A stretch of 64,000 nt of DNA from assembly GCF_009649845.1 (NCBI RefSeq), contig NZ_WJIE01000001.1, forward strand, positions 682,001 through 746,000, given 5' to 3'. Of this stretch, positions 1-64,000 are shown one piece after another. Numbering within the stretch: position 1 is the stretch's first letter; each line of letters begins with the position of its first letter. Source of the stretch: Polyangium spumosum (GTDB lineage: Bacteria > Myxococcota_A > Polyangia > Polyangiales > Polyangiaceae). The notes under the pieces were generated by a model. The model saw only the letters and a program-made list of their open reading frames with translations, ran no database searches and was not told the DNA's origin. A program made the translations under genes and the position numbers.

Positions 1-692
1 GCGACGGCTTCGGCCGCGTCAAGGCCGATCTCCGCGGCCTGCTCGCCCGCGCCCGCGCCGCGCACCCGGGCCTGCCGCAGGCCCTCGTCGCCCATTCGAT
101 GGGGTCGCTCATCGCGCAGGCCGTCCTGCCCGAGGAGGGCACGAAGCTCGCCGCCGTCCTCCTCTCGGGGACGAACGGCCCGCCCAGCTTGATGGCGCGC
201 GCGGGCGTGCTCGTGGCGAAGGCCGAACGCGCGCGGCTCGGCGAGCACGGCAAGAGCCAGGTGCTGCAGGGGATGTCGTTCGACGCGTGGAACCGCTCCT
301 TCGGCCCGAACCGCACGTCCTACGACTGGCTCACGCGCGACGCGGCCGAGGTCGACAAGTACGTGAACGACCCCCGCTGCGGCTTCTCCGTCACGACCGC
401 GTTATGGGTGCAGCTCCTCTCCGCGATGCCCACGCTCGCGGGGCCGGACGCCCTCGCCCGCATCCCGAAGGACCTGCCGTTTTACGTGCTCGCCGGCGCC
501 GAGGACCCGGTCCACGAGCGGACGAAGAACCTGCGCGGCCTGCTCGACGTGTACGCGAAGGCGGGCCTGCGCGACGTGACCTACCGCGTCTACCCGGGCG
601 CGCGTCACGAGCTGTTCAACGAGACGAACCGGGACGAGGTGATGCGCGAGGTGGCGGACTGGCTCGTCCGCAAGCTCGCTCCGCCTCGATGA
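1..692 (+). CDS. Alpha/beta hydrolase (lysophospholipase-like), 5' end missing
   Basis: The reading frame is open from base 3 and runs off the left edge, so only the last 229 residues are visible. Near the start lies AHSMGS, a nucleophile elbow (G/A-x-S-x-G) of serine alpha/beta hydrolases. Later come a DPVHE segment that fits the acid position and an ARHELFNETNRDEV segment whose His fits the catalytic base. This arrangement is typical of the monoacylglycerol lipase/lysophospholipase (Hydrolase_4) group. The substrate cannot be told from sequence. No signal peptide can be judged because the N-terminus is absent. It converges on the porin gene with a gap of 12 bases and no obvious terminator. 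Confidence 0.85.
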   Translation, partial: DGFGRVKADLRGLLARARAAHPGLPQALVAHSMGSLIAQAVLPEEGTKLAAVLLSGTNGPPSLMARAGVLVAKAERARLGEHGKSQVLQGMSFDAWNRSFGPNRTSYDWLTRDAAEVDKYVNDPRCGFSVTTALWVQLLSAMPTLAGPDALARIPKDLPFYVLAGAEDPVHERTKNLRGLLDVYAKAGLRDVTYRVYPGARHELFNETNRDEVMREVADWLVRKLAPPR

Positions 693-704
693 CGGGGCCG
701 TCGC

Positions 705-2021
705 TCAATAATTGAACTGGGCCTGCAGGCGGACGAGGCGCCCGCTCTCCTGCGGGTAGGGCGCCTCGGGGTGCGTGCGCTCGGCGAACACGTAGGCCGC
801 GACGAGCTCGAGGGCCGAGATGGGCTGCCACTCGAGGCCCATCTCGAGCTCGCGGACGCTGTACCGCGGCGCGTTCGTCTCGAACTTGCGCCCGCCCTCG
901 TAGAGCACGCCGCGCACGTAGGGCAGGAAGTCTCCGAGCTTGACCATGGCCATGGCGTAGCCGCCGTGGAGCGGCCGCTCGACGACGCGGCCGTCCACGA
1001 GCTCGGGCCCGCGGCCGATGTTGTACTCGGCCTGCAGGCCGATCGGCTGCGGATACAGGATGAACGAGGCGTGCGCGCGGACGTCGCGCATCTCGCCGGG
1101 CGCCTCCACGTCGCCCGCGGTCTTCACGACGAACTTGCCCGCATACCCGCCGGCGCCGAGCTCCACGATCTGGCGGCCGATCTGGAAGGGCCAGGTGACG
1201 CGCCCGACGACGTGGGGCGTCGAGTTGCGCTCCTTCTGGTTCGCCGTCTGGCCATTGTACGCGCCGAGCGCGACGACGCCGTAATCCCCCGAGCCCTTGA
1301 GCCCCTGGTCGACGAGCGACTTGAATCGCTTGCGGATACGATCCGGCGCCCAGTAAAAGAAGACGCCGAGATCCCGCTCGTCCTTGACGGCGCTGTTCAA
1401 TGCGTCCGAGCGATCGAGCGGCGCGCGGTTCGAGCTCGATTGCATGTTCTCGAACCCGTACGGGACCTTCGACTGACCGACGCGGAAACGAAACTCCTTT
1501 TTCTTGTCGAGGAAGATGTCCGCATACCAGTCCCGGAGCACGAGGGAGTGATACTGGTCGGAGACGACACTCGCGAAATCGGGCTGCAGGTAGACGGAGA
1601 CGCGCTCGTGCACGTCGCCGTACAGGATGACGCGGGCGCGGCGGATGAGGAAGCCGCCGTCCTTGCCGATCGAACGATCGCCCTGGAGGTTGACGAGCCG
1701 CTCGTTCGTCGCGCCGAGCTGGTTGTAGCGGACCTGCGTGTAGCCGCGGATCTTGATCCTGTCGTACCAGTTCTTCGTGGCCTGGCCGGCCGCCTCGCCG
1801 GGCTTCGGCGCCGCGGGTATGGCCGCGGGGACCGTCACCTGGGGGGCGATCACGTCCGGCGGCGGCGACTTTGCCTTCGCGGGCTTCTCGGGCAGCGTCG
1901 CCATCGCGACGTCGGATCGGGGCGCCGCGGGGACGTCCGCCAGCGCAGGACGCGCGGCGAAGAGCGTGAGGCAAGAGGCCGCGGCGAGGGCCGCGCGCGC
2001 GGCGAAATGGGCGAGCGACAT
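705..2021 (-). CDS. Porin of the phosphate-selective OprO/OprP type
   Basis: This 438-residue protein starts at an ATG and has a Sec signal peptide ending near Ala-Leu-Ala-Asp (about residues 1-29). A proline/alanine-rich linker follows (about 30-80). The body then opens with the segment IKIRGYTQVRYNQ, typical of the OprO/OprP (Pfam Porin_O_P) family, followed by alternating beta-strand sequence. The protein ends in QFNY, an aromatic C-terminus expected of an outer-membrane barrel recognised by the BAM complex. The role is probably uptake of anions across the outer membrane; phosphate preference is known for family members but not shown here. A sigma-70-type promoter lies about 80 bases upstream. 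Confidence 0.85.
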   Translation of the reverse strand: MSLAHFAARAALAAASCLTLFAARPALADVPAAPRSDVAMATLPEKPAKAKSPPPDVIAPQVTVPAAIPAAPKPGEAAGQATKNWYDRIKIRGYTQVRYNQLGATNERLVNLQGDRSIGKDGGFLIRRARVILYGDVHERVSVYLQPDFASVVSDQYHSLVLRDWYADIFLDKKKEFRFRVGQSKVPYGFENMQSSSNRAPLDRSDALNSAVKDERDLGVFFYWAPDRIRKRFKSLVDQGLKGSGDYGVVALGAYNGQTANQKERNSTPHVVGRVTWPFQIGRQIVELGAGGYAGKFVVKTAGDVEAPGEMRDVRAHASFILYPQPIGLQAEYNIGRGPELVDGRVVERPLHGGYAMAMVKLGDFLPYVRGVLYEGGRKFETNAPRYSVRELEMGLEWQPISALELVAAYVFAERTHPEAPYPQESGRLVRLQAQFNY

Positions 2022-2101
2022 GGGTGCGCAGACCCTAGGCGCCTCGCGTGACGAACATGTTACGGCTCGGTCGCGGAGTCGTTACCAATTCGTTCGGTTT
2101 T

Positions 2102-2130
2102 ATTACAGAACGGCGAAGATTCCGTGTCAG
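2102..2130 (-). promoter_or_regulatory. Sigma-70-type promoter of the porin gene
   Basis: Read on the minus strand, CTGACA (2130-2125) and TGTAAT (2107-2102) are separated by exactly 17 bases. Each matches the -35/-10 consensus at five of six positions. The surrounding bases are unusually AT-rich for this genome. It would give a leader of roughly 75 bases before the porin ATG at 2021. Confidence 0.6.
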
Positions 2131-2165
2131 GAAGCCGCGAATCGTCGGGAAGATCGCAATCCATT

Positions 2166-2780
2166 TCACCTTCGCCCGTGGAGGACGCATTCGAGGAGGA
2201 ACTCGATCGCCTCGACGTGCCGCGCGGCTTCGCCGGCGCTCGTGCCCCACGTGTAGAGGCCGTGTCCCGCGAGGAGGTAGCCGTACACGCAGTCGTCGCC
2301 GCCGAGCTCCGCGTCGACCTGCGTGGCGAGGCGCTGGACGTCCTGCTCGTTCGGGAAGATGGGCAGGCGGATCGCGGTCTCGTGCGTGTCGATGCCCACG
2401 AGCGCCTTGAGCATCTCGAAGCCGGAGAGCACGACGTACCCCTCGGCGAGCAGGGCGCGGGACAGGACCGTGGCGGCGACGGAGTGGGTGTGCGCGACGG
2501 CGGTGATGCCCGGCCTTCGCCGGTAGACCTGCGCGTGGAGCGGCGTCTCGGCCGAGGGACGGCCGTCGGTGAGGGGGTTGCCGTCGAGATCGACGACGAG
2601 CAGGTCCTCGGCGCGGAGCGCGCCCTTGTCGAGCCCGCTCTTCGTGATGACGAAGCGACGAGCGTCGAGCCGCACCGAAAAATTACCGCTCGTCGCCTGG
2701 GCCCAGCCCCTCGCGTGGCAACGGCTCGCGAGGGAGAGCAAGGTGGCCGCGGCGACGTCGGGGAGGCGGTGTTGCTGCAC
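2166..2780 (-). CDS. mtnB: Methylthioribulose-1-phosphate dehydratase
   Basis: This is a class II aldolase-fold enzyme of the methionine salvage pathway. It dehydrates methylthioribulose-1-phosphate to the diketo compound used by later salvage steps. Visible signatures are ATSGNFSVRL near residue 30 (phosphate binding), the zinc pair HTH at about 97-99, and a third His in the segment around AGHGLYTWG near the C-terminus. I place the start at GTG 2780 because AGGG sits six bases upstream and the resulting 204 residues match the family. The ATG at 2891 would add 37 non-homologous residues, and its AGGAG directly abuts the codon. No other salvage genes are nearby. Confidence 0.85.
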   Translation of the reverse strand: MQQHRLPDVAAATLLSLASRCHARGWAQATSGNFSVRLDARRFVITKSGLDKGALRAEDLLVVDLDGNPLTDGRPSAETPLHAQVYRRRPGITAVAHTHSVAATVLSRALLAEGYVVLSGFEMLKALVGIDTHETAIRLPIFPNEQDVQRLATQVDAELGGDDCVYGYLLAGHGLYTWGTSAGEAARHVEAIEFLLECVLHGRR

Positions 2781-2856
2781 ACTCGACCCTATCTGTCCGA
2801 CCTGCCCCGAGCAAGCCCCGGCCGCCCCGTCCCCGGTCGCCCGTCCGGTGGCGCCG

Positions 2857-2970
2857 ATGTTCACGTTCGAAGCCCTGCCGAAGCGTCGCATCTCCTGGCT
2901 CGCCGCGCTCTTCCTCGGGATCCTCCTCGGGTCCTCCCTCGCCGGTGTCCATCAACAAGCCTCCGCGTGA
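2857..2970 (+). CDS. Possible 37-residue single-span membrane peptide
   Basis: A short frame encodes a basic N-terminus (about residues 1-12), one hydrophobic stretch (about 13-30, including WLAALFLGILLGSSLAG) and a short polar tail. GGTGG lies five bases before the ATG. The frame is divergent from mtnB if mtnB starts at 2780. The hydrophobic profile is that of a small inner-membrane protein, but there is no homology support and it could be chance. Confidence 0.3.
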   Translation: MFTFEALPKRRISWLAALFLGILLGSSLAGVHQQASA

Positions 2971-2976
2971 GATCGC

Positions 2977-3005
2977 TTGACAGCTCGCGCTCGGCCCTGT
3001 ATCGA
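2977..3005 (+). promoter_or_regulatory. Sigma-70-type promoter upstream of the CPQC protein gene
   Basis: A perfect TTGACA (2977-2982) and TATCGA (3000-3005) are spaced by exactly 17 bases. Transcription would begin near 3012. An ATG at 3008 would then lie outside the message, which supports translation from 3071. Confidence 0.6.
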
Positions 3006-3070
3006 TATTGAACATCACTTTCATTATCAACGAGCCCGACAACCGAGCCCAGGCCCACAGGAGCATGCCC

Positions 3071-3328
3071 ATGTCTTGTCCCGCGAAGGCTTCCCCTTGC
3101 GCCCCCGTGACGCTCTCGCGCGGCCCCATCGCCCGCGTCGACCACTGCCCGCAGTGCAACGTGATCTCGATCCACCTCGGCGCGACCTCGATCCGGCTCG
3201 AGCCCGCCGCCTACGAGGCGCTCTGGGGCACGCTGTCACACGCGCTCCGCGTCCTGCGCGGGCTCACCGACGCGCCGGAGGCGGCCACGACGCCGACGAT
3301 GTGGACGTCGTCCGGCGGCAGCGCCTAG
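3071..3328 (+). CDS. Small protein with a CPQC motif, function unknown
   Basis: This is an 85-residue protein whose start is set by AGGAG (3059-3063), seven bases before ATG 3071. Earlier in-frame ATGs are less likely because the -10 box ends at 3005. The core is DHCPQCN followed by a compact alternating segment (ISIHLGATSIRLEP) and a helical tail. A single CxxC could bind metal together with a partner or in a dimer. I recognise the layout as that of short myxobacterial hypothetical proteins but know no function. Its 3' end overlaps the convergent lipoprotein gene by four bases. Confidence 0.7.
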   Translation: MSCPAKASPCAPVTLSRGPIARVDHCPQCNVISIHLGATSIRLEPAAYEALWGTLSHALRVLRGLTDAPEAATTPTMWTSSGGSA

Positions 3329-3936
3329 AAACCTAGATCGTCCGACATCCGCCGCCCCGGGGGCTTGACCGGCGGCGACGCAGGCGCGGTCGGCTTGCGT
3401 TGCGCGGCCCACGGGTCCTCGAGCTCCAGGCGCCGCGACGGAGGCGACGGCGCGGTCGGCGCCGAGGCCGACGCTCCCCCCACCACCTCGAGCTTCGTCT
3501 TCCCGTTCTTCACCGTCGCCTTGATCTGCCCCCCGTCGATCATCGCCTGCGCCCGCGCCGCGATCGACTGCGGCGCCTCTGCCGCCGCGCGCGCGCGCTC
3601 CCGCTCGGCGATCGTCTCCTGCTCGACCTGCGCGACGTGCCGCGCGAGCTCGTCCTGCCGCCGCGCCGTCGACTCGGCCCGCGCCCCGGCCTCCCGCCCC
3701 ACCTCGCCGATGACGCCGGCGAGCACGGAGAGCTGCTGCGCGACGTACATCTGCCGCCCCTCGATCGCCGCGAGCCGCATCTCGTTCGCGCGCGCCTCGG
3801 CCCGGAGCTTCTGGATCTCCATCATCGCGAGATCACCCGAGGTGGTCTCGGCGCAGCCGACACAGGCGAGCGAGAGCGCACCCGCGAGGGGCACGAGGCG
3901 GCGAAGGAAGCGCGTGGAGAAGAGCATCGAGGCCAT
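3325..3936 (-). CDS. Coiled-coil lipoprotein, function unknown
   Basis: This 203-residue protein begins at ATG 3936 (an in-frame ATG at 3927 is also possible). The N-terminus is a lipoprotein signal: basic residues, a hydrophobic core and the lipobox CVGC. After the lipidated Cys come about 100 residues of charged, heptad-like helix with many Glu/Arg/Ala, then a short segment around IKATVKNGKTKLEVV, and a proline-rich C-terminus ending in DDLGF. It is probably attached to the outer or inner membrane facing the periplasm. It is divergent from the kinase-STAND gene with about 118 bases between starts, so the two may share a control region. Confidence 0.75.
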   Translation of the reverse strand: MASMLFSTRFLRRLVPLAGALSLACVGCAETTSGDLAMMEIQKLRAEARANEMRLAAIEGRQMYVAQQLSVLAGVIGEVGREAGARAESTARRQDELARHVAQVEQETIAERERARAAAEAPQSIAARAQAMIDGGQIKATVKNGKTKLEVVGGASASAPTAPSPPSRRLELEDPWAAQRKPTAPASPPVKPPGRRMSDDLGF

Positions 3937-4053
3937 CGGCGATCCGATGCTACCGCGCGCCGAGCATGCAAGGAAAGGCCTCCTGCAGGCTCCCTCACGG
4001 GCCTTCCCTTTACGCCTCGACGCGGGTCGGGCATCCTCGGGGCCGCGCGCTCC

Positions 4054-6852
4054 GTGACCCCCACGGCGCTCGCCCCCGAATTTCCCTTGGAGACCCTCGA
4101 CCCGGCCCTCTCGAGCCTGATCACGCGCCCCCCGGAGCAGAGGCGCATCGGCCCGTTCGTCCTCGTCGAACAGCTCGGCGCAGGGGGCTACGCGCCCGTC
4201 TGGCTCGCGCGCGAGACCTACGGCAAGGCCGAGCTGCGCACCGCCGCGGTCAAGCTCTTCTCGCTCGACGTCGACGCGACCGATCGGAGCCGCATCCTCG
4301 AAGAGGCGCGCGCGCTCTGCCGCGTCGAGCACCCGAACGTGGTGCGCTTCTACGCGCTCGCGATCGACGAGGCCGCCGGGGTCATGGGCCTCGCGATGGA
4401 ACACGTCGCCGGCCGATCGCTGGAGGACAGGCTCGAAGCCGAGGGGAAGCTCTCCGTCGACGAGACGCTGCGTGTCGGCGTGGCCATCGCCTCGGCGCTC
4501 GCCGCGGTGCACGGCGCGGGCCTCGTGCACCGCGACGTGAAGCCGAGCAACATCGTCGAGGAGGCCGGCGGCGCGTACAAGCTCATCGATTTCGGGATCG
4601 CCTCGGCGTCGTCGAGCCCGTCCTCCGTGGACCTCGTGCCGGCGGGGCCGGAGGACGGCCAGACGCCACGCGCGCTCGCGGCGACCGCGCGTATCTCGGG
4701 CCGCATCACGGGCACGTACGGCTACATCGATCCCGCGGTCTTCGGGGCAGGCGCGCCTCCCTCGGCTGCGAGTGATCTCTACGCGCTCGGCGTCACGCTC
4801 CACCGTTGCCTCTCCGGCGCGCTGCCCGCCGAGCGCCTCGGCGGCAACGGCGCGCTCGATCCCGGCGTCCTCACCGGCTACGCGGCGCCCCTGCCCCTCG
4901 CCGCTCGTTGCGAGGGTGTCCCGCGCGCGCTCGCCTCGCTCATCGACCACCTGATCGCGCCGCGCCCCGAAGACAGGCCCCCGCGCGCCTCGTGGGTCGC
5001 GCACCACTTCGAGCAGATCCGGCGCGATCTCGCGGGCCGCGCGCGTGTCCTGCCCGACGAGGACGAGGGCCCGTTCCGCGGCCTGCGCCGCTTCGAAGCG
5101 CGTGACCGCGACGTCTTCTTTGGCCGCACCGCCGAGATCGCCGCCGCCATCGAGCTCTGCCGCGGCCGCGGCCTCGTCGCGCTCGTCGGCCCCTCGGGCA
5201 GCGGCAAATCCAGCCTCGCGCGCGCGGGCCTCTTGCCGGCGCTCGCCGAGGGCGCGCTCTCGGCCTGGCCCGAGGCCTGGGACACAGCCATCGCCGAGCC
5301 TGGCCGTGATCCTCGCGCCGCGATCGCCGCCGCGCTCGAGCCCTTCCTCCCGGGCGCCGCCGCGCTCGCGCCGGGCCCGCTCTGCGAGGCCATGGCGAGG
5401 CGCGCGAGCGAAGTAGATCGGGGCATCGTGCTCTTCGTCGATCAGCTCGAAGAGCTCGTGACCACCTCCTCCCGCGAGAGCCGCGAAGAAGCGGCCGCGC
5501 TGCTCGTGCGTATCGGCGCGCAGCCCTTGCCCGGCGTGCGCGTGATCGTCGCGGCGCGTGGGGATCTCCTGCATCTGCTCCTCGCGATGGGGGACCTCGG
5601 CAACACGATGGCGCGTGGCCTCTGCCGCGTGGAGCCCCTCTCGCCGACGTACTGGCGCGAGAGCGTCGAGCGCGCCCTCGCCTCGTACGGCTACGCGCTC
5701 GAGGACGCGGCGCTCGCGGAGGAGCTCTTCGCGGGCATCGACGCCACCGCGGGCGCCATGCCGCTCGTCGAGTTCGCGCTCACCGAGCTCTGGAGCGCGC
5801 GCGACACGGAGAAGAAGCAGCTCTTGCGCTCGGCGCTCGAGGCCGTCGGCGGCGTCGAGGGCGCGCTCGAGCGGCACGCCGAGACGGTGCTCGCGTCGAT
5901 GGAGGAGGCGGTCACCGGCTCGATCGACGTGGCGCGCGCCGTCCTGCTCGCGCTGACGACGGCCGAAGGCACGCGGCGCGTGATGAGCGGGGACGAGCTC
6001 GCCGCGATCGCGGGGCCCGAGGCGCGGCGCGTGATCGACGCGCTCTGCGAGGCGCGGCTCGTCGTGCCCGCCGAGGGGCCGGGCGCGCCGGTGACGCTCG
6101 CGCACGAGGCGCTGCTCTCGCGCTGGGGCAGGCTCGCCTCGTGGATCGGCGAGGCGAAGGGTGATCGTTTGCTCGCCGAGGAGATCGAGCGTGACGCCGC
6201 GCGCTTCACCCGCGACCCGGAGAGCGTCACGCTGCTCCGCGGGCGGCGGCTCGATTTCGCGAAGGAGCTCGCCCGCAGCGGCGCCGTGCGTTTGTCGCCG
6301 GCGGCCGAGCGCTTCATCCAGACGAGCGCGCGTGTCTCGCGGCGGGCGGCGATGCTCGCGGCGATCGCGGGGGCGATCGTCGCGGCGTCGATCGTCGTCG
6401 GCGGCCTCGGGTACGTGCGGGCCGTGCGCGCCGAGGAGCGCGCGGCTCAGGAGAAGCTCGAGCGCGAGCAGAAGGACCGCGCCGCGGCCGAGCGAAACGA
6501 TCGCGAGAAGGCCAAGCTCCTCGAGGAGATCCGCGCGACCGCGCAGCTCAACGAGGCGCTCCAGGAGCGCATCCAGAAGACGCTCTCCGGGCCCACCGAG
6601 CCCGCGCCCGGGACGGCCGCGCCCCAGGCCCCGCCGGCGCCGCCGCCCGTGCTCGCGAACGTCGCTCCGGGCGCGAACCCGGGCCTGAAGCCCGCCGCGC
6701 CCGCCTCTCCTGCGCCCGCGACGACCACGACCCCGGCGAGCCCCTCCGAGCCCCCGGCGAACGCCGCGCCGGCCTCCACGGGCGCCGACCCCGCCATGGC
6801 TGCGCCGGCGGCCCCGCAGGGCCCCGAGACGAAACCGGACGAGGAATTCTAG
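4054..6852 (+). CDS. Ser/Thr protein kinase fused to a STAND-type ATPase domain
   Basis: The protein has 932 residues from GTG 4054. A Hanks-type kinase domain spans about 32-310: glycine loop LGAGGYAPVW (41-50), Lys67 in AAVKLF, HRDVKPSN with catalytic Asp161, and DFG at 179-181. A second domain with Walker A GPSGSGKSS (379-387) and Walker B LFVDQLEEL (Asp463) matches the nSTAND1 NTPases often joined to kinases in myxobacteria. A predicted membrane span lies near 765-790, followed by a charged coiled coil and a Pro/Ala tail. The WD40 or TPR sensor usual after nSTAND is absent. The stop codon is two bases before the next ATG, so the pair is probably translated together. Confidence 0.9.
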   Translation: MTPTALAPEFPLETLDPALSSLITRPPEQRRIGPFVLVEQLGAGGYAPVWLARETYGKAELRTAAVKLFSLDVDATDRSRILEEARALCRVEHPNVVRFYALAIDEAAGVMGLAMEHVAGRSLEDRLEAEGKLSVDETLRVGVAIASALAAVHGAGLVHRDVKPSNIVEEAGGAYKLIDFGIASASSSPSSVDLVPAGPEDGQTPRALAATARISGRITGTYGYIDPAVFGAGAPPSAASDLYALGVTLHRCLSGALPAERLGGNGALDPGVLTGYAAPLPLAARCEGVPRALASLIDHLIAPRPEDRPPRASWVAHHFEQIRRDLAGRARVLPDEDEGPFRGLRRFEARDRDVFFGRTAEIAAAIELCRGRGLVALVGPSGSGKSSLARAGLLPALAEGALSAWPEAWDTAIAEPGRDPRAAIAAALEPFLPGAAALAPGPLCEAMARRASEVDRGIVLFVDQLEELVTTSSRESREEAAALLVRIGAQPLPGVRVIVAARGDLLHLLLAMGDLGNTMARGLCRVEPLSPTYWRESVERALASYGYALEDAALAEELFAGIDATAGAMPLVEFALTELWSARDTEKKQLLRSALEAVGGVEGALERHAETVLASMEEAVTGSIDVARAVLLALTTAEGTRRVMSGDELAAIAGPEARRVIDALCEARLVVPAEGPGAPVTLAHEALLSRWGRLASWIGEAKGDRLLAEEIERDAARFTRDPESVTLLRGRRLDFAKELARSGAVRLSPAAERFIQTSARVSRRAAMLAAIAGAIVAASIVVGGLGYVRAVRAEERAAQEKLEREQKDRAAAERNDREKAKLLEEIRATAQLNEALQERIQKTLSGPTEPAPGTAAPQAPPAPPPVLANVAPGANPGLKPAAPASPAPATTTTPASPSEPPANAAPASTGADPAMAAPAAPQGPETKPDEEF

Positions 6853-6854
6853 GG

Positions 6855-8216
6855 ATGCGCGCCCCCTGCCACGCCATCGGCATCGGCCTCCTCGTGCTCG
6901 CCGCCGCCGCCGCGCTCCTCCCGGCGCGCGAGGCCCTCGCCTGTGGCCCCTACCCCCCTGCCCGCGCACATACCCCCGAGGACCGCTCCCAGGCCCAGCG
7001 CCTCTTCCAGGAGGGCCGCGCGCTCGAGGGCGAGGGCAAGCTCGAGCGCGCGCTCGCCCGCTACCTCGCCTCCCGCGAGATCCTCCCGCGCAAATCGAAC
7101 ACGAAAAACGCCGCCGTTTGCCTCGACAAGCTCGGCCGCGCCGCCGAGGCGATCCCCCTGTACGAGGAGGTCCTCGATCGATTTCGCGGCGAGCTCACGC
7201 CCGAGGAGCAAAAGGCGATGATCGACGACGTCCGGCGCCTGCGCGAGGCCGTGGCCACGCTGCACGTCATCGACGGCGAGGGGGCCCTCTTCGTCGACGG
7301 CAAGGACCTCGGCTCCTTGCCGCGCGAATGCCCGCTCTACCTGCCCCCCGGCCGCCACACCGTCCGCGTCAACCGCAGGGCCGTGCTGCTCGATCACGAC
7401 CTGCCGCCGGGGGAATCGCTGCGTATCGTGGTCGACGCCGATCCCGTCCCCCCGCGCCCCAAGCGCTCGGAGGGCTGGTTCGCGCAGGCCTTCGGCGGCC
7501 CCGCGCTCGGCGGCTCCATGGATAGCAACGCCGAGCGCGACGCCGAGAGCGGCTGCACGGACCATTGCCCCTTCGCATTCGGCTTCCTCGCCGGCGCGCG
7601 CGGCGGATACATCACGGCGAACAACGTCTCCATCGAGCTCTTCACCGGCTTCTTCTCGGTGGACTCTCGATTCTCCCGCACCATCACGCGTGACGTCCCG
7701 CTCCCCTCGGGCATGTCGACCGTCACGTATACCCTCTCGCACGACCTCTCCTTGCGTGGCCCGTTCATGGGGCCGGCGATCGGCTATCGGCTCGACCTCG
7801 GGCCGCGCTGGCGGGCCCTCTTCCGCGGCTCCCTCGGCCTCGTCGCCGCGCAATCCTCCGACCCGGTGAGCGGCGTCGGGCGGGACGATCGTGGCCACGC
7901 CTCGAACCTGAACCTCGCGGGCACGAGCACGGTCCTCCGCTCGGCGCCTACGTTTTTCATGCCCGAGATCGGCATCGAGGCGAAGTTCCGCCGCCTGCGG
8001 GTGGGATTGTCGCTCGGCTACGTCCTCTTCCTGGCGCAGGGCAACGTCTTCGAGGGCCGCGTCTTCGACGCCCAGGCCCCGTGCCCGCCGACCGGTGACA
8101 ATGGCGTCGCCTGCGCGCCGGAGACCCTGGCCGACGTCTCGGGGCAAGGGCTGCAGACGGCGCACGGCCTCATGCAGCTCTGGATCCCTCAGCTCACCTT
8201 CGGCTTCTTGCCCTGA
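6855..8216 (+). CDS. TPR/PEGA protein with predicted outer-membrane barrel
   Basis: This 453-residue protein starts two bases after the kinase stop. A signal peptide (cleavage near ALA-CGP, about residue 29) leads to a TPR-like helical region (about 45-125). A PEGA-like surface-layer domain follows (about 130-200, with GALFVDGKDLGSLPRE and the LPPGRHTVRV signature). The C-terminal 240 residues alternate polar and hydrophobic residues with many Gly and aromatics, as in outer-membrane barrels, including a Cys pair (CTDHC) near 240. The coupling to a membrane kinase suggests a shared envelope function. TPR-PEGA-barrel proteins are common in myxobacteria and have no defined activity. Confidence 0.8.
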   Translation: MRAPCHAIGIGLLVLAAAAALLPAREALACGPYPPARAHTPEDRSQAQRLFQEGRALEGEGKLERALARYLASREILPRKSNTKNAAVCLDKLGRAAEAIPLYEEVLDRFRGELTPEEQKAMIDDVRRLREAVATLHVIDGEGALFVDGKDLGSLPRECPLYLPPGRHTVRVNRRAVLLDHDLPPGESLRIVVDADPVPPRPKRSEGWFAQAFGGPALGGSMDSNAERDAESGCTDHCPFAFGFLAGARGGYITANNVSIELFTGFFSVDSRFSRTITRDVPLPSGMSTVTYTLSHDLSLRGPFMGPAIGYRLDLGPRWRALFRGSLGLVAAQSSDPVSGVGRDDRGHASNLNLAGTSTVLRSAPTFFMPEIGIEAKFRRLRVGLSLGYVLFLAQGNVFEGRVFDAQAPCPPTGDNGVACAPETLADVSGQGLQTAHGLMQLWIPQLTFGFLP

Positions 8217-8865
8217 ACCCGGCCGCGATCACCACGAGCACGAACAACCACGCCGCGCTCTTCCCCTCCCCGCCGCGCGCCGCGCACGCATACGCGGCCG
8301 GCGGGCCGTCCGGCACCATCACGGGCCCGCAGAACCGGTCCTCCTTGCACACGAGGCTCAGGGGGCAATCGAGGTCCGACGAGCAACGCTCGTAACACTG
8401 CGAGCGCCGACAGATCCCGTCCTCGCCGCACTCCGCCCCCTCCTCGTTGCATTGATCGGGGAGCTGCACGCAGAAGCTCTCGGCGCTGCACGTATAGGTA
8501 TGCTTGTCCGGCACCTGCGGGTTGCACTGGTCGATCCCGGGGCCCGTCTGGCACCTGCATTTGCCCCCCGCGCATTCTCCGCTCGGGCAATCCTCGTCCT
8601 TCTCGCAGTTCGGCGGCGCGGGCAGGCAATCCTCGTCCGGGCAGATGTACCCGCAATCGCAGAGCCGCGTCGGGTTGTTCTTGCAGCGCCGGAACTCGCC
8701 TTCACAGATCGGGCCGCTGCCGCCGGCGCCACCCGCGGGTGTCTCCGGCCGGAGCGCCGCCGGCTCGTTCGTGCCGCCGGCCCCGTCCCCGCGCGCGCCC
8801 ATCAGCACGCTTGCGCAGAAGAGGCCCACGATCAGCCGATGGGACAACCTGCTCTGCGCTGCCAT
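8194..8865 (-). CDS. Secreted Cys-rich protein with C-terminal membrane anchor
   Basis: The protein has 223 residues and starts at ATG 8865 behind GAGG. The N-terminal 25 residues form a signal peptide. The middle holds over twenty cysteines in short spaced pairs (CEKDEDCPSGEC, CSSDLDCPLSLVC), a pattern of disulfide-rich EGF/Dickkopf-like modules common in secreted myxobacterial proteins. The C-terminus is Cys, a short linker, a hydrophobic helix (WLFVLVVIAAG) and a basic end RARSRR, which resembles the MYXO-CTERM sorting tail without its exact motif. Its last 23 bases overlap the convergent TPR/PEGA gene. Binding partner unknown. Confidence 0.75.
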   Translation of the reverse strand: MAAQSRLSHRLIVGLFCASVLMGARGDGAGGTNEPAALRPETPAGGAGGSGPICEGEFRRCKNNPTRLCDCGYICPDEDCLPAPPNCEKDEDCPSGECAGGKCRCQTGPGIDQCNPQVPDKHTYTCSAESFCVQLPDQCNEEGAECGEDGICRRSQCYERCSSDLDCPLSLVCKEDRFCGPVMVPDGPPAAYACAARGGEGKSAAWLFVLVVIAAGFRARSRR

Positions 8866-8872
8866 CGCCGCC

Positions 8873-10288
8873 TCACCTCTTCCTCGGTCGCGGCAGATCG
8901 TACTCTTCGAGCCGCGTCACCAGGGTCCGCCGCGAGATCCCCAGCATCTCGGCCGCGCGAGTCTGGTTGTGGGCGCACTTCTCCAGCGCGTCGAGGATCC
9001 GCTGCCGCTCGTCGAGCCGCTCCTCTGCCTCGCCGACGTCCGACTCGGTGATCCGCTGCGTCGACGTCGGCGCCGCGGGGGCCGGCGCGGGGCCCTGCGC
9101 GGGCGGCGACCCCGATGGCCGCGCGATCCGCGGCGGCAGATGCTCGGGCAGGACGGTATCACCGGCGCAGAGCACCGCGGCTCGCTCCATGGCGTTCTTC
9201 AGCTCGCGCACGTTGCCGGGGAACGGGTGCCGCTCGAGCAGCGCCCGCGCCTCCGCCGCGAGCGACGGCGTGCCCTTTCGGTCGAGCTTCCTCCACGCGT
9301 CCGCGAGGAAAAACGCGGCGAGCTCGCCGATCTCGGCCGTGCGCTGCCGGAGCGGCGGCACGACGAGGGTGATGCCGTTCAGCCGGTAGAAGAGATCCTG
9401 CCGGAAGGCGCCACGCTCGACCTCGGCCTCGAGATCCCGGTTCGTCGCCGCGATGAACCGCACGTCGACGGGCCGCGGCGCGACGGCGCCGATCCGCAGG
9501 ACGGCGCGATCCTCGAGCACGCGCAGCAGCTTCACCTGCACCGAAGGCGAGAGCTCGCCGATCTCGTCGAGCAACACCGTGCCGCCGTCCGCGGCCTCGA
9601 AGAGGCCCTTCTTGTCCTCGGTGGCGCCCGTGAACGATCCCTTCTTGTGGCCGAAGAGCTCGCTCTCGAGCAGCGTCTCGCTGAGCGCGGCGCAGTGGAC
9701 GGCGACGAAGGGTTTGTTCCGCCGCGGCGAGGCCTCGTGAATGGATCGCGCGAGGATCTCCTTTCCCACGCCCGTCTCGCCGAGCAGCAGCACGTTGAAC
9801 GGCGATCCTGCGGCCCTGCGGGCCTCCTCGTGGAGCGCGCGCATGCCTGGATCCTCGACGATCACGCGGCTCGTGTTGCTCCTGCGGGGGTCCTCGGCGG
9901 CCTTGTGGGGGCCTTCTTCCTGGCGGGCGCGGCGGACGACGGCGATGACGGAGCCGAGGACGATGCAGTCGCCAAGCTCGACGTCGAAGGTCTCGCCGGG
10001 GGCGCGATGGACCCTGCGTGTCTCGGCGGCGGCGCCCTTGTCGTCGCCCTTGCGGACGAAGGTGCCGTTTGCGCTGCCCTTGTCCTCGATGCGGAGGACA
10101 CCGCCGACGTGGAGGACGGCGTGGCGGCGGGAGACGGAGGCGTCGTCGATGCGCACGTCGTTGCCCTCGCCGCGGCCGATGGTGACGGCGCCCTTGCGCG
10201 GAAGGGCGGTGGCCGCGGCCTCGTCCCCCGCGGCGTACACCACGAGCTCGAGGGCCCCTCGTTGATCGTCCCGATCCGGCTGCGCCAT
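8873..10288 (-). CDS. FHA-domain sigma-54-dependent transcriptional activator
   Basis: This 471-residue regulator has an FHA domain (about 30-115; GRGEGND, SxxH-like SRRHAVL and KGSANGTFV) that would read phosphothreonine, then an AAA+ activator domain. Walker A is GETGVGKE (170-177), the sigma-54 contact loop is GSFTGA (217-222, Ser in place of the usual Ala) and Walker B is GGTVLLDE (235-242). A Pro/Ala linker precedes a Fis-type helix-turn-helix (about 439-462, [16 protein letters not shown]). Such FHA activators respond to Ser/Thr kinases in myxobacteria, so the kinase at 4054 is a possible but unproven upstream partner. The only sigma-54-type promoter I find in the window is near 13.74 kb. 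Confidence 0.95.
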
Positions 10289-10459
10289 CCCGTGCTGGTC
10301 TCCGAGGGGAAGGGTACGGGAAAACCGAGGCGGGAGGAAGCGGTGCGTCAGGGTGGCGGACGGGGACCCCGGGCCCCCTCTCGCGCCGGTTTGCCCTCTT
10401 CCGCGCCTCTGCCGGTTTGGGTACTCTCCTGCCGGAAGCGGGGGGATGGGCGCATGGGC

Positions 10460-10596
10460 TGAGCATTGGTCTCATCTGTGGGGCGCTTCGCTGGGGCGTT
10501 GCCCCAGGCCCCACCCGGGGCTCTCCGCCCCGGGACCCGGACCAGCGCAGGCGCTGGACCTTTTGTCGATGAACTGCGCTCCGCGCAGTTCATCGA
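10460..10596 (+). repeat. Four-hairpin dispersed repeat, copy 1a
   Basis: The element begins with TGAGCATTGGTCTCATCTG (10460-10478) and then has four consecutive hairpins: CTGGGGC/GCCCCAG (10491-10507), CCCGGGGC/GCCCCGGG (10514-10534), CCAGCGC/GCGCTGG (10542-10557) and a 14-bp stem TCGATGAACTGCGC with a three-base loop (10566-10596). The same order recurs near 48.97 kb, and inverted at 10.69 and 36.72 kb. No gene fits the region. From 10289 to 10459 I see only the upstream region of the sigma-54 activator. Confidence 0.85.
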
Positions 10597-10686
10597 ACAG
10601 CCGCAGTCAAGACCAACAACGACCCTGCCAACCGAGACAGCCGCGCGGCTGGTTCTGCTGGCGCCCTGGCCTCTACGTCGGCCTGT

Positions 10687-10791
10687 TTGAAAAACTGCGC
10701 GGAGCGCAGTTTTTCAACCCCCGGTCCAGGGCTTGCCCTGGTTCGGGTCGAGGGGCGAACAGCCCCCGCGGGGTCCGGGGCAGCGCCCCGG
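10687..10791 (-). repeat. Four-hairpin dispersed repeat, copy 1b (inverted)
   Basis: This is the same element as copy 1a in opposite orientation. It has a 14-bp stem TTGAAAAACTGCGC with loop GGA (10687-10717), CCAGGGC/GCCCTGG (10726-10741), GGGGC/GCCCC (near 10752-10766) and CCGGGGC/GCCCCGG (10775-10791). The 67 bases before it (10618-10684) are conserved at 36656-36722. Together with copy 1a it forms a large inverted pair, with the two long-stem hairpins facing each other about 90 bases apart. Confidence 0.85.
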
Positions 10792-10843
10792 CGCGGCGGC
10801 CTCTTGCCTTCGCGCGCAAATCCCGGCCCGGAAGGAGATTCTG

Positions 10844-11668
10844 ATGAGCGAAGATCTGGACCGTATCATCAGGAACATCAGATATCGTATTCGCAAGAAA
10901 GACCCGAGCGGGTTCGAGGATGCCGTCAGGCTCGCCGAGCAGTATCCCGAGGACGCGGACGTCTGGGACACGGTTTCATACGCCTACGATAAGAGGGACG
11001 ATCATGCCGCCGCCATGGCAGCCATGACGCGGGCGATAGAGCTCGACCCCAAGGGGCTGTCGCTGTTCTACAAGCGAGGCGAATACGCGCTCCGAACAGG
11101 CGACCATGAGAGCGCCGTGGCCGACTTCAGCCGAGGGCTCGTCCTCTCTGACGAGCTCAACAAGAATTACTTGCGCGATGAACTCCACTTCCGGCGCGCC
11201 GAGGCATTCATTCAGTTGGGCAAAAAGGCCGAGGCGCTGGCCGACCTTTCACAGTTGCGGGATGACTACGTCAACTTCGGGCCCAAGATTCGAACAAAAG
11301 CAGACCTCCTGGTGATGTGTGGGGAGAGCCTTCCGCCGCCCAAGGAGCAGGAGGACGAGCCGCCCGTATCGTCACCGGCCATCGCCGACGCTCCCGACGA
11401 AGAGGAGGTCGCGCTCGCGGAGCAGCTCGGGGAGGCCGGTATCGCGGCCGTCGACGCGGCGCTGCTCGAACAGCTCAGCCATCGATACCTGAAGGCTGCG
11501 CGCATCATCGGCGACGCGATTGACTTCGGCAGTTACCCGGCCGACAGCCTCCACGTCCGCCTCTTTGCCCGCCGGCTCATCGCCCTCGCGGAAGCCGGAG
11601 CCATCGTCGCGCGGGGAAACCTCCTCAACCCGCGGCGCAGCGTGGTCCGTCTCCCCGACAGCCCCTGA
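10844..11668 (+). CDS. TPR protein with C-terminal DUF3658-like domain
   Basis: The 274-residue protein starts at ATG 10844 behind GGAAGGAG. Residues about 1-140 form three to four TPR-like helical pairs (for example AIELDPKGLSLFYKRGEYAL). After a Pro/Glu linker, the last 80 residues (SHRYLKAARIIGDAI, then LARRLIAL-type helices, then RSVVRLP) follow the pattern of the C-terminal winged-helix-like part of DUF3658 proteins; this match is from memory of the pattern. The first third has lower GC and more A/T-ending codons than its neighbours, which suggests later arrival. The gene lies between hairpin repeats and a tandem array, and its stop codon falls inside the first array unit. An antitoxin/immunity role is possible but not shown. 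Confidence 0.7.
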   Translation: MSEDLDRIIRNIRYRIRKKDPSGFEDAVRLAEQYPEDADVWDTVSYAYDKRDDHAAAMAAMTRAIELDPKGLSLFYKRGEYALRTGDHESAVADFSRGLVLSDELNKNYLRDELHFRRAEAFIQLGKKAEALADLSQLRDDYVNFGPKIRTKADLLVMCGESLPPPKEQEDEPPVSSPAIADAPDEEEVALAEQLGEAGIAAVDAALLEQLSHRYLKAARIIGDAIDFGSYPADSLHVRLFARRLIALAEAGAIVARGNLLNPRRSVVRLPDSP

Positions 11669-11955
11669 CTTCACCCCTCACTCCCCCGTCCCCCTCGTCA
11701 GAACCGGTTCTGACTTGCCCTTCCCTCCCCCGTCCACCTCTGTAGAACATCTTACCTTTGCCTTCCCTCCACCGAACCTCTCGTCAGAACCGGTTCTGAC
11801 TTGCCCTTCCCTTCACCGTCCCCCTTCGTAGAACATCTTACCTTTGCCTCCCCTCCACCGTCCTCCTTCTCAGATCGTGTTCTGACTTGGCCTTCCCTCC
11901 CCCGAAGCTCTTGTCGCAAAACCGAAGTTTCCTGTACAGTCCCCCACACTCCAAC
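11655..11955 (+). repeat. Tandem array with alternating 44/42-bp half-units (86-bp period)
   Basis: Boxes TCAGAACCGGTTCTGA (a perfect 16-bp palindrome) start at 11698 and 11784, with a decayed copy at 11870: exactly 86 bases apart. Between them GTAGAACATCTTACCTTT starts at 11742 and 11828, again 86 apart. Each box is followed by a pyrimidine-rich tract like CTTCCCTCC. About six half-units are visible plus a degenerate one over the stop codon of the TPR gene. The array fills the whole gap before the gene at 11982. Confidence 0.85.
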
Positions 11956-11981
11956 TTCGATTTCAGCCGGAGCCCCACTTC

Positions 11982-12746
11982 ATGACCGAGCCTGATCTCC
12001 AGAAAGCCTACGAAAAGCACCTCCTCGCAGCGAAGGCCCTGCCTGCCTCCGAGGTCCTGCCGTACCGCGTCGACCCCGACCTCGCCCTCGTGAACGTCTC
12101 GACCTGCATGAAGGTCGTTCACGACAACGAGGCGGCAATCCCCACCCACCTGCCCAAGGTCAACCTCGCCGCCTTGCTCGCCCTGCCCGAGCTCGCCCTC
12201 GCCACGAAGTACGCGGCGCTCGTCGTCGAGCAGGAGATTCCGAACGAATCGCAGATCCGGGCGAAGCTCTCCCTCGCGCGTGACCTGCGCGAAAAGCTCC
12301 TGACCGTCGCCAGGGGCCTCGCCGAGAATGGCCTCGTCCCGCAAGCCGAGGTCGACGTCATCGCCGCCGGGCGAGGCCTCCGCGATCGCGCCGAGGATTG
12401 TGTCGCCCTCGCGGCCTTCTTCCGCAAACACGCGCAAGCCATCGACGGCAAGCACCCGCTCACGGTCGCGCAAATCGACGAGGCCGCGACGGTCGGCTCC
12501 TGGCTCGTCGCGACCCTCAGGCCCGCGGATGCCCCGAACAAGCCCTCGTCCGGCCCCAGCAATGCCGTGGACCTCCGCAACCGCTTCGCCACCCTGCTCG
12601 TCCGGGGCCACGCGCGCCTGCAAATGGTCGCCCATTATTTCCACGAAGAGGACTGGGAGGAGCGCGCCCCCGCGCTCAACTCGAGGCGCGTCAAGCGGCA
12701 AAACGAAGGCTCGAACGAAGACACGCCCGCGCCCGCGGCGGGTTGA
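11982..12746 (+). CDS. Helical cytoplasmic protein, function unknown
   Basis: This 254-residue protein has no signal peptide or membrane span. It is rich in Ala, Leu and charged residues, and almost entirely helical by eye. The C-terminal part has a basic/aromatic stretch DLRNRFATLLVRGHARLQ and ends in a polar tail. I recognise the style of large paralogous families of hypothetical proteins in Polyangiales, but no function is known to me. The gene is directly preceded by the 86-bp-period array, which may be its control region. The product at 39128-39910, of similar size and composition, has a comparable array upstream. Confidence 0.75.
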   Translation: MTEPDLQKAYEKHLLAAKALPASEVLPYRVDPDLALVNVSTCMKVVHDNEAAIPTHLPKVNLAALLALPELALATKYAALVVEQEIPNESQIRAKLSLARDLREKLLTVARGLAENGLVPQAEVDVIAAGRGLRDRAEDCVALAAFFRKHAQAIDGKHPLTVAQIDEAATVGSWLVATLRPADAPNKPSSGPSNAVDLRNRFATLLVRGHARLQMVAHYFHEEDWEERAPALNSRRVKRQNEGSNEDTPAPAAG

Positions 12747-12790
12747 ACCGCCGGCGGGCCGGGCGAGGGGTCGCGGGGGGGGGCCGCGCC

Positions 12791-13660
12791 TCAGATCGTG
12801 CAGGACGAGGACGTGTGTTCTTTCTCCCGCACGCCCCACGCGAAACCGGCGCCCGATACGTACTCGACGCGGTTGGAGTATCCCCGAGGCGTGGCCCCGC
12901 TCGGGCCACTCCACCAGTATTGCCAGTTGGTATTCGAATAGAGGCCGTCTCGCAAGATGAACAGCGGCCTGAACACGATGCAGTCGCCAGGGCCGGAGTA
13001 GCTATAGGTGATGTCCGCCTCGACGGTGCCGGTCGTGCAGAAACCCGTGCGGTAACGGCGCATCGAATCGTTGTTGTCGTACCACGCCAGGACGCCCGTC
13101 GCGGAAGCGAAGCAGCCCGGACCGTCGGGATACGAAGTCCCTCCGTCGTCACACACGAAGGTCTCGATGCTCTCGTCACAAGCGGAGAGCAAGCTCTGGG
13201 GCTGGGGCGCCGCCGTCTGGAGGTCCTTCAGGAGCCAGCCCTGCGGCAAGAGCGTGCTGTCGATGCTCGACGCCCGCGTCGCTTCGGCGCGCATCACCTC
13301 GTGATACGCGACGAGGCCGCGGGGGGCCTCTTGCTCCGGCGCCGCGAGCGCGTGGAACAGGTCGAATGCGGTCGCCTCGGCGAACTCCGGGCGCTTCATG
13401 ACCGTCCTGTGTTTCGCATCCCCCACCTCGACGACGCTGAAGCTGCCGTCCTCGTGCGCATAAAAGCGCACCTCGGCCCCGTCGGGCAGAGGCAGGACGG
13501 CCGCGAGCTCGTCCTCCGCAGACGCGACCTCGCTCGGCGCGGAGAGGTCCGCGGGGACGTCCCCCGCCTCGGAAGAAGCGACGCAGCCGCCGAGGAGGGC
13601 GGAGGCAACGAGGAGGGACGCAGCACGCCATCGATACGCGATGAGGAAAGTGGTTTGCAT
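12791..13660 (-). CDS. Lipoprotein, function unknown
   Basis: This 289-residue protein starts at ATG 13660 with AGGAG ten bases upstream. The signal region ends in the lipobox LGGC (Cys about residue 25). The mature part starts with an acidic linker and continues with a mixed domain. Cysteines at CDESIETFVC and CFASATG suggest disulfides in the periplasm or at the surface. The C-terminal third, with many Tyr/Trp/Gly/Ser, looks like an extracellular beta domain. No family is recognised. A sigma-54-type promoter lies 71-85 bases upstream, which implies regulated expression. It converges on the helical protein gene with a 44-base gap. Confidence 0.8.
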   Translation of the reverse strand: MQTTFLIAYRWRAASLLVASALLGGCVASSEAGDVPADLSAPSEVASAEDELAAVLPLPDGAEVRFYAHEDGSFSVVEVGDAKHRTVMKRPEFAEATAFDLFHALAAPEQEAPRGLVAYHEVMRAEATRASSIDSTLLPQGWLLKDLQTAAPQPQSLLSACDESIETFVCDDGGTSYPDGPGCFASATGVLAWYDNNDSMRRYRTGFCTTGTVEADITYSYSGPGDCIVFRPLFILRDGLYSNTNWQYWWSGPSGATPRGYSNRVEYVSGAGFAWGVREKEHTSSSCTI

Positions 13661-13730
13661 GGTTGTCGGGCTCCTGCCGTGACGCGATTTCGCCGCTCTA
13701 TCGGCGGCGTTTGGTTTTGCCCGTCCGTTC

Positions 13731-13745
13731 GCAATGCCCGTGCCA
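13731..13745 (-). promoter_or_regulatory. Sigma-54-type (-24/-12) promoter of the lipoprotein gene
   Basis: On the minus strand the sequence TGGCACGGGCATTGC matches TGGCACG-N4-TTGC perfectly, including the invariant GG and GC with correct spacing. Transcription would start near 13719, giving a leader of about 60 bases. This is the only such match I found among the intergenic regions. Confidence 0.6.
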
Positions 13746-13820
13746 CGTCGGCGCACACGTGATCTCGCGGCGATCGACGAGAGCCGACGCCACGGTGGAA
13801 CGCCGGTATGACAGCGGGAT

Positions 13821-13836
13821 GTCACGGCGCCGTGAC
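13821..13836. promoter_or_regulatory. 16-bp palindrome, candidate activator site
   Basis: GTCACGGCGCCGTGAC is a perfect palindrome centred about 110 bases upstream of the start predicted from the sigma-54-type promoter. That is the usual distance for a dimeric enhancer-binding protein. Further GTGAC half-sites follow within 20 bases. The rest of the 13661-14091 gap holds no gene. Confidence 0.45.
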
Positions 13837-13993
13837 GCCTGTGATGACGTCGTGACACCACCCGCGGCCCGCGACCGGTACCTCTACTTTCCACCCCCTT
13901 GGGGACCTCCCGACGCGGCGCCGAGGATCTCCCGGTCGACGTCCGAAACGTGCTCGCAACCACGCGAACTGCAGTCCAGCTTCGTGTGTGGGC

Positions 13994-14022
13994 TTTACAA
14001 ATCTGGAATTCCCGGATACGGT
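13994..14022 (+). promoter_or_regulatory. Possible sigma-70-type promoter of the cytochrome gene
   Basis: TTTACA (13994-13999) and TACGGT (14017-14022) are 17 bases apart. The -35 differs from consensus at one position; the -10 is weak, with three matches. It lies about 70 bases before the start of the beta-propeller cytochrome gene. Confidence 0.35.
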
Positions 14023-14091
14023 GGGCTCGGTTTTTTCTTTCTCTCTTCGCCCCTGGCGATGAGCCCCCTTCTCCGTGTCCGGAGGTCCATG

Positions 14092-16896
14092 ATGACCATG
14101 CACCCTTCGGCGGCGTCACGTTCATTTCGCCGCTCGATCCATTCTCTCCTCGCCATCGCTCCGCTGCTCGCGGGGCTCTCGGCCAGCGCGGAGGCGTCCG
14201 CCGCGACGCCTTACACCCTCTTCGAGAGCGGCCAGGTCCGGCCCGTCGCGCTCTCGCCGAGCCAGAACCTGCTCTTCGCCGTCAATACGCCGGACAACAG
14301 GCTCGAGATCTACCACGTCGACGCGAATGGCCTCAGCCATCGCAGCTCCGTGCCCGTGGGGCTCGAGCCGGTCTCGGTCGCGGTCCGCTCCGATAACGAG
14401 GTCTGGGTCGTCAACCACCTCTCCGACAGCGTGAGCATCGTCCAGGTCGGCCCGCTCGGGCGCGGCGTCGTGAAACGCACGTTGCTCGTCGGCGACGAGC
14501 CACGCGACATCGTGTTCGCCGGGCCGGGGAAAAACCGCGCTTTCATCACCACGGCGCATCGCGGCCAGAACGTGCCGTACGACCCCCAGCTCACGACGCC
14601 CGGCGTGGGCCGCGCGGACGTGTGGGTGTTCGACGCCGGGAACCTCGGCGCGACGCTCGGCGGCACGCCGCTGAACATCCTCACGCTCTTCAGCGACACG
14701 CCCCGCGCGCTCGCGGTGACGCCCGACGGTTCACGCGTGTATGCGGCGGCGTTCCATTCGGGCAACCGCACGACGGCCCTGAGCGAGCTCGCCGTGCCCG
14801 ACGGCGGCGAGGCGGCCGGCGGCGTGCCCGGGCCCAATACCAACTGGCAAGGCATCCCCGCCCCCGAGGTGGGTATCATGCTCAAGCACGACGGCGCGCA
14901 CTGGAGGGACGTCGTCGGGCGCTCCTGGGACAGCTCGGTGCCCTTCACCCTGCCCGACAAGGACGTGTTCGTCATCGACGCAAACGCCAACCCCCCGGCC
15001 CAGCTCGCGGGCGCGTCCGGGTATTACACCGGCGTCGGGACCATCCTCTTCAACATGGCCGTCAATCCCGTGAACGGGAAGGTCTACGTCAGCAACACCG
15101 AGGCCCGGAACGACCTGCGCTTCGAGGGTCCGGGCACGTTCGCGGGCGAGACCTTGCGCGGGCACCTGCACGAGAGTCGTATCACGGTGCTCGGGACGGG
15201 CGTCACGCCGCGCCACCTGAACAAGCACATCGATTACGACGCCTACCCGGCCCCGGCGTCCGTGAACGAAAAGACGCTCTCGCAGCCGGTCGGGATGGCC
15301 GTCTCGAGCGACGGCGCGAAGCTCTACGTGGCGGCGTTCGGATCCTCGAAGATCGGCGTCTTCGACACGGCGGCGCTCGAGAACGACACATTCACGCCGA
15401 GCGCGGCGAACCACATCGAGCTCTCGGGCGGCGGCCCGACGGGTATGGTGCTCGACGAGGCCCGCGGGCGCATGTACGTGCTCACGCGGTTCGACAATGC
15501 GATCGCCGTCGTCGACACCGCGGCGAAGGCGGAGATCGGGCACGTCGCCATGCACAACCCCGAGCCGACGAGCGTGATCGAGGGGCGCGCGTTCCTCTAC
15601 GACGCGCGCCTGTCGGCGAGCAACGGCGAGTCGGCCTGCGGGAGCTGCCACGTCTTCGGCGATTTCGACAGCCTGGCCTGGGACCTCGGCAACCCCGACG
15701 GGACGGTGCTGAACAACCCCGGCCCGTTCGTCCCGCTCAGCCCCGAGGGCGAGGCCGCCTTCGGGACCACGGATCCGCTGCTCGGCCAGGACCCCGATTT
15801 CCACCCGATGAAGGGGCCGATGACGACGCAGAGCCTGCGCGGAATGGCGAACCACGGCCCGATGCACTGGCGCGGCGACCGGACGGGCGGCAATGACGAG
15901 GCGTCGTCGCAGCCGGACGACGGGGCCTTCGACGAGGACGCGGGTTTCAAGAAGTTCAATGGCGCGTTCGTGGATCTGCTCGGCCGGGACACGACGCTCT
16001 CCGCGGCGCAGATGCAGAAGTTCACGGACTTCATCCTCCAGGTGATGTACCCGCCGAACCCGATCCGGAACCTCGACAACTCGCTCACGGCCTCGCAACA
16101 AGCCGGTCGTGATTTCTTCTTCAACGTCACGGTCGCCGGCCAGGGCGCCTGCGAGGCCTGTCACCGCGTCGATGAGGAGGCGAACCCCGGTGATGCCTTC
16201 CCAGGCTTCTTCGGGACCGCGGGCTTCGGCTCCTTCGACGCGACGACGCAGATCCTCAAGGTCCCGCACCTGCGCAACGTGTACCAGAAGGTCGGCATGT
16301 TCGGCGCGGGCTTCACGAGCGGGAACCGGCCGCCGGATCCGTTCCTCGGCGATCAGGTCCGCGGCTTCGGCCTCAATCACGACGGCACGGTGCCGGAGCT
16401 GTTCACGTTCAACAGCGGCTTCGACGAGGTCCCGCTGAACCCGCTCGGCATCCCGAACACGCCCGCGGGCACGCAGGCCAAGCTCGACATGGAGCAATAC
16501 CAGCTCGCCTTCGAGACGAACCTCGCGCCCATCGTGGGCCAGCAGGTGACGCTGACGCAGGACAACTGCGCCGTGACGTCGCCGCGCGTCGATCTGCTCG
16601 TGGCGCGCGCCGACGCGGGCGAGTGTGATCTCGTCGCGAAGGGCCGGATCGTCGAGGAGATCGGGTTCGTGTACGTCGGCAGCGGGCAATTCAAGGTCGA
16701 CATCGGCGCGTCGCCGCCCATCTCGAGGGCCCTGATGGAGGCCGTGATGACGGCGGGCAACCTCGCGCTCACGTATACGTGTGCGCCTCCGGGCTCGGGC
16801 GTCCGCATGGGTATCGACCGCGACCTCGACGGCTACCTCGACGGCGACGAGCGCATCGCGTGCAGCGACCCGGCCGACCCGACGAGCACGCCGTGA
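14092..16896 (+). CDS. Secreted YVTN beta-propeller protein with di-heme cytochrome c region
   Basis: The 934-residue protein is placed at ATG 14092, six bases after GGAGG (14081-14085); ATG 14089 is also in frame. A Sec signal peptide ends near SAEASA (about residue 35). Residues about 40-500 contain repeated propeller blades (ALAVTPDGSRVYAAAF, GMAVSSDGAKLYVAAF). The C-terminal 400 residues carry two heme-attachment motifs, CGSCH (516-520) and CEACH (687-691), plus a MHWRGDR segment seen in related di-heme proteins. A final DRDLDGYLDGDE looks calcium-binding. It is probably periplasmic or surface electron transfer or oxidation. No biogenesis genes are adjacent. Confidence 0.85.
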   Translation: MTMHPSAASRSFRRSIHSLLAIAPLLAGLSASAEASAATPYTLFESGQVRPVALSPSQNLLFAVNTPDNRLEIYHVDANGLSHRSSVPVGLEPVSVAVRSDNEVWVVNHLSDSVSIVQVGPLGRGVVKRTLLVGDEPRDIVFAGPGKNRAFITTAHRGQNVPYDPQLTTPGVGRADVWVFDAGNLGATLGGTPLNILTLFSDTPRALAVTPDGSRVYAAAFHSGNRTTALSELAVPDGGEAAGGVPGPNTNWQGIPAPEVGIMLKHDGAHWRDVVGRSWDSSVPFTLPDKDVFVIDANANPPAQLAGASGYYTGVGTILFNMAVNPVNGKVYVSNTEARNDLRFEGPGTFAGETLRGHLHESRITVLGTGVTPRHLNKHIDYDAYPAPASVNEKTLSQPVGMAVSSDGAKLYVAAFGSSKIGVFDTAALENDTFTPSAANHIELSGGGPTGMVLDEARGRMYVLTRFDNAIAVVDTAAKAEIGHVAMHNPEPTSVIEGRAFLYDARLSASNGESACGSCHVFGDFDSLAWDLGNPDGTVLNNPGPFVPLSPEGEAAFGTTDPLLGQDPDFHPMKGPMTTQSLRGMANHGPMHWRGDRTGGNDEASSQPDDGAFDEDAGFKKFNGAFVDLLGRDTTLSAAQMQKFTDFILQVMYPPNPIRNLDNSLTASQQAGRDFFFNVTVAGQGACEACHRVDEEANPGDAFPGFFGTAGFGSFDATTQILKVPHLRNVYQKVGMFGAGFTSGNRPPDPFLGDQVRGFGLNHDGTVPELFTFNSGFDEVPLNPLGIPNTPAGTQAKLDMEQYQLAFETNLAPIVGQQVTLTQDNCAVTSPRVDLLVARADAGECDLVAKGRIVEEIGFVYVGSGQFKVDIGASPPISRALMEAVMTAGNLALTYTCAPPGSGVRMGIDRDLDGYLDGDERIACSDPADPTSTP

Positions 16897-16946
16897 AGCA
16901 TTGACAATCGCGGGGAGGCCTGGAAAAACCGTCCCGGCCCCCCGCG

Positions 16947-18629
16947 ATGCCGCCCCCGCTCCCTCGCCTCCTGCCCGCCCTCCCGCTGCTCGTGTTGCTC
17001 GCGGCCTGCGCCCCCGCGCCGCCGTCCCCATCCCCCCAAGCACCCCCGCCCCCGGAGGCGCCCGCGCCGCCGCCGCCGCGTACGCTCCCGCTCGCGCCGC
17101 CGCCGTCGCAAGCGCTGCCGCCTCCACCTGCGCCGCCGCCCCCGCCCTTCCGCTCCGACGAGGTCTTCCGCCTCGCCGTCCGCGGGGGCCACGTCATCGA
17201 CGGCTCGGGCGCCCCGCGCCGCCGCGCGGATGTGCTCGTTCGCAAGGATCGAATCGCCTTCGTCGGCGACGTCGACCCCTCGGTGCGCGCCGAGCGCACG
17301 ATCGACGTGGCGGGCGCGGTCGTCACGCCCGGCTTCATCGACGCCCATTCTCACGGCTCTCCGCTCGGCGACGTCGAATACGCGCTCGCCATGGGCGTCA
17401 CCACGCTCGTGGTGGGCCAGGACGGGCGCAGCCCCGCCACGCGAATCGGCCCCTGGCTCGCCAAGGTCGAAGCGGGCAGGCCTCGCGTGCACGTCGCCGC
17501 CCTCGTCGGGCACGGCACCGTCCGCGGCCTCGTCGGCGCCGCGCCTCATACCAAGCCGCGCCCGGCCGAGCTCCAGCGAATGCGTGATCTCGTCGCGCAG
17601 GCCCTCCATGACGGCGCATTTGGCCTCAGCACCGGCCTCGAATACGATCCGGGGCGCGGCGCCTCGATGGACGAGCTCGTCGCCCTCGCCGAGCCGGTCG
17701 GCGCGCGGGGCGGCGTGGTGATGAGCCACCTCCGCAGCGAGGACGACGACCGCATCGAAGCGTCACTCGACGAGCTCTTCGAGATGTGCCGCAGGGCCAA
17801 AGCCCGCGCGCACGTCGCGCACCTGAAGATCGTCCTCGGCCGCGGCGCTCCGCGCGCCGAAGCATTACTCGCGCACATCCAGAGGGCCCGCGCCCAGGGC
17901 CTCGCCGTCACGGCCGACCTGTATCCGTACGCCGCGAGTTACACCTCCACCGCGGTCCTCTTCCCCGACTTCGCGCGCCCGCCGTCCTCGTATACGAATG
18001 CGCTCCGGAGCCGCCGCCCGGAGCTCGCGGCCTTCTTGCGGGCCCGCGTCGAGAAACGGAATGGCCCCGGGGCGGTGCTCTTCGGGACGGGTGGGTTTGC
18101 AGGACGAACACTCGCCGAGGTCGCCGCGTCGCGGCGCGTGCCCTTCGAGGACGTGCTCATCGACGTGGGGCCAAACGGCGCGGAGGCTGCGTATTTCGTG
18201 ATGGACGAGGCGGTGGTCGCGCGCCTCTTTCAGGATGCCTTCGTCATGGTCGGGACCGACGGCGGAGGCGGCGGGCGGCATCCGCGCGGGTTCGGGGCGT
18301 TCGCGCGGGTGATCGAGGAGCTCGTCGAGAAACGAAAGCTCGTCTCGCTGGAGGAGGCGGTGCGGAAGATGTCGGATTTGCCGGCGCGGACGCTCGGGCT
18401 CGAAGGGGAGCGGGGGTGCCTCCGCGAAGGGTGCGGGGCGGACCTCCTGGTGTTCGCCCCGGAGGAGATCCACGAGCGCGCGAGCTTCACGGCGCCGCAT
18501 CGGCTGGCGGCGGGGATGCGCTTCGTGGTGGTCGGGGGCGTCGTCGAGCGCGAGGGCGGGAAGGCGACGCCGGGGCGCGGAGGGCGCGTGTTGCGGTTCG
18601 CGGGCGGCGAAGCGGCAGATAAAAAGTGA
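16947..18629 (+). CDS. N-acyl-D-amino-acid deacylase family amidohydrolase, lipoprotein
   Basis: This 560-residue protein has a lipobox LAAC (Cys21) followed by about 50 residues of Pro/Ala-rich stalk. The amidohydrolase domain begins at FRLAVRGGHVIDGSG and contains the metal motif DAHSHG, a MSHLRSE segment (metal-site His), a HVAHLK segment and the C-terminal TDGGGGGRHPRGFGAF. These match D-aminoacylase/dihydroorotase-like enzymes that hydrolyse N-acyl amides. The Asp usual after the first HxH is Gly here. The enzyme is predicted to sit on the periplasmic or outer face. It converges on the T6SS operon with a two-base gap. Confidence 0.85.
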   Translation: MPPPLPRLLPALPLLVLLAACAPAPPSPSPQAPPPPEAPAPPPPRTLPLAPPPSQALPPPPAPPPPPFRSDEVFRLAVRGGHVIDGSGAPRRRADVLVRKDRIAFVGDVDPSVRAERTIDVAGAVVTPGFIDAHSHGSPLGDVEYALAMGVTTLVVGQDGRSPATRIGPWLAKVEAGRPRVHVAALVGHGTVRGLVGAAPHTKPRPAELQRMRDLVAQALHDGAFGLSTGLEYDPGRGASMDELVALAEPVGARGGVVMSHLRSEDDDRIEASLDELFEMCRRAKARAHVAHLKIVLGRGAPRAEALLAHIQRARAQGLAVTADLYPYAASYTSTAVLFPDFARPPSSYTNALRSRRPELAAFLRARVEKRNGPGAVLFGTGGFAGRTLAEVAASRRVPFEDVLIDVGPNGAEAAYFVMDEAVVARLFQDAFVMVGTDGGGGGRHPRGFGAFARVIEELVEKRKLVSLEEAVRKMSDLPARTLGLEGERGCLREGCGADLLVFAPEEIHERASFTAPHRLAAGMRFVVVGGVVEREGGKATPGRGGRVLRFAGGEAADKK

Positions 18630-18631
18630 CG

Positions 18632-20476
18632 TCAGCCACGCTTGTTCGCGCGGAATGCGTCGAGCGCCGCGAGGGCCCCACCGGCCGCGCCTTTGTCGCC
18701 GGCGACGTTTTTCGTCCATGAACGCAGGATGGGCATGAGCGCCGGCCTCTGGATGTGGAGCTCGTCGAGCACGGCGTTGGCTTGTCCCTTCACGAGGGAC
18801 GCGACGATCCGCGCATATTCGCCGGGCTCGATCGGCCCCCGGAAGCCCTCCACGGCGGCGACGTAGGCGCGGTCGTACCTGGCCCGCGCGTCATGCTCCC
18901 CGCGGGACGCTTCGTCCGCGAGCTCGCGCGAGAATCGACGCTCGGCCGCCGCGAACGTCCCCTCCGACCATTCGCGCCGCCGGAGGATGTCGGCGCGGGC
19001 CTCGTGTTGCTCGGCGATTTCGGCCGAAATGGCGGCGAACTGCTCGATCGAGAGGGCCGCCGGGTCGACGTCGGGCAAAGGCGCAGGCGCAGGCGCGGCC
19101 TCGGCAGGCGCGGAGGGCGGCGGCGCGGAGGGAGGGGCGGCGTCGGGCGGCGCGGGGGCGCGGAGCGCGGCGAGGGGCCCGATCATGGGCGGAGCCGCCG
19201 GCAGGCCCGGCGAGGCCAGGTCGGGCGGGGGCGGCGGCACGGAGGACGGGGGCCGCGGCGGCGGCGCGGGCGGCGGCGCGGGCGGCGGCTCGAAGGACAG
19301 CTTGGGCTTGATGAAGGGCAACGCCGCCCCGGGATCGACCCGCGGAGGCTCGGCCGACAGGCTCGTGGTCTCCTCGATCGAGAGGTCACCCGCGAGCTCC
19401 CCGGGCGTGAACGGCAAAGCAGGAGACCCCGCGGCTTGCTGGCTCGAACGCCAGTCGAGCTGGACCGTCCCCGGCTGGCCGGCGCCCGAGAGCCGCCGAT
19501 CGCTCTCCTCCGTCGTCACCACGACGCACACGTCCTCCATCGGCGACGCGAGCGCCAGCGTGCCCCGCCACGTGAGCGAGCCGATGCCCCGGTTCGTGTC
19601 GAGGAGGAGCGTATCGCACCGGAAGCTCAGCTCCGCGGGCGCGCCGCTCTTCTGCACGAGCGCGCGTGGCTTCACGAGCTGCAAGCGCGTCGAGAGGTGC
19701 GGCGCGTGCGGGTGGAGGTTCGTCAGCGAGATGGGCTCGTCCCCGCGGATCTCCGCGACGCGCTGATCGAACGGCGCCGTGTTGAAGAACGACGCGTCGA
19801 TCCCCGCAGGCAAGGGTCCGTCCCCGAGCCGGTGGTGATCCCAGCCCGAAGCGTGTCGCGGGAGTTTGTCGCTTCGATCGGGCCACGTCGGCGCGATCGG
19901 CCCGAAGCCGACCGGCGGGATCACGTCCGAGGGCCTCGCGAGGCGGAGGCCCGGCGGCCCGAAGTTGGGCACGCGCCGGAGGTTGCGCGCATCGAGCGGC
20001 GTGTTCGGCGGCACGCCGACCGGGTTCGTCGTCCCCGGCCCACCCGCGGCCCGCTCCCACCGCAGCGCGATACGGCCGGACGGAGGCTCCTCGATCAAGC
20101 GCCCGTCTGCGGTCCACGCGCGCTCGCCGTGCACCTCGATCGTCTTGTCGAGCACGTCGCCGACCACGAGCCGCGCGAAAAAAGGCCCGCTCAGCGCGGC
20201 GTGGGGCGCGTACGCGTGGCCGACGAGCAGGATGTCCGCGCCTCGCTTGAACGGGGCGAGATCACTCGCCGCGCTCAGGCTGCGCCGCTCGTCGTCGTCC
20301 CAGTATTCGTCGTGCTCGTTCGGATCGTCCTGCTCCTCGGCGAGGACCGAGAGCTCGGGCGCGAGGGCGAAGGTCGCCTTGCAGACGACCGTGAGCACGT
20401 ACGCGCCCTCCCGCGGCTGCCAGACGATCGAGCCGACACGAAGCGGGCACGCCGAGACGACGTCCATCGAGCCCAT
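18632..20476 (-). CDS. DUF2169 domain protein (T6SS accessory)
   Basis: This 614-residue protein is the last gene of the leftward T6SS operon, three bases after the PAAR-like gene. Residues about 1-330 match DUF2169, including the motifs VVCKATFALAP and HAYAP. A long Pro/Ala/Ser linker (about 380-470) leads to a helical C-terminal domain (about 480-614). DUF2169 proteins accompany VgrG and DUF4150 tips and are thought to help load or assemble effectors. The C-terminal domain has no nuclease, lipase or amidase motif that I can see, so it may be structural. Confidence 0.85.
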   Translation of the reverse strand: MGSMDVVSACPLRVGSIVWQPREGAYVLTVVCKATFALAPELSVLAEEQDDPNEHDEYWDDDERRSLSAASDLAPFKRGADILLVGHAYAPHAALSGPFFARLVVGDVLDKTIEVHGERAWTADGRLIEEPPSGRIALRWERAAGGPGTTNPVGVPPNTPLDARNLRRVPNFGPPGLRLARPSDVIPPVGFGPIAPTWPDRSDKLPRHASGWDHHRLGDGPLPAGIDASFFNTAPFDQRVAEIRGDEPISLTNLHPHAPHLSTRLQLVKPRALVQKSGAPAELSFRCDTLLLDTNRGIGSLTWRGTLALASPMEDVCVVVTTEESDRRLSGAGQPGTVQLDWRSSQQAAGSPALPFTPGELAGDLSIEETTSLSAEPPRVDPGAALPFIKPKLSFEPPPAPPPAPPPRPPSSVPPPPPDLASPGLPAAPPMIGPLAALRAPAPPDAAPPSAPPPSAPAEAAPAPAPLPDVDPAALSIEQFAAISAEIAEQHEARADILRRREWSEGTFAAAERRFSRELADEASRGEHDARARYDRAYVAAVEGFRGPIEPGEYARIVASLVKGQANAVLDELHIQRPALMPILRSWTKNVAGDKGAAGGALAALDAFRANKRG

Positions 20477-20479
20477 GCC

Positions 20480-20881
20480 TCAGGGCGCCAGGAGCAGGAC
20501 GCGCACCTGGCTCGGGACGATACGCATGCCCGGCGCGTTCGTGCTGTTGTGGATGTTCACGCTCGTCAGGCGCGTGCCCGGCAGGCCACCCACGAGCACC
20601 GAGAACGCGGCCGTGAGGCTACGCGTCGGGCCCATCACGGTCCCGCTCGCCACGCCCGTCGCGATGCCCGGGTTGTCGCCGAGGCTGATCGGGATCATCG
20701 TCGCGAGGTTGTGCGCGGGCGTGCCTCCGTAAAGCACGACGGGCACGAACGGGATCCCGAGCGGGCCGATGGAGAGGTTCGGGTACGGGATCGGGATCGG
20801 CGCGGGCGCGGGCGGTATCGGGGTGAGGCACACGTCCGGGAAGCCCAGGTTGAGCCCACCCATCTGCGAATTCGCGAACAT
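20480..20881 (-). CDS. PAAR-like spike-tip protein (DUF4150, PIPY motif)
   Basis: This 133-residue protein starts at ATG 20881 with GGAGG upstream. It is short, glycine- and proline-rich, and contains PIPIPYPN, the motif that named the PIPY class. It also contains the MGGLNLGFPDVCLTP opening typical of DUF4150. These proteins are thought to cap the VgrG trimer of type VI secretion systems in place of a classical PAAR. There is no C-terminal effector extension, so any cargo would have to be carried by a separate protein. It lies between DUF3540 and DUF2169 with gaps of 11 and 3 bases. Confidence 0.9.
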   Translation of the reverse strand: MFANSQMGGLNLGFPDVCLTPIPPAPAPIPIPYPNLSIGPLGIPFVPVVLYGGTPAHNLATMIPISLGDNPGIATGVASGTVMGPTRSLTAAFSVLVGGLPGTRLTSVNIHNSTNAPGMRIVPSQVRVLLLAP

Positions 20882-20892
20882 CTCCGTGCCTC

Positions 20893-21546
20893 CTAGCCGA
20901 GCTGGATCTGCTTGCCGTCGACCTTGATGAGCTCCTCGGCGTGCAAGACCGCGTGCTCCGCGCGCATCGCCAGCGTCGTCTCGGCCGCGTAGTCGACCTT
21001 GTTCGCCTTGAGCTGATCGATGTCCTCGACCGTGCGGAACGACCGCTTCACGCGCTCGGAGACGCGCTCGAAGATCGACTCGCGCGTGGCGCCGACGGTC
21101 TTGATCGCCTCGACCTCGGCCTTGAGGCGATCGCCGAGGTAGGCGAGCTTCTGCACGAAGAGCTTGCCCTCGAGCGCGCTCACCGAGAGCGCCCGACCGA
21201 CGAGGCTGAGCTCGTCGCCCGACGCCACGCTCACGCCCTTGGCGCCGCGCAGGCCGAGCTTGCCCGAGCCCACGACGACGTCGAGATCCCCCTCGACCTC
21301 GAGCCTCGTCTTCGTCTCGCCCTCGGCGCCTTCGAGCACGGCGAGCACGAAGCAACGCCCCTGGGGCCCGAACGAGCAGAGCACGACGTCGCCCGGCGCG
21401 GGCGCGACGAGGCAGCTCTTCGCGCGTCGGGCCGAACAATCGAAGTCACCCACCCTCACCGTGAAGACCCCGTCCTTCACGTCGACGACCGTCCCCTCGT
21501 CGACCGTCGTGAGCTCGCGATTCAACTTCCGTGCGGCAGCGTGCAT
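20893..21546 (-). CDS. DUF3540 protein (T6SS accessory)
   Basis: The protein has 217 residues, starting at ATG 21546 with AGGAG six bases before. The N-terminal half has beta-rich OB-like sequence (GTVVDVKDGVFTVRVG, then PGDVVLCSF). The middle has short repeats (LGLRGAKGVSVASGDELSLVG) like the VgrG beta-spike. The C-terminus is a long helix ending in ELIKVDGKQIQLG. DUF3540 is found almost only beside DUF2169, pentapeptide and DUF4150 genes in T6SS clusters. It may extend or adapt the spike; the exact role is unknown. Confidence 0.88.
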   Translation of the reverse strand: MHAAARKLNRELTTVDEGTVVDVKDGVFTVRVGDFDCSARRAKSCLVAPAPGDVVLCSFGPQGRCFVLAVLEGAEGETKTRLEVEGDLDVVVGSGKLGLRGAKGVSVASGDELSLVGRALSVSALEGKLFVQKLAYLGDRLKAEVEAIKTVGATRESIFERVSERVKRSFRTVEDIDQLKANKVDYAAETTLAMRAEHAVLHAEELIKVDGKQIQLG

Positions 21547-21566
21547 GCGTCTCTCCTGATCGAAGG

Positions 21567-22616
21567 TCAATACGGCGGGTTCCAGTCCTCGGACGTGCTC
21601 ACGTCGGCCTCGTCGCCGAGGGCGGCGGCGCGGCTGCACCAGATCGTATCCTTGTCTTTGACGCGGTGGAAACGCGTCCGGAAGACCTTGGCGCCCTTGA
21701 AGTCGGCCGCCGAGACGTCGGCGTGCGTGAAGTCGGCGTAGGTCAGGTCGCAGTCCACGAGCCGCGCCCCCTCGCACGCGGCGCGGTGGAAGATGGCCTC
21801 GTCCACGCGCGCGCCCGAGAGATCGGCGAGGGGCAACTTCGCGTCGGCGAAGAGCGCTCGCGTGAGGCATGCCTTCGTGAAGGTCGCCCGCGCCATCTTC
21901 GCCTCCACGAAGACGGCCTGCTGCGCCTCCGCGCCGTCGAAGCGCGCCTCCACGAGGTTCGCCCGCATGAAGTTGCACTGACGCACGATCGCCCGCTCGA
22001 AGGAGGCGCCCTCGACGTCGGCGTCGATGAACTGCGAGAGCGTCAGGTCCATCCCGGCGAAGTTCACGCCCCGGAGCCTGGCGCCGATGAAGAGCGTGTT
22101 GTCGAAGCGCGCCTCGCTGAAGTTGGTCTCGGTGAGATCGGCCTTGTAGAGCGTCGTCTGCTTGAGGCACGCCCGCGCGAGGATCATGCCCGTCACCGTG
22201 CACTCGACGAACCCGGCGCGATCGAGGTTGCACCCCGAGAGATCGGCGCGCGAGAGATCACTCTGCGCGAAGCCCGAGATCACGAGGTCGGAGCCCGACA
22301 GCCGCGCCTCCGTGAGATCACACTGGTAAAACTTCACGACGGGCATGTTCCCGCCGCGCAGATCGGCCCCGCGCAACGTCGAGCGGTTCCACACGGCGTG
22401 GCGCAGGTTCGCCTCGTTCATGCGGGCGCCGTCGAAGTCGCACTCGCTGAGCACGCTCTCCTTGAACAGGCAGCCGCCGAGGTTCGCCCCGCGGAACGAG
22501 ACCTTTTCGAAGATGCCGCCGGAGAGATCGGCGCCGGCGAGATCGAGGCCCGAGAGGTCGATCCCCGAGAGGATCTCCCCGCCCTTGACCCTCTGCACGA
22601 GCTCGGTCTTATCCAC
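21567..22616 (-). CDS. Pentapeptide-repeat protein (T6SS accessory)
   Basis: The protein has 349 residues from GTG 22616, which is preceded by AAGGAG. Nearly the whole chain from about residue 18 to 330 follows the A(D/N)LxX pentapeptide pattern (for example LSGLDLAGADLSGG), which folds as a square right-handed beta-helix. The start overlaps the 3' end of the upstream DUF2169-pentapeptide gene by eight bases, indicating translational coupling. In T6SS clusters such proteins are thought to form an adaptor or plug with DUF2169 and DUF3540. It is unlikely to be a gyrase-protecting Qnr protein given this context. Confidence 0.9.
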   Translation of the reverse strand: MDKTELVQRVKGGEILSGIDLSGLDLAGADLSGGIFEKVSFRGANLGGCLFKESVLSECDFDGARMNEANLRHAVWNRSTLRGADLRGGNMPVVKFYQCDLTEARLSGSDLVISGFAQSDLSRADLSGCNLDRAGFVECTVTGMILARACLKQTTLYKADLTETNFSEARFDNTLFIGARLRGVNFAGMDLTLSQFIDADVEGASFERAIVRQCNFMRANLVEARFDGAEAQQAVFVEAKMARATFTKACLTRALFADAKLPLADLSGARVDEAIFHRAACEGARLVDCDLTYADFTHADVSAADFKGAKVFRTRFHRVKDKDTIWCSRAAALGDEADVSTSEDWNPPY

Positions 22617-25311
22617 GGCTCTCCTTGCTTCCCGGCTTGACCGCGGCCTTCTGCGCGCTCGGATCCACGCCCTTCGGCGACACGCGGACCTGCGTGACGA
22701 GCGCGTCGAAGAAGCTCGTCTTGTCGTCACCGACGGCGCGCAGGAGGTCGGCGCGGAAGAGGTTCGCGCCCTTGAAATCGGCGCGTCCGAGCTTCGCCTT
22801 GAGGAAGATCGCGCCCTCGAGGTCCGCCGCGACGAGGCTCGCGCCCGTGAGATCCGCGCGCATGAACAGGGCGTTCTTGGCGACGGCGCGGTAGAGCTTG
22901 GCTTCCCGCAAGACGCACTTCGAGAGGTCCGAGGCGGAGAGCGTCGCGCCGCTGAAATCCGCGTGGCTGAAGTCGGCCTCGCGCAGCGTCGCCGCGGCCA
23001 TCGTCGCGCCCGTGAAGTCGGCGCCGATGAACGAGCACGGCTCGGCGAGCCGCATCCCGCCGAGGTTCGCCTTCAGGAACGACGCGCCGTCGAGCGTGCA
23101 CCGGACGAGCGAGGCGTGCTCGAGCGTCGCGTTCGCGAAGTTCGCGTTGCGCAGGTCGACCTCGACCAGCATCGCGTGCACGAACGTCGACTCTCGCAGA
23201 TCGCAGCCGCGCAGCAGGTTCCCCTTCAGGATGCACTTATCGAACCGAGCCCCCGAGAGGTTCGCGCCGTCGAGCAGGACGTCGGAGAGGTCGGCGAGCT
23301 CGAAGACGACGTTTCGCAGCGACGCGCCCGTGAGATCGGCCTTGGCGAGGATCGCGCCGCGAAGATCGACGTCGTCGAGCTTCGTGCTCCTCGCGTTCGA
23401 GGCGCCGAGGTTCGCCTCCGCGAGATCGGCGCCCGTGAAATCGGCGCCCGAGAGATCGGCGCCCGCGAGCACCACGCGCGAGAGCTTCGCGCCGCGCAGG
23501 TTCGCCCCGGAGAGGTTTCCGTTCTCGAGGAACGCCTCCGAGAGGTCCACGCCCACGAGATCCATCTCGGAGAGATCCGCGCCCGAGAGATCGATCCGCG
23601 CGAGGCTCCGGCCCTCCGCATGCGCAGCCGCGACGCGCTTTCGGAGCTCGCTGCGCGCGGGCTCTTCGAGGCGATCGGGGCGGAACTCGGCGAGGTGCGC
23701 GCCGTCGCGATACGCGTTCCGGGCCTCCTCCTCGGCCCTGCGCAGCTTCTCCTCGGTCGCCGGATCGGAGAGCGTCGCGTCGAGATCGGGCGTCGACACG
23801 TTCGCGTTCTGGCAGAGCGTCTGGATGTCGCGCAGCCGCTCGAGCTCCTTGTCCGCGGAGAACTTCGGCGGCCCGGCGGCCTCCTTCTTCATCCTGCGGA
23901 CCTCGGCGTCGTAGTTGATCCCCGCCGCGGCGTAACGCTTCCGCGTATCGGCGAGCGTCATCTCCTGCGCCTCGTCCATCGTGCGTTGCGCCTCCGCGAG
24001 CTCGCGCTCCGAGCGCTCCACGAAGTCCGGCAGATCCGCGAACGAGGGCCCCTCCACGGGCTTCGGCCCCGGAGCGACCGGCACGAGGTCCGGATCTCCG
24101 CCCGCCGCCAGGATCTCCGCGCGTGTCCGCTCGGCCTCGCGACGCGCGCGCTCCGCGAGGTTCTTCTGCAACAGGTTCTCCGAGCGCGTGAGCTCGAACA
24201 TCGCGTCGATGTCCCCGCCCCCCGAGACCTTGCCGCCCCCGTCGGGCGGCAGGAGGTCGCCGTCGCGGAAGACCTCGGAGGCCTCGCGCTTCGGATCGAG
24301 CCTGCGCTCGAGCACGGCGCGGTAATGCTCGAGGGGCCGCTTCGACGCTTGATCGTCGGCGGCGACGAGCAGGTGGACGATGTCGTCCGCGTCGTCCTCG
24401 GCGACGGCCCAGAGCCCGCGGAACGAGAGCGCCACGCGCTCGTGGTGCGGGAAGATCTGCACCGTGTCGAGGTGCAGCGGGATCTCGCGGAACACGTCGC
24501 CCTCGGCCGTCCGCTGCGTGACGAAACATCGGCCGACGACGCCCGGCAAGCGCCCCTCGATCCGAGGTTTGTCGGGGTGCATGTTCTCGACGAGGATCTC
24601 CTCGACGCCCTCGAAGAAGCCGGCCGGGAGCTGCTGATCGTTCGGCGCGGCGCTCCACATGGAGAGGTCCATGTCCTTCGCCAGGCCCGGCAGATCCTCG
24701 CGCATCCACTTCGTGTCGTAGGTGCCGATCTTCGGCCACCGCTGGGCCCAGAGCAGATCGTAGGGCCCGAAGCCCGCGGGCGGCGGCCTGTCGGACGTGC
24801 TCTTGATGAGCCTGTCCGGCAGCTCGATGTTCGGCAAGCGGTGCAGCACGCGCCCGTCGACCTTGATCGGGGCGAACCCCACGCCGATGGGGTTCTGCGG
24901 GAACCCCTCGCCGCCGAACGCGTGCGTGTAGCGGATGGGCATCTCGGTGAAGAGCTCGGGATCACTCGGCGTGCCGTCGCGGCGGAAGACCCGATCGCCG
25001 ATGACGTAGAGCGTCTTGTCGACGGGGCCGACCTTCACGCGCACGGACGCCGCGGGCCTCGGGACACGGTTCGCCGTGAAGCAACGGCCGTGCACGAGCA
25101 CCTCGCCGCGTTGCTTGGGCATACACTCGTCGATCACCGCCTCCTTGCCGAGCTCCGCGGCCGCGAGGCGCCACATCTCGACCTCGGAGAGCAGGCTCGG
25201 CGCCTTTCCGAGGTCGCAGAAGACGAAGACCGTCGGCACGAAGTAGTGCTTGTGATCGAGCTCGAACGTCCGCGTGAGGACGCCGAGCTTCATGGGCTTG
25301 ATGGTCTTCAA
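22609..25311 (-). CDS. DUF2169 fused to pentapeptide repeats (T6SS accessory)
   Basis: This 900-residue protein has DUF2169 at about 1-340, opening with KTIKPMKLGVLTRTFE, which matches family N-termini. A charged Ala/Glu/Arg helical linker spans about 370-560, and a long pentapeptide beta-helix about 570-885. The family-like N-terminus requires a TTG start at 25311; the next ATG (25293) would remove it. The gene begins seven bases after the VgrG stop, so coupling may compensate for the weak start. Its size suggests a large scaffold near the spike complex. No catalytic motif is visible. Confidence 0.88.
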   Translation of the reverse strand: MKTIKPMKLGVLTRTFELDHKHYFVPTVFVFCDLGKAPSLLSEVEMWRLAAAELGKEAVIDECMPKQRGEVLVHGRCFTANRVPRPAASVRVKVGPVDKTLYVIGDRVFRRDGTPSDPELFTEMPIRYTHAFGGEGFPQNPIGVGFAPIKVDGRVLHRLPNIELPDRLIKSTSDRPPPAGFGPYDLLWAQRWPKIGTYDTKWMREDLPGLAKDMDLSMWSAAPNDQQLPAGFFEGVEEILVENMHPDKPRIEGRLPGVVGRCFVTQRTAEGDVFREIPLHLDTVQIFPHHERVALSFRGLWAVAEDDADDIVHLLVAADDQASKRPLEHYRAVLERRLDPKREASEVFRDGDLLPPDGGGKVSGGGDIDAMFELTRSENLLQKNLAERARREAERTRAEILAAGGDPDLVPVAPGPKPVEGPSFADLPDFVERSERELAEAQRTMDEAQEMTLADTRKRYAAAGINYDAEVRRMKKEAAGPPKFSADKELERLRDIQTLCQNANVSTPDLDATLSDPATEEKLRRAEEEARNAYRDGAHLAEFRPDRLEEPARSELRKRVAAAHAEGRSLARIDLSGADLSEMDLVGVDLSEAFLENGNLSGANLRGAKLSRVVLAGADLSGADFTGADLAEANLGASNARSTKLDDVDLRGAILAKADLTGASLRNVVFELADLSDVLLDGANLSGARFDKCILKGNLLRGCDLRESTFVHAMLVEVDLRNANFANATLEHASLVRCTLDGASFLKANLGGMRLAEPCSFIGADFTGATMAAATLREADFSHADFSGATLSASDLSKCVLREAKLYRAVAKNALFMRADLTGASLVAADLEGAIFLKAKLGRADFKGANLFRADLLRAVGDDKTSFFDALVTQVRVSPKGVDPSAQKAAVKPGSKESRG

Positions 25312-25318
25312 GGTGCCG

Positions 25319-27751
25319 TCACGTGAACGTATGCACGCCCGAGGGGTGGATGAGGACGCCGATGCCCACGAACTTCACCCCGTCCTCGTCGAGCTTCGCG
25401 CCCGCGGCCGTGGACTTGAGGCCCGTCTTGCGCAGGTTCAAACCCGTGAACGAGATGGCCGTGCCCTTCGCCGAGGCCGTGAGCGCGCCATAACTCGAGG
25501 ACTTGCCCGTCGCCGCAAGTTTGACCACGAACATGTTCAGCTTCACCCCGACGAGGTGCAGCTTGAGCAGCATGTTGATGTCGAGGCTCGACGCCTGGTG
25601 CGTGATCGGGCCCGCTGCCACGTGGATCGTCGCCGCGCCGACGTTCACCGTCTCCGAGCCGCCGATCTCCGTGTCGTGGTTGCCGCCGACGAGCGCGCCG
25701 AGCACCGCGCCGGCGTGGATCGTCCGCGCGCCTCCGATGTTCGTCGTCTGGTTGCCGCCGTAGTCCTGCAGGACGATCGCCCCGACGGTCTGATCCCGCG
25801 TCGCGCCGTACGTCTCCGTGAAGGAAGCCGCGATGCTCGTCGTCCGCGTCGCGCCGTACGTCTCGCCCACGTCGCCGGCGACGTTCTCCTTCAGCGCGCC
25901 GCCGACGATGTTCGCGTGGCTCGCGCCGGTCTCTCGCGCCTCGTTGCCGCCGATGATCATGAGCCGGCTGCCGCCGATCATGCGGACCTGGTTCGCGCCG
26001 ATGGTCTCCGTCTGGTTGGCCCCGACGGAGAGCGTGTCGTTCGCGCCGATCTGGATCGTCTGGTTGCCGCCGATCTCCTCGGTGTTGCTCGCCCCCACCG
26101 TCATGAGCGCGTCGGCGCCGACGTTCTCCACGCGCTCGCTGCCGACGTTCGTGACCATGTCCTTGCCGGCGTTCGTGTAGATGCGCTCGCTGCCGGCCGT
26201 GTCCTCGAACGAGATCTCGTTGCGCACGCCGCCGCCGGGCGTCGAGAGCGACCACATCGTACTGTGCGTCGGGTTCGTCTGCGCGGGGCGGTTCTTGCCG
26301 TTGTAGACGCGGCCCGTGACGAAGGGCCTGTCGGGATCACCGTCCTCGAACTCGACGATCACCTCGCACCCGACGCGCGGGTGCCAGATGCCGCCCTGAC
26401 CACCACGCGCAAAAGGCTCGCTCACGCGGACCCACTTGCTCGAAGGCTCCTTGGCGAGCCGCTTCTCGTCGGTGTCCCAGTGAAACCGGACGCGCACGCA
26501 GCCGAGCGCGCTCGGCCCGCCGAGGTTCACCTCGGACCCACGCGCGCTCGGCTCCGCGGTCACGAACGCGGTCTGCGCGCCGACGATCCGCGGCTTCTGC
26601 GTCCTCCGCGCCGGGCGATACCGGCTCTCCGCGACGTCGCTCCCGCGGCCGCGGCAAGCGCACTCGATCTCGACGTGGAACGGCTCCGCCTGGGCGTCGC
26701 CCGCGTCGACCGAGAGCACGCCTTGCTGCTCGCCGACGGCGCGCAAACGCGTGACGAGGTACTCGCCTTCGTAGCGGGCCTTCGGGTGCTCCAGCGTGAA
26801 GATCGATCCCGCGGAGAGCACACGCGTCACCCCCTCGCCGACGGCGTACGAGGCCTCGGTGTGCAGCTCGTCGAGCCGCGCCTCCGCGAGGGGCTGCCCG
26901 AGCTCGGCGCTCTCGAAGGAGCCGCCGTGGAAGGCGTACGCGGAGAGATCCGACGCGCCGGAGAGCGCCTCCGCGTCCACGTCGAGCGCGGGTTTCTCCC
27001 AGTTGTACGCGCCGAGGTGCACCCTCGCCTCGCGCAGCCGCGCGCCGAGGCGGAACGTGCCGATCCCGCGGCCCGGTTTGCCCGGACCAAACACGTCGTC
27101 GCCCGGCACGCGCGGGCGGCCAAAATCCTTGTCCGAGAGCACGAGCAGGCTCGCGTCGTCCGTGTGCTCGAAGTGGTAGCCGATCCCCTCCTCTTCGAGC
27201 AGCCGCGCCACGAAATCGAGGTCGCTCTCGTTGTACTGGACCACGTACGGCCGTGCCCTCGGGTCGTCGAGCCGGCTGCCCTTGATGCGCCAGGTGAAGC
27301 GCGCCGCCGCGGCCGTGAACGAGGGCGGGCCGACCGGCGGATCGAGCAACGCGCCCTTCGTGAGCGTCATCCCCGCGTCGTCGCGAAGCACGCTCTCGAG
27401 GATCTGCCGCAACGTCTTGTCGACGAAGACGCGGCTCCGCGTGCGGTAACGCGCGCGCGCGAGCAGCGGCTCGAGCACCACGCGGTACACCGATCCCTCG
27501 GGCACGCTCGTGACGTCCTCGGCCTCGGTGACGACGCCGTGCACGACCTTCCACGCGGGCGCCGAGAGCGTCGTGATCCAGAGGCTCGCACGCTTGCCCA
27601 GCATGGCTTCGGGATCGAGATCGGCCGCCTTCGCGAGGAGCAAGAGCTCGTACCGGAAGAGGCGGCTCATCCCCTCCTCGCCCTCGAAGCGCGCGACCCG
27701 CAAGGGCTCGGCCTCGTCCTCCCACGCAAACACGAAATCGTCGGTGTTCAT
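25319..27751 (-). CDS. vgrG: Type VI secretion tip protein VgrG (first of three, nearest DUF2169)
   Basis: The protein has 810 residues, from ATG 27751 with GAGGAG upstream. It has a gp27-like region (about 1-400, including FRYELLLL and the EEEGIGYHFEHTD signature), then a gp5 OB fold near 415-490 (VRVRFHWDTD, then HPRVGCEVIVEFEDGDPDRP). A long beta-prism of short repeats (TIGANQ, VGANQT types) covers about 515-720. The last 90 residues are a distinct Gly/Leu/Lys segment ending in HPSGVHTFT and may be a docking surface. It forms the trimeric needle of a T6SS. No known enzymatic extension is present. Confidence 0.95.
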   Translation of the reverse strand: MNTDDFVFAWEDEAEPLRVARFEGEEGMSRLFRYELLLLAKAADLDPEAMLGKRASLWITTLSAPAWKVVHGVVTEAEDVTSVPEGSVYRVVLEPLLARARYRTRSRVFVDKTLRQILESVLRDDAGMTLTKGALLDPPVGPPSFTAAAARFTWRIKGSRLDDPRARPYVVQYNESDLDFVARLLEEEGIGYHFEHTDDASLLVLSDKDFGRPRVPGDDVFGPGKPGRGIGTFRLGARLREARVHLGAYNWEKPALDVDAEALSGASDLSAYAFHGGSFESAELGQPLAEARLDELHTEASYAVGEGVTRVLSAGSIFTLEHPKARYEGEYLVTRLRAVGEQQGVLSVDAGDAQAEPFHVEIECACRGRGSDVAESRYRPARRTQKPRIVGAQTAFVTAEPSARGSEVNLGGPSALGCVRVRFHWDTDEKRLAKEPSSKWVRVSEPFARGGQGGIWHPRVGCEVIVEFEDGDPDRPFVTGRVYNGKNRPAQTNPTHSTMWSLSTPGGGVRNEISFEDTAGSERIYTNAGKDMVTNVGSERVENVGADALMTVGASNTEEIGGNQTIQIGANDTLSVGANQTETIGANQVRMIGGSRLMIIGGNEARETGASHANIVGGALKENVAGDVGETYGATRTTSIAASFTETYGATRDQTVGAIVLQDYGGNQTTNIGGARTIHAGAVLGALVGGNHDTEIGGSETVNVGAATIHVAAGPITHQASSLDINMLLKLHLVGVKLNMFVVKLAATGKSSSYGALTASAKGTAISFTGLNLRKTGLKSTAAGAKLDEDGVKFVGIGVLIHPSGVHTFT

Positions 27752-27779
27752 CGGTCTCCTCGTGCCAGCGCGAGCGCCC

Positions 27780-30230
27780 TCAAAGCTTGATGATGAGCCC
27801 GACCCGGGTCTTGACCCCGTTGTTCTGCATGTGCCCCCCGTCGACCCGCGTGAGCAGGCCAAACGCGTCCACGTCCGCGCCGACGAGCTCCAGGTTGAGC
27901 CCGGCCGCCGCGGCGCTCACGCCCATCGTCGACGACGAGTACCCCGTCGCGCTGAGCGCGATCCCGCCGATCGTCACGTCGAGGCCCGTGATCGTGTACT
28001 TCGCGACGTCGACGTCGCTCCGGTTCGAATCGAGCGCCTTGTACCGAGGCGCGAGGTAGATCGCGCCGCCGCCCGTGTCGAGCGTGTGGCTGCCCGCGAT
28101 CTTCGTGGTGACCGAGCCCGCCACGATGCGGATCGACGCCGCGGAGACCGTCGTGTCGAGGCTCGCGCACGAGAGCTCGCGGTTGCCCCCGACCATCTTC
28201 AGGTGCGCCGCCCCGAAGCCTTGCGTGTGCGCGCCGGTGATCGTCGTCGTCCGGTCGCCGCCCACGGTCTCGGTCTCGTTCGCGGCGACGCTCGTCGTGA
28301 GCGAGCCGCCGATCTCCTCGGTCACGCTGCCGCCGACGAGCTCGGTGTGCGCCCCGGCGATCGAGATCGACTGATCGGCGCCGACGAAGTGCGCCTCGTT
28401 GCCCCCGATGATCGTCGCCGAGTTCGCGCCGATCGTCGTCGTCACGTTGCCCCCGACGAGGGCCGTGTCGTTGCCGCCCACCGTGACCGTCTCGTCGCCG
28501 CCGATCGTCACCGCCGAGCTCGCGCCGATCGTCTCCGTGTCGTTCGCGCCGACCGTCATCGCGCTGTTCGAACCCACCGTCTCCAGGCGCTCGTTGCCGA
28601 CGTCGGTCTCCATGTCCTTGCCGGCGTTCGTGTAGATGCGCTCGGCGCCTGCCGTGTCGTCGAACGTGATCTCGTTGTGCACGGCCCCGCCGGGGCTCGC
28701 GTTCGACTTCAGCGTGCTGATGCTGGGCGCGCCGCCGTGGTAGGGCCGGTTCTTGCCGTTGTAGACGCGGCCGACGACGAGCGGACGATCGGGATCCCCC
28801 TCCTCGAAATCGACGATCACCTCCGTGCCCACGCGCGGGTGCCACACGCCGCCCATGCCGCTGCCCGCGAAGGGCTCGCTCACCCGCACCCAGGCGCTCG
28901 AAGGCTCCTTCGCGAGCCGCGCCGCGTCCGTGTCCCAGTGGAACCGGAGCCGCACGCAGCCGATCTGCGCGCCCGGCGGCCCGCCGATGTGGATCTCCGC
29001 GCCCGGCGACGAGGGCTCCGCGGTCACGGTGGCCGTTTGTGTCCCGACGATCCGCGGCCTCGGCGTGACACGCGGCGGGCGGAACCCGCTCGCCTCGACC
29101 GCTGTCCCCTGCCCCCTTCGCGCGCAGCCGAACCGCACGAAAAACGGCTCGCTCGTGCCGCCGTCCCCGCCGCTCGCGAGCACGCCCGCTTGCTCGGCCA
29201 CGACCTCCAGCGACGTCACGAGGTACTCGCCCTCGAGCCGCGGCTTCTTGTGCTCGAGCTTGAAGATCGTCCCCGCGCCGAGGACCCGCAGGTGCCCCTC
29301 GCCCCGCGCGAACCGCGCCTCCGTCCTGTGCCGCTCGAGCCGCGCCTTCGCGAGCGGCTGGCCCTGGCTCGCCTCGTCCGGGAACCCGCCCGGATACAGC
29401 ACCTCGAAGAGATCCGCGCCCTTCTCGCCCGCCCGCGCCGCCATGTCGAGGCCGGGCTGCTTCCAGTTGTACTCCCCGAGCGAGACGGCCCCGGGCCGCA
29501 GCTTGCCGCCCGCGAAGAACCCACGCACCTCGCGCCCGTCGATCCCGATGCCCACGAGATCCGGCGCGAGCCGCGGCCGCCCCGCGTCGCTGTCCGTCAA
29601 CACGAGCAGGCTCGTCTCCGCGCCGTTCTCGACGTGGTAGCTGATCCCCTCCTCCTCGAGCAGCCGCGAGACGAACGCGAAGTCGCTCTCGTTGTACTGC
29701 ACGACGAAGGGCCGCACGCGCCGGCTGTCGAGCCGCGACGTGTCCTCCACGCGCCACGCGAACGCCTCCTTCGCCGGCGTATACCCGGCGTCGCCGAGAT
29801 CCGGCGCGGGCGCCTCGGCGCCGGCCTCGTGCACGAGCGGATCCCCGAGCAACACGGCCGTGACGATCTCGCGCAGCGTCTTGTCGAGGAAGATCCGGCA
29901 CCGCCTCCGGTGCGTGGCGCGCGCGAACGGCGGCGCGAGCACCACGCGTAACGTGCGCCCCTCCGGCAGCCGCGCGATCTCCTCGGCCTCCACGACGATC
30001 CCGTGCACGCTCCTGTACAGCGGGGCCGAGAGCGTCGTGATCCGCAGCGTCGCGCGTTTGCCCACGAGCGCCTCGACGGCCGTCGTCCCGGCCGGATCGA
30101 GCAGCAGGATCTCGTACCGATACAGCGACGAGATCGCCTCGACGCCGCGGAGCCGCGCGACCCGGAGCGAGGCCCAGGGGTCGGCCCCGGAGACCTCTTC
30201 ACAAGCGAACGTGTAGTCCAAGCTCGGCAT
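27780..30230 (-). CDS. vgrG: Type VI secretion tip protein VgrG (second of three)
   Basis: The protein has 816 residues from ATG 30230. It shares the gp27-like region with the EEEGISYHVENG signature, the OB fold near 420 (VRLRFHWDTDAARLAKEP), and the C-terminal repeat prism (for example TVGANDTETIGASS) over about 520-720. Its final 100 residues differ from those of the neighbouring VgrGs, which suggests a different tip or cargo preference. It is separated from the flanking vgrG genes by 28 and 15 bases, so all three are expected on one message. Confidence 0.95.
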   Translation of the reverse strand: MPSLDYTFACEEVSGADPWASLRVARLRGVEAISSLYRYEILLLDPAGTTAVEALVGKRATLRITTLSAPLYRSVHGIVVEAEEIARLPEGRTLRVVLAPPFARATHRRRCRIFLDKTLREIVTAVLLGDPLVHEAGAEAPAPDLGDAGYTPAKEAFAWRVEDTSRLDSRRVRPFVVQYNESDFAFVSRLLEEEGISYHVENGAETSLLVLTDSDAGRPRLAPDLVGIGIDGREVRGFFAGGKLRPGAVSLGEYNWKQPGLDMAARAGEKGADLFEVLYPGGFPDEASQGQPLAKARLERHRTEARFARGEGHLRVLGAGTIFKLEHKKPRLEGEYLVTSLEVVAEQAGVLASGGDGGTSEPFFVRFGCARRGQGTAVEASGFRPPRVTPRPRIVGTQTATVTAEPSSPGAEIHIGGPPGAQIGCVRLRFHWDTDAARLAKEPSSAWVRVSEPFAGSGMGGVWHPRVGTEVIVDFEEGDPDRPLVVGRVYNGKNRPYHGGAPSISTLKSNASPGGAVHNEITFDDTAGAERIYTNAGKDMETDVGNERLETVGSNSAMTVGANDTETIGASSAVTIGGDETVTVGGNDTALVGGNVTTTIGANSATIIGGNEAHFVGADQSISIAGAHTELVGGSVTEEIGGSLTTSVAANETETVGGDRTTTITGAHTQGFGAAHLKMVGGNRELSCASLDTTVSAASIRIVAGSVTTKIAGSHTLDTGGGAIYLAPRYKALDSNRSDVDVAKYTITGLDVTIGGIALSATGYSSSTMGVSAAAAGLNLELVGADVDAFGLLTRVDGGHMQNNGVKTRVGLIIKL

Positions 30231-30245
30231 GGGTTCCTCTTGCTC

Positions 30246-32702
30246 TCAGGCCTCGACGTTCGGCCCGCCGCCCTGGTGGTCCACGCCCGACGCCACGAGC
30301 CCGACGGCGGCGACCTTGAGGATCCCGCCGCACATCCGCTTCTCGAAGCCGTACGCGCTCGGCTCCGCGCCGCTCGACGACTTGCCGATCCCCGTCACGT
30401 CGCGGGTCATCCCGATGGCCTCCAGCGTGATCACGTTGATGGACATCGACGAGCCCTGCGCGTCGAGCTTCGCGCTCTTGATGTCGTCCTCGAACGCCGA
30501 AGCCGTGAGGTGCAGCGGGCCATTTCGCGTGATCGATCCCCCGACCTCCATCGTCTGCGGCCCGCCGCTCGCCTCGATCTCGACCGCGCCCACCTGCGTC
30601 GTGACGCTGCCCGTCACCACGGTCTTGTAGTTGCCGCCGATCATCATCAGCCGCGCGGCGCTCACCGTCAGCGCGTGCGAGGCCGCGCTCTCGGTCACGT
30701 CCCCGCTCACCGTGACCTTCATCATCGCGCCGAAGCTCTCCGTCACCGCGCCGCCCACGGTCGAGTCGCGCGAAGCTCCGTACGTCTCGTCGACCGCGCC
30801 GCCGACCTCCTCGGTCACGCTCCCGCCGACGCCGATCGTCTGCGATCCGCCGACCATGTTCAGCTCGTTCGCGCCCACGGTGTGCGTGTGGTTGCCGCCG
30901 ATGATCGTGACCGCGTCGCCGCCGATCGTGATCGTCTGGTTGCCGCCGATCGTCAGCGTGTCGTTCGCGCCGACGCTCTCCGTGCGGTTCGCGCCGATCG
31001 TCTCGGTGTTGTCGCCGCCGACGGTCATCTTCGCGTTCGACGCCACGCTCTCGCGCCGGAAGTTCGCGACGTCCGTCGTCTGATCCTTGCCGGCGAAGTA
31101 GTGCAAAAGCTCGCCGCCTGCCGCGTCGCCGAACATGATCTCGTTGTACGTGCCGCCGCCGGGCGTCGAGAGCGACTTGATCGAGCTCTCGTGTGCTCCG
31201 CCTCGCGCGGGCAGGTTCGCGCCGTTGTAGACGCGGCCGACGACGACGGGCCTGTCGGGGTCGCCCTCTTCGAAGTCGACGATCACCTCGTCCCCGACGC
31301 GTGGATGGAACACGGCCCCTTCCCCGGCGCCGGCGAAGATCTGGCTCACGCGCACCCATCGACTCGCGGGCTCCTTCGCGAGCCGCGCCGCCTCCGTGTC
31401 CCAGTGAAACCGCAGCCGCACGCAACCGACGGCGAGCCCGTCCGGGCCGCCCACGTTCACCTCGGCCCCGCTCGCGCCGGGATCGGCCGTCACGACCGCC
31501 GTCTGCACCCCACGAATCCGCGGCTTCGGCGTGCGAAGCGCCGGGCGGAACCGCGAAGCCTCGACGGCGTTGCCCACGCCCCGCCGCGCGAGCTCGAAGC
31601 GCGCCTCCCAGGGGATCGAGTCCTCCGCCGAGGGCTGCGCGAGCACGCCCTGCTGCGCACCGCGCACGTCAAGGCGCGTGACGACGTACTCGCCCTCGTG
31701 CCCCGGCTCCTCGGTGACGAGCTCGAAGATCGACCCGGCCGAGAGCACCCGCGCCGAGCCCGCGCCGGCCGCGTAACGCGCCTCCACGTGATACCGATCG
31801 AGCCGCGCGGACGCGAGCGGCGCGCCCTTGTCGGGGGCGTCCGCGTACGCCGCGGGATAATGGTACTCGGCGAGCTCGCCGCTGCCGGCCTTCGCCTGGA
31901 TGTCGAGCGTCGGCTTTCGCCAGTCGTGATCATCGAGCACGACCCGCGTCGGCCGGAGCCGCGCCCCGAGCGCCAGGTGGCTCACGGCGCGGCCGGGGAT
32001 CTGCGCGCCGAGCTCCGCGGGCTCGAGCCGCGGCCGGCCGCCGTCGTGATCCGTCAAGACGAGCAGGCACGACTCCCGTCCGTTCTCGAAGTGGTAGCTG
32101 ATGCCCTCCTCCTCGAGCAGGCGCGAGACGAACACGAAATCACTCTCCTCGTACTGCACGACGAACGGCCGCGCGCGTGGATCGTCGAGCCGCGAGGTGT
32201 CCTGCACGCGGAAGGTGAAGAGCTCCTGCGCGGGCGAGAAGCTCGGCGCGCCGTCGTCCTCCTCGACCTCGGCGGCGCTCCGGTGCTCCATGAGCGGATC
32301 CCCCGAGAGGACGGCCTCGAGGATGCGGCGCAGGCTCTTGTCGAGGAAGATGCGCGAGCGGGTGCGGTGCGACGCGCGGGCCCAGGGGGGATCGAGGATC
32401 ACGCGGAGGAGCGCGCCCTCGGGCAGGTCGGCGAGCTCGGACGCCTCCCGGACGATGCCGTGCACGACCTTGAAGGGAGGATTCGAGAGGGTGGCGACGC
32501 GTAACGTGGCGCGTTTGCCGACGAGATCGCGTGGATCGACGTCCGGCGCGCCGGCCTTCGCGAGCAGGGTGATCTCGTACCGATACGGCTCGGAGAGCGC
32601 CTCCCGGCCGCGAAAACGCACGACCCGGAGCGCCCCCCACGCCCCGAAAGGCCCGTCGCCAGGAATGGATTCGCACGCGAAGGCGAAATCGTCGGTGGAC
32701 AC
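30246..32702 (-). CDS. vgrG: Type VI secretion tip protein VgrG (third of three, first in operon)
   Basis: The protein has 818 residues from GTG 32702, with AGGGGG eight bases upstream. The domain order is as in its neighbours: gp27-like (EEEGISYHFENG), OB fold near 425 (VRLRFHWDTEAARLAKEP), and repeat prism about 545-720. The C-terminal region carries a Cys (KRMCGG) and a Gly-rich end not shared with the other two. As the first gene of the operon its upstream 150 bases should hold the promoter. There is no recognisable effector domain. Confidence 0.95.
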   Translation of the reverse strand: MSTDDFAFACESIPGDGPFGAWGALRVVRFRGREALSEPYRYEITLLAKAGAPDVDPRDLVGKRATLRVATLSNPPFKVVHGIVREASELADLPEGALLRVILDPPWARASHRTRSRIFLDKSLRRILEAVLSGDPLMEHRSAAEVEEDDGAPSFSPAQELFTFRVQDTSRLDDPRARPFVVQYEESDFVFVSRLLEEEGISYHFENGRESCLLVLTDHDGGRPRLEPAELGAQIPGRAVSHLALGARLRPTRVVLDDHDWRKPTLDIQAKAGSGELAEYHYPAAYADAPDKGAPLASARLDRYHVEARYAAGAGSARVLSAGSIFELVTEEPGHEGEYVVTRLDVRGAQQGVLAQPSAEDSIPWEARFELARRGVGNAVEASRFRPALRTPKPRIRGVQTAVVTADPGASGAEVNVGGPDGLAVGCVRLRFHWDTEAARLAKEPASRWVRVSQIFAGAGEGAVFHPRVGDEVIVDFEEGDPDRPVVVGRVYNGANLPARGGAHESSIKSLSTPGGGTYNEIMFGDAAGGELLHYFAGKDQTTDVANFRRESVASNAKMTVGGDNTETIGANRTESVGANDTLTIGGNQTITIGGDAVTIIGGNHTHTVGANELNMVGGSQTIGVGGSVTEEVGGAVDETYGASRDSTVGGAVTESFGAMMKVTVSGDVTESAASHALTVSAARLMMIGGNYKTVVTGSVTTQVGAVEIEASGGPQTMEVGGSITRNGPLHLTASAFEDDIKSAKLDAQGSSMSINVITLEAIGMTRDVTGIGKSSSGAEPSAYGFEKRMCGGILKVAAVGLVASGVDHQGGGPNVEA

Positions 32703-32800
32703 GCGGCGGTCCCCCTTTCTCCGAGGTGATGGTCGCTCGGTCCGCGCGGGGTTTCAAGGGGGCGGAGGCGGGTCGAGGAGACGGAGAGAGCGTGGGCGAA

Positions 32801-32828
32801 AGCGCAAACGCCAATACGAGCGCAAACG
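32801..32828. repeat. Direct repeat upstream of the T6SS operon
   Basis: AGCGCAAACG occurs at 32801-32810 and again at 32819-32828, an 18-base step, about 100 bases before the first vgrG start. This could be an operator for the operon. There is no clear -35/-10 pair beside it. Confidence 0.35.
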
Positions 32829-32854
32829 TACGCGGGAGCTGGATGGGAGGGCGG

Positions 32855-33994
32855 CTAGAAGAAATAACCCACGGTGAAACGACCGCCGGCGAACTGCGCC
32901 TGCCCGCTCGTGGCGGACGGGCCCGGCACGTGCCCTTGCGCGAGGCCGTAGGTGCCCACGGCGCCGAGCACGAGGTTCTGCCGGGCCGTGTAATACACGC
33001 CGGCCGACACGCGATGCATGTTCGCGCGCGCCACGTCCCCCATCGAGGCTGCGGCGTTCGAGGTCGAATCCGTGGAGATCATGCTGTGGTCGATGCGATA
33101 TTCGACCATGGCGCCCACGGGCGCGATCGGCGAGAGATCCACCGAAGCCGCCGTGCCCGCATAAACGGTGTGCGGATACGCGGAGGCGCGGGTCTGTGTG
33201 GCATGTCCGCTCATGACACGCGAGACCTCGCCGCCGAGCTCCATCTGCACGCCGACGAATCTGCCGATGTTCTTGGCGGCGCTGAGCGACACGCCGCCGC
33301 CGAGCGCGCTCACGTCGACGTTCGACCCCGCGGCGGCCCCCACGGCCCGCGGCTTGCTCGTCTGGCTCGTCTGTTGTGTCGTGACGACGCGTTTGTCGGT
33401 GGCGGCGGGGCGCACGCCCATGGCGCGCATCGCGGTGCCATAAGCGCGCACGCTCATGGCGAACCCGGCGTCCTGGTCATTGACGAGCGCGATCTTGAGC
33501 GCCGGGCGCGCCTCGACGCCCACGCCGCTGCCGACCTGGAGGGCGCTCTGCGCATTGGTGCCGGCATACCCCATGACGCCGCCGTCGAAGCCGAGGCTCA
33601 GGTCGGGCGTCAAGGCGACCCCCACGTTCACGCGCTGCTGGAGGGCGCCGAGGCGCAGGTCGTACGTGGCGGGCGCGCCGGGGGTCGCGATCTCCGGCTT
33701 GACCGCGTTTTGCATGAGCAAACCCGCGCCGGTCTCGATACGAACGTGGTTCGTGATGAAGGGGCTCTCGAGCGTGGTGGGCGGCTGGAAGACGAATCCG
33801 CCGAGAGCACGCGGATTCGCGAGGGGCGCGGGTTTGGGCTGGGCAGCATTCGCCGTCACCTGCACGCGCGAGGTCTGGGCCGCGGGCTGGGCGTCGCCGG
33901 CCATCACGACGGTCGGGATTGTCGGGATCGCCAGGGAGAAAGCGCCCACCATGGCACGCCGGAGCATGCCGCTTTTTTCGTGTTGCCTTTGCAT
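32855..33994 (-). CDS. Predicted outer-membrane beta-barrel protein
   Basis: The protein has 379 residues from ATG 33994, with GGAGG eleven bases upstream (a GTG at 34006 overlaps that site and is less likely). The N-terminal signal peptide ends near VVMAGDA. The mature protein has alternating strands with many Gly, Val and Ala, and turns such as LTPDLSLGFDGG. The C-terminus GGRFTVGYFF ends in Phe, the usual barrel recognition residue. No family is recognised. It is upstream of, and in the same orientation as, the T6SS operon but separated by 152 bases, so co-transcription is uncertain. Confidence 0.75.
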   Translation of the reverse strand: MQRQHEKSGMLRRAMVGAFSLAIPTIPTVVMAGDAQPAAQTSRVQVTANAAQPKPAPLANPRALGGFVFQPPTTLESPFITNHVRIETGAGLLMQNAVKPEIATPGAPATYDLRLGALQQRVNVGVALTPDLSLGFDGGVMGYAGTNAQSALQVGSGVGVEARPALKIALVNDQDAGFAMSVRAYGTAMRAMGVRPAATDKRVVTTQQTSQTSKPRAVGAAAGSNVDVSALGGGVSLSAAKNIGRFVGVQMELGGEVSRVMSGHATQTRASAYPHTVYAGTAASVDLSPIAPVGAMVEYRIDHSMISTDSTSNAAASMGDVARANMHRVSAGVYYTARQNLVLGAVGTYGLAQGHVPGPSATSGQAQFAGGRFTVGYFF

Positions 33995-34052
33995 ATCGCC
34001 GTTCACCTCCAGGTGATTTCATGTGGCTGGAAGCGGGCGGCGGAAGTGTGCA

Positions 34053-34079
34053 GTGGGAACGTTTCAGAGAATGTTCCAC
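34053..34079. promoter_or_regulatory. Imperfect palindrome with GAAC/GTTC core upstream of the toxin gene
   Basis: GTGGGAACGTTTC and GAATGTTCCAC face each other across a short loop in the gap between the barrel gene and the toxin gene. The half GGGAACGTTTC also occurs inside the 43-bp array at about 40307-40317. An operator role is inferred from position only. Confidence 0.4.
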
Positions 34080-34171
34080 AGGCACGGGCCTCACCCACCC
34101 CAACCCTCCCTCTCCACACCGTTCCCGTCCCGGGAGAGGGGCGAGTCCCGAGCGCGCTCCCACCGAAGCGA

Positions 34172-34252
34172 TGTTCCTCCTTGCTCCGTTCCTCCGTCCT
34201 GATGGACAATGATCCCCAGGAAGACCGCAGGCTCGCTCACCGCCGCGGAGGG
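34172..34252 (+). repeat. About 80-bp segment duplicated near 40.34 kb, copy 1
   Basis: The stretch containing TTGCTCCGTTCCTCC and GATGGACAATGATCC recurs with about ten differences at 40339-40419. In one frame both encode a short peptide starting MDNDPQEDR. It sits directly before the toxin gene and may carry its promoter or leader. Confidence 0.7.
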
Positions 34253-34281
34253 AGGGGCTGCGATGACCGAGGGGGCCGCCC

Positions 34282-35706
34282 ATGCTTCGCCGTGTCTTCG
34301 CCGGGTGCTTGTCGCTGCTTCTTCTCGTCGTGCTCACGTCGCCTGCGTATGGGCAAGAATGCAAGCGCAAGACGCCCATCCGATACATCGGCATCTGCGC
34401 GCACCCGCACGGCCCGATGCACAACGAGTGGACGTACGATTTCTCGGGTCATCCCGCATTCGGCCCAGCGGCTCGGCAGCTCGTCGCCTGCCACGACGTT
34501 TTGCCGCTTTTCGTGTTCGATCCACGGGCGGACCTGAAGAACCGGGGCTTGATGCCGATGAAGTTCCAAGACAAGGCATTGGCTTGCGAGCCGCCGCCGC
34601 CGCCCAGGCCCAAACCAGCGCCGCCGTCCGCCCCGGCGCCTGAGATGCCATCCGCTTCAAAGAAAAAAGCGGAGGACGAAAACGGAGGCGGTGACGGTGG
34701 CGGTCACGGCAGCGGGGACGATTCCGCCAGCATCGAGGAGCGCGTCGAGAAGTATCGCGTCAGGAGCGAGGAACCGCCGGAGGAGGCGAGGCGACCACCG
34801 CCGCCGCAGGGCGTGCTGTCGAAGGAGCCGCAGTTGCCGCGGGAATCGGGGATCCTGAGCAAGGAAGGCGTCTTGCCCTCGCGGGACGAGGTGCGTCCGC
34901 CGAGATGCGTGGACGAGCAATGCGCGCTCGTGGATCGCGGCGGCGCATTGCCGGAGATCCAGCATCGGCAGGGGCGACCGCTCGTGAGCGTGGTCTCCTG
35001 CAAGCAGACGAAGGAGGGCTGCAAGGGCGGAGACGCGGGCGATGGGACAGGCAAACAAAAGGCGCTGACGCCCCTCGAACGGATGGTCCGCGAGCTCTCG
35101 ATCGCCTCCGCGATGCTGAATGGCGAGTTCAATCACGACCTCGCGCGCAAGGACGGCAAGCGGTTCGGTATCATCGGCGGCAGCAGCGAGGACGGCGTCG
35201 ACAGCGCCATCGTCCAGGCCGCGGCGGCGATTGCGCAGGTCGCCTCGGGGGTGCTCGTCGGGCAGGCGGAGAAGTTCGCCAAGAAGCTGGAGGAGGCTTG
35301 CGCGAAGAAGGCGCCGCTCATCATCGAGGGGGCCGAGGAGCTGACCAAGGAGACGGCGGAGCTCCTGGCGAAGCAGTACGGGGAGGAGATTACGAGTGCG
35401 CTCGCGCAAAACCAGACCATCGCCCCGTACGAGGTGCTGAGCAAGTTCACGGATGGCATGAAGGGGAGGTACGAGGCGCACCACATCCTTGAGAAGGCGA
35501 TGGCGCGGGACCTGGGGATCACGAAAGAGCTTGACAAGATACCGTCGGTGCTCTTGACGGTGGCGGAGCACCGTCGGTTCAACAAGTTCTTCGCCGCGAA
35601 TAGATCGAGCGTCCGCGACAAGCTCGACTTGTGGAAGTTATACGAGAAGGCATATGCGGATCATCCCCACTGGCTCGACGCGATCAAGCCGTACTTCGGA
35701 AAGTGA
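34282..35706 (+). CDS. Secreted HNH/ENDO VII-type nuclease toxin (AHH-like)
   Basis: The protein has 474 residues. A clear Sec signal peptide (about 1-24, ending AYGQ) is followed by a Cys-containing N-terminal domain, a long Pro/Glu-rich disordered middle (about 105-215), a helical Ala-rich segment and a C-terminal domain. That domain contains YEAHHILEK (Ala399-His400-His401) and AEHRRFNKFF (His430), the His-Me finger layout of polymorphic-toxin nucleases of the AHH type. The gene is followed after 21 bases by a putative immunity gene. Polymorphic toxins share variable leaders with conserved nuclease ends. A Sec leader means it could be exported without T6SS, or act in the periplasm before delivery. 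Confidence 0.7.
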   Translation: MLRRVFAGCLSLLLLVVLTSPAYGQECKRKTPIRYIGICAHPHGPMHNEWTYDFSGHPAFGPAARQLVACHDVLPLFVFDPRADLKNRGLMPMKFQDKALACEPPPPPRPKPAPPSAPAPEMPSASKKKAEDENGGGDGGGHGSGDDSASIEERVEKYRVRSEEPPEEARRPPPPQGVLSKEPQLPRESGILSKEGVLPSRDEVRPPRCVDEQCALVDRGGALPEIQHRQGRPLVSVVSCKQTKEGCKGGDAGDGTGKQKALTPLERMVRELSIASAMLNGEFNHDLARKDGKRFGIIGGSSEDGVDSAIVQAAAAIAQVASGVLVGQAEKFAKKLEEACAKKAPLIIEGAEELTKETAELLAKQYGEEITSALAQNQTIAPYEVLSKFTDGMKGRYEAHHILEKAMARDLGITKELDKIPSVLLTVAEHRRFNKFFAANRSSVRDKLDLWKLYEKAYADHPHWLDAIKPYFGK

Positions 35707-35727
35707 CATGGGACATCGAGGCACGAC

Positions 35728-36615
35728 ATGAGGACCGAGGTTCGCATCATGATCATGAACCGCCGCGTCCCAGGAGGACCACAGACCATGCTCGGTCCTC
35801 TTGGCTGCGGTCCTGACGTGGCCGTCTTCGACGAGGTCGCGGATACCACGACCGTCACGCTCGACGAGACGGACGAACGCGTGCCCCGACTCTTGAGCCT
35901 CCTCGAGGAGCTCGGCATCGTAGGTTGGTTCGAGTGGCGCTACGACCGCTTCACCGATGACGAGCTCGAAGCCGCGCGCCTGATCGTCATGGACGCCACC
36001 GTCCTCCTGGATGGTATTTTCGCGGGGCCGCGGGTGGGGACCAAGTACGACATGTCCGAGGCGTGCAAACTCTGCGGCGCAGGAGCTCGGCAGACGTCGG
36101 CGATGGTCGTCGACGGCGAAAGTCTCCACATCCTCGAGGGTAAGCGCGCAATGCACACTTGCTACAACGACATCCTCGTCGACGAAAAGCTGGCCGGCGC
36201 GCTCGCGGACAGCGGTGCCACGGGGATTTCCTTCCGGGGTGTCTTCGCGGCGTTCGAAAAGCGGGGCCATTTTCAGCTCCCGTGGCGGCAGCTCTGCGCG
36301 ACGCACACGCTGCCTCGGATATCGCCGCGTTCGACCGGGATCGAGCCCTACAAGTCATGCTCTTGCGGGCGGAGCAGCTTCACCACGCCGGCCAAGCTCC
36401 CCACGCGCCTCGTGTACCGCACGGCGGACATCGCCGATACCCGCGACATCAATGTAACCTGGGAATGGTTCGGCGAGGTGAAGTTCAAAGGCGACGTCTC
36501 CGAATCCGTCCTCCCGTACCCCCTCTTCCTCGTCACTCCCAAGGTCTGGCGCATCTTCCGCGACGCTGGCGTCACCGGATTCGATTGGCTCCCGATCCGG
36601 GTCGTCGACGAGTAG
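35728..36615 (+). CDS. Putative immunity protein with Cys-rich zinc-ribbon-like motifs
   Basis: This 295-residue cytoplasmic protein starts at ATG 35728 with GAGG six bases upstream, 21 bases after the toxin stop. It has CKLCG (Cys113-Cys116) and, about 95 residues later, CSCG (Cys211-Cys213). Together these could form a split zinc site. The layout recalls the myxobacterial double-CXXCG paralogous family, though the second motif is CxCG and not CxxCG. That family's function is not established to my knowledge. Position right behind a nuclease toxin makes an immunity role the simplest reading. Confidence 0.6.
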   Translation: MRTEVRIMIMNRRVPGGPQTMLGPLGCGPDVAVFDEVADTTTVTLDETDERVPRLLSLLEELGIVGWFEWRYDRFTDDELEAARLIVMDATVLLDGIFAGPRVGTKYDMSEACKLCGAGARQTSAMVVDGESLHILEGKRAMHTCYNDILVDEKLAGALADSGATGISFRGVFAAFEKRGHFQLPWRQLCATHTLPRISPRSTGIEPYKSCSCGRSSFTTPAKLPTRLVYRTADIADTRDINVTWEWFGEVKFKGDVSESVLPYPLFLVTPKVWRIFRDAGVTGFDWLPIRVVDE

Positions 36616-36655
36616 AGGCCACGACGCACGTGCCTTCACCCGCGCCCCGGGCCCA

Positions 36656-36858
36656 CGACCCTGCCAACCAAGACAGCCGCGCTGCTGGTTCTGCTGGCGA
36701 CCCGGCCTCTTCGCGGGCCTGTTTGAAAAACTGCGCGGAGCGCAGTTTTTCAACCCCCGGTCCAGGGCTTGCCCTGGCGCGGGTCGAGGGGCGCGTAGCC
36801 CCCGCGGGGTCCGGGGCAGCGCCCCGGCTCTGCGCCTGCCAGATGAGACCAATGCTCA
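36656..36858 (-). repeat. Four-hairpin dispersed repeat, copy 2
   Basis: The order matches copy 1b: a conserved 67-base lead (36656-36722), the 14-bp stem TTGAAAAACTGCGC with loop GGA (36723-36753), CCAGGGC/GCCCTGG, GGGGC.../GCCCC and CCGGGGC/GCCCCGG (36811-36827). It ends with CAGATGAGACCAATGCTCA (36840-36858), the exact reverse complement of the start of copy 1a. The remaining 36859-37029 holds no gene that I can support. Confidence 0.85.
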
Positions 36859-37029
36859 GGCTGTGCGGAGAGGGGGTTGGGGGGTGACGCTCCGCCGACG
36901 AACCAATCCCCCCATTTCACGGTTGCTTTCCTCCCCAATCCATGAGACAAAACAAGCGACGCCAGCCGGTGCAACGAACACCGACCGGCGCCTGACCCAC
37001 AACCCCGACGTCCCCGGAGTCATGAGCTA

Positions 37030-37340
37030 ATGACAACGCTACACCTGCGCCCGCCGCCGGCAAACTTTTCTGCATCACACGCCCTGCTCGGCCGCCTTTA
37101 CCTCGAACATCGCAGCTTCCTCCGCCGCCTGGTCACGCCGGAGCATGCTCGTCCGTGGCTCGTGGTGATCGGGCTCAACCGTGCGCGAAGAGCCGGCCGC
37201 GCATTCGGGCCGTGCTGGTTCCCTACCTGGAGGGGCATTCGGTCCGGGAGATCGCCGAGACGCTCGGCCTGAAGCTGAAGACCGTCTACGCCCGCGTGCG
37301 ACTCGCCCGGGAGCGCTTGAAGATGCTCGCGCCTGCGTGA
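37030..37340 (+). pseudogene. Decayed ECF sigma factor gene
   Basis: Frame 1 (from 37030) encodes LYLEHRSFLRRLV, like the start of sigma region 2, and then ARPWLVVIGLNRAR, like the ARPWLFVIAMQLA segment of the intact sigma factor at 59388. The reading then shifts to frame 3 near 37195. There VREIAETLGLKLKTVYARVRLARERL is a recognisable region 4 helix-turn-helix, ending at 37340. The middle of region 2 and the linker are deleted, so it cannot make a working sigma factor. It lies next to a dispersed repeat. Confidence 0.75.
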
Positions 37341-37397
37341 TCTCCGGATTCACGCACACGCGCCTCCACCGCAAGCTTTCACGGCCGCCTCAATGGA

Positions 37398-39053
37398 TCA
37401 TACATCCGGACTCATGGGCGCCTCGCGGTCGAATGGCAGCCGCATCGTGAACGACGTCCCACGTCCGGGGGCGCTTTCCACGTCGACGCTCCCGCCGTGG
37501 GCCTCCGCGACGCCGCGGACGATGGCCAGCCCGAGCCCCCAGCCGCCCGGCGCCGCGTGCTCGTGGCGAGCGCGGGTGAAGGGCTCGAACAGCCTGGCCT
37601 GTTCGTCCACGGGGATGGGCGGGCCCTCGTTGTGGACCTCCACCTCGACGTGATCCGGCAGTGATCGCACGGTGAACCGCACCGGGCCCCCCGCCGAACC
37701 ATATTTCAGCGCGTTGGACGCGAGGTTCCAGAAGGCTCGCCGGAGCTCCTCCCGGCCCCAGCTCCCCGTCGTGGGCCCCTCGGGCGTGGTGAGCACGAGC
37801 CGGTCGCCGTGCTGCTGGGAGAGCTCGGCGAAGAGCTCTCTCACGATATCGAGGATATCGCAGCGCTCGCGCGAGAGCGGCAGGCGCTCGCCGGCGCGGA
37901 TACGTTGCACGTCGAGCAGGTCGCTCACCATACGATCGGCTCGGGTCAAGCTACGAAGGGCGATCGACGCCCAGTGGCGCGCCCTGGCCTCGTCCGTCGA
38001 GCGTTCGAGCATTTGCGCCGCCACGCGGGCCGCAGAGAGGGGCCCACGGAGGTCGTGCACGAGGATCGACGAGAAGACGTCCCGCATTTTCTGCTCCTCG
38101 TTCAGCTCCGCGATCCGGTCCTCGAGCTGGCGGTAAAGCTCCACATTCTCGATGAGGAGCCCGAGGTGCTCGGCGATCGCCTCGATCCTCCCTTTTTCCC
38201 GCGCCGAGAAAGAACGATACGCGCGCAAGCCGACGTACATCACGCCGATGAGGGCATGATGGATGGGGATCCGGACGCCGAGCAGCGAGTGGATTCCGCT
38301 GCGGCGGAGGGTGTCGGTGACGTCGAGATCGGTCGTCTCGGCGTCGAAGATCGTGGTCGTCTCGCCCCGGGTCGCGATCATCCCGGCGAAGGAGGAGGGC
38401 GTGACGGCGCGCGCGTATTGCGCGACGCGCTCGTCGGCGAGCCCCGCGGACGCGGTCATCACGAGCTCGTGGCTGGTGGGCTCGTAAAGCAGAATGGCCG
38501 CCGTGGCCGCGTCCAGCGCCTCCATGACGAGCGGCATGGCAGCTTCGAGCCGGTGGGCCAATGTCGGGGGCGCGCCGCCCTCGTGGGGCTTCCGCTCCAT
38601 GAAGGCCTGCCGTATGAGCCTGAAAAACCGTTTCTCCGATTGTGCGTCGTCGAGGAGGTGCCGGACGAACATGTCGGACACGAGCACGGTCGAAGCGCGG
38701 ATGACCTCGAGGACTCCCTCGATCTGCTGTGCGTCGAAGCGCTCCTCGGGCGGAGCGGCTGCCCACACCTGGAAGATGCAGCGCCCGAGGAGCGCGAACT
38801 CGCTCTGGACCTCGGCGAGGTCGAAGCCGTGGCGGAGCCGGGAGGCGACGTGGCTCTCCACGAGCTCGACCTGGCGGCGGCGATCCGGAGCCGCCCCGCA
38901 AGGCGCGGCCAGCGACCCGAGGTATGCCGGCATGATGTTCATCAGCTCGGGCTGCGAGAGCCCACGCGCAGACGCCGCCCTCTGCGCCTCCTCGGCCCAG
39001 CGCTCGAGGATGCGGGCACCCTGCGTCTCGATGATGTGCTCGATCGTGGGCAC
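37398..39053 (-). CDS. Sensor histidine kinase with RsbRD-like N-terminus and GAF domain
   Basis: This 551-residue cytoplasmic protein starts at GTG 39053. Residues about 1-135 are helical and resemble the RsbRD N-terminal sensor fold (ILERWAEEAQ opening). A GAF domain spans about 165-305. A dimerisation helix with the phospho-accepting H-box LVHDLRGPLS follows (His333). The ATPase domain carries an N-box with NLASNALKYG and a G-box with GGWGLGLAIV. No membrane span is present, so it senses an internal signal. No response regulator is adjacent, which makes it an orphan kinase. Confidence 0.92.
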   Translation of the reverse strand: MPTIEHIIETQGARILERWAEEAQRAASARGLSQPELMNIMPAYLGSLAAPCGAAPDRRRQVELVESHVASRLRHGFDLAEVQSEFALLGRCIFQVWAAAPPEERFDAQQIEGVLEVIRASTVLVSDMFVRHLLDDAQSEKRFFRLIRQAFMERKPHEGGAPPTLAHRLEAAMPLVMEALDAATAAILLYEPTSHELVMTASAGLADERVAQYARAVTPSSFAGMIATRGETTTIFDAETTDLDVTDTLRRSGIHSLLGVRIPIHHALIGVMYVGLRAYRSFSAREKGRIEAIAEHLGLLIENVELYRQLEDRIAELNEEQKMRDVFSSILVHDLRGPLSAARVAAQMLERSTDEARARHWASIALRSLTRADRMVSDLLDVQRIRAGERLPLSRERCDILDIVRELFAELSQQHGDRLVLTTPEGPTTGSWGREELRRAFWNLASNALKYGSAGGPVRFTVRSLPDHVEVEVHNEGPPIPVDEQARLFEPFTRARHEHAAPGGWGLGLAIVRGVAEAHGGSVDVESAPGRGTSFTMRLPFDREAPMSPDV

Positions 39054-39127
39054 AGCCCCCCCTCACGCTCACCCCATAGCACAGAGGGCGCGAGGCGGGG
39101 GCTGCCGAGCCCGCTCCCCGCTACCGC

Positions 39128-39910
39128 TCAGCCCGTCGTCTCCTCCGCGGGGCTCTCCTGCTTCTCATTCCCCTTCCGCGTCGCCCGCGCCGCCGCCTCG
39201 GCCCGCAGCTTCGCCATTGCATCGAGCAGCGGCGCGAGCAGCACCTTCCCCTCCTGGATCTTCGCCGTCTCCGACCGCTTCGCCCGGCTCGACACATACC
39301 GCCGGAGCCGCACCATCAGCTCCACCCAATCCGTCTCCGCGTCGCGGCCACCGCCGACGTGCGTACGCTTGTCCGTGCGCGCCTTCTCCACCTCGGCGAG
39401 CAACGCGTCGCTCTTGTCGAGCGCCGTCTCCCATTTCTCCAGCCATACCGAAGGCAATTCGATGGCCGTGAGCGTCGCCGCGTGCTCCGGGGACCGGAGG
39501 ATCACCAATGCATCCCGGCAGATCCGATTCTCGTCGGCGATGGGATCGTCCACGTGCGCGAGGCCATCGGGGAATGCGGCCTGGTGGACGGCGGCGGCCT
39601 GGAGCGCGAAGGGGCTCGTACGGCGGCGCGCCTCGATGTCGATGTAACTCTCGATATGGCGATACCAGGTATCGACCGCGTCGTCCGCGCTGGCGAGCTG
39701 CGCGAGCCGCGCCGTGCGCTCCGCCTCCGCGAGCACGTTCCCCGTGACGTGCGCGTCGAGCTCGTCGACGACCTCCGCGCATTCGTCGATATACGCGTCG
39801 AGCGCAGGCTCCGGGGGGCCTTTCACGGCGCGCGCGGTGAGGTTGTCCTTGAGCTTCTTGGCGATGTCGCGCTTCTCGGCGCGCGGGATCTGATTCAAGC
39901 TGACGCCCAT
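39128..39910 (-). CDS. Helical cytoplasmic protein, function unknown
   Basis: The protein has 260 residues from ATG 39910, just behind GAGGAG. It is charged and almost entirely helical, has no signal or span, and ends in a basic then acidic tail. A stretch ETDWVELMVRLRRYVSSR near the C-terminus vaguely recalls the basic stretch of the product at 11982, but the two are not obviously homologous by eye. The 43-bp tandem array begins about 70 bases upstream of its start, in the divergent gap shared with the gene at 40493. Confidence 0.72.
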   Translation of the reverse strand: MGVSLNQIPRAEKRDIAKKLKDNLTARAVKGPPEPALDAYIDECAEVVDELDAHVTGNVLAEAERTARLAQLASADDAVDTWYRHIESYIDIEARRRTSPFALQAAAVHQAAFPDGLAHVDDPIADENRICRDALVILRSPEHAATLTAIELPSVWLEKWETALDKSDALLAEVEKARTDKRTHVGGGRDAETDWVELMVRLRRYVSSRAKRSETAKIQEGKVLLAPLLDAMAKLRAEAAARATRKGNEKQESPAEETTG

Positions 39911-39977
39911 GTCTCCTCGTGGCTCCCCCCCATGTCTGCCAGCGAGCGTAACATCCTCACGTGTCGCAGGGAAGGAA

Positions 39978-40364
39978 ACACACGAGTTCGACGAGGTACG
40001 AGGTTGGAACGTCCCTGGCTGCGTCATCGTCGAGCGACGAGGACGTCGGAGACGTCCTGCGATGCGTCATCGTCGAGCTAGAAGCAAAAGGGGAACGTCT
40101 CCCTCGGTCTCCCAGCGAGGCGAGGAGGACATGGGGGACGTCTCGGGCGGCTTCGTAGGCAACCTATGAGCCCCGCGCGAAGATTTTGCGGCGCGTCATA
40201 GTGAAGCTAGAAGGGAGCGGGGAACGTTCCCCGCTGCGTCATAGTGAAACGAGGGGAAGGGAGGGAAGGTCGCCAGCGGCTTCCTCTTCGAAGGAGGAGG
40301 TGGAAGGGAACGTTTCGAGCTCGTTCCCAGCGCGGCGAGGTCCTCCCTTGCTCCGTTCCTTCCT
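39978..40364. repeat. 43-bp tandem array, nine units
   Basis: Units of exactly 43 bases start at 39978, 40021, 40064, 40107, 40150, 40193, 40236, 40279 and 40322. The best-conserved ones open with GCGTCATCGTCGAG or GCGTCATAGTGAAG and close with GGAACGTC or GGAACGTT plus a C-rich end. One unit junction contains the perfect 20-bp palindrome centred on GGGGAACGTTCCCC (40216-40235). Outer units are more degenerate. No stable open frame or CRISPR-like spacer pattern runs through it. Confidence 0.85.
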
Positions 40365-40419
40365 CCTGATGGACAATGATCCGCAGGAAGATCGCGGGCC
40401 CGCTCACCGCCGCGGGGGT
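40339..40419 (+). repeat. About 80-bp segment duplicated near 34.17 kb, copy 2
   Basis: It contains TTGCTCCGTTCCTTCC and GATGGACAATGATCC and matches 34172-34252. It starts inside the last unit of the 43-bp array and lies about 75 bases before the small gene at 40493. In one frame it encodes MDNDPQEDRGPAHRRGG, close to the peptide of copy 1; differences include both silent and replacement changes. Confidence 0.7.
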
Positions 40420-40492
40420 GACGAGGCGTGGCTGCGCTCACTGAAGGGCCTGGGCGCATGACCTTGGCCCCATGCTGGTGGGAGGAACGACA

Positions 40493-40729
40493 ATGAGCAG
40501 TGGTCATCCGAACTTTTTGCCCGACGAGACACTGAAGACGCTGGAGCGCATTGCAGAGAAATATGATGAAGGTTCGCCCGAACGTGCGGCGCTCGAGGTC
40601 GCCGCCAAGGGACTGTTGTTCATACATGCTGCCGAACATGGCAATACATTTGTCGAATACCTCGAACAGTTCGACGCCGATCTCACGGAGGAGCAGCGTC
40701 GGCACCTGACGAGAATGGGTCTCCGCTAG
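40493..40729 (+). CDS. Small acidic protein, function unknown
   Basis: The protein has 78 residues starting at ATG 40493, with GGGAGGAA five bases upstream. It is acidic and helical (DETLKTLERIAEKY, FDADLTEEQRRHL). The base composition is less GC-rich than the surrounding genes, with several A/T-ending codons, which hints at transfer. It follows the duplicated segment that also precedes the toxin gene, so it could be an antitoxin or immunity-like protein. That link is inference only; no toxin gene is adjacent. Confidence 0.6.
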   Translation: MSSGHPNFLPDETLKTLERIAEKYDEGSPERAALEVAAKGLLFIHAAEHGNTFVEYLEQFDADLTEEQRRHLTRMGLR

Positions 40730-40750
40730 AATCCCCCGTCGACGAATGAG

Positions 40751-41578
40751 CTACCTCGCCCCCGGCGTGAACAGCGGCTCCCCCGTCGCCTTCACGCCAA
40801 ACGCCCCGATCCTCGCCCGCCCCTCCTCCGACCGGAGAAACTCTGCAAACGCGCGCGCCCCCTCCGCGTTCGCCGCCGCGCCCGCCTTCGGCTCGATCAC
40901 CGCGTACGTGTTCCGCAATGCGGGATCCCCCTGGTACACGATCACGAGCTTCAGATCCCCCTGCTTCGCCCGGAACGTCGCCCGGTCGCTCAGCGTGAAG
41001 GCCCCCTCGTCCGACGCGCGCTCCAGCGTCTCGCCCATCCCCGCGTTCGCACGCACGAGGAATGCGCCATTCGTGGCGATCCCCGCGGCCTTCCATAACG
41101 CCATTTCGTGCTGGTTCGTCCCGGAGTCGTCCCCCCGCGACACGAACGAGCGGCCCGAGGACACGATGCGGCGCATCGCCTCCACGATGTCGCCCGCGCC
41201 CGCCACGACGCCGACCTGATCCAGAGGACCCACGAGGACGAATTCGTTGTGCATGAACGGGCTCCGGCGACCGACCTCGCCCGCCGCCACCGCCGCCTCC
41301 TCCAGGGCCGGCGCGTGCGTGATCGCCACGTCCGCCTCGCCGTCCCGGAGCGCCCGGAGCGCCTTGCCCGAACCGAGCGCCCGAGCCTCGACGCGATAAC
41401 CCGTCTTCGCCTCGAACGCAGGCAAGAGCTCGTCGAGCAGGCCCGCGTCCTTCAGGCTCGTCGTCGTCGCGAGCCGGAGCGCGCGCCCGCCCGCAGGCGG
41501 CTTGCTGCACGAGAGGCCCACGAGCGCGAGCAGAAGGACGGACAGGAGCGAGGCGAAGGCGCGGCGTGACGCGTGCAT
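40751..41578 (-). CDS. tupA: Tungstate-type ABC transporter substrate-binding protein
   Basis: The protein has 275 residues from ATG 41578; a GTG at 41614 would add 12 residues before the signal. The lipoprotein-like signal ends at LSC (Cys23). The mature part has ATTTSLKDAGLLDELLPAFE, GSGKALRALRDGEADVAITH and SPFMHNEFVLVGP, which are the family signatures of TupA/WtpA-like oxyanion binders. The SRGDDSGTNQHE segment contributes to anion binding. The permease and ATPase (tupB, tupC) are not adjacent, so it may work with components elsewhere. Tungstate over molybdate is inferred from family resemblance. Confidence 0.82.
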   Translation of the reverse strand: MHASRRAFASLLSVLLLALVGLSCSKPPAGGRALRLATTTSLKDAGLLDELLPAFEAKTGYRVEARALGSGKALRALRDGEADVAITHAPALEEAAVAAGEVGRRSPFMHNEFVLVGPLDQVGVVAGAGDIVEAMRRIVSSGRSFVSRGDDSGTNQHEMALWKAAGIATNGAFLVRANAGMGETLERASDEGAFTLSDRATFRAKQGDLKLVIVYQGDPALRNTYAVIEPKAGAAANAEGARAFAEFLRSEEGRARIGAFGVKATGEPLFTPGAR

Positions 41579-41719
41579 GACGGGGAGGTTACCGCGCGCT
41601 TCCGCCCTCGTCACCCTTTTGCTGCCCGTACGGCACCAGCGAGACGGTTTATTGCTTTCCGCCGGGCCTCATCGTTCTCGATTCCATTGCGCCATTCATT
41701 CGATCTATCGTGATCTTTC

Positions 41720-43402
41720 ATGAGCACCTCTCGTCTTGCTGCCATCTCGCTCCTCTTCGGCGTGCTCGCGGCGTACGGCTGCGGGGAGGAGGAATCGATC
41801 ACCGAAACCACGCTCGGGGCCGGCGGCGGAGGCGGCAGCGCTAGCGGAAGCGAAGGCGGCGGCGCGAGCGGGAGCGGAGGCGTCAGCAGCGACGGCGGCA
41901 GCGGCGGCGGCGCGGCTGCGTGTGTGCCACTCGCGACGGAGGTTTGTTATGGCGGGCCCGCCGGCACGGAGGGCGTCGGGGTTTGCAAGGGCGGGACGCG
42001 TACGTGTAACGCCGAGGGGACGGGCTTCGGGCCGTGCGAGGGCGCGGTCGTGCCCTCGCCCGAGGACTGCGCCACGAGCGAGGACGAGGATTGTGACGGC
42101 GCGACCCCGACGTGCGGGAGCGACAACCTCTGGAGCCGGCGCTTCGGCGCAGGCGAGGGCCTCGGGCTCGTCGCGGGCAGCGGCGGGCATCCGATCGTGG
42201 TCGGCCGTTTCCCGGGCAGCCTGAGCTTCGGGGGAAACACGCTGCAGAGCTCGGGCGGCTACGACGCGTTCATCGCGAAGCTCGACGGCGCATCGGGCGA
42301 GCACCTCTGGAGCCGCAGGCTCGGCGGCGCCGAGGACCAGGCCGCCTGGAGCGTCGCCGAAGACCCCCAGGGCAACGTGATCGTGGTCGGCGAGTTCCTC
42401 GGGCAAATGAGCGTCGGCGGCGGAAACTCGCTCCAGAGCGAGGGCGGCTTCGACATCTTCGTCGCGAAATACGACGGCGAGGACGGCGAGCACCTCTGGA
42501 GCCGGCGCTACGGCAACAGCGAGGACCAGGTCGCCCGCGGCGTCGCCGTCTCGAAGACGGGCGAGATCCTGGTGATCGGGAGCTTCTCGGGCGGCGTCGA
42601 TTTCGGCACGGGCACGATGGAGAGCGCCGGCAGCTTCGACATGTTCGTGCTGACGCTCGACGGCAGCGGCAACACGATCCGCGCCCAGCGATACGGGGAC
42701 GGCGAGGACCAAAACGGCCGCGCCATCGCGGTCGACACGAGCGGGAGCCCGGTGATCACCGGCGATTTCCGCGGCGAGATGGAGTTCGGCGGGACCACGC
42801 TCACGAGCGCGGGCGGGTTCGACCTGTTCGTCGCGCGCCTCGATCCCGCGGGGGGCGTCGTTTACGCGAATCGATACGGCGACAACGATCCACAACGCGG
42901 CTACGCGGTCCGCGTCAACGCCATGGGAAACGCGGTCGTGAGCGGGATCGTGCGGGGCAACGTGGATTTCGGCGGAGGACCCCTCACGGCGCAGAACCTC
43001 GACGTCTTCCTGCTCGAGCTCTCCCCGAACGGCGGCCACCTGAAGAGCCGCATCATGGGCGGCTCGAAGGCCGACAGCGCGGGCGGCGTGGCGATCGGCG
43101 CCGGAGGGCGCTTCGTCGTCGCGGGCGGATACGTGAAGGACGCGAAATTCGGCGCGATCCAGCTCGACGCGCCGGGAGGAGCGTCCTCGTCGAACGCGTT
43201 CCTCGCGCGATTCGATACGTCCGGGAACGTCCTCTCGGCCTTGGGGTACGGCGACAAGGACGATCAGACGATGACCGCGGTCTCCACCGACGCCGCCGGG
43301 CGGATCTTCGTCGCCGCGCAGGTCGGTGGTATGGTGGATTTCGGGCTGGGCCCGCTCTGGGGCGGCCCGGCGGAGCTCGTGCTGGCCAAGCTCGCGCCCT
43401 GA
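41720..43402 (+). CDS. Lipoprotein with MopE-like Cys region and SBBP-type propeller repeats
   Basis: The protein has 560 residues. The signal peptide ends at a lipobox AYGC (Cys21). A Gly/Ser linker (about 30-70) follows, then a Cys-rich stretch (about 75-135, EVCYGGPAGTEGVGVC and PEDCATSEDEDCDG) of the type seen in MopE-related myxobacterial proteins. About eight repeats of some 50 residues fill the rest, each with a form of HLWSRRYG, then VAVD..GN, then a closing block like GGFDLFVARLD. This suggests a beta-propeller. It is likely exposed on the cell surface. It leads a three-gene co-directional run with SUMF1-like and phosphoesterase genes. Confidence 0.82.
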   Translation: MSTSRLAAISLLFGVLAAYGCGEEESITETTLGAGGGGGSASGSEGGGASGSGGVSSDGGSGGGAAACVPLATEVCYGGPAGTEGVGVCKGGTRTCNAEGTGFGPCEGAVVPSPEDCATSEDEDCDGATPTCGSDNLWSRRFGAGEGLGLVAGSGGHPIVVGRFPGSLSFGGNTLQSSGGYDAFIAKLDGASGEHLWSRRLGGAEDQAAWSVAEDPQGNVIVVGEFLGQMSVGGGNSLQSEGGFDIFVAKYDGEDGEHLWSRRYGNSEDQVARGVAVSKTGEILVIGSFSGGVDFGTGTMESAGSFDMFVLTLDGSGNTIRAQRYGDGEDQNGRAIAVDTSGSPVITGDFRGEMEFGGTTLTSAGGFDLFVARLDPAGGVVYANRYGDNDPQRGYAVRVNAMGNAVVSGIVRGNVDFGGGPLTAQNLDVFLLELSPNGGHLKSRIMGGSKADSAGGVAIGAGGRFVVAGGYVKDAKFGAIQLDAPGGASSSNAFLARFDTSGNVLSALGYGDKDDQTMTAVSTDAAGRIFVAAQVGGMVDFGLGPLWGGPAELVLAKLAP

Positions 43403-43447
43403 TTGTCCCGCGGCCCCTCGGCCGTTCCAGTGCTACGCCTCCTTTTG

Positions 43448-44356
43448 ATGCGCCCCGCGACGGTGGTTGCCCTCGCGCTCCTCGTGCTCGCCCCTTCCGC
43501 CGGGGCCCGAGGGGCTCCGCCTCGGCCGGAGGCGCCCGCCGCCCCCGCGGCGGAGGTGAACACGAGAGGCGGCATCGTCACGCTGCAGATCCCGGCGCCC
43601 GAGGCGCTCCTGCTCCGCGAGGGCACGTTCACCATGGGCTCGTCGCCCTCGGAGGTCGCCCACGCGCAGAGCCTCTGCGCCCTCGAGCCCATGGGCCGCG
43701 AGTGCCCCGAGCAGGTCTTCGCCGACGAGTACCCGCCGCACGAGGTGTACCTCTCGGACGTGTGGATCGATCGGACCGAGGTGACGGTCGCGCGTTATCG
43801 CCGCTGCGTGGCCGCGGGCCATTGCCTGGAGCCGCCGTACGCCTCGGGCGCGGCGCGCTTCGATCGGCCGGAGCTGCCGGTGGTGATGGTGACGTGGAAC
43901 GACGCGGCGGCCTTCTGCGCGTGGACGGGCGGGCGGCTGCCGACCGAGGCGGAATGGGAGCGGGCAGCGCGAGGCACGCGGGGCCGGCGGTATCCGTGGG
44001 GCAACCTCTGGAACGGCTCGATCGTGAACCACGGCAAGCTCTCCTGGGACGAGCTCGATCCCACCGACGGCTTCCTCGAGCTCGCGCCCGTGAGCTCGTT
44101 CCCGGACGGCCGGACCCCGGACGGCTTCGCCGACATGGCGGGCAACGTGGAGGAGTGGGTGGCGGACTACTACGCGCCTCGGTACCAGGAGGGCAGCGTG
44201 ATGAACCCGCGGGGCCCGACGCAAGGTGAGGAGCGGGTCCTGCGAGGCGGCGGTTACGTGCACGGGCGGCCGTTTTTGCGGGCGGCGTCGCGGCAGCACG
44301 ACTTGCCTTCCATGCGGCGGCCGTGGCGTGGCTTTCGGTGCGCGCGGGATGCATAG
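43448..44356 (+). CDS. SUMF1/formylglycine-generating-enzyme-like protein, probably non-catalytic
   Basis: The protein has 302 residues from ATG 43448, with a signal peptide ending near SAGARG. The FGE-sulfatase fold is clear: FTMGSSPSE, DRTEVTVARYRRC, PVVMVTWNDAAAFCAW, RLPTEAEWERAARG, YPWGN, DMAGNVEEWVADYY and WRGFRCARDA. Near the C-terminus, where true formylglycine-generating enzymes carry the active-site cysteine pair, the sequence reads LRAASRQHD without Cys. It is therefore more likely a binding or structural member, as are many SUMF1-like proteins in bacteria. It overlaps the next gene by eight bases. Confidence 0.88.
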   Translation: MRPATVVALALLVLAPSAGARGAPPRPEAPAAPAAEVNTRGGIVTLQIPAPEALLLREGTFTMGSSPSEVAHAQSLCALEPMGRECPEQVFADEYPPHEVYLSDVWIDRTEVTVARYRRCVAAGHCLEPPYASGAARFDRPELPVVMVTWNDAAAFCAWTGGRLPTEAEWERAARGTRGRRYPWGNLWNGSIVNHGKLSWDELDPTDGFLELAPVSSFPDGRTPDGFADMAGNVEEWVADYYAPRYQEGSVMNPRGPTQGEERVLRGGGYVHGRPFLRAASRQHDLPSMRRPWRGFRCARDA

Positions 44357-45266
44357 TGGGCGCGTGAAGATCGCCCACCTCTCGGATCTGCACCTGCTCT
44401 CGCTCGAGGGCGCGGTGCCGATGCGCCTCTTCAACAAGCGCCTCACGGGTTACGTGAACCTGCGCTTCCACCGCAAGTCGATCCACAAGCCCTTCGCCGT
44501 GGAGGCCGCGGCCGCGGAGATCCGGAAGCTCGGCGTGGACCACGTGGTCATCACGGGCGACGTCACGAACCTCGCGCTGGAGGTCGAGTTCGAGCTCGTG
44601 AAGAAGCTCGTCGAAGAGGGCCTCGGCTTCTCGCCGGACCAGATCAGCATGGTCCCGGGCAACCACGACACCTACACGCGCGGCGCCTTCCGATCGAAGC
44701 GCTTCCTCCGCTACTTCGAGCCCTACCTGAAGAGTGATCTGCCCGAGATCCCGGGCCCCTTCCCCTTCGTCCGCCTGCGCGGCCCGGTGGCGCTGATCGG
44801 CCTGTCGACCGCCGTGCCGAGGCCCCCGCTCGTCGCCGCCGGCGCGCTGCGGCCCAAGCAGCTCGACGCGCTCTCGCGCGCGCTCTCCCACCCCGAGGTG
44901 CGCGCGCGTACGCCGATCCTGCTGCAGCACCACCCGTGGCACAACCCGCCGCGGCTCGCGAAGACGCTGCTCGAAGGGCTCTACGACGCAAAGGAGGAGG
45001 CGGAGCTCCTGCGCGGCGTCGAGCGAGGTCTGCTGCTGCACGGCCACCTGCACCGCCGGATCCACCGGACGTTGCCGACGGCCCGAGGCCACATCGACGC
45101 GGTCGGCGCGACGAGCGCGTCGCTGCTGCACGAGAGCGACGAGCGGATGGCGGGCTTCAACCTGTACGAGATCAACGACACCTCGGGGGCGATCGAGGCG
45201 ATCACCTCGCGCAAGCTCGACCCCGCGACGAAGACGTTCCGCGAGGTGCCGATCCCGAAGGGCTGA
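44349..45266 (+). CDS. Metallophosphoesterase (calcineurin-like)
   Basis: The protein has 305 residues from ATG 44349, overlapping the previous stop; a GTG at 44364 is an alternative. The dimetal motifs appear in order: SDLHL (Asp13, His15), TGDVTN, PGNHD, QHHPWH and HGHLH. The sequence belongs to the Icc/cyclic-nucleotide-type branch by overall layout, but substrate cannot be assigned. It lacks a signal peptide, unlike its two upstream neighbours, so it should be cytoplasmic. A strong inverted repeat follows its stop. Confidence 0.9.
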   Translation: MHSGRVKIAHLSDLHLLSLEGAVPMRLFNKRLTGYVNLRFHRKSIHKPFAVEAAAAEIRKLGVDHVVITGDVTNLALEVEFELVKKLVEEGLGFSPDQISMVPGNHDTYTRGAFRSKRFLRYFEPYLKSDLPEIPGPFPFVRLRGPVALIGLSTAVPRPPLVAAGALRPKQLDALSRALSHPEVRARTPILLQHHPWHNPPRLAKTLLEGLYDAKEEAELLRGVERGLLLHGHLHRRIHRTLPTARGHIDAVGATSASLLHESDERMAGFNLYEINDTSGAIEAITSRKLDPATKTFREVPIPKG

Positions 45267-45278
45267 GCACAAAACGAA

Positions 45279-45318
45279 CCCGGCGCCTGCGGACGGGTTC
45301 TCCCTCCGAGGCGCCGGG
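45279..45318. terminator. Inverted repeat between convergent phosphoesterase and cold-shock genes
   Basis: CCCGGCGCCT (45279-45288) pairs perfectly with AGGCGCCGGG (45309-45318); an inner GAACCCG/CGGGTTC pair is an alternative. There is no T-run, but the position between two converging genes fits a bidirectional terminator. Confidence 0.6.
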
Positions 45319-45340
45319 ATCTCGTCTCGATCCGCTCAGC

Positions 45341-45559
45341 TCAGCTCGCGGCGGCCATACGCGTCACGTTGATCGCCTGCAGGCCCTTGGGGCCTTCCTT
45401 GATCTCGAACTCGACCGTCTCGTCCTCGAAGAGGCGCTTCCGACCGGCGTCCGGTTGCTGGATCTGCGAGTAGTGGACGAAGACGTCAGGGCCCGTGTCC
45501 TGCTTGATGAAACCCCAGCCCTTCTCGTCGTTGAACCACTTGACTTTGCCTACTGCCAT
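45341..45559 (-). CDS. Cold-shock domain protein (CspA family)
   Basis: This 72-residue single-domain protein has both nucleic-acid-binding motifs, KGWGFIKQ (residues 13-20) and VFVHYSQI (about 27-34), and the family opening [18 protein letters not shown] lies close upstream of the ATG. It binds single-stranded RNA or DNA and acts as an RNA chaperone. The promoter 96 bases upstream leaves a leader of about 90 bases, which is where cold-shock genes usually carry post-transcriptional control; no specific structure is evident here. Confidence 0.95.
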
Positions 45560-45654
45560 AACTCCTCCACTTCACCTGCTCGCTCGCCGATCGCCGTCGA
45601 TCCCCATGATTTTCGCGCGTCTCCAGCGCACGCGCCCCCGGTCGAGCGGCGCCA

Positions 45655-45683
45655 AGGTAGACGTCCGCTCGTCCGACCGTCAA
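45655..45683 (-). promoter_or_regulatory. Sigma-70-type promoter of the cold-shock gene
   Basis: On the minus strand TTGACG (45683-45678) and CTACCT (45660-45655) are 17 bases apart. The -35 matches five of six positions. The rest of the 45560-45860 gap shows no gene; the part near 45740-45850 is relatively AT-rich and lies before the small gene at 45861. Confidence 0.5.
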
Positions 45684-45860
45684 GCGGAGCGCCGCCTCAC
45701 GCCGAGCCCCACCGCGCACCTCCACGCGCTGCGAAAATGAAAACGCGCCCCGCGCGACGCACGTGCGTAGAGGTGTTCGCTTCCAGAAAAAATCATGACG
45801 AGGAAATGACCGAAAATCGGCGCGACCGACTTCGGCACGACCATCGCAAGGGGCCACCAC

Positions 45861-46151
45861 ATGGAGTTCCCCACCCCCAAAGCCGAGCTCACGAGCGCCC
45901 CTCCCGAGGTGATCCGTGACGCGGCGCAGCGGCCCCGCCCTTATGCACACGCCTCCCGCGATCCGCGGGCGCTGCGCATCCTGGCGAAGACCATCTACCG
46001 CGAAATGCGCCAGGGAGGTCTCGCCGAAGAGGACGTGATGTCGGTCGCCGGCGAGCTCCTCAGCCTCGTCGCGGGCGACATGAAGGACCGCCGCGAAAAT
46101 AACGATCCCGCCACGATCCCGCCTCCCTCCCCGCCCCGCGTGACGCGCTGA
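45861..46151 (+). CDS. Small protein, function unknown
   Basis: The protein has 96 residues with AGGGG seven bases before the ATG. The middle (DPRALRILAKTIYREMRQGGLAEEDVMSVAGELLSLV) is a compact helical pair; both ends are polar and Pro-rich. No signal peptide, span or metal motif is present. I do not recognise the family. It is followed by the FHA gene on the same strand, but a separate promoter lies between them. Confidence 0.65.
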   Translation: MEFPTPKAELTSAPPEVIRDAAQRPRPYAHASRDPRALRILAKTIYREMRQGGLAEEDVMSVAGELLSLVAGDMKDRRENNDPATIPPPSPPRVTR

Positions 46152-46185
46152 TCCAAAGCCCACGCGCGCGATCGTCCCCTCTTCG

Positions 46186-46214
46186 TTGACATGCTCGCCG
46201 GGGCTTGCTCGTAT
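46186..46214 (+). promoter_or_regulatory. Sigma-70-type promoter of the FHA/CpaF-like gene
   Basis: A perfect TTGACA (46186-46191) is followed after 17 bases by TCGTAT (46209-46214). Transcription would start near 46221, which rules out an upstream in-frame start at 46191 and supports ATG 46260. Confidence 0.5.
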
Positions 46215-46259
46215 TGCCGGGCGTGGCCCGGGCCGATCCCGCAAGGCCGCCCGAGCGGA

Positions 46260-48323
46260 ATGATTTTCTCGGTCATCATCAGCGAGAAGGGCGGCGCCGA
46301 GCGCCGTGAATCCTTCGAGCGCGCGGAGATCAACATCGGCCGCGTGCAAGGCAACGAGCTCATGTTGCCCAAGGGCAACGTGTCGAAGCGGCACGCGCGT
46401 ATCGTCCTCCGCGACGGCCGCTTCATCGTCACCGACCTGAAGAGCACGAACGGCACGTACGTCAACGGCCGCAAGATCGGGCAGCCGACGCTCGTCCGCG
46501 AAGGCGACAAGATCTACATCGGCGACTTCGTCCTGCGCGTCGAGGCAGGCCCAGGCGCGCAGATGGCCCTCGGGCGCGTGCCGAGCGGCGAGTTCAACGC
46601 CGTCCCCGACATCGGCGCGCTCGACGGCCCCCTCTCGTCCCCAGGCGGCCCGCCCTCGGTCGCCCAGGCCAAACCCCGCGACGGCATGCTCACCGGCGAA
46701 AACGCAGCCGACGTGGTGAGCCACTTCCCGCTGGAGAACGATCCCGACGAAGCGCCCGTCCCCGTGCCCGCGCCGCCGCGCGTACCACGTCCGACCCAGA
46801 GCACGAAGCCGAGCGGCTCGATGCTCTCGCCGACCGCCCTCTCACCCCTGCCGCCCCACGCGCACACCGCAGGCGGTCCGCCGACGCTCAGCGCAGGCCA
46901 CAGGCCCACCGCAGCGTCGAGCATCCCCGCGCCGCCGCAGAGCCCGTTCCCGCCCGCCTTCGGTCAAGCATTCCCGCCGAGGCACGCGGTCCCGCCCGGC
47001 CCGACCGCCGTGCCGCCGTCCCCGGTGAACCGCACGAACTCGGAGCCCGCGCCAGGTCCGTCGACGCAGCACCGCGCAGCGCTCGCGACCCTCGTCGAGC
47101 GCGTGGCCGAGAGCCTGGACCTCGCCCCGCTCGCCGCAGGCGCGCCGCTCGAGGCGGCGTTCACGACGAAGATCGCGGGTGCGATCGAGGAGCGCGCCGC
47201 GGCGATGAAGGTCGCGGGCCTCGTGCCCGAAGGCGTAGGCGTGGAGCAGCTCGTGCAAGAAGCGCGACGCGAGCTCATCGAGCTCGGCGCGATCGGCCCG
47301 CTGCTCGCCGACGACGACGTGGTGGAGATCCACGCGCAAGGGAGCAGCCGCCTCGTCGCGTTCCGCAAGAGCCGCAAGCAGCCGACAGGAGAGATGCCGT
47401 TCACGAGCGAGGAGGCCGGCGCGCGCGTGTTGCGTCGACTCGCGAAGCGCGCAGGCGCAGAGCTCGACGCACCCGGCGCGGTGGATCTGTGCGCGCCGGA
47501 CGGCTCGCGGCTGCTCGGCGCGCTGCCCGCGGCAGGCGCGAAGGGTCTCGTGGTGGTGCTGCGCAAGCCGCAGCGGATCGAGGCGAGCACGCTGGAAGAT
47601 CTCGTGCGCGCGGGGCTGCTCTCGCGAGCCGTGGCGACGCTGCTGTCGCAAGGAACGGCGTGCCGCGCGAACGTGCTGGTGGCAGGGCCGACGGGCTCGG
47701 GGCACGGCTCGCTCGTCGCAGCACTCGCGCAAGGCTTCGGCCCGGAGGAGCGCGTCGTCTCGCTGCAAGACGACGACGAGATCCCGGTGCAACACGCGAA
47801 CGTGTTGTTGATCCCGCTCGGCCCGAGCGCAGACGCAGCAGCCGGCGCGACGCGTGTCGCCGCGCGCATGCGCCCGGATCGGATCGTGATCGGCGCGCTC
47901 GCCGGAGCCACGGCCTCGGAGCTGATCGGCGCCCTCGGCGAAGGCGCGAGCAGCGTGCTCGCAGCAGCACGCGCGCCGACGCTGCGTCACGCCCTCGCGC
48001 GGCTGACAGCGGACCTCGTGTCAGCCCGGCCAGGCACGACGGTGGAAGCCGCCCGCGAGGCGCTGGCGAGCACCTTCGACCTGGCGCTGGAAGTCGCCCG
48101 CCTCCGCGACGGACGAGCACGCCTCATGCGCGTCGCAGACCTACGTGTGGAAGCCGGCGCCCTCGTGGCCCGAGACATCTTCACGTTCACCATCGAGCGG
48201 ACCGCCGCAGGCGGCGCGATCGAGGGAAGCCTGCACGCGACCGGCGCAATCCCGGCCATCGCGGAGGACCTGGCAGCGCGGGGCACGCCGGTCGATCCGG
48301 CAATCTTCCGGCGCGCGAAGTAA
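46260..48323 (+). CDS. FHA domain fused to a degenerate CpaF-like secretion ATPase
   Basis: The protein has 687 residues. The FHA domain is at about 20-95 ([27 protein letters not shown]), then a Pro-rich linker (about 140-270), then a CpaF/TadA-like region (about 275-680) with the helical N-domain and an ATPase core. The Walker A reads GPTGSGHGS (476-484), with His482 where the catalytic Lys belongs. The segment that is normally RPDRIVVGEVRG reads [12 protein letters not shown], so the Glu is Ala546. Both changes should abolish ATP hydrolysis. No tad or pilus genes are near. It is probably a phosphopeptide-binding pseudo-ATPase. Confidence 0.88.
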
Positions 48324-48410
48324 AAGCAGCCCCAGGCGAGCGCGTCTCGACGTTGCTCGGCAGGACGAAGAGGTCCGACTAAGCTATCCTGATGCAAGCT
48401 GTCCTGCCGA

Positions 48411-48422
48411 CGTGACGTCACG
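48411..48422. promoter_or_regulatory. 12-bp palindrome upstream of def
   Basis: CGTGACGTCACG is a perfect palindrome 38 bases before the def start and is flanked by imperfect CTGCC/GGCAG arms. It resembles the GTGAC half-sites near 13.83 kb. An operator role is possible. No confident promoter was found in the 136-base gap. Confidence 0.35.
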
Positions 48423-48459
48423 GCAGCGTGGGTTCCGAAGGCAGACCCAAGAAGCGAAC

Positions 48460-48963
48460 ATGGCCATCCGCACCATCCTGCACTATCCCGACCCCCGCCT
48501 CCGCCAGAAGGCCCAGCCCGTCGAGCGCATCACGCCCGAGATCGAGCGGCTCATCGACGACATGGCCGAGACCATGTACGCAGCGCCGGGCGTGGGCCTC
48601 GCAGCCACGCAGATCGGCGAGGCACACCGGATCTTCATCATCGACATCGCCGCCGAAGACGAGCCAAGCAACCTGATGGTCTTCATCAACCCGGAAATCC
48701 TGTCGAAGACAGGCGAAGAGGTAGGCCCCGAAGGCTGCCTGTCGTTCCCGGGCGTGAGCGAGGACATCAAGCGCGCGACAGCGCTCCGCGTGCGCGCCCA
48801 AGGCCGCGACGGCAAGACCTTCGAACTCGCCGCCGACGGCCTGCTCGCCGTGGCCATCCAGCACGAGCACGATCACCTCGACGGCGTGTTGATGATCGAC
48901 CGCGTAGGCATGCTCAAGAAGCGCATCATCCAGCGCAAGATGCAGAAGCACGCCGCAAGCTGA
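48460..48963 (+). CDS. def: Peptide deformylase
   Basis: This 167-residue enzyme removes the formyl group from nascent proteins. All three family motifs are present: GVGLAATQIG (44-53), EGCLSFP (91-97, metal Cys93) and QHEHDHLDG (134-142, zinc-binding His135 and His139 with Glu136). Length is normal. Unusually, the fmt gene that often follows def is absent; a four-hairpin repeat lies directly after the stop and the next gene converges. Confidence 0.96.
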   Translation: MAIRTILHYPDPRLRQKAQPVERITPEIERLIDDMAETMYAAPGVGLAATQIGEAHRIFIIDIAAEDEPSNLMVFINPEILSKTGEEVGPEGCLSFPGVSEDIKRATALRVRAQGRDGKTFELAADGLLAVAIQHEHDHLDGVLMIDRVGMLKKRIIQRKMQKHAAS

Positions 48964-48972
48964 AGCGTGGCG

Positions 48973-49075
48973 CTGGGGCGCTGCCCCAGGCCCCGGCAGG
49001 GGCTGTCCGCCCCTGCACCCGGACCAGGCACGGCCTGGACCGAAGGTGGATGAACTGCGCGATGCGCAGTTCGTC
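48973..49075 (+). repeat. Four-hairpin dispersed repeat, copy 3
   Basis: The order matches copy 1a: CTGGGGC/GCCCCAG (48973-48989), GCAGGGGC/GCCCCTGC (48996-49016), CCAGGC/GCCTGG (49024-49038) and GAACTGCGC/GCGCAGTTC with loop GAT (49052-49072). It sits between the converging def and ribD genes and may act as a terminator there. Confidence 0.85.
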
Positions 49076-49119
49076 CAGCGGGCACGAGGCAAGACCACAC
49101 CCGTGGCGCCAGCGGACGC

Positions 49120-50250
49120 TCAGCGCGGGAACGCGAGCGGACCGCTGACGTAGGCGTCGCGGCCGCAGAGGGCCCAGCGAGGATCGACGATGCGCGGCGC
49201 CTCGCTTGGCGTGTCGGGGCCGGCCCAGTCGACGGCACCGGGGCGGCCGCGCGGGCCGAGAAGGATGGGCGCGATGAACGCGTGGAGCTCGTCGGCCAGG
49301 CGTGCGGCGAGCAGGCTGCCCGCGAGCTCTGCGCCACCCTCGACGAGGATCGAGACCACGCCTTGTGCTGCCAGGATGCGCAGCGCCGCCGACACCTCCA
49401 CCCGGCCCTCGGCCGAGTTCGGCACGCGGAGCACCACGCAACCTGCGTCGACGAGCGCCTGCTCGTTTGCGCCTGGCGCGTCCTCGCCCGTGAGCACCCA
49501 GGTCGGCACCTCACGTGCTGTTTGCACGAGCCGGCTGTGCAGCGGCAGGCGCAGGTGGGTGTCGAAGACGGCGCGGGTCGGGCATCGACCCTGCTCGGCG
49601 AGCCCGGGCGTGCGCACCGTGAGGCGCGGGTCGTCGGCGAGGGCCGTGCCGATGCCGACGCCGACCACGTCGTGCTGCGCGCGGAGCTCCTGAACCTTGG
49701 CTCGCGCCTCGGGGCCCGTGACCCACTTCGAGGAGCCGCTCCGGGTCGCGATGCGCCCGTCGAGCGAGAGCGCGAGCTTGAGCGACACGTAGGGCATGCC
49801 TGTCGTGATGAACTTTGCCCATGGCGCGATGAGCGCGCGCGCCTCGGCGCCGGCGACGCCCACGTCGACAGTCAGGCCTGCCTCGGTGAGGCGCGCGGCG
49901 CCTCCGCCGTCGACGTTCGGGTTGGGATCGAGGCAACCGATGACCACGCGGCGGACGCCCGAGCGCAGGATGGTGTCCACGCAGGGCGGCGTGCGTCCGT
50001 GGTGGTTGCAGGGCTCGAGTGTGACGAAGATCGTGCCGTTTCGCGCGGCGTCACCGGCGCGGCGCAGGGCGACGACCTCGGCGTGCTCTTCCCCTGCGCG
50101 GACGTGGTAGGCCGCTGCGACCACCTCACCCGCTTCGTTCACGACGACGGCCCCGACCGGCGGATTCGGCGAGGGCTGGGACTTCCTCGCCTCCTCGAGC
50201 GCGAGGCGCATCGTGGCGAGATCAAAATCGGATTCGGAGGCAGTCGTCAT
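49120..50250 (-). CDS. ribD: Bifunctional riboflavin deaminase/reductase
   Basis: The protein has 376 residues. The N-terminal deaminase domain carries the zinc motifs HAEVVAL (His56) and PCNHHGRTPPC (80-90). The C-terminal reductase domain (about 150-370) includes SLDGRIATRSGSSKWVTG and the VEGGAELAGSLLAARLADEL segment of RibD/dihydrofolate-reductase-like folds. It performs two successive steps of riboflavin synthesis. It follows nrdR on the same strand with a 17-base gap; ribE and ribBA are not in the window. Confidence 0.95.
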   Translation of the reverse strand: MTTASESDFDLATMRLALEEARKSQPSPNPPVGAVVVNEAGEVVAAAYHVRAGEEHAEVVALRRAGDAARNGTIFVTLEPCNHHGRTPPCVDTILRSGVRRVVIGCLDPNPNVDGGGAARLTEAGLTVDVGVAGAEARALIAPWAKFITTGMPYVSLKLALSLDGRIATRSGSSKWVTGPEARAKVQELRAQHDVVGVGIGTALADDPRLTVRTPGLAEQGRCPTRAVFDTHLRLPLHSRLVQTAREVPTWVLTGEDAPGANEQALVDAGCVVLRVPNSAEGRVEVSAALRILAAQGVVSILVEGGAELAGSLLAARLADELHAFIAPILLGPRGRPGAVDWAGPDTPSEAPRIVDPRWALCGRDAYVSGPLAFPR

Positions 50251-50267
50251 GGGTCAGCCCGGATCTA

Positions 50268-50729
50268 CTAGGGGCCCTTCGCCTTCACAAGCTTACCAAG
50301 CTCGCGGAGGAACTCGTCCACGTCTCGGAAGGAGCGGTAGACGCTGGCGAACCGGACGTAGGCGACCTCGTCGAGGTCGCGGAGGTGGTTCATGACGCGC
50401 TCGCCGAGCTCGGCGCTCGTCACCTCGCGCTTCTCCGACTCCTGCACCTCGCGCTCGATCGCGTCCACCACGACCTCCAGCCTGTCCACCGAGACCGGCC
50501 GCTTGTTGCAGGCGGTCCGGAGTCCACGCATCAGCTTGGCTCGATCGAAGGGTTCGCGCCGGCCGTCTTTTTTCACGACGGTCGGCAGGACGTCCTCGAC
50601 ACGCTCGTATGTCGTGAACCGACGACTGCAAGCGGCGCACTCGCGGCGCCGCCGAACGACGTCACCCGAGCCGGGGGCGCGGGACTCGACGACCTTGTCC
50701 TCGAGATGCCCGCAGAACGGGCACCTCAT
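50268..50729 (-). CDS. nrdR: Transcriptional repressor NrdR
   Basis: The protein has 153 residues. The N-terminal zinc ribbon has CPFC (3-6) and CAAC (31-34), with the conserved RRRREC stretch between them. The ATP-cone domain follows ([24 protein letters not shown]). NrdR represses ribonucleotide reductase genes according to ATP/dATP levels. It begins three bases before the fabF stop and is presumably co-transcribed with fabF; the fab-nrdR-ribD order is unusual but plausible as a housekeeping run. Confidence 0.96.
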
Positions 50730-50732
50730 CGA

Positions 50733-51977
50733 CTAGCCCTCGAAGCGGGAGAACACGAGTGCAACGTTGGTGCCCCCGAACCCGAACGAGTTCGACATGA
50801 CGTTCCGGAGACGGCGCTCCCGCGCGACGAGCGGGACGCAGTCGAGCACGCACTCGGGATCCTGCTCCTCGAGGTTTGCCGTGGGAGGGACCTTGCCTTC
50901 GTGCAGCGCGAGCACCGAGAGGGCTGCCTCGACTGCGCCTGCGCCGCCGAGCAGGTGCCCGGTCACGGACTTCGTGGAGCTCACCCAGAGCCCGTGCCCG
51001 GTCGCGTGCTCGCCGAACACTTTCACGATGGCGCGGGCCTCCTCGATGTCGCCGTTTGGCGTCGAGGTGCCGTGCGCGTTGATGTAGTCGATGTTCGTCG
51101 GCGAGAGCTTCGCGTCCACGAGCGCTTGTTTCATCGCGCGTTGCGCGCCCTCGCCTTCGGGAGCGGGCCTCGTCAGGTGGTACGCGTCGCACGTCGCGCC
51201 GTAGCCCGTGACCTCGCCGTAAATCTTCGCGCCGCGGCGCTTCGCATGTGAGAGCGATTCGAGCAACAGCGTCGCCGCGCCCTCGCCCATGACGAAGCCG
51301 TCGCGGCCCTTGTCCCAGGGGCGACTCGCCCGCGTGGGCTCGTCGTTGCGGCGCGAGAGGGCGAACATCGCGCCGAACCCTGCGGCCGCGAGGCCCGTGA
51401 TGGTCGCCTCCGTGCCGCCCGCGAGCATGAGGTGCGTGCGGCCGCGGCGGATCCACTCGAAGGCTTCACCGATCGAGTGGCCACTCGACGCGCACGCGCT
51501 CGTGTTGCAGTAGCTCGGCCCCTTGAGGTCGAAGGCCATCGCGACCTGGCCCGCGGCGAGGTTCGCGATGACCTGCGGGATGAAGTACGGGCTGACCTTC
51601 GAGGGCCCCTTCTCGAGCAGCGTCTGCGCGTACTGGTAGAGGTTCTCGAGCCCGCCGAGGCCCACGCCGATGTACGTGCCGCACGTCTCGCGATCCTCGT
51701 CGGTGAACTCGATCCCTGCGTCCTTGATGCAGAGGTCCGAAGCGGCGACCGAGAGGTGGGCGAAGCGGCCCATCTCCCGGACCTTCTTCTTCGGGATGAA
51801 GTTCTCCGCGACGAACCCCTTCACCTCGCCTGCGATGCGTGTCGTGTACTGCGACGCATCGAAGAGGGTGATGGGCCCGATCCCGGACTCGGCCGCGAGC
51901 ACGGAGCGCCACGTCTCCGCGGTGCCGATGCCGTTCGGGGTGACGAGACCGATGCCGGTGATGACGACGCGTTCCAT
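50733..51977 (-). CDS. fabF: 3-oxoacyl-ACP synthase II
   Basis: The protein has 414 residues from ATG 51977. The catalytic triad is visible: Cys162 in NTSACASSG, His302 in NAHGTSTPNGD and His341 in SVTGHLLGG. The C-terminal SNSFGFGGTN motif is intact. It elongates acyl-ACP by condensation with malonyl-ACP. The gene follows acpP with 77 bases between and belongs to the leftward fatty-acid cluster. Confidence 0.97.
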   Translation of the reverse strand: MERVVITGIGLVTPNGIGTAETWRSVLAAESGIGPITLFDASQYTTRIAGEVKGFVAENFIPKKKVREMGRFAHLSVAASDLCIKDAGIEFTDEDRETCGTYIGVGLGGLENLYQYAQTLLEKGPSKVSPYFIPQVIANLAAGQVAMAFDLKGPSYCNTSACASSGHSIGEAFEWIRRGRTHLMLAGGTEATITGLAAAGFGAMFALSRRNDEPTRASRPWDKGRDGFVMGEGAATLLLESLSHAKRRGAKIYGEVTGYGATCDAYHLTRPAPEGEGAQRAMKQALVDAKLSPTNIDYINAHGTSTPNGDIEEARAIVKVFGEHATGHGLWVSSTKSVTGHLLGGAGAVEAALSVLALHEGKVPPTANLEEQDPECVLDCVPLVARERRLRNVMSNSFGFGGTNVALVFSRFEG

Positions 51978-52054
51978 AGTCGCTTGGCCCAGGATGGACC
52001 GGACGAGACCCTCGCTAGCGCGCTGGCGTCCGTTCCAGCGCGCTACGGTAGGCG

Positions 52055-52303
52055 TTACTTCTTCGCGTGCGAGTTGATGTAGTCGATCGCGTCCTGGACC
52101 GAGCGGATCTTCTCCGTGTCCTCGTCCGGGATGTCGATTTCGAACGCCTCCTCGAAGGCGAGCACGAGCTCCACGAGGCCGAGCGAATCTGCGCCCAGGT
52201 CGTCGATGAACGTCGACTCGGGCTTGATGTCCTTCTCGTCGACGTCGAGCTGTTCCTTGATGATCTTCTTGACCTCGGCCGAGATGTCGCGACCTTCCGC
52301 CAT
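52055..52303 (-). CDS. acpP: Acyl carrier protein
   Basis: This 82-residue acidic helical protein carries the phosphopantetheine site [10 protein letters not shown] (Ser40). It holds growing acyl chains for the flanking Fab enzymes. Length and motif are standard. It lies between fabG and fabF as in many bacteria. Confidence 0.97.
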
Positions 52304-52384
52304 GGCTGCCTCCAGGAAAAAGCGGTCCCCTCCTAACCCATCGTTCGAGCTTTTGCACCACCTTCGTGGCGTGCGAAACGCTTT

Positions 52385-53131
52385 TTACATGTACATGCCG
52401 CCGTTTACGCGGATGGTCTCACCCGTGATGTAAGAAGCGGCATCCGAGCAAAGGAAGACCACCGCAGCGGCGACCTCTTCCGGCTTGCCCGTGCGGCCGA
52501 GGGGAATCGTCTTCAGCATGCCGTCCTTCACCTCGGCCCCGAGCGACGACGTCATGTCCGTGTCGATGAAGCCGGGCGCCACCACGTTCACCGTGATGCT
52601 CCGCGACGCGTACTCGCGCGCGAGCGTCTTCGAGAGGCCGAGCAAGGCCGCCTTCGACGCAGCGTAGACCGCCTGCCCGGCGTTGCCCATCTCGCCGACG
52701 ATGCTCGACAGGAGCACGATGCGCCCCGCGCGGGCGCGCATCATGGGCTTGATCGCCGCACGCGCGCAGCCGATCGCCCCCTTCACGTTGACCGCGAAGA
52801 CGCGATCGATCTCCTCTTCCTTCACGCGAAGGACGAGGTTGTCGACGGCGATGCCAGCGTTCGCCACGAGGATGTCGAGCCGGCCGAGCCGCTTCGCCAG
52901 CGCCGCGATCGCCTCGTCCGTGCCCTGCATGTCCGCCACGTCGAAGCCGAGCGCCTCGGCCTTGCCGCCGCGCTCTTCGATGGCCGAAACGACGCGACGC
53001 GCCTCCTCCTCGCCGCGCACGTAGTTGACGACGACGTGCGCGCCCTGCGCCGCCAGCGCCTCCGCCGTCGCACGACCGATCCCCCGCGAAGCGCCCGTCA
53101 CGAGCGCGACCTTGCCGCTCAGCCCGAACAT
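52385..53131 (-). CDS. fabG: 3-oxoacyl-ACP reductase
   Basis: This 248-residue short-chain dehydrogenase has the NADPH site TGASRGIG (12-19), NAG (91-93) and the catalytic set Ser142/143, Tyr156 and Lys160 (YAASK). It reduces 3-oxoacyl-ACP in each elongation cycle. Its start is three bases from the fabD stop, so translation is probably coupled. Confidence 0.96.
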
Positions 53132-53134
53132 CTC

Positions 53135-54085
53135 TCATGCCTCCAGGAACGCAGCCGCCGCGTCGATCCCCGCCGGATCCGAGACGCTCAGCACCTTGAT
53201 GGATTTCGCGATTCGCTTCACGAGCCCGGCGAGCACCTTGCCAGGACCGAGCTCGAGCGCGTGCGTCACGCCCTCGGCCGCCATGCGCTCGACCGACGCG
53301 GACCAGAGCACCGCGCCGTCGATCTGCCGCAACAAGAGCTCGGCGACCCTACCTGCGTCGGCGTTGGGCGACGCGTCGACGTTGGCGATCACCGGGAAGG
53401 CGAGCGGATGGATCACGACCCGCTCGAGCGCAGGGGCGAGCGCCTCGCGCGCGCTTCGCATGAGCGCGCAGTGGAAAGGCGCGCTCACCTTGAGCGGCAC
53501 GGCCTTGCCGCCGCGCGCCGCCACGAGATCCCCGGCGCGCGTGACCGCATCCTTTTGACCTGCAATCACCACCTGCCCCGGCGCGTTGTAGTTCGCCGGC
53601 GAGACGATCTCCCCCGCGGCCGCCTCCGCGCAGATCGCCGCGACCGCCTCGGCGTCGAGGCCCATGATCGCCGACATCGCGCCCTCCCCCGGCGGCACCG
53701 CGGCTTGCATCGCGGAGCCGCGCAGGCGGCAGAGACGAACGGCGTCCTCGAGCTCGATCGCGCCCGCCGCGCAGAGCGCGCTGTACTCGCCGAGCGAGTG
53801 CCCCGCAGCGAAGGCCGGCGGCGCGAGATCCGGATGCCGCTCGCGCAGCGCCGCCACGATGGCCGCGCTCGCCGCCACGATCGCGGGCTGCGTGTTCGCG
53901 GTGAGCGTGAGCTCCTCCATCGGCCCTTCGAAGCAGAGCCGGGAGAGCGGCTCGCCGAGCGCGGCGTCCGCGCGTTCGAATGCGCGGCGCGCCGCCTCCG
54001 ACGTCGCGGCGAGCTCCTTGCCCATCCCGACGAGCTGCGAGCCTTGACCAGGGAACAACCAGGCGACCTTCGTGCTTCGTTGCAT
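53135..54085 (-). CDS. fabD: Malonyl-CoA:ACP transacylase
   Basis: The protein has 316 residues. The family features are FPGQGSQ (11-17), the nucleophile elbow GHSLGEY (Ser97) and the downstream APFHCALM segment with the catalytic His. It supplies malonyl-ACP. The gene lies between fabH and fabG; the 77-base gap to fabH suggests the same transcript. Confidence 0.96.
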   Translation of the reverse strand: MQRSTKVAWLFPGQGSQLVGMGKELAATSEAARRAFERADAALGEPLSRLCFEGPMEELTLTANTQPAIVAASAAIVAALRERHPDLAPPAFAAGHSLGEYSALCAAGAIELEDAVRLCRLRGSAMQAAVPPGEGAMSAIMGLDAEAVAAICAEAAAGEIVSPANYNAPGQVVIAGQKDAVTRAGDLVAARGGKAVPLKVSAPFHCALMRSAREALAPALERVVIHPLAFPVIANVDASPNADAGRVAELLLRQIDGAVLWSASVERMAAEGVTHALELGPGKVLAGLVKRIAKSIKVLSVSDPAGIDAAAAFLEA

Positions 54086-54162
54086 CGACGCGGACTCCCG
54101 AGTGCTGGGCGCAGAGAAAATGTTTTGAGGTCAAACGATCGACGGAGACGCTCCGAGGAGCG

Positions 54163-55161
54163 TCACATCCGCACGAGCGCGGCGCCCCAGGAGATCCCCG
54201 CGCCGAGGGCGCACATGAGGACGTTGTGCCCGTTCTGGATGCGCCCGTCGCGCACGGCCTCGTCGAGCGCGATGGGGATCGAGGCGCTCGACGTGTTGCC
54301 GTACTCCTGGATGTTGATGATGAACTTCTCCATGGGGAAGTTCAGCCGATCGGAGACCTGCGTGATGATGCGGAGGTTCGCCTGATGAGCGACGACCCAG
54401 TCGAGGTCGGCGCTCGTCAGCCCCGAGGCCTTGAGGACCGCGGTCGACGCGCTCGTCAGGTTCTTGATGGCGGTCCGGAAGATCTCCTGCCCCATCATGT
54501 GGACCTTGTTGCGCTTCTTCGCGAGGCCCTCGTCCGTGAGCGGCTCGGCGGTGCCGCCGCCCGGGATCGTGAGCGCATGGGCGAGCGAGCCGTCGGTGAA
54601 GATCCGCGTGGCGAGCAGGCCGCGGCCGTCTCCCTCCGCAGGCCCGAGCACCACCGCGCCCGCGCCGTCGCCGAAGAGCACGCACGTCGTCCGATCCTGC
54701 CAGTCGAGCAGCCTGGAGAGCAGCTCGACGCCGATCACGAGGACGCACCGCGCAGCGCCCGTCGCGATGAACTGATCGGCGATCGTCATGCCGTAGATGA
54801 AGCCGGCGCACGCGGCCGACACGTCGAAAGCCGGGATGTTGTCGGCGCCGAGCTTTTGCTGAACGTGCACGGCGCACGCGGGCATCGGGCTGTCGCCGCT
54901 GATCGTCCCGACGATGATCATGTCGATGTCGGCGGCGTTGAGGCCCGCGGACTCGAGGGCGCGGCGCGCCGCCGCCGCCGCCATGTCGCTCGTGTTCTCT
55001 TTGTCGGCCGCGATATGCCGACGCCGGATGCCGGTGCGCTCCGCGATCCAGGCGTCGGACGTGTCGACGATCTTCTCGAGGTCGACGTTGGCGAGGACCT
55101 TCTCAGGGACGTAGTGGCCAGTCCCGAGGATGCGACTCTTCGGTGTAGGGAGCGCGCTCAT
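54163..55161 (-). CDS. fabH: 3-oxoacyl-ACP synthase III
   Basis: The protein has 332 residues. The Cys-His-Asn triad is Cys118 (SAACAG), His259 (VVAHQANLRI) and Asn289 (EYGNTSS). It starts fatty-acid synthesis by condensing an acyl-CoA with malonyl-ACP; in myxobacteria branched primers are typical, which the sequence alone cannot show. A hairpin upstream separates it from rpmF, and plsX, which usually lies between rpmF and fabH, is missing. Confidence 0.96.
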   Translation of the reverse strand: MSALPTPKSRILGTGHYVPEKVLANVDLEKIVDTSDAWIAERTGIRRRHIAADKENTSDMAAAAARRALESAGLNAADIDMIIVGTISGDSPMPACAVHVQQKLGADNIPAFDVSAACAGFIYGMTIADQFIATGAARCVLVIGVELLSRLLDWQDRTTCVLFGDGAGAVVLGPAEGDGRGLLATRIFTDGSLAHALTIPGGGTAEPLTDEGLAKKRNKVHMMGQEIFRTAIKNLTSASTAVLKASGLTSADLDWVVAHQANLRIITQVSDRLNFPMEKFIINIQEYGNTSSASIPIALDEAVRDGRIQNGHNVLMCALGAGISWGAALVRM

Positions 55162-55284
55162 GATGACAAGGTAGCAGGGCGCCGACGCGGCGCGTGGTCG
55201 AGCGATGGACCTATCCGCATGCCTCCGCGAGCTTCATCACGGAGCGCCGAGATCCACGCACAAATGCGCTGGCAAAGGCGCGAA

Positions 55285-55323
55285 CCCGCCTCGGAGTGCG
55301 TTCACACGACGCTCCGAGGCGGG
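55285..55323. terminator. Hairpin between rpmF and fabH
   Basis: CCCGCCTCGGAG (55285-55296) pairs perfectly with CTCCGAGGCGGG (55312-55323) around a 15-base loop, starting 22 bases after the rpmF stop. No T-run follows. It probably ends or attenuates the yceD-rpmF message before fabH. Confidence 0.6.
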
Positions 55324-55345
55324 CAAGCCAGAGACAGCGGAGGAC

Positions 55346-55537
55346 TCAGGTGGTCGTGGCCTTGACGGCCTTCGCCTTGCGGCCCTTGTAGTGACCACAC
55401 GCGCCGCAAGCGCGGTGCGGGAGCGCCGCCTCGCCGCAGTTCGGGCAAGCAACGACCTGCACCGGGGTGACCTTGTCGTGGTTCGCGCGCCGCATGTCGC
55501 GCTTGCTCGGGGTGGTTTTCCTCTTCGGGACGGCCAC
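55346..55537 (-). CDS. rpmF: 50S ribosomal protein L32
   Basis: The protein has 63 residues from GTG 55537. The N-terminus [17 protein letters not shown] is characteristic, and the zinc-binding pairs CPNC and CGAC are both kept, so this is the zinc-containing form. It follows yceD with a three-base gap, the usual order. Confidence 0.97.
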
Positions 55538-55540
55538 GGG

Positions 55541-56260
55541 CTACTCCTTCTTCGTCTTCTTCTGCTGGGACGCGTCGGCGCTGCCGGACGCGGCTCCTTG
55601 ATCGTCAGTCGGTCCGCGCGAGCCACTCGCCTTCGAGAGCGCGGCGCGCAAAGCGCCGAGGGGCGCGAGCCTGGGGTCGACGGGCGGCGCAGCGCCACCC
55701 TCGACGGCCTCGGGGGAGGCGGGGTGGATACCCGGACACGCCTCGGAGCACAAGGGGAAGATGGGGATCTCGAGCAGAATCGCCTCGCGGATGAACCCGT
55801 CGAGCACGACCGTCTCGCCGTCGTAGACGTCGACGTCCGCCTCGTCCGAGGAAAACTCGTACTCCGGCGGCTCCTTCTCCCTCGGCGCCCGCTTGCTCGT
55901 CTCGCCCTTCGTGGCCCCCCCGGAGACCTTCTTCGCTTGCGCCGCTGCCCGCTTCTCGTCCGCCTTCTGCGCGAGCACCGAAGGAGCCGCAGGCTTGAGG
56001 AGGAGGGACATGTCGGTGTCGATGTCGATCTTCGTGGGCTCGAGGCAACGAGCGCATGGCGCCTGCAGGACGGCGTGGACGCGGCCGCGCACCACAACGT
56101 CGGCGCCCGAGCGGGAGATCCGGCCCGAGACGTGCCCGGGCTCGACGCCCCGCATGTCACATTCACCGAGCTGCTCGTCGAGCCAGGCGACGGGCAGATC
56201 CGCCGCGATCGAGCGACCAGCGGCGTCGATGTCTCCGGCAGGAATGGCGAAGAGCGGCAT
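55541..56260 (-). CDS. YceD/DUF177 family protein with long charged extension
   Basis: The protein has 239 residues from ATG 56260 behind AGGAG. The DUF177 core includes the CARCLEP motif and, further on, the CSEACPG pair that together resemble a zinc site. A Lys/Ala/Glu-rich insertion (about 105-140) and a disordered C-terminal tail rich in Ser, Gln and Lys make it longer than the roughly 170-residue norm. YceD has been linked to 23S rRNA accumulation and is almost always upstream of rpmF, as here. Confidence 0.9.
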   Translation of the reverse strand: MPLFAIPAGDIDAAGRSIAADLPVAWLDEQLGECDMRGVEPGHVSGRISRSGADVVVRGRVHAVLQAPCARCLEPTKIDIDTDMSLLLKPAAPSVLAQKADEKRAAAQAKKVSGGATKGETSKRAPREKEPPEYEFSSDEADVDVYDGETVVLDGFIREAILLEIPIFPLCSEACPGIHPASPEAVEGGAAPPVDPRLAPLGALRAALSKASGSRGPTDDQGAASGSADASQQKKTKKE

Positions 56261-56407
56261 GGTCGACTCCTGGGGCGAGGAAGAGCAGCCGTCGAGTTTC
56301 ACCGAGGCCGCGCGAGGCGGGAGCAACTAGCGCACGGTCGGGGTGCTCGCAAGCCGCCCAGCGCGTCTTCGCGTGCCAAAGGCCATGATAGGGTGCGCCC
56401 CGCACGC

Positions 56408-57727
56408 ATGGAGCGCCCGCACGAACGGCCCGACGATCGCTCGCGAAGGTGGCTCGTCGCCGCTGCGATCTGCACGCTGGTCACGGTCGTGTTTCTCGCC
56501 ACGACACCACGCGAGCGCCTCGCGACGCACACCCCGTACAACCACTTCGCCTTGCTCGCCGAGGCATGGCTGCACGGCCGCCTCGACCTCGGCGGCCCAC
56601 CCCCCGCGTACACGGGCAACAACGACTTCGCCGTGTGGGGAGGCAAGCACTACGTGAGCTTTCCGCCGTTCCCCGCGGTCCTCTTGCTCCCCGCGGTCGC
56701 GATCGCGGGGAGCGCCGAGCGCGTCCGGGACGGCCAGATCTTCGCGAGCCTCGCGGGCCTCGCGCCGGCGCTCTTGTACCTCGGCCTCGACGCGCTCTCG
56801 CGGGCTGGCAGGACGGGTCGATCCGAGCGGGAGAACGTGCTGCTCGCGCTGCTCTTCGCGTTCGGCACCGTGTACTGGTTCTCCGCCGTGCAAGGCACGG
56901 TCTGGTTCGCCGCGCACGTCGTCGGCGCGGCGCTCGCGGCGCTCTACCTCTTCGCGTCGATTGGAGCCGCGCACCCGCTGCTCGCGGGCTTCGCGATCGG
57001 CCTCGCTTTCGCCACGCGTACGCCGCTCGGGTTCGCCTTTCCCCTCTTCGTGTACGAGGCGCTGCGGGCGAGCTCGCGCGCAGGCGCGGGCGCGCGCTTG
57101 CGCCTCGCCGACGTGGACACGCGCGTGCTCGCGCGGAAGCTCGCGCTCTTCGCCGCGCCTGCAGCCGCGCTGCTCGGCGTCCTGCTCTGGTACAACGCCG
57201 CGCGCTTCGGCGATCCCTTCGAGTTCGGCCATCGGCTGCTCGCGATCACCTGGCGCGCGCGCATCGAGAAGTGGGGGCTCTTCTCGTTCCACTACCTCGG
57301 CCGAAACCTCGGCGTGATCCTGACGTCCCTGCCCTACACGGGCGTGAGTGGCGCTCCGTTCCAGATCAACGGGCATGGCCTCGCGCTCTGGATCACGACG
57401 CCCATCTACGCCTGGGTGCTCTGGCCGAGACGCACGCAGCCGGCGTTCTCTGCCGTGGCGCTCACGGCCGCGCTCGTCGCGCTGCCGAGCTTGCTTTATC
57501 AAAACAGCGGCTGGATCCAGTTCGGCTACCGCTTCTCCAACGACTTCGCCGTGTTCCTGTTCGCCCTGATCGCGCTCGGCAGGAGGCGGCTCGGCGGCTG
57601 GTTCTGGGCCCTCGCCGTCGTCTCCGTCCTCGTCAACGCGTTCGGCGCGATCACGTTCCAGCGCGCCGGATACGGCCGCTTCTACTTCATCGATCCGACA
57701 CAGAAAATTCTCCACCAGCCCGATTGA
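56408..57727 (+). CDS. Polytopic membrane protein, possibly glycosyltransferase-like
   Basis: The protein has 439 residues from ATG 56408. About nine to eleven hydrophobic spans are visible. A large outside loop after the first span contains NHFALLAEAWLHGRLDLGGPP and a conserved-looking GGKHYVSFPPFPAVLLLP. Loops with acidic and aromatic residues near the first spans recall GT-C-type transferases (PMT/ArnT-like), but I see no definite catalytic motif. The gene is divergent from yceD with a 147-base gap and 61 bases before pyrR, with no evident functional link. Confidence 0.75.
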   Translation: MERPHERPDDRSRRWLVAAAICTLVTVVFLATTPRERLATHTPYNHFALLAEAWLHGRLDLGGPPPAYTGNNDFAVWGGKHYVSFPPFPAVLLLPAVAIAGSAERVRDGQIFASLAGLAPALLYLGLDALSRAGRTGRSERENVLLALLFAFGTVYWFSAVQGTVWFAAHVVGAALAALYLFASIGAAHPLLAGFAIGLAFATRTPLGFAFPLFVYEALRASSRAGAGARLRLADVDTRVLARKLALFAAPAAALLGVLLWYNAARFGDPFEFGHRLLAITWRARIEKWGLFSFHYLGRNLGVILTSLPYTGVSGAPFQINGHGLALWITTPIYAWVLWPRRTQPAFSAVALTAALVALPSLLYQNSGWIQFGYRFSNDFAVFLFALIALGRRRLGGWFWALAVVSVLVNAFGAITFQRAGYGRFYFIDPTQKILHQPD

Positions 57728-57788
57728 CGTGACGCACCGCGCGCGGCGCGGGGACACCGCGGCTGCCTTGTGGTAGCTCGTCCCCGCC

Positions 57789-58328
57789 ATGTCCGAAGTC
57801 CTCCTCGATCCGGTCGCGGTGACCCGAGGCCTCCGCCGCGTCGCTGGTGAGATCGCCGAACACGGCGGCGTCCGTGACCTCGCGCTGGTCGGCATACGGC
57901 GCGGCGGCGAGCCCCTCGCGGAGAGGCTCGCCGCGCTGCTCCGCGAGCTCGAAGGCGAAGCGCCGCCCACGGGCTCGATCGACATCACCCTCTACCGCGA
58001 CGACGCCGCGACGGCCTTGCCGAACCCCAAGATCGGCCCGAGCCGCATCCCCTTCGAGGTGCGCGGCAAGCGCGTCGTGCTCGTCGACGACGTCATCTAC
58101 ACGGGCCGCACGATCCGCGCGGCGCTCGACGCGGTGCTCGACTACGGCCGCCCGCGCCGCATCGAGCTCTGCGTGCTCGTCGACCGCGGCGGCCGCGAGC
58201 TCCCCATCCACCCGGACTACACCGTACGCCGCGTGGAGCTCGGCCCGGGCCAGCGGATCGAGGTCACGCAGAAGGACGACGGCGCGTGGGCCACCATCGA
58301 GGACGCATCCACCCTGGGGGGAACGTGA
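57789..58328 (+). CDS. pyrR: Pyrimidine operon regulator / uracil phosphoribosyltransferase
   Basis: The protein has 179 residues. The PRPP-binding motif [13 protein letters not shown] (96-108) and LVGIRRGG near 33-40 are diagnostic. PyrR binds pyr mRNA in Gram-positive bacteria; in others it may be only a weak transferase. The short upstream gap (61 bases) shows no obvious attenuator. Its stop overlaps the pyrB start (GTGA). Confidence 0.94.
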
Positions 58329-59287
58329 CGACGACAGCCCGCGCGCGATATCCACACCGCCACCTGCTCGGGATCGAGGGCCTCGAGGAGCCCGAGATCC
58401 TCTCGATCCTCGACGCCGCCGAGAGCTTCTTCGACGTGTCTCGGCGCAGCGTCCGGAAGGTGCCGACGCTCCGAGGCAAGACGGTGATCAACCTCTTCTA
58501 CGAGCCCTCCACGCGCACGCGGACCTCGTTCGAACTCGCGGGCAAGAGGCTCTCGGCGGACGTGATCAACATCAGCGTCTCGACGTCGAGCGCGGTGAAG
58601 GGCGAGACGCTGCTCGACACGGTGAAGAACCTCGAGGCGATGTGCCCGGACGTCCTCGTGATCCGGCACCAGGCGTCGGGCGCTCCGCACTACGTCGCTT
58701 CACGCACGAAGGTCGCGGTGGTCAACGCCGGAGACGGGACGCACGAGCACCCCACGCAAGCGCTGCTCGACGCGTTCACGATCCGACGTCGCAAGGGCCG
58801 GCTCGAAGGCCTCGTCGTGGCCATCTGCGGCGACGTCCTGCACAGCCGCGTCGCGCGTTCGAACGCGCTCTTGTTGCGGAAGATGGGCGCCACCGTGCGC
58901 TTCGCGGGCCCTCGCACGCTCCTGCCGCCCGCGGCCGAGGCGCTCGGCGCAGAGGTCCACGACCGCCTCGAGCCCGCGCTCGAAGGGGCCGATGTGGTCA
59001 TGATGCTCCGCGTCCAGCGCGAGCGCCTCGCGGGCACGTTCTTGCCAAGCACCCGCGAGTACAGCCGGAAATTCGGGCTCAACGAAGCGCGGCTCTCGCT
59101 CGCGGCGCCCGACGCGATCGTCATGCACCCGGGGCCGATGAACCGGGGCGTGGAAATTGATCCTGCCGTGGCAGATGGCTCACGCAGCGTGATCCTCGAT
59201 CAGGTGGAAGCGGGCGTCGCCGTACGCATGGCGGTCCTGTGGATGGTGGCGACCGAGGCCGAAGGAGAGCCCGTCGCGGGCGCGTGA
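58325..59287 (+). CDS. pyrB: Aspartate carbamoyltransferase catalytic subunit
   Basis: The protein has 320 residues from GTG 58325, which overlaps the pyrR stop by four bases and follows a run of G residues that can serve as ribosome site. The carbamoyl-phosphate motif [13 protein letters not shown] is intact, as are the [23 protein letters not shown] and HPGPMNRG segments. It catalyses the first committed pyrimidine step. No pyrI is adjacent; pyrC would be expected next but is not here. Confidence 0.96.
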
Positions 59288-59387
59288 GCCCGATCGACCA
59301 TTGACGCTCCCCGCCGGCTGCAGGACAAACCTCCGAGCGGCGCGCGCGACGTCACGCTCGCGGGCAGCGCCTCCGGGGCTGTGAACC

Positions 59388-60299
59388 ATGAAAACGGGCG
59401 ACGAGCGTTCACGCGGCGAAAGCGGAAAACGAGCTCCACGCGTAGGTTCGTCGGATGAAACCGAGGCGGCGCCGATGGTGACGTCCACGCGGTGTCCCGA
59501 CCCGATCCTTCCGCTGTCTGACGAGGTCGTCCCCGCCGATCCTTCGCGCCCTCCCGTTCGTTATCCCACCGCGGAGGAGCTCAATGCCGTGGTCTTGCCG
59601 CCCCCCTCCGAGGTGTTCCAGCAGCTCTACGCACGCGAGTGGCAGTTCGTGCTGCGCACCGTCGAGCGTTATGGAGTGCCCGCGCGCGACGCCGATGACA
59701 TCGCGCAGGAGGTCTTCGCGGTCGCGTTGCGGCGCATCGCGGATCACGACGCAGCGAGCTCGGCACGCCCGTGGCTGTTCGTCATCGCGATGCAGCTCGC
59801 CACGAACTATCGGAAGCTCGCGCGGCACCGCATGGAGCCGCTCGCCAGCGCGTCGACGCCGGAGCCCTTCAGCGACACCCTCGAGGCCGAGGCCGCGCTC
59901 CTGGATGGCGAGGAGCAGGCGCTCGCTCGTGAGCTCATCGGCCGCATGCGCCCGAAGCTCCGCGAGGTCCTCGTCATGCACGACCTGGACGAGCAGCCGA
60001 TGGCGGAGATCGCGGACAAGCTGGGGATCCCGCTCAAGACGGCTTACGCTCGGCTGAAGCTCGCGCGCGCGGAGGCGCTCCGGCGAGGGCGCGCGCTCGC
60101 GGCGTCGAGCCTCGCCGTATCGACGCCGCGCCCCCTGCTCACGAAGGACCTGCTCCGCGTGCGCGACGTGCTCTACGCGTTCACTCGTCGCCCGGCCGTC
60201 GCGCCGCGACGCCCGCGCCTCGACAAGCGCCGCTTCATGGCGCCGCGCTCCAAGGCCGCGAAGGCGTGGCCCTCCCCCATGTTCATCTTCCCGCCGTGA
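59388..60299 (+). CDS. ECF-type RNA polymerase sigma factor
   Basis: The protein has 303 residues from ATG 59388; an ATG at 59475 behind GAGG is an alternative start. Region 2 runs from about 80 (FQQLYAREWQFVLRTVERYG, DADDIAQEVFAVALRRI, ARPWLFVIAMQLATNYRK). Region 4 is near 190-235 (EVLVMHDLDEQPMAEIADKLGIPLKTAYARLKLARAE). A basic C-terminal extension of about 70 residues is unusual and may be regulatory. No anti-sigma gene is adjacent. The decayed copy at 37030 is a relative. Confidence 0.9.
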   Translation: MKTGDERSRGESGKRAPRVGSSDETEAAPMVTSTRCPDPILPLSDEVVPADPSRPPVRYPTAEELNAVVLPPPSEVFQQLYAREWQFVLRTVERYGVPARDADDIAQEVFAVALRRIADHDAASSARPWLFVIAMQLATNYRKLARHRMEPLASASTPEPFSDTLEAEAALLDGEEQALARELIGRMRPKLREVLVMHDLDEQPMAEIADKLGIPLKTAYARLKLARAEALRRGRALAASSLAVSTPRPLLTKDLLRVRDVLYAFTRRPAVAPRRPRLDKRRFMAPRSKAAKAWPSPMFIFPP

Positions 60300-60305
60300 G
60301 GCGAG

Positions 60306-60334
60306 AGGCGCGCGGAGCGAGAGCCCGCGCGCCT
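60306..60334. terminator. Hairpin between sigma factor and M16 genes
   Basis: AGGCGCGCGG (60306-60315) pairs perfectly with CCGCGCGCCT (60325-60334) around a nine-base loop in the 39-base gap between converging genes. There is no T-run. It is a likely bidirectional terminator. Confidence 0.6.
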
Positions 60335-60338
60335 GCGT

Positions 60339-61619
60339 TCATTCGAGGTCGAACGGATCGACCTGGGTCTCCAGGAGCCGCGGGATGGACTTCGCGACGG
60401 CCTCGCCGATCTGCGAGAACGTCCCCACGACCGAGATCACGAGGTCGTCCTCCGAAAGACGCTCGCGGATCGCGGTGTTCGCCTCGTCCAGCGTGACGGC
60501 CTCGATCTGCTCGAGCTGCTGGTCGTGGTACCCCTCCGGCAGGTCGTACAGCGCGGCTTCGAGCTTCTGGTACGCGCGTTTCCTCGCCGTATCCACCTCG
60601 AAGGCGTGCGAGCGGACGAGGTACTTCTTCACGAAGGAGAGCTCGTCCTTCGTGATCCCGTCCTTGCGAAGCGTGTGCAGTAGCTCGAGCTTCAAGGCGA
60701 GGCAGGCCGCGGCGTCCGAGGCCTTGGGCGCCGTCCACATCGTGAACGCGTCCCTCTGCCGATCGAAGCCGACACGCGAGGACGCGCCGTACGACCAGCC
60801 GCGCTTCGCCCGCACCTCTTGCATGAGCCGCGACGTGAACGTCCCTCCGAACGCCGTGTTCGCGACGAGCAGCGCGACGTGATCGGGGTCGTGCGGGTGT
60901 GTCCCGAGGCCCCCCACGATCATCTGCGTCTGGGTCCGCTCCGGCTTGTCGACGAAGACGAGCCGCCGGCCAGGCCTCCGCGGCGGCGGCTGCACCGGAT
61001 CCGGGACACGCGCGCCCGCCGGGAGCCCGGCGAGCAGGCGCTCCGCGATCGCGTGCCCCTCCTCCACGTCGACGTCCCCCGAGATCGTGACGATCGCGTT
61101 CTCCCGCGTGTAGTGCGCCTCGTAGAACGACGCCACGTCGGCGCGCTCGATGCCGCGGAGCGCGGGGATGCAACCGGCGACGCGGCGACCGTAGGGGTGA
61201 CCGGCGAAGAGCGTCCGGCGGAAGCCACGCGCGCACAAGGAGCCGTCGCTGTCACGTGACTCGACGAGCTCGGCCTCGGCCTCGCGCTTCAGGCGAGCGA
61301 GCTCGGCCTCGTCGAACGTGGGCCTCGCGAGCAGCGTCGACGCGAGATCCACGAAGGGATCGAGCGAACGCCGGATCACCTCGAAGTGCACCGTGCTCGA
61401 GCTCGGCGAGACGTCCACGCCGAGCTCGCCGCCGAGCAGGTCGATCGTCTGCTCGATCTTCGCGGAGGTCCACCCTTCGGCCCCGCGGCGAAGCATGCGG
61501 GCCGTGACTCGCCCGAGCCCTTCGCGGCCCACGGGGTCGTGCGCCGATCCCGAGCGGAAGGCGACGACGACGCTGACGAGCGGCAACGCAGGGCTCGGCT
61601 CGACGATGACGTGTGTCAC
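60339..61619 (-). CDS. M16 family protein lacking the zinc motif (partner subunit)
   Basis: The protein has 426 residues from GTG 61619, overlapping the stop of the upstream M16 gene by four bases. The fold is that of M16B peptidases, but the HxxEH motif expected in the first 70 residues is absent (the region reads GREGLGRVTARMLRRG). The segment VRAKRGWSYGASS keeps the Arg/Tyr pair typical of the non-catalytic half. It should form a heterodimer with the active subunit at 61616-63055. Confidence 0.9.
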   Translation of the reverse strand: MTHVIVEPSPALPLVSVVVAFRSGSAHDPVGREGLGRVTARMLRRGAEGWTSAKIEQTIDLLGGELGVDVSPSSSTVHFEVIRRSLDPFVDLASTLLARPTFDEAELARLKREAEAELVESRDSDGSLCARGFRRTLFAGHPYGRRVAGCIPALRGIERADVASFYEAHYTRENAIVTISGDVDVEEGHAIAERLLAGLPAGARVPDPVQPPPRRPGRRLVFVDKPERTQTQMIVGGLGTHPHDPDHVALLVANTAFGGTFTSRLMQEVRAKRGWSYGASSRVGFDRQRDAFTMWTAPKASDAAACLALKLELLHTLRKDGITKDELSFVKKYLVRSHAFEVDTARKRAYQKLEAALYDLPEGYHDQQLEQIEAVTLDEANTAIRERLSEDDLVISVVGTFSQIGEAVAKSIPRLLETQVDPFDLE

Positions 61620-63055
61620 GACGCCACCTCCTCGTCGCACTCTTCACCATCTGCCTCTTCGTCCTCGTCGCCTTCCATCGACCCGTCGGGCGCGACCAGG
61701 ATGACCGTCCTCGACGAGCGCACGAGGTAACGCCGCGCCACGCGCAAGAGGTCGCCCACCGTGACCCTGCGGTACGCCGCGAGCCGATCGAAGAGCGCCG
61801 CCGGATCCCCGAGGACGATCTCGTAGAACCCGACCTGCTCGGCCTTGCCGCTCACGGTCTCGAGACCCTGCAGCACCGCGAGCTCGATGCGCGCCTTCGC
61901 CTTCTCGAGCTCCTCCTCGCTGACCGGCTCGACGCGCGCCCGCTCGAGGATCACGTCGAGCGCCTCGCAGAGCGCCTCTGCGGTGTGCTCGCCTCGCGCC
62001 GACAAGAAGACGTCATACAGCGACGGATCGCGGAACGCGCCCACCCAGCCGCGCACGTCGGTGGCGATCTCCTGCTCCTGGATGAGCGCGCGATGCACCC
62101 GCGACGAGCGCCCTCCGAACAGGATCTCGTTCAGGAGCGTGAGCGCCGGATGATCGAAGTCCCCGAGCGCCGGCGACCTGTACCCGATCGCCACCTTGTG
62201 CGTCGGCGTCGGCTTGGTGATGTGGATCCTGCGCTCCTCCATCTGCGGCGGCTCGGGACGCACGTCCTCGACGGGCAGGACCGAAGGCGGCAGGCCGCCG
62301 TAGTTCTCCTGCACGAGCCGGAGCACCTGCCCGACGTCGACGTCGCCCACGATCGCCATCGCCGCGTTGTTCGGCGCGTAATACGTCCGGTAGAACGAGA
62401 CGCAGTCGTCGGTCGTGAAGCCCAGGATGTCGTCCATCCACCCGATCGTCGGGTGCCCGTAGCCGTGCTCGCGGAACGCCTCCTTGTAGAGGATCTCGCT
62501 GATCGCGCCGTCCACGTCGTCGTCGACGCGTTGCCTCCGCTCGTTCGCGACGACCTCCTTCTCGCTCGCCACCTGCGGGTCACGCAGGACGAGGCGCGAC
62601 ATCCGGTCCGCCTCCAGCCGCAACGTCAGCTCGAGCGCCTCGGCCGGCAGGTTCGTGTGGTAGTACGTCCAGTCGAGGAACGTCGCTGCGTTCGTCTCGG
62701 CGCCCGCTTCTTCGAGCGTGCGATCGAACGCGCCGTGCGACGACGTCTCGGTCTCGCCGAACATGAGGTGCTCGAAGAGGTGGGCGATTCCCGTCTTGCC
62801 GACGCACTCGTGGCGCGAGCCCACGCCGAACCACGTTTGTACACAAACGACCGGCGCCGCGTTGTCCTGCAGGATCAGGACCCGGAGCCCGTTGCCGAGG
62901 ACGAATCGTTCGACCCGCATGGTCGGGCCGAACGGGATGGTGGCGTCGTGCTCGGCCTGGGCGAGCCGTGTCCGGTTGCGGTTGAGCTCGGCGAGCAGCT
63001 CGGCGAAGGGACCTTTCCGCACGCGTGAGCGGAGATTCGGGAGGGCCGTATGCAT
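61616..63055 (-). CDS. M16 family zinc peptidase, catalytic subunit
   Basis: The protein has 479 residues. The inverted zinc motif HLFEH is present within GIAHLFEHLMFGET, followed by the downstream Glu region (ADRMSRLVL). The C-terminal half has the family's NEILFGGRSSRV segment, and the protein ends in an acidic tail (about 25 residues rich in Asp/Glu) that is unusual. There is no signal peptide, so it acts in the cytoplasm or is exported by another route. It is translationally coupled to the zinc-less partner. Confidence 0.93.
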   Translation of the reverse strand: MHTALPNLRSRVRKGPFAELLAELNRNRTRLAQAEHDATIPFGPTMRVERFVLGNGLRVLILQDNAAPVVCVQTWFGVGSRHECVGKTGIAHLFEHLMFGETETSSHGAFDRTLEEAGAETNAATFLDWTYYHTNLPAEALELTLRLEADRMSRLVLRDPQVASEKEVVANERRQRVDDDVDGAISEILYKEAFREHGYGHPTIGWMDDILGFTTDDCVSFYRTYYAPNNAAMAIVGDVDVGQVLRLVQENYGGLPPSVLPVEDVRPEPPQMEERRIHITKPTPTHKVAIGYRSPALGDFDHPALTLLNEILFGGRSSRVHRALIQEQEIATDVRGWVGAFRDPSLYDVFLSARGEHTAEALCEALDVILERARVEPVSEEELEKAKARIELAVLQGLETVSGKAEQVGFYEIVLGDPAALFDRLAAYRRVTVGDLLRVARRYLVRSSRTVILVAPDGSMEGDEDEEADGEECDEEVAS

Positions 63056-63151
63056 GGGCCGCTCTCCCTTACCACATCACGCCTCCTGGCGCGGCCGCGC
63101 CCCGCGCCGGCTCGACGACGCGAGCCGCATGTCAGGGGCGGACGCGCTCGC

Positions 63152-63766
63152 TCAGCGCCTCGGCGCTGCGTGGCACAGGACGTCCTCGGGGATACGCGTC
63201 GACTGGTGACACTCCCACTTGTCGTCGTGACAGGAGATGACGAGCACGCCTGCCTCGTAGGCTTCCTTCAGCGATGATCCCGCGCGCTGGTGGAGCAGGT
63301 TCTCGGGCACACGCTCGTTGCAGCCCTTGCCCATGTCCACCTCGATCTTGCGGTTGCCCTTGGTCGGCTTCACGGGGTTCGGCGGCGTCTTGCCCTTGTC
63401 GGCCGAGCGCGCCGCGATCTCGAGCTTCTTCACGATGCGCCCCACGTAGTCCTTGTCGACGATGGGGTCGGTGCCGCGCGGCGTGACCATCGCGATCGTG
63501 TACTGAATCGCCATCATCTGCTGATCGGGCGGAGCGCTCGGCTGGATCGGTCCCGCCGATCCGAGCGGCACGGGCCGCGGCGGCATCTCGATCTTCGCCT
63601 TGGCCGGCGGCGGCGGGGTCGTGGTGGTGGGCGGCGGCGCGGCCGAGGGCGCCGGCTCGGCCGTGGGCGCCGCGGAGGAGGCGCCCTTCGTCGAAGCCGG
63701 TTCATCACACGCGGCGAGACCGAGGAAGAGGATGCAGAGCGGGAGAGCGCGTCGAACGACCGACAT
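63152..63766 (-). CDS. Lipoprotein with C-terminal Cys region, function unknown
   Basis: The protein has 204 residues. The signal peptide ends in the lipobox LAAC (Cys20). A Pro/Thr/Ala stalk (about 25-75) leads to a small domain with four Cys (GKGCNERVPENLLHQ, VISCHDDKWECHQ, EDVLCHAA) that may form disulfides. The domain is unrecognised. It lies 96 bases from the M16 start, on the same strand. Confidence 0.78.
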   Translation of the reverse strand: MSVVRRALPLCILFLGLAACDEPASTKGASSAAPTAEPAPSAAPPPTTTTPPPPAKAKIEMPPRPVPLGSAGPIQPSAPPDQQMMAIQYTIAMVTPRGTDPIVDKDYVGRIVKKLEIAARSADKGKTPPNPVKPTKGNRKIEVDMGKGCNERVPENLLHQRAGSSLKEAYEAGVLVISCHDDKWECHQSTRIPEDVLCHAAPRR

Positions 63767-63812
63767 GTCGCGCCTTATACGAAGGCTTTCGCGCGGACGG
63801 TAGAGGGCGCGC

Positions 63813-64000
63813 TCAGTCGATCTTCAGGATGGCCAGGAAGGCCTCCTGGGGGATCTCCACGCTGCCGACCATCTTCATGCGCTTTTTGCCCTCTTTTTGC
63901 TTCTCGAGGAGCTTGCGCTTGCGGGAGATGTCGCCGCCGTAGCACTTGGCCGTGACGTCCTTGCGGATGGCCTTCACGGTCGTCCGGGCGATCACCTTCG
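63813..64000 (-). CDS. lepA: Elongation factor 4 (LepA), C-terminal end only
   Basis: The last 62 residues of LepA are visible; the rest lies beyond the right edge. The C-terminal domain signature is plain: [40 protein letters not shown], broken here as [26 protein letters not shown] and [10 protein letters not shown]. LepA is a ribosome-binding GTPase. The terminal [12 protein letters not shown] segment is also standard. Confidence 0.95.

Follow-up and report, generated by a model that had tools for sequence, protein, structure and literature searches.

The F-plasmid site sopC (parS_F) is built from twelve tandem 43-bp repeats with 16-bp inverted repeats that are bound by dimers of the ParB protein SopB, as given in the available part of its description (PMC9178275); an excerpt of a second account counts ten repeats (PMC6238139). 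According to the accessible portion of the source on ToxIN, a tandem repeat array lies directly 5′ of the toxin gene (PMC5086642), and TIGR-Tas loci, in the part of the report at hand, combine a protein gene with an adjacent array of alternating 8–12-nt repeats and 9-nt spacers, with RNAs of 36 nt (PMC12045711). CarH operators of the Sorangiineae are described, in the section available, as a few tandem direct repeats (PMC9304148). The locus presented here comes from a 64,000-nucleotide stretch of the Polyangium spumosum genome (contig NZ_WJIE01000001.1, 682,001–746,000; hereafter the window) and carries nine 43-bp repeat units directly 5′ of a gene for an all-helical protein. A sequence-only reading of this DNA knew of no described element of this form. 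Given the 43-bp repeats of sopC, as documented in the available parts of the two sources (PMC9178275, PMC6238139), that statement is valid in part only. A literature search, covering mainly openly accessible work and some sources in excerpt, found no earlier description of these arrays.

Results

The array occupies positions 39978–40364 of the window (387 bp, 9.0 × 43) and comprises nine strongly diverged units, as judged by autocorrelation, unit alignment and codon score. Its self-identity at lags of 43, 86, 129 and 172 amounts to 53, 50, 54 and 48%, the four highest values among lags 5–199. Dinucleotide shuffles gave 27 ± 2.4% at lag 43 and reached the observed 53% in 0 of 1000 cases; likewise, 0 of 1000 shuffles equalled the observed maximum over lags 20–100. 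Thus, the nine-unit, 43-bp array proposed from the letters alone was confirmed, and its periodicity is retained against random shuffles. The GCGTCAT motifs are located as described (40021, 40064, 40193 and 40236); that GGAACGT lies near most unit ends was an overstatement, the motif being present in four of the nine units (40006, 40092, 40221 and 40307). TRF at a score of 40 does not report the array because its units have diverged, and with an ungapped repeat finder the 43-bp step is visible in part only. A coding origin was rejected, as 43 is not divisible by 3 and a codon score of −0.26 marks the array as non-coding. On contig C1, TRF gave nine clusters of period 43/86, two of which scored 0.12 and 0.32, which is not clearly non-coding. 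The unit starting at 40193 contains a perfect dyad, GGGGAACGTTCCCC, at 40219–40232, and a GGAACGTTCC-type core is present in units of several relatives' arrays. Elsewhere in the window, positions 22500–23600 hold 15-bp repeats of coding type, presumably pentapeptide repeats.

The gene next to the array (39128–39910, minus strand) encodes a 260-aa all-helical protein, the window member of what we call family A. Its start codon is 67 bp away from the array start. The intervening leader (39911–39977, minus strand) has conserved TG.TA....T columns and is, we infer, a promoter candidate; a consensus promoter scan of this leader found none. The interval had been taken for a divergent promoter region, of which the left partner is sound and the right one doubtful: the acidic 85-aa ORF on the plus strand (40472–40729) is uncalled by a simple codon-usage gene finder, and the next gene called past the array lies on the minus strand at 40751–41614. 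The distal end of the array coincides with a dispersed element of approx. 100 bp (40316–40418, plus strand). A copy at C4:792049 lies at the end of another array; copies at C1:716149 (window 34149–34251, 84% identical to 40316–40418) and C12:89561 each precede a secreted-protein gene, the two genes being paralogous; and a partial copy lies at C25:53683. By eye, an array of period ~42 at L005:1114–1500 stops right at the C12 element.

The arrangement of array and gene recurs. Within 700 bp upstream, 28 of 29 aligned family A homologues have an array of period 43 (24/28) or 42 (4/28) directly 5′, with array scores of 0.49–0.99. Among 20 named loci, largely the same genes as the 29 homologues, a test for an array within 900 bp at a score of at least 0.50 found a 5′ array in 18 of 19 evaluable loci and a 3′ array in 0 of 20. 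The same 900-bp test on 681 other genes of the contig returned 17 with a 5′ and 33 with a 3′ array; the resulting p value for 18/19 vs 17/681 (4e-25) overstates independence, as orthologues share descent. Recurrence upstream of homologues of the 39128–39910 product, which the sequence-only reading had named as a check, was thus borne out by the aligned homologues and the named loci alike. The exception is a single gene of Polyangium sp. 6x1 (L023 and L051) with a 43-bp array approx. 1 kb upstream, at a score of 0.48. At about 3125–3874 of L051, a putative small lipoprotein-like gene, read by eye, separates the array from the helical gene; elsewhere the two are adjacent. In the genome under study, all four intact family A copies and one pseudogene that were found have a 43-bp array directly 5′. 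Left out of the linkage counts were L041 and L068 (contig end), L043, L071 and L072 (fragments) and the pseudogene L013, which also has a 43-bp array; a 3′ match of L034 at lag 43 was dismissed as artefactual, since this locus is truncated by its contig end.

Family A consists of all-helical proteins of about 250 aa without a Pfam assignment, mainly from Polyangiaceae, with Polyangium, Minicystis and Byssovorax among the named hosts. Of 108 genomes searched in the host's family, 10 contain homologues (5 of 48 genera). A class-wide sample of 289 genomes contained 14 with a match, nine at E < 1e-100, all in the host's own family, and five weak (2.7e-7 to 8.7e-4), of which four fall outside it. 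Searches of Pfam, NCBIfam, PADLOC and PHROGs gave no match for the window protein, and no relative turned up in phage and plasmid collections. Scanning 29 members against Pfam gave weak sub-threshold matches, none to ParB. A weak match to DUF6261 (PF19775) was seen in 3 of the 29 (best E 0.015), and the window protein does not match this domain at E 0.1. Eight DUF6261-like stretches, two of them above cut-off, were noted at G000:C4:703971, C1:1246247 and other positions. AlphaFold2, supplied with a 21-row alignment (the window protein and 20 relatives), predicted an all-helical fold with confidence (mean pLDDT 92, pTM 0.73), including two long helices of 60 and 55 residues. Structure searches with this model returned generic helical bundles only, and the best matches (Foldseek E 0.011; VIA Z 10, McpS sensor domain) were discounted as lying at the level expected by chance among helical bundles.

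Sigma-54 promoters have the consensus TGGCAY-N5-TTGC. Such a site, with GG and GC in place, lies 101–106 nt before the first aligned codon in 12 of 12 subtype-B genes (L037, L044, L039, L033, L040, L046, L035, L047, L036, L042, L011 and L012), gene-proximal to the array in every case; a score of at least 9 of 11 on this pattern is reached in 0.7% of random windows. Six of the twelve also carry upstream GCTCC-N5-GGAGC boxes, ~22 bp apart where repeated. None of nine subtype-A genes, the window gene included, has a sigma-54-like site; L032, outside subtype B, also scores 9 on the pattern, at a different position. As the array is present in both subtypes and the site in subtype B only, the array is independent of promoter type.

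While the period of family A arrays stays at 43 or 42, their unit motifs are many and different. Syntenic orthologous arrays have 29–30 of 43 consensus bases in common, their flanking DNA being 82–87% identical; the window array and its counterpart in Polyangium sp. 15x6 agree at 30, with about 20 expected by chance. Within the genome, the window array has 31/43 in common with that of a 94%-identical paralogue. The well-conserved arrays of L030 and L038 are homogeneous along the entire unit, and a 21-bp sub-period (half period) was not found in 43-bp arrays. Register shifts affected 1 of 312 steps, a figure biased by the trimming of arrays to in-register stretches beforehand, and inspection by eye reveals small shifts in L026, L034 and L036. 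An interpretation of the rarer periods 64/65, 86, 107 and 127 as multiples of 21.3 bp was dropped, as a larger scan also gave 36, 62, 121, 133, 134 and 145.

In the unit class TTGG[G/C]G-N3-C[C/G]CCAA (11 arrays; 3 of 78 units were dropped from the covariation analysis for low similarity), covariation among column pairs at least three apart is strongest at the dyad pair 17–23, with GC in 42 and CG in 29 of 73 unique units. The dyad of this class is maintained through a double change; the GC/CG swap separates two array groups and may represent a single event. Across 53 arrays the mean dyad score is 5.7 vs 4.45 shuffled; a dyad reaches p<0.05 in 12 of them, and 41 have no significant one, the consensus of the window array itself giving p=0.11. 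A transcribed array whose RNA would act together with the helical protein, in the manner of type III toxin–antitoxin or stem-loop TIGR loci, appears improbable to us. The layout beside a single protein gene is that of ToxIN and TIGR-Tas in the available parts of the sources (PMC5086642, PMC12045711), and some arrays fold better than column-permuted controls, that of the window with z −2.4 and −3.6; the mean over 30 arrays, however, is only −0.8 and −1.2, and a consistent RNA hairpin was set aside as unsupported overall. The off-pairs of dyad pair 14–26 (CA 15, TG 8) show no clear strand preference, Rfam has no match in 39000–41000 and PADLOC none either, and in one protein family the array stands on the 3′ side.

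Arrays of this kind are not confined to family A. In 1.27 Mb scanned of the 10.76-Mb genome we found 25 clearly non-coding arrays, 18 of them of period 42–43 (16 of 43, 2 of 42). The second array of the window (43/86 bp, 11654–11930) lies 5′ of a family B gene (11982–12746, plus strand), whose 254-aa product is predicted at low confidence to be mainly helical; its AF2 model from a single sequence is poor (pLDDT 58.8). One family B paralogue has a 42-bp array 5′ and another has none. Profile comparison detected no homology between families A and B (hhalign probability 0.1%). In the helical family F (527668, 231 aa), a 42-bp array follows the gene on its 3′ side, as it does in a 39%-identical paralogue; a further match, partial (E 7e-4), stays below the threshold. 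An element unique to one divergent promoter is not supported, given same-period arrays elsewhere in the scanned genome and the family with arrays at the 3′ end. A putative 65-bp array at 479571 was dropped (background identity 0.45).

Helicity of the neighbouring genes was computed from Chou-Fasman values. A rank test within 205–275 aa gave p 3e-4 (9 flanking vs 152 other genes) and, over all lengths, p 0.17. A cut-off of 1.06, picked post hoc, is passed by 8/38 flanking vs 36/926 other genes, and one of 1.115 by 0/36 flanking genes; at the chosen cut-off, 12 of the 19 42/43 arrays in the scan lack a neighbouring gene of 205–275 aa called as helical. An enrichment of helical genes beside arrays is thus suggestive. 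Two genomes with family A had three (G007) and one (G067) 42/43 arrays in 400 kb each, and a Polyangium genome with three family A genes (G086) had none in a 200-kb sample. Separately, another genus has long, clean non-coding arrays with periods of 44 and 62 (G007:C1:248937–249646 and 371545–372476), and a cluster of arrays with periods 121–134 (also 66), unlike the 43-bp class, at G000:C2:206009–235001.

Five remote arrays with the family A unit (C5:708676, C3:252267, C2:194434, C1:842003 and C6:151480) lie at none of the family A genes found in this genome, and one solo array with the same unit shows 85% identity over 308 bp. Gene neighbourhoods were read for two of the five, those on C1 and C2. 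These could be solo remnants of a mobile gene-plus-array cassette, which would also account for the three to seven family A matches per Polyangium genome, fragments included. We consider such a cassette very improbable, since many homologues share only 43–50% identity with the window protein and are hence old, synteny between species is seen at some loci, and phage and plasmid collections and PHROGs contain no relative of the protein.

A neutral or selfish minisatellite, produced by a local duplication bias towards 42–43-bp arrays and kept beside genes by descent, is rather unlikely and yet deserves more weight. It would fit the frequency of arrays in the scanned intergenic DNA, the five arrays of this genome that joined no unit cluster, and the similarity of syntenic arrays, which falls below that of their flanking DNA. 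Against it stand the side fixed per family (5′ in 28/29 for family A; 3′ in 2/3 for family F, the third being a partial match), a linkage of gene and array maintained across genera and the dyad kept through a double change. Moreover, 600 kb of two genomes of the same taxonomic family without family A contained no clearly non-coding 42/43 array.

Discussion

Because a tight four-turn spacing with drifting letters coincides with a fixed side per family, a kept dyad and remote arrays, we favour phased protein binding. A helically phased DNA–protein array, sopC-like in its working and without a ParB-like protein, is a reading that we place just short of evenly balanced. Each 43-bp unit of four helical turns would present one site on the same face of the DNA. 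The sites, dyads in several arrays, would be bound cooperatively by a dimeric protein, building an extended nucleoprotein complex that resembles SopB on the 43-bp repeats of F sopC. In family A, the array would be placed immediately 5′ of the promoter and would probably control expression of the helical protein, and remote arrays with the same unit may serve that binder as distant sites. The adjacent helical protein is the foremost candidate for this role; we infer the identity of the binder as well as binding, cooperativity and an effect on transcription. Weighing against this reading are the many arrays without a significant dyad, the possible single origin of the GC/CG swap, the missing 21-bp sub-period, the lack of a domain-family match for the protein, the arrays with no helical neighbour, those between convergent genes and the 200-kb sample of G086 that contained no such array. 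Of the same-face phasing and cooperative operators suggested earlier, the phasing agrees with a spacing of 42–43 bp (4 × 10.5–10.75 bp), one unit class keeps its dyad, and the binder is predicted.

The term promoter operator is too narrow, because other helical genes have arrays and one family has them at the 3′ end. A promoter role finds support in one subfamily, in which the array is always upstream of the conserved sigma-54-like promoter, but 6 of 18 arrays on one contig are flanked by genes that converge on them, a setting in which control of a promoter is unlikely.

Tentatively, and as a possibility well below even, the arrays might belong to a hitherto undescribed class of spacing-locked modules on Polyangiaceae chromosomes: several sequence-unrelated helical families of ~220–260 aa, each with its own 42–43-bp array on a family-specific side and with solo arrays, could together form genome-wide self-and-remote recognition arrays that organize the nucleoid or co-ordinate expression, selection keeping the spacing and not the sequence. 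If so, very large bacterial chromosomes would use many centromere-like arrays, each with a dedicated uncharacterized protein, and repeats would be free to drift in sequence while the four-turn spacing stays. Several families of unknown proteins would gain a function, and a natural system for the helical-phasing constraint on regulatory DNA would become available. For direct tests, 28 gene-array loci have been located.

Of the RNA-based systems, ToxIN, as far as the available description goes, shares with family A an array directly 5′ of one protein gene. The differences are the lack of a toxin-family match in Pfam and PADLOC, a larger, all-helical protein and weak RNA folding. ToxN is not known to be all-alpha. 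A consensus scan of the window locus found no terminator-like site in the 67-bp leader; two overlapping terminator-like matches lie inside the array (40088–40105, gene strand). With TIGR-Tas, again in the part of the description at hand, the common feature is an array that adjoins the gene of its protein, but the 43-bp units are homogeneous in well-conserved arrays (L030, L038) without a sub-period. As to the Nop domain, Pfam gives no match for family A, and the structure lists contain generic helical bundles. CarH operators, in the available account, are far shorter than the present arrays. The TGGCAY-N5-TTGC site of subtype B and the GCTCC-N5-GGAGC boxes in half of its genes resemble sigma-54 enhancers with tandem activator sites; the 43-bp array, in contrast, is situated further upstream, has a much greater length and occurs in subtype A as well, where that promoter is lacking.

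Compared with F sopC, the arrays described here are chromosomal, many per genome and, in family A, 5′ of the gene, and their unit sequence varies between loci. Inverted repeats are clear in one unit class and significant in the 12 of 53 arrays mentioned above, the window consensus not among them. No ParB match was obtained for the family A protein, and none of five window proteins scanned is of ParB type. The array is not a member of the sopC type, because none of the searches made here showed its linked protein to be ParB-like. The likeness appears to be one of layout: tandem 43-bp direct repeats, placed beside the gene of the binding protein in sopC, as the available parts of its descriptions have it, and beside that of a candidate binder in Polyangium.
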